Shown piece after piece: positions 1-32,476 of a stretch of 32,476 nucleotides of DNA; position 1 is the stretch's first letter, and each line of letters starts with the position of its first letter. The position numbers and the translations under genes were made by a program. A model generated the notes under the pieces. That model saw nothing but the letters and a program-made list of their open reading frames with translations, made no database searches and had not been told where the DNA came from. The stretch covers positions 1 through 32,476 of the forward strand of contig JAKAMF010000003.1 in assembly GCA_021813045.1 (NCBI GenBank), written 5' to 3'. Source of the DNA: a bacterium (GTDB lineage Bacteria; Omnitrophota; Gorgyraeia; Gygaellales; Profunditerraquicolaceae).

Positions 1-1
1 T

Positions 2-874
2 ATTCCGGTTTTCTACGCTATAAAAGATACTTTTCGCGATTCCCGGCTAACCGTAATTGTTAATCCGGATACCGAACCGCTGGCGAAGATGATCAAGCCA
101 ATCAATGAAATTTTGACCTGGGAGAATCGAAAACATTCTTTAACGGAAATTTTTCGTTTTAGCCGCCAAATTAAAAAAAAACAATTTGATGCCTGCCTGA
201 TCCTTAACCCGTCACAAGAAATGAATGTGATATGTTTTCTGGCGGGGGTACCTTTACGGGCAGGATTTGACCGGAAATGCGGCTTTCTTTTGAATAAAAA
301 AATAAAAGACCAGAAACATTTAGCGTTAAAACATGAAATTGACTACAATCTTGAGCTAGCTGAATTAATCAATGCCAAAACCGGTATAATAAATTATACA
401 ATTAACCTTGGCGATAGCCTTGTTAGTAAGGATAACCTAATTGCCATTCATCCCTGGACCAGCGACCCAAGAAAACAATGGCCAATAGAAAATTTTATTG
501 CATTAGCCAAACAATGCGTGGTTAAATTCGAAAACAAAGTTATAATAGTGGGTAAAACAAACAGCCCGGAAAATAAGTTATTTGATAATCTGGGAGAAAA
601 AATCAAGAATTTAACCAACCAGACATCATTGGAAGAGCTTGGGCTGCTTTTAAAAAAATCCCGGCTTTTAATTTCAACCGATAGCGGCCCGGCGCATTTA
701 GCTGCGGCGGTTGGCACTCCGGTAATCGCGTTATTCCGTAATGACTTGGCCGGAAAAACCGCCAAACGCTGGGGCCCCTGGGGGAAACAGCACATAATCA
801 TTGAAAAAGATAGTTTAGGCGAAATCAAAGTTGAAGAAGTGCTCGAAAAAATAAAGGGGTTATTAAACCGATGA
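2..874 (+). CDS. Glycosyltransferase family 9 (heptosyltransferase-like), 5'-truncated by window edge
   Basis: Frame is open upstream of ATG 89 (IPVFYAIKDTFRDSRLTVIVNPDTEPLAK...), so the listed start is internal. GT9 C-terminal signature ISTDSGPAHLAAAVGTPVIALF. Confidence 0.85.
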   Translation: MPVFYAIKDTFRDSRLTVIVNPDTEPLAKMIKPINEILTWENRKHSLTEIFRFSRQIKKKQFDACLILNPSQEMNVICFLAGVPLRAGFDRKCGFLLNKKIKDQKHLALKHEIDYNLELAELINAKTGIINYTINLGDSLVSKDNLIAIHPWTSDPRKQWPIENFIALAKQCVVKFENKVIIVGKTNSPENKLFDNLGEKIKNLTNQTSLEELGLLLKKSRLLISTDSGPAHLAAAVGTPVIALFRNDLAGKTAKRWGPWGKQHIIIEKDSLGEIKVEEVLEKIKGLLNR

Positions 875-1899
875 ATTATGCGATAATTTTAGCCGGTGGT
901 ATCGGCAGTCGATTTTGGCCGTTAAGCAGCGATAGTGAGCCAAAACAATTCTTGCCGGTCTATTCCTCCAAGCCGATGCTTAAAGAAACAATAGAGAGGA
1001 TCGCGCATTTTATTAAAAAAAAGAATACTTATGTGGCTGCTAACGCCAAACACCGCGGTAAAATCAATACCTGCTTAAAAGGCGCGGGAATTAAAACAGA
1101 AAATATCTTTTTTGAGCCTCGAGGGAAAAATACCTTTGCGCCAATCGCATATTTGGCCCAGAGAATCCAAAAAATAGACCCCGAAGCGGTAATCTCTATT
1201 TTGCCCTGCGACCATGTTATCCAAAATAATAAAAAGTTTCTGCAATACCTGGCAGTAGCTAACAAAATAGCCGATCGACAGCGTGCGATTGTTACCTTTG
1301 GGATTAAACCCAAAAGGCCGGAAACAGGGTATGGATACATTAAAATAAAATCCCAAGTACTAAATTCCAAATCCCAAAATTATTTTAGTGTGGAAAAATT
1401 TGTCGAAAAGCCGGATGAAAAAAGAGCAAAAGAATATATTAAAGACGGCAGATATTACTGGAATAGCGGAATATTTATTTTCCGCGCTGATCTCATTTTA
1501 AGTGAAATCGCCAAATTACAGCCGCAGGCATTTAAAGATTTAAATAAAAGCCTTGCTTTAAAATGCCTTTGGGAAAAATTGCCTACAATATCCATTGATT
1601 ACGCAATTATGGAAAAAACTAAAAAAATAGCCCTGTTGCCTGTTCAATACGGCTGGATAGACTTAGGCAGCTGGCAAGCAATCGAGGAGATTATGAAAAA
1701 GGATAAAAACGGGAATATCTTTAAGGGCGACTGCGTTGATATCGGCAGCAAGAATACTCTTGTCTGGTCTAGCTGCCGGAAAGTTGCTACCGTCGGGCTA
1801 AAAGATACGGTAATCGTAGAGACCAAAGACGCAATTTTAGTCTGCGCTAAGGGCCAAACGCAAGCAGTTAAGCAAATCGCGCAAAAGATCAAAAAATGA
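871..1899 (+). CDS. manC: Mannose-1-phosphate guanylyltransferase
   Basis: Starts MNYAIILAGGIGSRFWPLSSDSEPKQFLPV; contains RPETGYGYI, FVEKPD and YYWNSGIFIFRA. 4-bp overlap with the upstream gene. Confidence 0.9.
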   Translation: MNYAIILAGGIGSRFWPLSSDSEPKQFLPVYSSKPMLKETIERIAHFIKKKNTYVAANAKHRGKINTCLKGAGIKTENIFFEPRGKNTFAPIAYLAQRIQKIDPEAVISILPCDHVIQNNKKFLQYLAVANKIADRQRAIVTFGIKPKRPETGYGYIKIKSQVLNSKSQNYFSVEKFVEKPDEKRAKEYIKDGRYYWNSGIFIFRADLILSEIAKLQPQAFKDLNKSLALKCLWEKLPTISIDYAIMEKTKKIALLPVQYGWIDLGSWQAIEEIMKKDKNGNIFKGDCVDIGSKNTLVWSSCRKVATVGLKDTVIVETKDAILVCAKGQTQAVKQIAQKIKK

Positions 1900-2960
1900 A
1901 GTACCTGATAGTTAATCCTTTTGGGATCGGCGACGTCCTGTTTACTTCCGGAATAATCAGGGAAATTAAAGAGGCATCTGCCCAAAATCGCGTAAGCTAC
2001 TGGTGTAACTTACGCGTAAAAGAAATCCTCGAGCATAACCCCCGCCTAGACAGGGTATTTGCTTTATCGCGCGGGGACTTAAAAAATATCCATCAACAAT
2101 CCCCCTGGTTGGCTCTAAAAGAGTTTTTAAAGCTTGCCGCGGGAATAAAAAAAGAGCATTTTGACGCGCTGATTGACTTTTCCCTGGACCATCGCTATTG
2201 CCTTTTAGCAAAAATTCTGGGGATAAAAAAAAGGGTGGGATTTAATTATAAGAATCGCGGCAGATTCTTAACCGAAAAAATTGAAATCTCCTCCTACGAC
2301 AAACAGCATATTGTGGATTACTATTTAAAAATTCTAGAAATTTTAAATATCCGGCCGCGATCAAAAGATTTAGAAATTTTTACTTCAGATAAAGATAATA
2401 AAACAGCCGGCCATATCTTTTCCAAAAACAACATTGGCGATACCGATATAGTAATCGGCATTGCCGCGGGAGCTGGAGCCAGCTGGGGAAAAGACGCCAG
2501 TTTAAAACGCTGGCCGGCAATTAAATATGCTCAAATTTGCGATAAGATCTCGGAAGATTGCCGCGCCAAAATAATCTTATTGGGCGATAAATCAGAAAAG
2601 CCGATTGCCGATGTAATTTGCGCGGCAATGAAAAATAAGCCGATCGACTTAACTGGAAAATTAGGATTGGGCGAACTGGTGGCGGTAATTAAAAAATTAA
2701 CCATGCTGATTACTAATGACGGCGGGCCTTTGCATATAGCGGTAGCAAATAATATAAAAACTGTCTCTATATTCGGGCCGGTTGACGAAAAAGTTTACGG
2801 GCCGTATCCGGTTTCGCCAAAGCATGCCGTTATTACCGCCGAGGTAAGCTGCCGGCCGTGCTACCGTAATTTCAAAATGCCGCCATGCGATAAAGACAGG
2901 CAATGCATATACTCTATAGATTCACAAACGGTTTTTCAGGCAGTAAGGAGACAACTATGA
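1896..2960 (+). CDS. Glycosyltransferase family 9 (lipopolysaccharide heptosyltransferase-like)
   Basis: MKYLIVNPFGIGDVLFTSGIIREIK N-terminus; LITNDGGPLHIAVANNIKTVSIFGPVDEKVYGPY signature. Confidence 0.87.
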   Translation: MKYLIVNPFGIGDVLFTSGIIREIKEASAQNRVSYWCNLRVKEILEHNPRLDRVFALSRGDLKNIHQQSPWLALKEFLKLAAGIKKEHFDALIDFSLDHRYCLLAKILGIKKRVGFNYKNRGRFLTEKIEISSYDKQHIVDYYLKILEILNIRPRSKDLEIFTSDKDNKTAGHIFSKNNIGDTDIVIGIAAGAGASWGKDASLKRWPAIKYAQICDKISEDCRAKIILLGDKSEKPIADVICAAMKNKPIDLTGKLGLGELVAVIKKLTMLITNDGGPLHIAVANNIKTVSIFGPVDEKVYGPYPVSPKHAVITAEVSCRPCYRNFKMPPCDKDRQCIYSIDSQTVFQAVRRQL

Positions 2961-4075
2961 AAGTTCCTTTTATTGACTTAAAGATACAACACCAAAAGAT
3001 AAACCAAGAGCTTAAAAAGGCAATAGCTGCTGTTCTAAAAAGGAATGATTTTATCTTAGGCCAAGATACCGCGCTTTTTGAGCAGGAATTTGCCAAATTC
3101 TGCCTGGCTAAATACGCAATCGGCGTAGCCTCTGGCACAGACGGTATTTTTTTGGGCCTGCTGGCCTTAGGGATTAAGCAGGGCGACGAAGTCCTTGTCC
3201 CTGATTTTACTTATATTGCTACGGCAAACGCGGTTTCCTACACGCAAGCCAAGCCGGTTTTTGTGGATATTGATGAAAAGACTTATAATATAGATGTAAA
3301 ATGCCTTAAAAAAGCGATTACCAAGCGCACTAAAGCAATTATTCCCGTACATTTATTTGGACAAGCGGCAAATATGCCGGAAATTCAAAAAATTACCGCG
3401 CAATACGGCCTAAAAATTATTGAAGACGCAGCCCAAGCGCACGGCACAAGCGTAAAACTTAATGACCGGCAATGGCATAACACCGGTACATTAGGCGATT
3501 TAGCAGCATTCAGTTTTTATCCGACTAAAAATTTAGGCGGGATGGGCGATGGCGGAATGATAACCACAAATAACGAAAGGATCTACAAAAAAATCCTTAT
3601 GTTGCGTGATTGCGGCAGGGTTTCAAAATACGACCATCAAATAATCGGCTATAATTCAAGGCTAGATACCCTGCAAGCGGCAATCCTGAGGGTTAAACTA
3701 AAAAAAATTGCTTTTGGGAACCAGCTGCGCCAGGAATCAGCTCAGCTCTATAATCAACTTCTTGAAAATACGAACGTCGTCACGCCGTTTTGCGCTGATT
3801 TTTCTTCTCATATTTACCATGCCTATGTAATCAGGGTTAAAAACAGGCGAAACGAATTACTGGCTCATTTTAAGAAAAAAGGCATCGGTTCAATCGTATA
3901 CTACCCGATACCGCTGCATTTACAAGGCGCTTACAAAAATCTAAATTATAAAAAAGGTGATTTTCCGATTACGGAAAAATTAGCCCAAGAAGTAATTTCT
4001 TTGCCGATCTATCCCTATATCAGTAAAAAACAGATTGAGTACGTAGCTCAAACCATAAAGGAGTTTTATCGATAA
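2957..4075 (+). CDS. DegT/DnrJ/EryC1/StrS-family PLP aminotransferase
   Basis: Start chosen at ATG 2957 (AAGGAG upstream, ATGA overlap), giving MKVPFIDLKIQHQKI. PLP-lysine region AAFSFYPTKNLGGMGDGGMI. Confidence 0.9.
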   Translation: MKVPFIDLKIQHQKINQELKKAIAAVLKRNDFILGQDTALFEQEFAKFCLAKYAIGVASGTDGIFLGLLALGIKQGDEVLVPDFTYIATANAVSYTQAKPVFVDIDEKTYNIDVKCLKKAITKRTKAIIPVHLFGQAANMPEIQKITAQYGLKIIEDAAQAHGTSVKLNDRQWHNTGTLGDLAAFSFYPTKNLGGMGDGGMITTNNERIYKKILMLRDCGRVSKYDHQIIGYNSRLDTLQAAILRVKLKKIAFGNQLRQESAQLYNQLLENTNVVTPFCADFSSHIYHAYVIRVKNRRNELLAHFKKKGIGSIVYYPIPLHLQGAYKNLNYKKGDFPITEKLAQEVISLPIYPYISKKQIEYVAQTIKEFYR

Positions 4076-4851
4076 TGGAAAAGACACCGCTATCCGTGGT
4101 AATTCTTACTAAAAATGAAGAGGCGCGGATCACCAAGTGCCTTGACTCAGCCAGCTTTGCCGATGATATTATCGTGGTTGATGATTTAAGTTCTGACAAA
4201 ACCGTTGAGATTGCCAAAAAATACACCGATCGGATTTTTATCAGAAAAATGGAAATAGAGGGAACACACAGAAACTGGGCTTACGCTCAAGCAAAAAATA
4301 CCTGGGTCTTAAGTTTAGACGCCGATGAAATCGTTACGCCGGAGCTAAAAGAAGAAATAATCCGTACTTTAAAAAATACTCCACCGGAGAACGGCTTTAC
4401 TATCCCGCGCAGAAACTATTTTGGCGATTACTGGGTAAAGCACGGCGGATGGTATCCCAGCCCGCAGTTAAAACTTTTTAGAAAAGATAAATTCCGTTAT
4501 GAAGAAGTGGCAGTGCATCCGCGGGCCTTTATGGATGACCCTTGCGGCCATTTAAAATCCGACCTGATTCACCATTCCTACCGGAACTTAGAAGATTTCC
4601 TGCGGAAATTAAACAACCAAACCACCTATGAAGCGCAAAAATGGTATAATCAAGGCAAACCGATGCGCTTGGGCAGATTTTCCTACCGCGCGATTGACCG
4701 GTTTATCCGAACCTATATTGCCAGAAAAGGCTACAAGGACGGTTTTATCGGCCTGATCATTGGTTTTAACGCCGCACTCTATCAAATTATCAGTTATCTT
4801 AAATACAGAGAAATTATCTTTAATAAAAAAAATGAAAGCCATCTTTCTTGA
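4075..4851 (+). CDS. Glycosyltransferase family 2 (LPS core type)
   Basis: PLSVVILTKNEEARITKCLDS...IIVVDDLSSDKTVEIAKKY; LSLDADEIVTPEL. Confidence 0.88.
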   Translation: MEKTPLSVVILTKNEEARITKCLDSASFADDIIVVDDLSSDKTVEIAKKYTDRIFIRKMEIEGTHRNWAYAQAKNTWVLSLDADEIVTPELKEEIIRTLKNTPPENGFTIPRRNYFGDYWVKHGGWYPSPQLKLFRKDKFRYEEVAVHPRAFMDDPCGHLKSDLIHHSYRNLEDFLRKLNNQTTYEAQKWYNQGKPMRLGRFSYRAIDRFIRTYIARKGYKDGFIGLIIGFNAALYQIISYLKYREIIFNKKNESHLS

Positions 4852-5392
4852 CCGAGACGGAGTAATTAACCGGCACCCCGGAGATTTTAAATACGTTACC
4901 AGCTGGAAAAAGTTTAAATTTTTAAAAGGCGTTAAATCCGCTTTGAGAGGGCTTTTTCAAGAAGGATACCTGCTTTTTGTCATTTCAAACCAAGCCGGAG
5001 TCTCCAAAGGGGTCTATTCGCAAAAAACCCTGGACGAAATTACCGCTAAAATGCTCTGTCAATTACAAAAAGCGAATGCTTTATTTCAAGCGGTATATTA
5101 TTGCGTTCATAAAAAAGAGGAGAATTGCGGATGCCGGAAACCCAAGCCCGGCCTAATTAAAAAAGCGATTAAAGAAGCGAAAGAATTCGGAATAAAAATT
5201 AACCCTAAAGAAAGTTATTTTGTTGGCGATACCCAAAGGGATATCGAAGCGGGAAATAGCGCAGGCCTAAAAACTATACTTGTTTTTTCCGGTAAAGAAA
5301 AACCGGGAGGACAAAGGGATTGGAAAATTAAGCCGGATTTTTACGCGAAAGATATTCTGGCAGCAGCAAAAATTATCCTAAAAGAAAAATGA
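4832..5392 (+). CDS. gmhB: HAD-IIIA phosphatase, D-glycero-D-manno-heptose 1,7-bisphosphate phosphatase-like
   Basis: Start at ATG 4832 (MKAIFLDRDGVINRHPGDF). VISNQAGVSKG and zinc loop CVHKKEENCGCRKPKPGL; FVGDTQRDIEAG. Confidence 0.82.
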   Translation: MKAIFLDRDGVINRHPGDFKYVTSWKKFKFLKGVKSALRGLFQEGYLLFVISNQAGVSKGVYSQKTLDEITAKMLCQLQKANALFQAVYYCVHKKEENCGCRKPKPGLIKKAIKEAKEFGIKINPKESYFVGDTQRDIEAGNSAGLKTILVFSGKEKPGGQRDWKIKPDFYAKDILAAAKIILKEK

Positions 5393-6480
5393 AAATCATT
5401 ATCGTCCATGCCTCAGCAGGAGCCGGACACAAAAAAGCCGCGGAAGCGCTTTATGTCTATTTTAAACAGCGTTCGCCGCAAGATAAAATTGAAATTATCG
5501 ATATCCTGGAAAAAACCCGGCCATTTTTTAAAAAAGTTTATATCCACGGTTATAATTTTTTAATCAATAACTGCCTGTGGTTATGGCACTTCTTATTCTG
5601 GGTTACTTCTTTGAAATTCCTGCGCGGTTTCCACAGCTATTGGAGTATGGGCTTGAACCGTATTTTTACCGCAGAATTCAGCCAGTATATCATTAAAGAA
5701 AATCCTGATTTGATTATCTCCACGCATTTTCTTCCCCCGGAAATCTGCACCTGCCTAAAACAAAAGAATAAAATTTCTTCTCAATTAGCCACCGTAGTCA
5801 CTGACTACGGTATCCATCCGTTCTGGATACATAAAGGCACGGATAAATACATTGTTGCTTCCCAGCTTTCCCGGCAAATATTAGAAAAACAAGGGGTTGA
5901 AAAAGAAAAAATCTTCGTCTGCGGCATACCGATTGACCCTAAATTTACCACGGTTGGAGATAAAAGATCAATTTGCGAAAAAATAGGGATCAGAAACGAT
6001 ATCTTTACCGTGCTAATCACAACCGGGTCATCGGGGATCGGGCCGATCGAAAAAATCGTTGAGATGTTAAACGACGGGCTGCAGGTTTTGGTTGTCTGCG
6101 CCAATAACCAAGCGCTCTTTCAAAAACTCAACGCCAAAAATTACGCTTATTTAAAAGTTTTTGGGTTTGTTAACAATATTGAAGAATTAATGCGAGTGTC
6201 GGATATAGTTATTGCCAAACCGGGAGGCATGACCACTTCTGAAATATTGTGCATGGAGTTGGTGCCAATATTTATCAGCCCAATACCCGGACAGGAAACT
6301 ATGAATTTAAAAGTAATGACGGAATTAGGCATCGGGCATTTCCCCTCAAATATTAACGAAATAAAGAAGACCATCTTTGAATACCGCGACAACCCTCAAA
6401 AAATTATCCTGCAAAAAGAAAAAATCCGCAAAATTAAAAAGCCAGACGCAGCTCAGGAAATTTATAATGCCTTACGCTAG
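5389..6480 (+). CDS. MGDG synthase / processive diacylglycerol glycosyltransferase-like GT (GT28-type)
   Basis: MKIIIVHASAGAGHKKAAEALYVYF N-terminus; VIAKPGGMTTSEILCMELVPIFISPIPGQE donor site. Confidence 0.8.
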   Translation: MKIIIVHASAGAGHKKAAEALYVYFKQRSPQDKIEIIDILEKTRPFFKKVYIHGYNFLINNCLWLWHFLFWVTSLKFLRGFHSYWSMGLNRIFTAEFSQYIIKENPDLIISTHFLPPEICTCLKQKNKISSQLATVVTDYGIHPFWIHKGTDKYIVASQLSRQILEKQGVEKEKIFVCGIPIDPKFTTVGDKRSICEKIGIRNDIFTVLITTGSSGIGPIEKIVEMLNDGLQVLVVCANNQALFQKLNAKNYAYLKVFGFVNNIEELMRVSDIVIAKPGGMTTSEILCMELVPIFISPIPGQETMNLKVMTELGIGHFPSNINEIKKTIFEYRDNPQKIILQKEKIRKIKKPDAAQEIYNALR

Positions 6481-8302
6481 GGTTGTTTTAGGCCTGCCGT
6501 TAGAAGGGCCATTCGATTACAGCCTAAGCCAGGAAATAAGCCAAAAAGCCAAACCCGGCTGCCGGGCACTGGTATCTTTTGGCAGTCGTAAGCTGACCGG
6601 TTATATAATTGAGCTAACCGACAAAACCAAAGTTAAAAATATTAAAGAGGTTATCCGGTTGATCGACGACAAACCGATCTTAAACCAAAACCAGCTGCTC
6701 TTAACTAAGAAAATTTCTGATTACTATTGCGCCAGCTGGGGGCAGGTAATTGAATCGTCATTGCCAGTGCTATTGAGAAAAGGCAAGCCGATAGATATTG
6801 CGCAATCCGCGGCGGCAAACCAAGGAACAGGAAAAATTACCCTTGCTCATTTTGAAGGTAAAGACAATCGCTGGCAAACGTATTATCCGGAAAAGATCAA
6901 ACAAACGCTATCCGCAAATAAATCCGTAATCATTTTAATTTCTGACTTAGAGAAAATTTCCGGCATTGAGCTGGACTTAAAAGAAAAACTTAACTGCTCC
7001 TTAACAGTTTTAATGCGTAAAGATAAGCAGGAGTTAACCGCCTGGCAGGAGATAAAGGAATCAAAGGTGAAAATTGCTTTAGGCAGCCGCTCAGCCGTGT
7101 TTGCTCCGTTTAGCGATCTGGGCCTGATCATTATGGATGAAGAGCAGTCTTACGGGTATAAACAAGACCAGGCACCGCATTACCACGCCAGAATCGCGGC
7201 AATTACGCGCAGCCAAATTGAAAACGCGGATTTAATTTTAGGCAGCTCCATTCCATCGCTGGAAAGCATGCATCTAGCAAAAGAAGGAATTATTCAATAC
7301 GAACACCTATTATCTTCCCAGCCTAAACCGGAAGTAAAAATTATCGACATGAAAGGGCTGCCGCTAATCTCGCCCAAAAAACACGTAATTCTTTCCAAAT
7401 ACCTGCAAGACGCGATTTCCCACGCTTTGCATAACCAAGAAAAAATATTAATTTTTCTTAACCGCCGCGGATATGCCACTACTGCTTCTTGCGCAACTTG
7501 CGGTTTTACCCTAAAATGCCCTCGCTGCAATTTAAATCTGGTCTTATATTATAAAGAAAACATCCTACGCTGCCATCATTGTAATTTTAAAATTACGCCG
7601 CCCAAAATCTGCCCGTCTTGTAATAAAGGCTATATCCACTATTCAGGAGCAGGAACAGAAAAAATAGAAAGCGAGCTGGCGCGGATTTTTCCGCAGGCAA
7701 AAATTACTTTGCTGGATACGGACAATAAACAGGGAATGTCCGGAGGAGGGATTTTTATCTCTACGCAAAAAGCGCTGAACAGCCAAGATAATTTTGATTT
7801 GACCGTTATCCTGGCCATTGACTCTTCCTTAAACCATGCTGAACTCAGTTCCGCGGAAAGAACTTTTGAAATACTCTGGGCCTTAAATAAAATTACTCTT
7901 AAAAAAATGGTCATCCAGACCGGTTTGAGCCAGCACTATATATTTGAAGCCCTAAACAAAGCCGACAGCCGGATATTTTACGATAGAGAACTAAAACAAA
8001 GAAAAGAACTCAAGCTTCCGCCATTTACTCATATCGGGATAGTAAAAATCCGCGCTAAAATAGAAGATAAAGCCGAGGCCGCCGCGAATAAACTTTTTGC
8101 CCAGCTTGAATCTGCCAAAAATAAAAAGGTGAAAATTATTTCGCTGAATAAACACAGCCCGTATAAATTAAGAGGCAACTACTACTGGAGAATATTGTTG
8201 AGTGCTAAATCCGCTTTAGATATCAGCGGCTTCCTAAAAAGCCAATTTAAGGATTGCCGATATTCTGGTATAATTACTACCGTAGATATCGACCCGGTTT
8301 AA
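6467..8302 (+). CDS. priA: Primosomal protein N' (PriA) homolog lacking canonical helicase motifs
   Basis: Start at ATG 6467 (MPYARVVLGLPLEGPFDYSL). Zinc clusters CATCGFTLKCPRCN...CHHCNFKITPPKICPSCNKGYIHYSGAGTEKIESEL are canonical PriA. Walker A and QxxGRxGR are not visible. Confidence 0.85.
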   Translation: MPYARVVLGLPLEGPFDYSLSQEISQKAKPGCRALVSFGSRKLTGYIIELTDKTKVKNIKEVIRLIDDKPILNQNQLLLTKKISDYYCASWGQVIESSLPVLLRKGKPIDIAQSAAANQGTGKITLAHFEGKDNRWQTYYPEKIKQTLSANKSVIILISDLEKISGIELDLKEKLNCSLTVLMRKDKQELTAWQEIKESKVKIALGSRSAVFAPFSDLGLIIMDEEQSYGYKQDQAPHYHARIAAITRSQIENADLILGSSIPSLESMHLAKEGIIQYEHLLSSQPKPEVKIIDMKGLPLISPKKHVILSKYLQDAISHALHNQEKILIFLNRRGYATTASCATCGFTLKCPRCNLNLVLYYKENILRCHHCNFKITPPKICPSCNKGYIHYSGAGTEKIESELARIFPQAKITLLDTDNKQGMSGGGIFISTQKALNSQDNFDLTVILAIDSSLNHAELSSAERTFEILWALNKITLKKMVIQTGLSQHYIFEALNKADSRIFYDRELKQRKELKLPPFTHIGIVKIRAKIEDKAEAAANKLFAQLESAKNKKVKIISLNKHSPYKLRGNYYWRILLSAKSALDISGFLKSQFKDCRYSGIITTVDIDPV

Positions 8303-8316
8303 AGGAAAATAAAAAC

Positions 8317-9258
8317 ATGAATATCATATTTTTCGGAAGCTCGGAATTTGCCTTACCGGCCCTCGAGGAATTGCTTGAGGCAGGCAATAAAATCTCCTGT
8401 GTTATCACACAAGAAGATAAAAAACAGGGGCGCGGTATGCAGATTCGTTATACCCCAATAAAAGAATTTGCCTTAAAAAACGGATTAAATATTTTTCAGC
8501 CGGCTAATATTAATTCTCCCCAAAGTTCGGAATTTCTAAAAAAACATCAGCCAGACTTATTCATTGTAGCCGCCTACGGGCAAATTCTCTCTCCGGAAAT
8601 CTTAGCGATACCTAAAATCATGCCCTTAAATATCCACGGATCATTGTTACCTAGTTTTCGCGGAGCAGCTCCTATAAATTGGGCGGTAATTAAAGGAGAA
8701 AGCAAAACCGGGGTGAGCATAATTAAAATGAGCCCCCGCATGGATGCCGGGCCGATAATTCTTACCAAGCAGACTGCCATCGAAGAAAACGATGACGCTT
8801 TAACCTTAGAAAATAAACTGTCAGAATTAGGGGCGCAGGCTATGTTAGAATCAATCAGTCTGATCAAAAGCGGAAAATATACTTTGATCCCGCAGGAAGA
8901 AAATAAGGCCACTCTGGCGCCAAAACTTAAAAAGGACAACGGCAGGATCAACTGGGAAGACAGTGCGTTAAATATACGTAACCTTATCCGCGGATGTTTA
9001 GGATGGCCGGATGCCTTTACGAGTTATAATGGTAAAATACTAAAGATACTTAAGGCACAAGACACAGGGCACAAGGCACAAGAAAAAAATAAGCCGGGAA
9101 CCATAATACAGGTTTCTCCGGAAGGTATATTAGTAGCTACGGGAGAAGGCAGCCTTTTAATTAAAGAATTACAGCTGGAAGGTAAAAAAAGAATGCCTAG
9201 CGCGGATTTTGTTGCCGGGCATAAAATTAAACCGGGCGAAATCCTGGATAATTTTTAA
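8317..9258 (+). CDS. fmt: Methionyl-tRNA formyltransferase
   Basis: Start at ATG 8317 (MNIIFFGSSEFALPALEELL). NIHGSLLPSFRGAAPINWAVIKGE; GVSIIKMSPRMDAGPII; ELQLEGKKRM. Confidence 0.95.
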   Translation: MNIIFFGSSEFALPALEELLEAGNKISCVITQEDKKQGRGMQIRYTPIKEFALKNGLNIFQPANINSPQSSEFLKKHQPDLFIVAAYGQILSPEILAIPKIMPLNIHGSLLPSFRGAAPINWAVIKGESKTGVSIIKMSPRMDAGPIILTKQTAIEENDDALTLENKLSELGAQAMLESISLIKSGKYTLIPQEENKATLAPKLKKDNGRINWEDSALNIRNLIRGCLGWPDAFTSYNGKILKILKAQDTGHKAQEKNKPGTIIQVSPEGILVATGEGSLLIKELQLEGKKRMPSADFVAGHKIKPGEILDNF

Positions 9259-9280
9259 GATTGTGTTAAAATAGGCCATT

Positions 9281-10309
9281 ATGCCAGAATTAAGAAAAGA
9301 TCCGATTGTCGGAAGATGGGTAATTATTTCCACTGAACGGGCTAAGCGCCCGGATCAGTTCGGAGCGAATTTTGACCCCGGGCCGCAGGAATTGACGCCT
9401 TGTCCGTTTTGCGAGGGAAACGAATCGCAAACCCCCAAAGAAATCTTTAGCTTAAGGCCAAAACAAGCTCCGGCTAACTCTCCCGGCTGGGAATTAAGGG
9501 TTGTGCCGAGCATCGGCCCGTTTTTACGCATTGAAGGGAGCCTGGATCGCCGCGGCAAAGGCGTTTACGACTTAACCAACGGCATTGGTGCGCACGAAGT
9601 AGTAATCGAAACCAGCCAGCATATCAGTAATATGGCTGACCTGCCGCAAGAACAAATCTTAAAAGTAATTAACTGCTATATTGACCGAATCAATGACCTG
9701 GAAAGAGATAAACGGTTCAAATATGTTTTAGTTTTTAAAAATTACGGCTGGACTGCCGGCGGCAGCATGATCAAACATGCCAAATCACAGCTAATCGCCA
9801 CACCGGTAAATCCCAAGCGGGTTAAAGAAGAGCTTGCCGGAGCTAAACAATATTTTGATTTTCATGAAAGGTGCATTTTTTGCGACTTAATCAAGCAAGA
9901 GCTCGATTCGCCGGAAAGGGTTGTTTTGGATATTGACGGCTTTATCGCGGTTGTCCCTTTTGCCCCGCGTTTTCCTTTTGAAACCTGGATCCTGCCGAAA
10001 AAACACTCCTGCGATTTTGCCGCTTTAGAAAACCAGAACCGCGGCAATCTGGCGGAAATTTTAAGAAGGGTGCTCTTGAAATTAAAAACCGGGCTAAACG
10101 ACCCTCCGTATAATTATGTGATCCATTCCGCGCCTTTCCGACGGGCAAAAGCCGGATATTGGAAAAGCATCGACCAGGATTATCACTGGCACATTGAAAT
10201 TATCCCCCGGCTTACCCGCGTGGCCGGATTCGAATGGGGGACCGGTTTTTACATCTGTCCGTTGTCTCCGGAGGACGCGGCAAAATTTTTAAGAGAGGTT
10301 AACGCCTGA
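9281..10309 (+). CDS. GalT-family protein, copy 1 (predicted catalytically altered: HPH replaced by HAK)
   Basis: MPELRKDPIVGRWVIISTERAKRP; CPFCEGNE; GAHEVVIET; GGSMIKHAKSQLIATP; CIFCDLIKQE; YHWHIEIIPRL. Confidence 0.9.
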   Translation: MPELRKDPIVGRWVIISTERAKRPDQFGANFDPGPQELTPCPFCEGNESQTPKEIFSLRPKQAPANSPGWELRVVPSIGPFLRIEGSLDRRGKGVYDLTNGIGAHEVVIETSQHISNMADLPQEQILKVINCYIDRINDLERDKRFKYVLVFKNYGWTAGGSMIKHAKSQLIATPVNPKRVKEELAGAKQYFDFHERCIFCDLIKQELDSPERVVLDIDGFIAVVPFAPRFPFETWILPKKHSCDFAALENQNRGNLAEILRRVLLKLKTGLNDPPYNYVIHSAPFRRAKAGYWKSIDQDYHWHIEIIPRLTRVAGFEWGTGFYICPLSPEDAAKFLREVNA

Positions 10310-11307
10310 TGTCTGATTTAAGAAGAGATCCGATTGTCGGCAGATGGATTATTGTTGATACTGACCATCCCAAAGCTCCGACAGATTACAAAGCAGTAGA
10401 AACGCATTCACCGCTTGGCGGGCATTGCCCTTTTTGCTACGGCAATGAAATGGATACGCCGTTTGAAATTGACTCGATCCGCGACCCGCAAACGCAAAGC
10501 AATACCCCCGGTTGGCAGGTACGCGTGGTTTCCAATAAATATCCGGCCTTAAGGATCGAAGGGAACCTAGACAGAAAAGGCATCGGTATCTATGATATGT
10601 CTAATGGTATCGGCGCACATGAAGTATTAGTCGAGACTCCTTATCACCATAAGGACATTACTGAACTTTTAGACGAAGAAGCGGAAAAAATTATTCAAAT
10701 GTATTTAAACCGCTCACAGGATCTGGTCCGCGACAAGCGTTTTAAATATGTGATGATTTTTAAGAATTACGGCCCGGCTGCCGGCGCTTCGGTTGAACAT
10801 CCGCACACGCAAATTATCGCCTTGCCCATGGTGCCGAAAAACGTGCTGGATGAGATTCATGGAGCGGAAAGGTATTTTGAATTTCACGAAAGATGCATCT
10901 TCTGCGATATTATCCGCCAGGAAAAAGAAGAGAAAGAAAGGATAGTCCTGGAAAATGACGATTTTCTGGCATTCTGCCCGTTCATCTCGCGATTTCCTTT
11001 TGAAATCTGGATTGCGCCGAAAGAACACCATAGCCACTTTTCTCATTTACCGAAACAGGCGATCGGAAGCCTGGCGATGATATTAAAACAAACAATCAGC
11101 GCGACAAAAAAACTCTTTGGAAATATCTCATATAATTATATAATACATACTTCTCCGGAAAACAGCGAAACCGGAAACGCGGGATATCATTGGCATATCG
11201 AATTTATACCGAAGTTAATGCGCGTGGCTGGATTTGAGTGGGGTTCGGGATTTTATCTGGTGCCCACCCCGCCGGAACTGGCCGCGAAATACCTAAAAAC
11301 ACAATAA
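10309..11307 (+). CDS. galT: Galactose-1-phosphate uridylyltransferase, copy 2 (intact HPHxQ)
   Basis: [58 protein letters not shown]. Confidence 0.92.
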
Positions 11308-11332
11308 CCAGAAAAATCAAAAGGAGGAACAC

Positions 11333-12385
11333 ATGGCAGTAAAAGTCGGTATCAATGGTTTTGGCAGAATTGGCCGGTTAGTTGCCCGGGCGATTCTGGA
11401 AAAAACAAATACAAATTTAGAATTAGTGGCTGTTAATGATTTAACTGACGCTAAATCTAACGCGCTGCTCTTAAAATACGACTCTGTGCACGGCAGGTTT
11501 CCCGGAGAAGTGAAGGCGGTTTCCAGCGACGAGATCAGCGTAAACGGTAAAATAATTAAGGTGCTTTCCAAGAAAGACCCGGCGGAACTCCCCTGGAAAG
11601 ATTTAGGGGTAGATATTGTAATTGAATCAACCGGACTTTTTACCGTAAAAAAAGACGGAGTAAACAAAAAAGGCAAAGAAGTGCGCGGCGCAGAAAACCA
11701 CATTACCAAGGGCGGCGCTAAAAAAGTAATTATTTCCGCTCCGGCAGAAGGCGAAGATATTACGATCGTTTTGGGCGTTAATGAGGATAAATATGACCCC
11801 AAAAACCATAACGTGGTATCTAACGCTTCTTGCACCACCAATTGCTTGGCTCCGATTGCCAAGGTATTAAATGACAATTGGGGAATCGTAAAAGGCCTGA
11901 TGACCACGATCCATTCTTACACCAATGACCAAAGGGTGCAGGATATGGCGCATTCCGACCCGCGCAGGGCCAGGGCAGCCGCTTTATCCATGATTCCCAC
12001 ATCAACTGGTGCAGCCAAAGCAATTTCTCTAGTCATTCCCGAACTAAAGGGTAAGCTTGACGGTTTTGCTATCCGTGTGCCTACGCCTAATGTCTCTGTA
12101 GTCGACCTGACCTGTTCCTTAAGCAAAAAAACGACTGCCGCGGATATCAACGCAGCGCTCAAGGCGGCCAGCGAAGGGAAGATGAAAGGCATCTTGGGAT
12201 ACACCGAAGACCCGGTAGTTTCGGTTGATTTTAACCACTGCCTTTTAAGCTCGGTAGTCGACGGACTAAGCACTAAACTAATTCAGGATGATTTTGTCAA
12301 AGTTCTTTCCTGGTATGATAATGAATGGGGTTATTCCAATAGAGTAGTGGACCTTTGCGAATACATGATTAAAAAAGGATTATAA
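11333..12385 (+). CDS. gap: Glyceraldehyde-3-phosphate dehydrogenase, type I
   Basis: [59 protein letters not shown] upstream. Confidence 0.97.
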
Positions 12386-12397
12386 TTACCAACTCTT

Positions 12398-12433
12398 AAA
12401 AAGGACGGCTTAATTTCCTAAGCCGTCCTTTTT
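12398..12433 (+). terminator. Intrinsic terminator after gap
   Basis: AAAAAGGACGGCTTA-atttcc-TAAGCCGTCCTTTTT perfect stem ending in a T tract. Confidence 0.9.
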
Positions 12434-12444
12434 AATTTATATCC

Positions 12445-14619
12445 ATGCTTAACTTAATCCTGATTATCGGCTTAAGCGGAATTGTCGCGCAAACCCTGCT
12501 TTTAAGGGAACTGCTGATTAATTTCAGCGGAAATGAACTCGCCTTAGGGATTATTTTTTCCTGCTGGGTGTTAGCTGAAGCAACCGGAGCCTTGACCGTA
12601 GGAAGAATTATCAGCCGGATAAAAAATAAATACGACCTGATTACCTGGCTGCAAATCTGCTTTACGGTTGCCTTTATCTTGTCGATTTTTTCTTGCCGCT
12701 TTTTCCGGCCGGTATTTGGAATTGCCAGCGGAGAAACCACCGGAATACTGACTACCGGTTTAGCTTCGCTGCTTTATATTTTTCTGCCGGCATTCTGCCA
12801 CGGCGCGCTTTTTTCGGTGATCTGTTCGTTAATTAATATTGGGCGAGCATATTCTCTGGAAACACTCGGCACACTAGCCGGAGGGATAGCCCTGACCTAT
12901 ATATTCCTGCCTAACCTTAATTCTTTTCAAACCGCGCTATTGGTTTGTTTAGCTAATCTTTTGCTTTGCCTGTATTTCTTCCGGCGGATCAGCCTTAAAA
13001 CTAAAATTACCTGCGGATTAGCTGTTCTTTTATTGCTAATGGGAACGCTTAAGTCAAACCAAGCGCAGCTTTATTCAATTAATCAGCAATTTAAGCCAAC
13101 CCGGGTTTTAGATTACCGTAATTCCCCTTACGGCAATATCTGCGTGGGCGAAAAAAACAAACAATATACTTTCTTTTATAACGGCGCTCCGCTAATCACA
13201 GTACCCAAACCAGATATCTTTTTCGTAGAAGAATTCGGTAATTTACCTTTATTATTCCATCCTAACCCGCAAAAAATACTAATTATTCAAGCGGGAGCAG
13301 GAGGGCTGATCAATGAAATCTTAAAATACCCGGTAGAAAAAATTGATTACCTGGAGCTTGACCCATTGCTAATCCAAGAAATCAAAAAATTCCCCACAGA
13401 GTTAACGAGCAAAGAATTAACCAGCCCGCAGGTAAAGATCTTTTACGCTGACCATCGGGATTTTTTCCGAAGAACGAAAGAAAAATACGATTGTATCTTT
13501 ATCGGTATTGCTAAACCATCAAATTTAACCGCCAACCGCCTTTTTAGCCAAGAATTTTTCGCCATAGCCAGACAACACCTTGCCTCCGAAGGAATTTTAA
13601 CTTTTAACTTACCCGGCTCATTAACTTATCTTAGCCAAGAGCTAAAAGACCTTAATTCCTGCGTACTGAATGCCTGCCAAAAAGAGTTCCCTTATTTAAA
13701 AGTAATCCCCGGAGACAATAATTTATTCCTGGCTTCCGGTTCAAATGAAATACTGAAGATCTCCAGTCAAGCCATAACCGAAAGAATAAAAGAAAGGGGC
13801 ATCAATACTAATATATTTACCTCCGGATACCTAAATTACCGCCTAAGCAATCAATGGCTGGATTGGTTTAAACAAAATATGCGAAACGCTACCAGAAAAA
13901 TCAATCAAGACAGCCGGCCGATTGCGGTTTTAGAAACATTAGCCCTTTGGAATAAACAATACAACCCTGGATCCGCCGGCCTGCTACGCGCCTTAACTAA
14001 AATCAGCATGAAATGGATAATCATCCTGATTGCCGGAATTACCTGCCTGATTATTTTACTTACCTTGCGCCGGAAAAACAATAAAGAGACTATCACCATG
14101 CCGTACGCTATTTTTACTACCGGTTTTTTTGGCATGTTAATTACCCTGATCTTAAATTTTAATTTTCAACTTGCCTTTGGCTACCTCTATCAGCAAATCG
14201 GCTTATTACTAAGCTTATTCATGGCCGGCTCAAGCATAGGCAGCCTGATCACTGTCCGGCTCAAAAAAGAAAATAAACCAATGCTAAGAATTTTTCTTTT
14301 AGCCGAAGCTTCAATTATAGCTATAACCTTAACTATTTCAGGATTAGGCCACAGAATAAATTACCCGGCTTTCTTAATTTTGTTCTTTACAGCCGGCCTG
14401 CCACTGGGATTTGAATTTGCCTTAGCCGGAAAAATTTCCTGGCGCGGACGGGAGAATATCGGCGCGGTTGCCGGACGGTTATACTTTTTTGATCTGCTTG
14501 GCGGCTTGCTGGCCGGAGTTTTCTCCGGTATACTGCTTTTACCGGCCCTCGGCATAACCAACTCCTGCCTGATTATTGCTGTTTTAAAAATCAGCAGCAT
14601 AATTATCTTTTTAATTTGA
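12445..14619 (+). CDS. Polytopic membrane protein with central spermidine-synthase-like Rossmann domain
   Basis: N-terminal TM helices (MLNLILIIGLSGIVAQTLLLRELL), central ILIIQAGAGGLINEILKY...YLELDPLLI domain, C-terminal block of TM helices. Confidence 0.75.
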   Translation: MLNLILIIGLSGIVAQTLLLRELLINFSGNELALGIIFSCWVLAEATGALTVGRIISRIKNKYDLITWLQICFTVAFILSIFSCRFFRPVFGIASGETTGILTTGLASLLYIFLPAFCHGALFSVICSLINIGRAYSLETLGTLAGGIALTYIFLPNLNSFQTALLVCLANLLLCLYFFRRISLKTKITCGLAVLLLLMGTLKSNQAQLYSINQQFKPTRVLDYRNSPYGNICVGEKNKQYTFFYNGAPLITVPKPDIFFVEEFGNLPLLFHPNPQKILIIQAGAGGLINEILKYPVEKIDYLELDPLLIQEIKKFPTELTSKELTSPQVKIFYADHRDFFRRTKEKYDCIFIGIAKPSNLTANRLFSQEFFAIARQHLASEGILTFNLPGSLTYLSQELKDLNSCVLNACQKEFPYLKVIPGDNNLFLASGSNEILKISSQAITERIKERGINTNIFTSGYLNYRLSNQWLDWFKQNMRNATRKINQDSRPIAVLETLALWNKQYNPGSAGLLRALTKISMKWIIILIAGITCLIILLTLRRKNNKETITMPYAIFTTGFFGMLITLILNFNFQLAFGYLYQQIGLLLSLFMAGSSIGSLITVRLKKENKPMLRIFLLAEASIIAITLTISGLGHRINYPAFLILFFTAGLPLGFEFALAGKISWRGRENIGAVAGRLYFFDLLGGLLAGVFSGILLLPALGITNSCLIIAVLKISSIIIFLI

Positions 14620-14644
14620 CAAAATAAACGTTTTCATATATACT
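14616..14644 (+). promoter_or_regulatory. Sigma70-type promoter for pgk-tpiA-secG
   Basis: TTGACA (14616-14621), N17, TATACT (14639-14644). Confidence 0.75.
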
Positions 14645-14679
14645 TATCCTTCAATTTATACTTAAGGAGGCAATTTTCC

Positions 14680-15861
14680 ATGGCAAAAATGACGATCAAA
14701 GATGTTGATTTAAAACAAAAAATTGTATTGATGCGTGCGGATTTCAACGTTCCGCAAGATGCCAATCTTAATATTACCGACGATACGCGCATCAGAGCCA
14801 CTTTACCGACAATCAAATATATCCTGCAAAACGGCGCGAAAAAACTGGTCCTGATGAGCCATTTAGGCCGCCCGGACGGTAAAGTCGTGGCCAAATACAG
14901 CTTAAAGCCGGTGGCAACGCGTTTACAGGAATTGCTGGCTGAACCGGTTTTATTTTTAAACGAGTGCGCGGGAGATGCGGTTAAACAGGAAATCGCTAAA
15001 TCAAAAGAAAGAATAATTTTACTGGAAAATTTAAGGTTCCACGCCGAAGAAGAAGCTAATGACCAGAATTTCGCCAAGTCCCTAGCCGGCCTAGGCGATA
15101 TTTACGTTAACGATGCCTTTGGCACGGCCCACCGCGCACATGCTTCCACAGAAGGCGTAGCGCACTATTTAAAAGCGGTTTCCGGATTTTTACTAGCCAA
15201 AGAAATTGAATACTTGGGCACCGCCGTAGCCAATCCGCAAAGGCCGTTTGTGGTAATTTTAGGCGGAGCCAAGGTCTCGGATAAAATCGGAGTAATCGAA
15301 AACCTTCTGCCGAAAGCCGACGCAATCATTATCGGCGGTGGCATGGCTTATACATTTTTAAAAGCAATGGGCAAGCAAATTGGAAATTCCAAGCTGGAAA
15401 AAGATAAGCTTGATCTGGCAAAAACAATCCTGGAAAAATCTGCTTCCCTGAAAAAACAAATCCTCTTACCGGTAGATAACATTATTGTCGATACTATCGA
15501 CCCTAATGCCAAAACTGAGTTGGTCGGCGAAAACATCCCCGAAGGTAAAATCGCCGTAGATATCGGTCCGGCTACGGTAAAGCTTTTTGAAGATACGCTA
15601 AAAACCGCCAAAACTATTGTCTGGAACGGACCTTTGGGTATTTTTGAAATGGATGCCTTTGCCAAGGGAACGAAAGCAATTGCAGAATACATCGCCGGCC
15701 TCAAAACTACTTCGATTATCGGAGGAGGAGACACTGCCGCGGCAATCGCCAAATTTAAATTAGAAGATAAAATGACGCATATCTCTACCGGCGGCGGGGC
15801 AAGCTTGGAATACTTGGAAGGCAAAACCCTCCCCGGGGTGGCAGCATTAGCGGAGAAATAA
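14680..15861 (+). CDS. pgk: Phosphoglycerate kinase
   Basis: VLMRADFNVPQDANLNITDDTRIRATLPTI; LMSHLGRPDGK; ISTGGGASLEYLEGKTLPGV. AAGGAGG upstream. Confidence 0.97.
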   Translation: MAKMTIKDVDLKQKIVLMRADFNVPQDANLNITDDTRIRATLPTIKYILQNGAKKLVLMSHLGRPDGKVVAKYSLKPVATRLQELLAEPVLFLNECAGDAVKQEIAKSKERIILLENLRFHAEEEANDQNFAKSLAGLGDIYVNDAFGTAHRAHASTEGVAHYLKAVSGFLLAKEIEYLGTAVANPQRPFVVILGGAKVSDKIGVIENLLPKADAIIIGGGMAYTFLKAMGKQIGNSKLEKDKLDLAKTILEKSASLKKQILLPVDNIIVDTIDPNAKTELVGENIPEGKIAVDIGPATVKLFEDTLKTAKTIVWNGPLGIFEMDAFAKGTKAIAEYIAGLKTTSIIGGGDTAAAIAKFKLEDKMTHISTGGGASLEYLEGKTLPGVAALAEK

Positions 15862-15864
15862 AAT

Positions 15865-16632
15865 ATGAGAAAGACAATCATTGCCGGAAACTGGAAAATG
15901 TATAAGACCATAGCCGAAGGCAGCGAATTGGTCAACGGCTTAAAAAGAGAATTGATCGACCTGGAAGCCGTAGATATCGTCGTTTGCCCGCCGTTTACTT
16001 TGCTGCCGCTCTTATCGGATATGCTTACTTCCTCAAATATCAGCGTCGGCGCCCAGGACTGCTATTGGCAGGAAGAAGGGGCCTTTACCGGAGAAGTTTC
16101 CTGCAAGATGATTAAAGACAGCGGAGCCAAATACGTGATCATCGGGCATTCGGAAAGAAGGCAGTTCTTCGGCGAGACTAATGAAACCGTGAACAAAAAA
16201 ATCAAAGCTGCGTTAAAAGCCGGGCTTTTGCCGATCGTTTGCGTAGGAGAAACCTTGGCCGAAAGAGAAAAAAATAAAACCTTTGACGTGCTTAGCGACC
16301 ATATTAAAAACGGACTGGCCGATATCACTGCCGAGGAGATGGAAAAAATCACCATTGCCTACGAACCGGTCTGGGCGATCGGCACAGGTAAAACCGCCAC
16401 TCCGGCGCAAGCGCAAGAGGCGCATAAATTTATCCGCGATTTGCTGGAAAAAATATTCGACAAAGAAACTGCTCAAGAAACCAGGATCCAATACGGCGGA
16501 AGTGTCAAGCCGGAAAATACTGCAGAATTAATCAATCAGCCGGATATTGACGGCGCATTGGTGGGAGGGGCCAGCCTGAAAGTTGATTCCTTTGCTGCCA
16601 TTGTTAAGAAAGCGAGCGAAGTGACCAAATGA
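15865..16632 (+). CDS. tpiA: Triosephosphate isomerase
   Basis: MRKTIIAGNWKMYKT; IIGHSERRQFFGETNE; IAYEPVWAIGTGKTATPAQAQEAH; IQYGGSVKPEN. Confidence 0.97.
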   Translation: MRKTIIAGNWKMYKTIAEGSELVNGLKRELIDLEAVDIVVCPPFTLLPLLSDMLTSSNISVGAQDCYWQEEGAFTGEVSCKMIKDSGAKYVIIGHSERRQFFGETNETVNKKIKAALKAGLLPIVCVGETLAEREKNKTFDVLSDHIKNGLADITAEEMEKITIAYEPVWAIGTGKTATPAQAQEAHKFIRDLLEKIFDKETAQETRIQYGGSVKPENTAELINQPDIDGALVGGASLKVDSFAAIVKKASEVTK

Positions 16633-16991
16633 TGGGCCTAATAATCGGAATTCACGTACTTGCCTGTATCATCTTAATCATTCTTATCCTGATCCAAGCC
16701 GGCAGAGGCGGAGGACTGGTAGAGGGTTTTTCCGGAGTAGAATCAATGTTTGGCACCAAGACCAATACTTTTCTTACCCGCACCACAACAGTATTTTCGA
16801 CAATTTTTATTATTACTTGTATATCTCTGGCGCTTTTGTCGGCGAGAAAAAGCCGTTCGCTGATGAAAAACGTACAGTCACAGGCAACAGTCCAAACACA
16901 AGCTCAAGTTCCGGCTACTGCGCCAATAGACCAAACACAGCCGCAGACAGCGCAAACAACACAACCGGAAGCAGCCAGCCCAACCAAATAG
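16629..16991 (+). CDS. secG: Preprotein translocase subunit SecG
   Basis: Two TM helices flanking LIQAGRGGGLVEGFSGVESMFGTKTNTFLTRTT; Q/T/A-rich C-terminal tail. Confidence 0.9.
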   Translation: MMGLIIGIHVLACIILIILILIQAGRGGGLVEGFSGVESMFGTKTNTFLTRTTTVFSTIFIITCISLALLSARKSRSLMKNVQSQATVQTQAQVPATAPIDQTQPQTAQTTQPEAASPTK

Positions 16992-16992
16992 G

Positions 16993-18144
16993 TTGAATAA
17001 AAAACTATTTTGGATTTTTGCGCTCAGTTCTACTATCTATTTTACCCAAGGAATAGAAGCGCTTCCTTCCCAAGGGCTTTTCTACTATTTTAAAGAAACT
17101 CTTAATTTTTCTCCGCAAAAAATCATGGCTCTATCCAGCATTGTCATGGCTGCCTGGCTGGTTAAGCCGGTAATCGGATATATTATTGATAATTCCCTCA
17201 ATAAAAAGATCTGGATCATCCTTGCCTCGATCCTTTCGATTGGTACAGTAACCCTGTTAGGCACAATTCAATTTTCAATACTAGCGTTGATAATTTTTCT
17301 TTTACTGCATTCAACTTATGCCGCTTTTCGCGACGTAGCAGTTGACGGAATTATGTGCGTGGAAGGCAAAAAAGCCAATGCCACCGGAAAAATCCAAAGC
17401 GTGCAATGGACTGCCATAAACATTGCCATTATTTTAGTCGGTATAGGAGGAGGGTACCTGGCAGAAAAGGCCGGCTACAAATTAGCTTTTCTCTATCTAA
17501 CCCCGGTTTACCTTTTAATTATCTTCACGGCCCTAAAATATAATGAAGAAAAAACAGAAAAAAAACTAAAAAACAGCTTAGCCGGCGACTTAAAAAAGAT
17601 ATTTGCCGACAAAAACATGTTGGTTGTAGCCTTATTTATCTTTCTCTATAAATATTCTCCGTCTTTCGGCACGCCGCTATTTTTTATCCAAAGGGATAAT
17701 TTTGGCTGGGGCAAGATCTGGATCGGCACTTTAAGCACGATCGGAGTTGTCTTCGGAATCGCCGGCTCGCTGTGTTATTACAAAATGAGCACGCGGATCA
17801 ACCTGAAAAAATGGCTCTACTGGTCAGTATTCCTCGGGGCAATTACCACCCTAAGCTATCTTTACTACACCCCGGTAACCGCCATAATTTACGACATCAT
17901 CTACAGTTTTATGGGAATGTTTATTTTTCTGATGCTGATGGATTTCATGGCGCGCAATTCCGCCGAAGGGCTAGAGGCAACTTCGTTCGCCTTTCTCTGC
18001 AGTATCAGCAATCTAGCGCTGATAACCAGCAATCTCTCCGGCGCGTTCTTCTTGCCCAAACTCGGCCTATCCTGGCTGATCATCATCTCCGCCCTGACCA
18101 GTTTTCTCTGCCTTCCGCTGATTAGACATTTAAAAGATAAGTAA
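16993..18144 (+). CDS. MFS / folate-biopterin (BT1)-like transporter
   Basis: TTG start; about 12 TM helices; FTQGIEALPSQGLFYYFKETLNFSPQKI...WLVKPVIGYIID. Confidence 0.75.
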   Translation: MNKKLFWIFALSSTIYFTQGIEALPSQGLFYYFKETLNFSPQKIMALSSIVMAAWLVKPVIGYIIDNSLNKKIWIILASILSIGTVTLLGTIQFSILALIIFLLLHSTYAAFRDVAVDGIMCVEGKKANATGKIQSVQWTAINIAIILVGIGGGYLAEKAGYKLAFLYLTPVYLLIIFTALKYNEEKTEKKLKNSLAGDLKKIFADKNMLVVALFIFLYKYSPSFGTPLFFIQRDNFGWGKIWIGTLSTIGVVFGIAGSLCYYKMSTRINLKKWLYWSVFLGAITTLSYLYYTPVTAIIYDIIYSFMGMFIFLMLMDFMARNSAEGLEATSFAFLCSISNLALITSNLSGAFFLPKLGLSWLIIISALTSFLCLPLIRHLKDK

Positions 18145-18151
18145 ATAGTCC

Positions 18152-18356
18152 GTATTAGTTTATTTTAGCTTTTGCGCACGCTCACTGAAAATTCCTGGCC
18201 GTCGGCTGCGGTTTACTCCTCGCTTTCGGCAGACATAGAAGCGTCGTCTGCCTTCGCTCGTCGTAAAGCCTTGCCGACCAAACTTAAAATACTAATTGGC
18301 GGAATTTTCAATGTTCGCTTAGCGCAAAAGCTAAAATTCATTTACCAGCCTAATAC
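18152..18356. repeat. Imperfect nested inverted repeat, element A (possible MITE-like or structured RNA element)
   Basis: TTTTAGCTTTTGCGC...CTGAAAATTCC on the left mirrored by GGAATTTTCA...GCGCAAAAGCTAAAA on the right; outer GTATTAG/CTAATAC; inner GGCAGAC/GTCTGCC. Confidence 0.65.
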
Positions 18357-18375
18357 TTGTAGCTTTATATAAATA

Positions 18376-18595
18376 AATCTGCCCGGTTTCGAGCGAATGT
18401 TGATTTTTAGCCAAAAAGGCGAATAATTTCGGAAATCCCCGCGTGAGTGCGCGTATAAGCGCACAACCAAAGCGGGGACGGCGAAGCTGTCCGAGCCCTT
18501 TTTGTTAGAACAAAAAGGGCGAGTTCTGCAGCCGCCGAAATTATGAGCTCTTTTTGGCGTGAAAAAAATCAACCTAGCGAGAAACCGGGCAGATT
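18376..18595. repeat. Imperfect nested inverted repeat, element B, with internal hairpins
   Basis: AATCTGCCCGGTTTC...GTTGATTTTT...CCAAAAAG...ATAATTTCGG mirrored by CCGAAATTAT...CTTTTTGG...AAAAATCAAC...GAAACCGGGCAGATT. Internal CCCCGC/GCGGGG, GTGCGC/GCGCAC and GCCCTTTTTGTT/AACAAAAAGGGC stems. Confidence 0.75.
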
Positions 18596-18618
18596 CATTA
18601 ACGCTATGCACAAAGTTA

Positions 18619-18646
18619 TTGACTATCCTAACCGGCGTGTTATCAT
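18619..18646 (+). promoter_or_regulatory. Promoter upstream of marC
   Basis: TTGACT (18619-18624), N16, TATCAT (18641-18646), 6 nt before the ATG. Confidence 0.6.
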
Positions 18647-18652
18647 ATCGTT

Positions 18653-19261
18653 ATGCAAGAAATACTTAAGCCATACCTGTTAACTTTTATCCCGATTTTT
18701 GTCGCGGTGGACATTATCGGCACAATACCTTTGTTCATCGGCCTGGTGGAAGGCGCTGGCAAGACCCAAAGGCATAAGGTAATTGTCGATTCCGTAAGCA
18801 CTGCCACGGCAATGGCGATCATCTTTATGTTTTTCGGCAAGCTGATCTTCGGCTTATTAGGCATTACCATCGCCGACTTTCAAATCGCCGGCGGCGCGCT
18901 GCTTTTTGTAATTGCCTTAAAGCTACTTTTACCCGGCAGCCACAAATCATCACTTGCTGACGGACACGATAAACAAGTAGGCATCTTCCCCTTAGGCACG
19001 CCTTTAATTACCGGTCCGGCTGTCTTAACCACAACCTTGATCATGCTTGATTCCTATGGCTGGATGCCGACTTTTATCTCTTTGATTGTAAATATGTTTA
19101 TCGCCTGGCTGGCCTTAGCCAAAGCTGATTTCATCATGAAAGTCTTCGGCCAGGCCGGTACGCGCGCATTTTCTAAAGTAATGTTTATTCTGCTGGCGGC
19201 GATCAGCATTATGATGATCCGTAAAGGCGTTTTCGGAATCATTGCAACGGCGGTAAAATGA
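18653..19261 (+). CDS. MarC family integral membrane protein
   Basis: Six-TM pattern; VDIIGTIPLFIGLVEG; PLGTPLITGPAVLTTTLIM. Confidence 0.85.
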   Translation: MQEILKPYLLTFIPIFVAVDIIGTIPLFIGLVEGAGKTQRHKVIVDSVSTATAMAIIFMFFGKLIFGLLGITIADFQIAGGALLFVIALKLLLPGSHKSSLADGHDKQVGIFPLGTPLITGPAVLTTTLIMLDSYGWMPTFISLIVNMFIAWLALAKADFIMKVFGQAGTRAFSKVMFILLAAISIMMIRKGVFGIIATAVK

Positions 19262-20487
19262 GCACAAAAAATGTCCTAACCTATATCATGGCTGGCGGCA
19301 AAGGAGAGCGGCTCCTGCCTTTGACCAAAGACCGTACCAAACCGGCGGTGCCGTTCGGCGGAATTTACCGGATTATCGATTTTACCTTAAGCAACTGCAT
19401 TAATTCCGGCCTGCGCCATATTTACGTACTCACCCAATATAAATCAGAGTCTTTACAAAAACACATCCGCTTAGGCTGGAATATCCTGCCGTCTGAACTC
19501 GGCCAGTATATTGAACTTTTGCCGGCGCAGCAGAGAATCAGCGATACCTGGTATTTAGGCACTGCCGACGCGATTTTTCAAAATCTTTATACGCTAGAAA
19601 GCGAAAAACCGGATGACGTATTAATTCTCGCCGGGGATCATATCTATAAAATGAACTACTACAATTTATTGAATTATCATCGCCAATCAGAAGCGGAACT
19701 CACGGTCGGCGTAGTGGAAATAGAAAAAGAAAGGGCCTCGCAATTAGGCGTAGTAGTAGTTGATGATTCCGGCCGGGTAACCGGCTTCGAAGAAAAACCC
19801 AAGCAACCCAAGACCATTCCCGGCAACCCGAATAAAATTTACGCCTCCATGGGTATTTATGTTTTTAAACGCCAGGCCCTGGAAAGCCAATTGCACGAAA
19901 ACGCCAAGAATCAGCACTCGCAGCACGACTTTGGCAAAGATATCATTCCGCAGATGCTTAAAAAAGGAACGAAAATTGCCGCTTATAACTTCATCGACGA
20001 GAATAAAAAAGAGGCGAAATACTGGCGCGATATCGGAACCCTTGACGCTTATTATGCGGCGAATATGGACCTGGTCAGCGTTGACCCGGAATTTAACCTC
20101 TATGACCGCGAATGGCCGATCAGAACCTATCAAGAGCAGTTTCCGCCGGCAAAAACCGTATTCTCCGGAGAAGAAATCACCGGTAGAGTCGGACTGGTGC
20201 TTGATTCTATGGTCGCTTCCGGATGTATTATCAGCGGCGGCAAAATCCAGCGCTCGGTGCTTTCTCCCAATGTGCGCGTGAACAGCTACGCCCAAGTTTA
20301 CGATTCCATACTTATGGAAGGGGTAAATGTCGGGCGGCACGCCAAGATCAAACGCGCGATCATCGATAAGGATATTTCTATTCCGCAGGGCATGGTCATT
20401 GGTTATGACCCGATAGAAGATAAAAAAAGGTTCTTTGTCAGCGAAGAAGGAATTGTGGTAGTCGCCAAAGGCACGGAAATCAAATGA
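19258..20487 (+). CDS. glgC: Glucose-1-phosphate adenylyltransferase
   Basis: YIMAGGKGERLLPLTKDRTKPAVPFGGIYRIIDFTLSNCINSG; LILAGDHIYKMNY; YWRDIGTLDAYY. Confidence 0.95.
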   Translation: MSTKNVLTYIMAGGKGERLLPLTKDRTKPAVPFGGIYRIIDFTLSNCINSGLRHIYVLTQYKSESLQKHIRLGWNILPSELGQYIELLPAQQRISDTWYLGTADAIFQNLYTLESEKPDDVLILAGDHIYKMNYYNLLNYHRQSEAELTVGVVEIEKERASQLGVVVVDDSGRVTGFEEKPKQPKTIPGNPNKIYASMGIYVFKRQALESQLHENAKNQHSQHDFGKDIIPQMLKKGTKIAAYNFIDENKKEAKYWRDIGTLDAYYAANMDLVSVDPEFNLYDREWPIRTYQEQFPPAKTVFSGEEITGRVGLVLDSMVASGCIISGGKIQRSVLSPNVRVNSYAQVYDSILMEGVNVGRHAKIKRAIIDKDISIPQGMVIGYDPIEDKKRFFVSEEGIVVVAKGTEIK

Positions 20488-20933
20488 TCAGAAAAGCAAA
20501 AATCAAAGACATAAAACAAATTCAGGCGCTGATCAATAATTTCGCTAAAAAAGACCTTATGCTGCCGCGTTCTCTAAACGAGCTTTACGAAAATATCCGC
20601 GATTTCTGGGTTAACGAAGAAAACCGTAAAATTTTAGGGTGTGCCGCGCTACATGTTTCCTGGCAGGACTTAGCCGAAATAAAATCACTGGCGGTTGCTA
20701 AAAACAAACAGAAGAAGGGGATCGGAAAAGAATTAATCCGCTCATGCTTAAAAGAAGCCGGGGAATTAGGCGCAAAAAAGATTTTTGTTCTTACTTATAA
20801 ACCAAAATATTTCCAAAAGTTCGGGTTTCGCCGCATCAAGCACGCAAAGCTTCCCCACAAAGTCTGGGCAGAATGCATCAACTGCCACAAATTCAGCGAC
20901 TGCCAGGAGATCGCCCTAATAAAAAACTTGTAA
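20484..20933 (+). CDS. GNAT family N-acetyltransferase (ArgA-like)
   Basis: IRKAKIKDIKQIQALINNFA...MLPRSLNELYENIRDF; EIKSLAVAKNKQKKGIGKELI; YFQKFGFRRI. Confidence 0.8.
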   Translation: MIRKAKIKDIKQIQALINNFAKKDLMLPRSLNELYENIRDFWVNEENRKILGCAALHVSWQDLAEIKSLAVAKNKQKKGIGKELIRSCLKEAGELGAKKIFVLTYKPKYFQKFGFRRIKHAKLPHKVWAECINCHKFSDCQEIALIKNL

Positions 20934-20986
20934 AATAATTTGTTTATGCTAATATATTCTGGTTTTTAAAAAGCCAAGGAGGAAAT

Positions 20987-22138
20987 ATGGACTATTTATT
21001 GACTGACGAACAAAAAATGATCAAAGAGCTGGCGCATAAGATTGCCGAAGAAAAAATCCGGCCGGTAGCGGCTAAATATGACGCAAGCGAAGAATACCCC
21101 TGGGATGTAATTAAGGTAATTGCCGAGTCAGATTTGTTCGGCTTATTTATCCCTGAAGAATACGGCGGGATGGGAGTCAATGTATTCAATCTCTGCCTGG
21201 CCACCGAAGAGATGTCCCGCGCCTGCGGCGGCATCGCGGTTTGCTATGCGGCTTCGGCCTTGGGCACTTTCCCGATCGTGCTCTTTGGCAATGACGAACA
21301 AAAGAAAAAATATTTGCCGGATTTAGCTCGCGGCAAAAAAGTCGCGGCCTTTGGCATTACCGAACCGGAAGCCGGTTCAGACGCCTCGGCAATCAAAACC
21401 ACAGCTAAAAAAGTCGGCGATCATTATGTTTTAAACGGGCTGAAGCATTTTATTACCAATGGCGGAGACGCGGAAACCTATGTAGTTATCGCGATGACCG
21501 ATAAAAATAAAGGCGCGCGCGGCGCGTCGGCTTTTATCGTAGAAAAAGGCACTCCCGGATTTACCTTTGGCAAAAAAGAAGATAAATTCGGTATTCGCGC
21601 TTCTTCCACCCGCGAATTGATTTTTACCGACTGCAAGATCCCTGCGGAAAATTTGCTCGCCAAAGAAGGCATGGGCTTTATCGTAACCATGCGCACCTTT
21701 GACATGTCGCGTCCGGGCGTAGCCGCTCAGGCGCTGGGCATTGGCCAAGGCGCTTTGGAATTAGCCGTCAAATACGCCAAAGAAAGGCACCAATTCGGAA
21801 AATCGATTTCCAGTTTTCAGGGAATCCAATGGATGCTGGCAGATATGGCCACGGAAATTGAAGCTGCCCGGGCATTGGTCTATGCTACCGCAAAGATGGT
21901 TGATGCCGGAGTAAAAGACGTTGCCAAAGGCTCAGCCATGGCTAAGATGTACGCTTCTGATGTAGCCATGAAAGTTACCGTCGACGCCTTACAGATCTTC
22001 GGCGGCTATGGCTATATGAAAGATTACCCAATTGAAAAATATGTGCGCGACGCCAAAATCACCCAGATCTACGAAGGGACCAATCAGATCCAAAGAGGCA
22101 TCATCGCGCTGCAAATAATTAAGGAATTAGCCAAATAA
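20987..22138 (+). CDS. Acyl-CoA dehydrogenase (short/butyryl-CoA type)
   Basis: [42 protein letters not shown]; catalytic-Glu motif [16 protein letters not shown]. Confidence 0.93.
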
Positions 22139-22920
22139 TGAATATCATCGTCTGCATAAAACAGGTTCCGGAAACTACCGAAGTAAGGATTAATCCGGAG
22201 ACCAATACCTTGATCCGTGAAGGGGTAAAATCAATCATCAATCCCTTTGACATGTACGCGATCGAAGAAGCCGTGCGGCTGAAAGAAAAATTCGGCGGCA
22301 AGGCAATTGCTTTAACCATGGGCCCGCCGCAGGCTGAGGCGGCTTTAAGGGAAGCGATCTCCATGGGTATTGACGAAGGATATCTGGTTTGCGACCGCGC
22401 CTTTGCCGGCAGCGACACCTGGGCAACCAGCTACACCTTAGCCGGCGCGATTAAAAAAATCGGGCAGTTTGATTTGATCATCTGCGGAAAACAAGCCTCA
22501 GACGGCGACACAGCACAAGTCGGCCCCGGCATTGCCACGCATTTGGACCTGCCGCAAGTAACCTATGTTAAAAAGGTAGAAGAAGCAACTGCTACTTCGC
22601 TGACATTAGAAAGAATGATGGAGGAGGGCTTTGAAATTATTCAAACACCCTTGCCTTGTTTAATTACCGTAGTTAAAGAAATTAACGAACCGCGCATTCC
22701 TTCTTTAAAAGGAATGATGCGCGCCAAAAGCGCTAAGATTACCGCTTTAGGACAAAAAGATTTAGACCTTGACCCGCAGTCAATCGGGCTTTGCGGCTCG
22801 CCCACGCAGGTAGTAAAAATTTTTACTCCGCCCCAGCGGGTAGGCGGCCAGATTTTAAACGGAGAACCGGAAGAAGTCGCGGAAAAACTGGTAAAATTAA
22901 TTAAGGACGAAATCCACTAA
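22138..22920 (+). CDS. etfB: Electron transfer flavoprotein beta subunit
   Basis: [71 protein letters not shown]. Confidence 0.93.
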   Translation: MNIIVCIKQVPETTEVRINPETNTLIREGVKSIINPFDMYAIEEAVRLKEKFGGKAIALTMGPPQAEAALREAISMGIDEGYLVCDRAFAGSDTWATSYTLAGAIKKIGQFDLIICGKQASDGDTAQVGPGIATHLDLPQVTYVKKVEEATATSLTLERMMEEGFEIIQTPLPCLITVVKEINEPRIPSLKGMMRAKSAKITALGQKDLDLDPQSIGLCGSPTQVVKIFTPPQRVGGQILNGEPEEVAEKLVKLIKDEIH

Positions 22921-24122
22921 TGTCTATTCAAATCATTATTGAAAAATGCACCGGCTGCACCTTATGCGTCAAGGCCTGCCCGTTTGATGCCATCCGCATA
23001 ATGGATAAAAAAGCATTTATTGATTTAAATAAATGCACGCTCTGCGGAGCCTGTAAAGACGCCTGTAAATTTAAAGCCGTGCTTTTAGAAAAAACTCCCG
23101 CTGTTTGCGCGGTTCCGGATATTAAAGATTACAAGGGAATCTGGGTTTTTATTGAACAAAAAAACGGCAAGGTGCAATCGGTAGCTTATGAACTCTTAGG
23201 CAAAGCCCAGGAATTGGCTAAAAAACTTAACTGCCAGGTAAGCGGGGTACTCATCGGCAATAACCTCGGTAATCAACTAGACGAATTAATCTGGCAGGGC
23301 GCGGATAATATCTATTTGGTCGAAGCGCCGGAAATCGCTAATTTTCAGGATGAGCCATATACGAATATCCTTGTTGAATTAATCAAAAAATATAAGCCGG
23401 AAATTTTACTTTGCGGGGCAACATCGATTGGCAGGTCATTGATCGCCAGAGTGGCGATTAAAATCAAGGCCGGTTTAACCGCTGACTGCACCGGATTGGA
23501 TATTGACCCGGAAAAGAAAATTCTTTTACAAACCCGCCCGGCGTTCGGCGGCAATATTATGGCCACGATTATCAGCCCGAATTACCGCCCGCAGATGGCC
23601 ACCGTGCGGCATAAGGTAATGCAGCCAATGGCGGCGGATAAACGCAGAAAAGGAAAAATCATTAAAGAAACTTTTGACAGCTCGCTTTATGCTTCACGCA
23701 CAAAACTTTTAGATATTGTTGAAGAAATTGAATCGTTAGTTAATTTGGCGGAAGCGGATATTATTGTCTCCGGGGGCAGAGGCATGGGCAATGCGGAGAA
23801 TTTTAAGCTTCTGGAAGACTTTGCGCATGTCTTAGGCGCGGCAGTCGGATCATCACGCGCCGCGGTTGACTCCGGCTGGATGCCCTACTCGCACCAGGTC
23901 GGGCAGACCGGCAGGACAGTAGCGCCCAAAATATATTTTGCCTGCGGCATTTCCGGCCAGATCCAGCACATAGTCGGCATGTCCAGCTCAAAAATCATTA
24001 TTGCGATCAACAAAGACCCGGAAGCCCCAATCTTTAAATACGCTACTTACGGCATAGTCGGAGATCTCTTTCAAATTATCCCGGCCTTAACGAAAAAATT
24101 TAAAGAAACCTTAAAAAAATAA
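22920..24122 (+). CDS. etfA: Electron transfer flavoprotein alpha subunit with N-terminal 2x[4Fe-4S] ferredoxin domain
   Basis: [13 protein letters not shown] and [13 protein letters not shown] in the first 45 residues; C-terminal FAD domain [68 protein letters not shown]. Confidence 0.95.
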
Positions 24123-24126
24123 AATA

Positions 24127-24153
24127 TTGACATTTTGGTATTTGTAGTATAAT
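24127..24153 (+). promoter_or_regulatory. Candidate promoter for the micro-ORF/attenuator locus
   Basis: TTGACA (24127-24132) and TATAAT (24148-24153); both perfect consensus but with a short 15-nt spacer. Confidence 0.55.
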
Positions 24154-24195
24154 AACACTGTAAGCATTAGCAAACCTCCAACAGGAGACCAAGCT

Positions 24196-24222
24196 ATGCG
24201 TGTACAGAAAAGAAAAATCTAA
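24196..24222 (+). CDS. Putative 8-aa leader ORF (MRVQKRKI)
   Basis: GGAG 8 nt upstream of ATG; ATG CGT GTA CAG AAA AGA AAA ATC TAA. The stop codon overlaps the 5' edge of the terminator stem. Confidence 0.4.
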   Translation: MRVQKRKI

Positions 24223-24256
24223 AAAGGCAATTCTCGAAAGGGAATTGCCTTTTTTT
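24221..24256 (+). terminator. Intrinsic terminator / attenuator
   Basis: AAAAAGGCAATTC-tcgaaagg-GAATTGCCTTTTTTT. Confidence 0.88.
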
Positions 24257-24322
24257 GTCGCCGCAGAAGGCGGCGCACCGGCCGATCCGATAAGGCCGGG
24301 TGCATGAAAGGAGGTAAAGCCA

Positions 24323-24382
24323 ATGTGTAAATCATGCGGATGTAGCCCTAAGAAAAAGGCTAAAAAGAAAAAGAAAAAATAA
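24323..24382 (+). CDS. 19-aa Cys/Lys micropeptide MCKSCGCSPKKKAKKKKKK
   Basis: AAAGGAGGT 8 nt upstream of the ATG; CxxCxC followed by a polylysine tail; followed by an AGGGAGG-preceded ORF at 24401. Confidence 0.5.
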   Translation: MCKSCGCSPKKKAKKKKKK

Positions 24383-24400
24383 AAAAGGGAGGACTTAGGG

Positions 24401-24730
24401 ATGATAAAAAACAGAGTATTTCCCGTAGCATTGGATGAAAAAGAATCTTTCCGCCAGTTTGCCGAACGGCTTACCGGCTGGGAAGTCAAAGACAGCCACA
24501 TCAGAAAAATAAAAGTCCGCTCCTTCAGTGACCGTATTAAACGCCAAATCAGTTCCGATATCTGCGTAGGCCAGGAATTAGATAATAATCTTTCTAACAT
24601 ACCCGGCGAGCCGGTTTTAGCGATTTTTGAATCCAAAGAATACCTGGTAATTACTCCGGATAAAAGCAACCTTAAGGCAACGGTCTATCTTTTTGACCAG
24701 TCCGAAGTATTAGGCATAGAAAAAGAATAA
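24401..24730 (+). CDS. Hypothetical protein, 109 aa
   Basis: Good ribosome binding site (GGGAGG), coding-like composition; no family recognised. Confidence 0.65.
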   Translation: MIKNRVFPVALDEKESFRQFAERLTGWEVKDSHIRKIKVRSFSDRIKRQISSDICVGQELDNNLSNIPGEPVLAIFESKEYLVITPDKSNLKATVYLFDQSEVLGIEKE

Positions 24731-24795
24731 TTTTTACTTTTCTTTAATCCAACTAAGACAAGAGGGTTGTTTTGTCTTTATAAAATTATTTTTTA

Positions 24796-24823
24796 TTGAC
24801 TGTTAATCTGGTTATGTTATCAT
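24796..24823 (+). promoter_or_regulatory. Promoter of smc
   Basis: TTGACT (24796-24801), N16, TATCAT (24818-24823), 7 nt before ATG 24831. Confidence 0.6.
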
Positions 24824-24830
24824 TAATGCC

Positions 24831-27800
24831 ATGTATTTTAAAAAATTAGAGCTTATCGGCTTCAAGTCGTTCTGCAATAAAACCACTCTGCATTTCGAGC
24901 CGGGGATTACCGCGATAGTCGGCCCGAATGGCTGCGGCAAAAGCAACATTTTTGATTCTATCCGCTGGGTTCTCGGCGAACAATCCGTAAAATCACTGCG
25001 CGGCTCAAGCATGGAAGATGTAATCTTCAACGGTACGGACACCAAAGAGCCGGTAGGCATGGCCGAAGTAAGCTTAACTTTCGATAATACCAATAAATTT
25101 TTCCCCGTAGAAAGCGAAGAAGTAACTATTTCCCGCCGTATTTTCCGCTCCGGAGAAAGTGAATACCTGCTGAACAAAACCCAGGTCCGCTTAAAAGACA
25201 TTATGGATATCCTGCTCGGCACGGGTATCGGCGCAGAGAGTTATTCGATCGTCCCGCAGGGAAAAATCGACATGATCCTCAGTTCGCGGCCGGAAGACCG
25301 GCGGCTGATTTTTGACGAAGCCAGCGGTATCACTAAATATAAGGCGCAAAAAAGAGAAGCCTTGCGCCGCCTGGAAGAAACCGAACAAAATTTACTCCGG
25401 GTCAATGATATTATTACCGAAGTAAAGCGGCAGATCGGCTCACTGGAAAGACAGGCTAATAAAGCCCGCAAATATAAAGACGCTTTTGAAGAATTAAAAA
25501 ATAAAGAGTTAGTTTTAGGCGTTTTGCAAAAAAATGAAATCAATAAATTAAAGATCCAGATCGCAGAAAACATCAGCGCGCTCACCCAGGAAGAAAACCG
25601 GTTAAGCCAAATAATCAAAGAACAGGAAGACGGTATTTCCGGCTCGCAAACAGAATTAAAAAACCTGGAAGAACAAATTTTAAGCTCTCGCACGCAATTA
25701 ATTACCCTGGAAAACTTAATTACCCGCAGCAAAGAGCGCATTGAATTAAACAAAGAAAGAATGAACGAACTGGACACCAACAAAACATCTTTGGCTGCAC
25801 AAGCAGAACAATCAAAAAGCCGGCTTTTAACTGACGGAGAAAAAATAAACCTGCTGCGCCTGGAATATGCTAATCTTAAAAATAATATTGAATCCAAATC
25901 CGCGATTTTTAAAGAAAAGGAATTACTCTTAAATAACATTGCCGAAGCAATAAAATTATCCCTGGAAAACATTGCTTCCGGAAAAAAGTCAATTCTGGAT
26001 ATTCTCACTAAAATCACCCACACCAAGAACGAATTAACCGATTGCAATTCTAAACAGCAAATCCAGCAGGCCCGTAAAAAACGCTTGGAAATCGAACGGG
26101 CAAAAATAAACGAGGAGAAGGCGTCAGCCGAAGCATCGCTTGCCGCCACCAAACAGGAACTAGACCAGATTAACGCGGGATACGAAACTATCAGTTCTAA
26201 AACATCCTCGCTAAAAAATGCGCTGGAAGAAGAAAAAAACTCCTTAAAGAACCTTGGGCAAATCATCGAAGAACTGGCAAAACAAAAACTTACCTTAGAA
26301 TCGCAAAAACAATTTATCCAGGAACTGCGCACTAAGTATGATGATATCAGCGAAACAATGAACGCAGTAATCTATCTGGATAAGCTGCCTAATGAAAAAA
26401 TTAGCGGCCTGGTAGTAAGGATTACTGACAGCGCTAATCAACCGAACCATGAAAATAACTACCAGCTCAAGGTTTCCGGCGAAGCTAAGCCGTTTGACTT
26501 AGATACACAAAAAATCGCGGAAAGAATCCTGAGCCTGGAAGAAAAAATCAACGCTTTAAAAAATAACCAAACCGATAAGCAAACCACAATCTCCAACCAG
26601 GAAAACCAGCTAAACGCCCTGCATGATGAGCTGCGCGCTCAAGAAATAATCCTGGCCAATAAAAAAGCCTCTTATCAAGTTAACCTCGACCAGTTCAACC
26701 GGCTAAACGAAGAATATACTTTAGCTAACTTGGAATTAGAAGAGGTTGAAACAGATTTAATTGCCATAGGCCAGAAGAATACCGCTTTACAAGCCCAGCT
26801 TAACGAATTGGATAACCAGCAAAAAACTAAAGAAAGCCTGATCACCAATGAACAAAATAATATTTCTATCAACAATAGCCAAAAAGAAGGGGCGCTGGTT
26901 ATTATTACCCAGATCAAAACCGAACTTGAGGCGTTGACTAAACGGATTAATTCCGATGATATAAACTTAAAGGCGCTGGAAGAAAGATATAACCAGGACA
27001 AAGAAAGCGTCTCGAATATTGAAACGCAAATTAACGACTGCGCGGCCAAACATAAAATATTAGAGGCGGAAAACGAAGAATTGGGCAATAAAATCGTCCA
27101 GACCAACCTGGATATCGTTGACCAAAGCACTTCGCTTAAAGAAACTGAAGCTAAATTTAAAGGCATCTCTTCCGGCATTAGCGAGATTATCAAACGGATA
27201 GACACGGATAAACAATCCCTGGACAGCCTAAAAAACAGAACCTACCAGCTGCAAATGCAGGATAAAGACGCGCAATATAAGTACCTGGCCCTGAGCGAGC
27301 GCCTGGCGCAAGCCTATAAGATCGACCTGGAACAACTAAACGAGACATCCCTGCTAGACGTTGACCTGCAGCAGATTAACCTTGAGATACTCTCTGAAGA
27401 AATTAACCGTATGAAAGACAGGGTGAATTCTTACGGCTCGGTAAACCTGGTGGCAATTGAAGAATACGACGAATTAAAGAAACGCTATGACTTTCTTACC
27501 CAACAACAAACCGACCTGGTCACAGCCAAAGAATCCCTGCGCGAAGCGATCAATAAAATCAACCGCACCACTAAACAAATGTTTTTAGAAACGTTTGAAA
27601 AGGTGCGCGTGGAATTCCGCAATTATTTCAAACTCTTATTTAACGGCGGAGACGCGCAGGTCTACCTGATCGATGAACAGGACCCGCTGGAATCCGGCAT
27701 AGAAATTATCTGCCGGCCTCCGGGTAAAAAACTGCAGAATGTCCTGCTTTTATCGGGCGGTGAAAAATCAATGTCAGCTATCGCATTGATCTTCGCGATC

Positions 27801-28085
27801 TTCAAGATTAAGCCGGCGCCATTCTGTGTCTTAGATGAAATTGACGCTGCGCTGGATGAAGCGAATGTAGACAGATTCGGCCGGGCACTACAGGACTTTT
27901 CCAAACTCTCGCAATTTATCGTGATTACCCACAATAAAAAAACCATAGCCAATGCCAATATCATGTACGGCATCACTATGGAAGAATCCGGTGTTTCAAA
28001 AATTGTCTCCGTGAAATTTGCCCAGGATAAACCCGCCGCCAAAGAATCAAATCCCGAAACTCAAGCAGTCCCCGAACCGGTTTAA
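24831..28085 (+). CDS. smc: Chromosome segregation protein SMC with atypically short hinge
   Basis: [114 protein letters not shown]; long coiled coils. Confidence 0.95.
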   Translation: [1084 protein letters not shown]

Positions 28086-29245
28086 AAACAAGTATTATTT
28101 TTACCTTTGTGTTTGGCCTGATAAAGCGCCTTATCAGCGTAGGAGATTAATTCAGAAGGAGTGCTGCCGTTAGCATCAAAAGTGGCTAAACCGATACTGA
28201 CGGTCAGCTTTTTATTGGGGAGTATTTCTTCGTGCATAAATTTATATTTTTCTACATCCTGCCTAAGCCGTTCGGCAATCACAAACGCCTCATTCTTATC
28301 CGTCTGCGGCAAAATGATCATAAATTCCTCTCCGCCATAACGGCAAACATAGTCCATCTTACGGGAATACCCTTTTAATAAGGCGGCCAGATCCTTTAAA
28401 ATCGTATCGCCGGCCTGATGCCCTAAAGAATCATTATAAACTTTAAAATCGTCGATATCCACCGCTAATAAGCTCAGCGGGCGCTGATTAACCCGTGATT
28501 TTTCCACTTCTTCCTGTAGCAAAAATTGAAAATAACCGTGGTTCCATAAGTCGGTCAAATGATCGGTGTGGCTGCGCAAAGCGGTGAGCTCAAAAAGCCG
28601 CGAGTTTTCAATTGCCAAGCCGGCCTGGTTAGCCAGCATAATCAGCATTCTTAAATCATCTTTGCTAATCGGTTTCTTGGTAATAAAATTATCCGCTAAA
28701 ATTATCCCGTTTACCTTGTCTTTTGCCTTCAGCGGCACAACCGCGATTTCCTCCGGATGCAAAAGATTAACAATCGGATCAGCACTATAATTCTGGATTG
28801 TCTCGCGGGTCAAAAGCAAGGGCATTCCGTCTAACACGCCAAGAGTAAGAATATTGCCTTTTTGTTCTTTAAGCGGAATTTTAATATGGCGGATCTGGTC
28901 ATTAAAACTGGACTGATGGACATGGCCAGAGTCCTTATAAACGCTGATCAAATCATCCAAATCCATTTTTTGGTGCTCGATCTGGTTCCAAATGCGGTTG
29001 GCGTCAGAGCCGGTTTCCGGGCCGATTGCCATTTTACCTTCGATCAGGCCGTCTTTTTCATTAACCAAAAACAAAAGGGCGCGGTTAAAGCCAAGCCCGG
29101 CATGCGCAGTAACTCCGGTAAGGATAATATATAAAATTTCATCCAGTTTTAAGGTTGTGCGCATAGCGTTAGAAATTTCGTAAAGTATGGCTAACTCAAG
29201 CTTTGCGCGTTCTAAGTCCTTGGATATTTTAACTGTTTCTTCCAT
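28082..29245 (-). CDS. GAF-domain diguanylate cyclase (GGDEF)
   Basis: RYGGEEFMIILPQ with I-site RKMD five residues upstream; DHLTDLWNHGYFQFLL; N-terminal GAF-like region. Start at 29245 is preferred over GTG 29263, which lies at the promoter -10. Confidence 0.88.
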   Translation of the reverse strand: MEETVKISKDLERAKLELAILYEISNAMRTTLKLDEILYIILTGVTAHAGLGFNRALLFLVNEKDGLIEGKMAIGPETGSDANRIWNQIEHQKMDLDDLISVYKDSGHVHQSSFNDQIRHIKIPLKEQKGNILTLGVLDGMPLLLTRETIQNYSADPIVNLLHPEEIAVVPLKAKDKVNGIILADNFITKKPISKDDLRMLIMLANQAGLAIENSRLFELTALRSHTDHLTDLWNHGYFQFLLQEEVEKSRVNQRPLSLLAVDIDDFKVYNDSLGHQAGDTILKDLAALLKGYSRKMDYVCRYGGEEFMIILPQTDKNEAFVIAERLRQDVEKYKFMHEEILPNKKLTVSIGLATFDANGSTPSELISYADKALYQAKHKGKNNTCF

Positions 29246-29253
29246 AATGGATA

Positions 29254-29282
29254 AATCTATCACACATTTATCCGGCGGTCAA
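29254..29282 (-). promoter_or_regulatory. Promoter of the diguanylate cyclase gene
   Basis: Minus strand TTGACC (29282-29277), N17, TAGATT (29259-29254), 8 nt before ATG 29245. Confidence 0.55.
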
Positions 29283-29292
29283 CTTAAAATAA

Positions 29293-29321
29293 TTGACACC
29301 TTAAAAAAAGAGTGCTATATT
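29293..29321 (+). promoter_or_regulatory. Promoter of rpsU
   Basis: TTGACA (29293-29298), N17, TATATT (29316-29321). Confidence 0.75.
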
Positions 29322-29360
29322 ATGAGCCTATAAAAAATAAAATGAAAGGGGATGATTATT

Positions 29361-29525
29361 GTGCCGGAAGTAGAAGTAAAAAAAGACGAGTCGTTTGAAG
29401 CGGCCTTGCGCAGATTTAAAAAACAGATCGAGCAAGAAGGAATTTTACGTGAATTGCGCGACCGCAAACACTACGAAAAGCCGAGCGAAAAAAAGAGAAA
29501 AAAAATGCGCAAAGGCAGAAGGTAA
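29361..29525 (+). CDS. rpsU: 30S ribosomal protein S21
   Basis: Absent from the ORF track. GTG start with AAAGGGG upstream: [54 protein letters not shown]. Confidence 0.92.
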
Positions 29526-29552
29526 CGTTTTTTCGCGCAATTTTCCTTAAAA

Positions 29553-30377
29553 ATGGAAGCACTTAAAATAAAACTGCCGGCTTATGCCGGCAGTTTCTAT
29601 CCTCAGGGCCCGAAAGAAATCAAGGCCTTAATCAAAGTTTTCCTGGCCGGCGCCAAGCCGGGTAAAACTGAGTGCTTAGGTTGTGTCTTACCGCACGCCG
29701 GGTATATCTACTCTGGCAAAACTGCCAGCTTGACTGCCGCGCAAATCAATATACCGGATACGGTAGTGCTTTTAGGGCCAAATCATACCGGGCTGGGGCA
29801 AGAATTTAGCCTTTTTTCTTCCAGCCCTTGGCAAACGCCGCTGGGCAAACTTGAGATCAACCAGCTCTTGGCTAAACAAATTTTTAAAAGCTGTCCGTGG
29901 ATAAAAGAAGATTCCTTAGCGCACATTAACGAGCATTCTCTGGAAGTAGAATTACCTATATTGCAATATTTCCGGCAGGATTTTAAGATTGTACCAATAG
30001 CCATAGCCAGCGACAACTTAAGCCGGCTCAAAGAAACAGGAATAGGAATCGCCGCGGCGATCCAAGAAACCAAACAAGCCGGCAATGTACTAATCGCCGC
30101 CAGCTCAGACATGACTCATTATGAGCCGCTGGCCCAAGCCCGGGAAAAAGATAACCTGGCTATCGAGGCGATCTTACGGCTGGACGAAGACGGCTTAATG
30201 GAAAGCTTAAAAAAATTTAAAATTACCATGTGCGGATACGCTCCGGTTATAATCATGTTATCCTGCGTAAAAAAACTAGGGGCTAAATCAGCACAATTAG
30301 TTAATTATTCAACCAGTGCCGAACGGACTAACGACCCTTCAAGTGTAGTCGGCTACGCAGGAATAAAGGTATATTAG
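29553..30377 (+). CDS. amrB: AmmeMemoRadiSam system protein B (MEMO1 family)
   Basis: LPAYAGSFYPQGPKEIKALI; CVLPHAGYIYSGKTASLTAAQI; VVLLGPNHTGLG; AASSDMTHYEP. Confidence 0.92.
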   Translation: MEALKIKLPAYAGSFYPQGPKEIKALIKVFLAGAKPGKTECLGCVLPHAGYIYSGKTASLTAAQINIPDTVVLLGPNHTGLGQEFSLFSSSPWQTPLGKLEINQLLAKQIFKSCPWIKEDSLAHINEHSLEVELPILQYFRQDFKIVPIAIASDNLSRLKETGIGIAAAIQETKQAGNVLIAASSDMTHYEPLAQAREKDNLAIEAILRLDEDGLMESLKKFKITMCGYAPVIIMLSCVKKLGAKSAQLVNYSTSAERTNDPSSVVGYAGIKVY

Positions 30378-30378
30378 C

Positions 30379-30729
30379 ATGGAAGAAAAAGATAAACACA
30401 TCGATGAAAGCTGGAAAGAATCAGTGGAAAAAGAAAAACAAAACTTAAATAGCGCTCCGCAGGGGTCTCCGGCGGAAAAACCAGACTTTAATTTTTTTAT
30501 CACTACCCTGGCCATACAAGCGGCAATCTGCCTGGGACAGCTGGATAACCCGGTAACTAACAAAAAAGAAGAGAATCTCCCGCAGGCTAAATTTATCATC
30601 GATACTATCGACCTCTTAAAAGAAAAAACCAAGGGTAATTTAACCAAAGAAGAAAACACTATGCTGGAAAATATACTTTATGAACTAAAACTGCAATTTG
30701 TGGAGAAAAACAAGGAGGCCAAGCCATGA
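30379..30729 (+). CDS. DUF1844 domain protein
   Basis: FNFFITTLAIQAAICLGQLDNP...NLPQAKFIIDTIDLLKEKTKGNLTKEE. Confidence 0.85.
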   Translation: MEEKDKHIDESWKESVEKEKQNLNSAPQGSPAEKPDFNFFITTLAIQAAICLGQLDNPVTNKKEENLPQAKFIIDTIDLLKEKTKGNLTKEENTMLENILYELKLQFVEKNKEAKP

Positions 30730-30881
30730 TCGACAAAGAATTGCTGGAAATTCTCGCCTGCCCGGCTTGCAAGGCCGATGTAGAGTTAAAAGAAGAAAAA
30801 ATCGTTTGCACCAAATGCGGCAAAAAATATCCGATCCGCGACGGTATTCCAATTATGCTGATTGACGAAGCAGAGGAATAA
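30726..30881 (+). CDS. Trm112 family protein, 51 aa
   Basis: Absent from the ORF track. [51 protein letters not shown]. Confidence 0.92.
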
Positions 30882-30882
30882 G

Positions 30883-31323
30883 ATGATCAAGATCCTAGTA
30901 ATCCACGGCCCTAACCTGCACCAATTAGGCAAACGCGAGCCACAGGTCTACGGAAGAACTTCTTTAGCCCAAATCAACCAGGCGATAGAAAAATTGGCCA
31001 AGTCAAAAAAAGCCAAAGTGGTAATTAAACAGTCCAATCACGAAGGTGAAATTGTTGATCTGATCACAAAAAATAAAATTAAATTCGACGGCATATTGAT
31101 TAATCCGGCCGCCTACACACACACCAGCGTCGCGATCAGAGACGCGATCGCTGCCAGCGGCATACCTACCGTAGAAGTGCACCTTTCTAATATCCACAGC
31201 CGCGAAACCTTCCGGCATAAATCCTTGATCAGTCCGGTGGCGCGCGGCACTATTCTCGGTTTTGGGCCAAACAGCTACCTTTTAGGCCTAGAGGCCCTAA
31301 TCGACCTTATTGATCACAAATGA
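30883..31323 (+). CDS. aroQ: Type II 3-dehydroquinate dehydratase
   Basis: Start at ATG 30883. [67 protein letters not shown]. Confidence 0.95.
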
Positions 31324-32381
31324 GCAATAAGGTTAACCAAATATCCTCGCTTTATAAAGAAAAAAACTTAGACGGGATTTTAATCACCAGCCCGGCTAAT
31401 ATTTCCTATCTCACCAATTACCTTAGCCGCGATTCCTGGCTGTTGCTTTCTAAAAAAGGCAACTATTACCTTACTGACTCCCGCTATACAGCTGAAGCAA
31501 ATAAATATTTAAAGCCGGTTTTTCTGGTTAAACAAATCAACGGGACAGGCAATGAATGCCTAAAAAAACTCTCTCGGCAGCTTAAATTGAAAAACCTCGG
31601 ATTTGAAGGCAGGCACCTTACCTATGCGCAATACCATAGATTAAGCCAATCGCTGGGAAAAACCGTTAATCTTGTGCATACCCATAATTTGGTCGAAGAC
31701 TTGCGGCAGGTTAAATCAGCTGACGAAATCGAAAAAATCAGGTTCGCTACAAAAATTACGGTTAATGCCTTAAACTTTATCCGCGATTTTATCCAACCGG
31801 GAAAAAGCGAAATCGAAATTGCCGGAGAATTAGAGCGTTTTATCCGCTACAACGGAGGAATGGGCTCGGCTTTCAATATAATTGTCGCTTCCGGGCCGAA
31901 TTCCGCCTTTGCGCACCACATCACTTCCAGCCGGATAATCGGCAAAAATGAGACGGTGCTTATAGACGTAGGAGCGGAATTCCAAGGCTATAAAAGCGAC
32001 TTGACAAGGGTGTTCTTTTCAGGTAAAATACCTTTTCTTGCGCAAAGGGTTTATGCTATTGTACTTAAGGCGCAAAAAGAAGCGATTCGCCGGATCAAAC
32101 CCGGGGTTTCTACGGCTAAAATTGACCAGGCCGCCCGGCAGATTATCGCTAAAAACGGGCTGGCCAAGGCTTTTGGCCATAACCTCGGCCACGGATTGGG
32201 ATTAGAAGTCCATGAATCGCCCAGCATTTCCAGCGCGTCAGCCAGCGTTTTAAAGAAAAATATGGTCTTTACTATTGAGCCGGGGATTTATTTACCCGGT
32301 AAATTCGGAATAAGAATAGAGGATGTAATTCTAGTAACTCAGAAAGGGGGGGAAATACTCAGTGGCTCTCTCAATAAATGA
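31320..32381 (+). CDS. pepP: Xaa-Pro aminopeptidase (M24B)
   Basis: [89 protein letters not shown]. Confidence 0.93.
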
Positions 32382-32476
32382 AGTTAAAGCAGGATTAACA
32401 ATTTTAGTGGATGACCAGGTCTGGCTGGTAATCGAAACTCAACACGTCAAGCCGGGCAAGGGCTCTGCCTTTGTGC
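32362..32476 (+). CDS. efp: Elongation factor P, N-terminal fragment cut by window end
   Basis: GTG start after [47 protein letters not shown], the canonical EF-P N-terminus. Confidence 0.92.

Follow-up and report, generated by a model that had tools for sequence, protein, structure and literature searches.

A leader reading frame and terminator conserved with a 109-residue protein gene in Omnitrophota: a probable translation-coupled transcription attenuator

Architecture of the locus

The window, i.e., the whole 32,476-nucleotide stretch of DNA analysed here (contig JAKAMF010000003.1 of assembly GCA_021813045.1), stems from a 1.18-Mb draft genome that is 89% complete; the genomes of its relatives are also drafts. 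On the forward strand at 24127–24256, downstream of etfA, lies a compact array of promoter, Shine-Dalgarno (SD) sequence, leader open reading frame (ORF) and intrinsic terminator. Direct reading of the sequence confirms this anatomy to the base, and all coordinates given in a preliminary description of the locus are correct. The sigma-70-type promoter (24127–24153) combines TTGACA (24127–24132) and TATAAT (24148–24153) across a spacer of 15 nt, and was overlooked by a consensus scanner because that program demands 16–18 nt. It is followed by CTCC (24176–24179), AACA and the leader SD GGAG (24184–24187), and then by an eight-codon ORF, MRVQKRKI (24196–24222; ATG at 24196, TAA at 24220–24222). 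The terminator (24221–24256) has a 15-bp stem (24221–24235 paired with 24240–24254) and a T-tract reaching to about 24256; its predicted stability is –19.7 kcal/mol, and the region as a whole folds beyond chance (z = –5.7). A leader ORF with an equally good SD that ends at the terminator arises in 0.3% of shuffled sequences (p = 0.003). No covariance model of Rfam matched the window at gathering score, i.e., there is no known riboswitch, T-box or ribosomal-protein leader.

The terminator lies 99 nt after the etfA stop codon, and the ATG of the 109-aa protein gene (24401–24730, forward strand, preceded by GGGAGG) is found 145 nt further on. The SMC gene that follows, at 24831, has a promoter-like site of its own (24796–24823). 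The 109-aa protein has no match in Pfam or NCBIfam. It is predicted to form a helix and a six-stranded barrel, in a structure model of moderate quality (pLDDT 74.5, one of five models good), and searches of the PDB by sequence and by fold gave no significant match, the weak similarities being to bL19/SH3-like barrels at E > 0.03.

Between terminator and gene, an ORF for a 19-residue Cys/Lys micropeptide, MCKSCGCSPKKKAKKKKKK, is present at 24323–24382 (forward strand, ATG at 24323, TAA stop) with the SD AAAGGAGGT at 24307–24315. The micropeptide had been included in the proposed regulatory locus; the ORF is there, but none of the other six leaders described below has it, and it is not part of the conserved regulator. 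Similar short Cys peptides are encoded elsewhere in three family genomes: those at L044, L045 and L046 (MCKTCGCSPCKCG..., MCKSCGCKKKPRK) resemble the micropeptide in their first residues and stand after other genes, one of them msrA-like.

The unit is conserved with the 109-aa protein gene

Of 108 genomes of the family, 7 carry the 109-aa gene, every copy in a different genus. An order-wide search found the protein in no additional genome, and a GTDB scan returned four of the members already known. Upstream of all seven copies the same arrangement is found, with a promoter-like site, an SD and leader ORF, a strong intrinsic terminator and then the gene. The promoter-like hexamers stand at the equivalent place in every member (8–12 of 12 matches, spacing 15–17 nt), and the nearest relative, L002, shares the perfect 12/12 hexamers and the 15-nt spacer of the window. 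The claimed core of promoter, SD, leader ORF and intrinsic terminator is real. The terminators between promoter and gene range from –14.6 to –19.7 kcal/mol. The preliminary description had staked its interpretation on relatives keeping the leader ORF and hairpins, and it survives that test, the unit being kept with the gene in seven genera.

The upstream neighbours differ. Three members, the window, L002 and L004, have etfA immediately upstream; it is not a neighbour in L003, L006 and L036, and in L005 another gene intervenes. Conversely, among genomes without the 109-aa gene, the sequence 3' of etfA contained no such unit wherever it could be read (three loci were unreadable); G043 gave one weak AT-rich call there, which is not a terminator of this kind. 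Since the neighbours vary and the unit is absent behind etfA where the gene is missing, the unit belongs to the 109-aa gene. In L002 and L006, furthermore, the SD of the gene follows the T-tract by about 10 nt, which leaves no room for a second promoter, and the gene must therefore be transcribed through the terminator.

The distance from start codon to terminator stem is fixed

If each leader is represented by the start codon whose SD is best, and the position of the stop is ignored, the distances from start codon to terminator stem are 25 (window), 30, 25, 27, 26, 25 and 29 nt. Their standard deviation is 1.9 nt, compared with a mean of 15.9 nt in shuffles, and none of 400 shuffled sets was as tight. 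This spacing is held despite 5'UTRs of 28–78 nt, with transcription starts set by eye from the –10 boxes of the seven sequences, and despite leader ORFs of 8–21 codons. The stop codons are less regular: relative to the stem they lie at –1 in three leaders, at +12 or +13 in three and at +37 in one, so that some stops are at the base of the stem, others within the loop and one shortly beyond the T-tract. A stop overlapping the terminator, emphasized in the earlier account, holds for the window but is not a constant feature (three of seven); what is constant is the start-to-stem distance.

When dinucleotide shuffles of each leader were scored for an ORF with an SD at least as good and a stop inside the terminator, six leaders gave p = 0.003 (window), 0.010, 0.002, 0.07, 0.003 and 0.014; in L005 no ORF stops in the terminator, and the ORF runs through it to end just past the T-tract. 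Four leader peptides open with MR[V/I] and spell the arginine with four different codons (CGT, CGG, AGA, AGG), as expected if the ORF is translated. Common to six of the seven peptides is only M-[RK]-x, with no conservation beyond the start, and they contain neither a conserved arrest peptide nor a shared run of regulatory codons. No alternative antiterminator hairpin appeared in the folds, in which the terminator stays formed.

Pairing over the leader Shine-Dalgarno sequence

In the minimum-free-energy fold of the window a possible leader hairpin spans 24164–24199 (forward strand), with an outer stem GCAUUAGC/GCUAUGC that includes the start codon and an inner stem CUCC/GGAG over the SD. The preliminary description proposed this sequestered SD as a possible switch. 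The CTCC/GGAG complementarity is present, and pairing of the SD over the seven leaders gives a combined p of about 0.01 (Fisher's method, calculated by hand); taken singly, the values are 0.064 (window), 0.08, 0.65, 0.81, 0.014, 0.076 and 0.21, so that sequestration is individually significant only in L005 and near chance in L003 and L004. A pairing UUAGC...CCUC / GAGG can be drawn in L001, L002 and L005, the hairpin over the SD is absent from L036, and no loop is conserved among the leaders. Support for an SD-sequestering hairpin is modest and not uniform across the leaders.

The structured linker is a dispersed repeat

The two GC-rich hairpins between terminator and micropeptide were formerly counted as part of the attenuator. 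They are real, but constitute one copy of a dispersed two-hairpin element (24260–24303, reverse strand, i.e., reversed relative to the gene; R2 match of 61 bits) that is absent from L002, and by sequence comparison the linker is an accessory insertion rather than a component of the conserved regulator. BLAST found 14 other matches to the element in the same genome, and a hairpin-only model found 43 copies there (43, 29, 11 and 10 in four genomes). An SD and start codon follow within a few nucleotides in 26 of the 40 copies of this genome that were read, the window copy having the opposite orientation; in a search for a terminal tag of the GTAG/CGTC type, the constant neighbour was AAGGAG/GAGGAG, also the SD of the gene. 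A model of the element that takes in SD and ATG matched in 26 of 40 relatives. The genes whose SD the element immediately precedes are unrelated (enolase at L090, L077–L103 and others). In the enolase 5'UTR of this genome it directly precedes AAGGAG; in that of G006, G007, G009 and G010 the SD is present and the element is missing. The loop of one copy in some cases holds another copy, which suggests mobility, and the element looks like a mobile one that ends up beside AAGGAG. A RAYT-type mobiliser is not supported, as no Y1_Tnp was found in the 89%-complete genome and clear copies occur at only 2 of 20 Y1 loci. The elements are short, palindromic and intergenic and number in the tens, and in this they are reminiscent of REP-type repeats (PMC3733652), from which they differ in having two hairpins directly 5' of AAGGAG and, at most loci examined, no RAYT/Y1 gene beside them. 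Other inverted repeats occupy the interval between terminator and gene in L004 (L030) and L005 (L031), and this gap seems to collect hairpin repeats.

Related units before other genes

A model built from the seven leaders matched in 57 of 105 family genomes, and in many of the matches an SD and a mini-ORF are followed by a terminator; the genes behind them are unrelated and include carB (four genera), pyrR and mscS-like, lipoprotein and sensor genes. Their combined p of 1e-5 is biased by model selection, and since the model partly builds in the constant distance, we limit the spacing evidence to the seven members and to a set found by terminator pattern. As the leader model may select for the class features, an independent search was made with the terminator pattern alone, which gave 24 sites in 17 genomes. 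Mini-ORFs are enriched at the 16 sites that we assigned to positions before genes, not counting three that belong to the 109-aa family (Fisher p = 0.004), and not at five other pattern sites, a small control (p = 0.94). Those with a fair SD start 22–31 nt before the terminator. Five matches of the leader model (L187, L189, L198, L200 and L276) were left out of the class because they resemble the N-terminal coding part of exported proteins more than leaders; in L187, L189, L198 and L276 a terminator-like hairpin and T-tract lie inside the apparent N-terminal coding region of an exported 'ARQxLEYN' family, just before the signal peptide.

Three of the four carB leaders reach p = 0.02–0.06. At L261, L264, L273 and L278, in four genera, the leader ORF before carB reaches an intrinsic terminator, enters it or passes beyond it; one example, MLLVINITYAS, stops at the stem base. 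The arrangement resembles attenuation of the pyrBI type. Upstream of pyrR at L186 and L274 the intrinsic terminator has another sequence, AACCCAA...TTGGGTT, and at L186 a leader ORF stops in its loop.

These units may represent a class of minigene attenuators found throughout this Omnitrophota family: an SD and an ORF of 4–14 codons (MRFN, MRIK, MGFK, MSLDIRI...) would start 22–31 nt before a near-constant terminator (AAGGCAAC/TTCTC...GGTTGCCTTTT) ahead of many unrelated genes, and read-through would directly report the capacity for translation initiation. The proposal is plausible but tentative, and we hold it to be somewhat less probable than its opposite; it is not established, and the evidence is weaker than for the seven members. 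If it is correct, many genes of these bacteria may depend on translation capacity through one design.

Proposed mechanism and its alternatives

We propose, with a probability of about two in three, that 24127–24256 controls the gene at 24401 as a translation-coupled transcription attenuator, of the pil1/pyrBI type and without regulatory codons. RNA polymerase would start some 6–8 nt after 24153 and, unhindered, would stop at 24256, which yields a transcript of roughly 95 nt. A ribosome loading at the leader SD would start 25 nt before the terminator stem, and a ribosome covers roughly 12–15 nt downstream of its P site. From starts 25–30 nt before the stem, in ORFs that end at, in or past the hairpin, its leading edge should therefore cover the 5' arm within a few codons. 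The hairpin would then be blocked, and the polymerase would read into the gene. Expression would follow the speed and frequency of mini-ORF initiation, which may in turn be determined or adjusted by a hairpin over the SD and start codon. Experiments in other systems are in agreement with this: the ribosome represses terminators that lie within about 17–27 nt of a stop codon, and a stop shifted from 28 to 5 bp lowers termination from about 90% to under 10% (PMC4824070). The pil1 leader is ON, and needs leader translation, when its stop lies in the hairpin or 4 bp ahead of it (PMC3894217). The earlier suggestion that a leader stop beside the terminator permits read-through accords with these measurements. 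It is the geometry of ORF and stem, together with these experiments and the lack of room for a promoter in L002 and L006, that led us to choose translation-coupled antitermination; that leader translation raises read-through we infer, and occlusion by the ribosome is its likely mode by analogy.

The unit could instead be a constitutively leaky terminator that lets a fixed fraction of polymerases pass, its leader ORF having no regulatory role. The lack of a visible ligand, arrest peptide or regulatory codon and the modest support for the SD hairpin fit such an arrangement, which is nevertheless unlikely, given a start-to-stem distance held to 25–30 nt over seven genera and strong-SD ORFs ending at the terminator that are individually improbable. 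We consider it quite unlikely that the leader senses a ligand or protein, as a riboswitch or in autoregulation, with the SD/start hairpin as sensor and the ORF as output: the window has no Rfam match, the hairpin scores at about chance level in L003 and L004, is missing from L036 and has no conserved loop, and the barrel lacks a significant structural match, against which stand the pairing drawable in L001, L002 and L005 and a predicted barrel that could bind RNA.

Promoter and terminator by themselves define a short transcript, and in the window the 109-aa gene lies 145 nt beyond it, as would suit a stand-alone RNA or peptide gene of about 95 nt that merely happens to precede the protein gene. 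Such independence is very unlikely, since conservation is lacking in the leader peptides, the unit accompanies the 109-aa gene and not etfA, and in L002 and L006 only about 10 nt separate the T-tract from the SD of the gene. Finally, the preliminary description named the possibility that the terminator simply ends an etf transcript, which its position 99 nt after the etfA stop would allow. This is largely refuted and we reject it: a promoter separates etfA from the terminator, L003, L006 and L036 have neighbours other than etfA, L005 has another gene in between, and readable genomes without the 109-aa gene have no such terminator after etfA.

The proposed attenuator would be among the simplest possible: it would need neither a sensor fold nor regulatory codons, but only a hairpin and a ribosome positioned at a defined distance from it. 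A literature search on the phylum Omnitrophota found no regulatory-RNA device described; if our reading is correct, one is described here from sequence. The seven-genus comparison turns the question of whether leader translation sets read-through into one for a reporter, without culture of Omnitrophota.

Comparison with known attenuators

The unit is similar to the pyrBI/pyrE-type attenuators of enterobacteria in that a ribosome near RNA polymerase would prevent the hairpin, no alternative antiterminator being needed. In pyrBI a 44-codon leader and U-rich pause sites serve UTP sensing, whereas the Omnitrophota leader is A-rich and shows no U-rich pause tract. With the amino-acid attenuators (trp, his) it shares a leader peptide and a terminator, but it has neither a run of regulatory codons nor an antiterminator. 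Translation of a small leader ORF also controls an intrinsic terminator before the gene in bmrB-bmrCD of Bacillus subtilis (PMC4191407) and in other drug-induced leaders; bmrB, however, has alternative stem-loops and antibiotic-dependent induction, while the Omnitrophota unit has no conserved arrest peptide or alternative hairpin. The pil1 attenuator of Streptococcus gallolyticus (PMC3894217) has the same order of promoter, leader ORF, intrinsic terminator and gene, and a leader stop at or inside the hairpin, with translation preventing termination. In pil1 the switch is the number of GCAGA repeats, which moves the stop; the Omnitrophota unit, by contrast, has no repeats, and combines ORFs of 8–21 codons with a fixed distance from start codon to stem.
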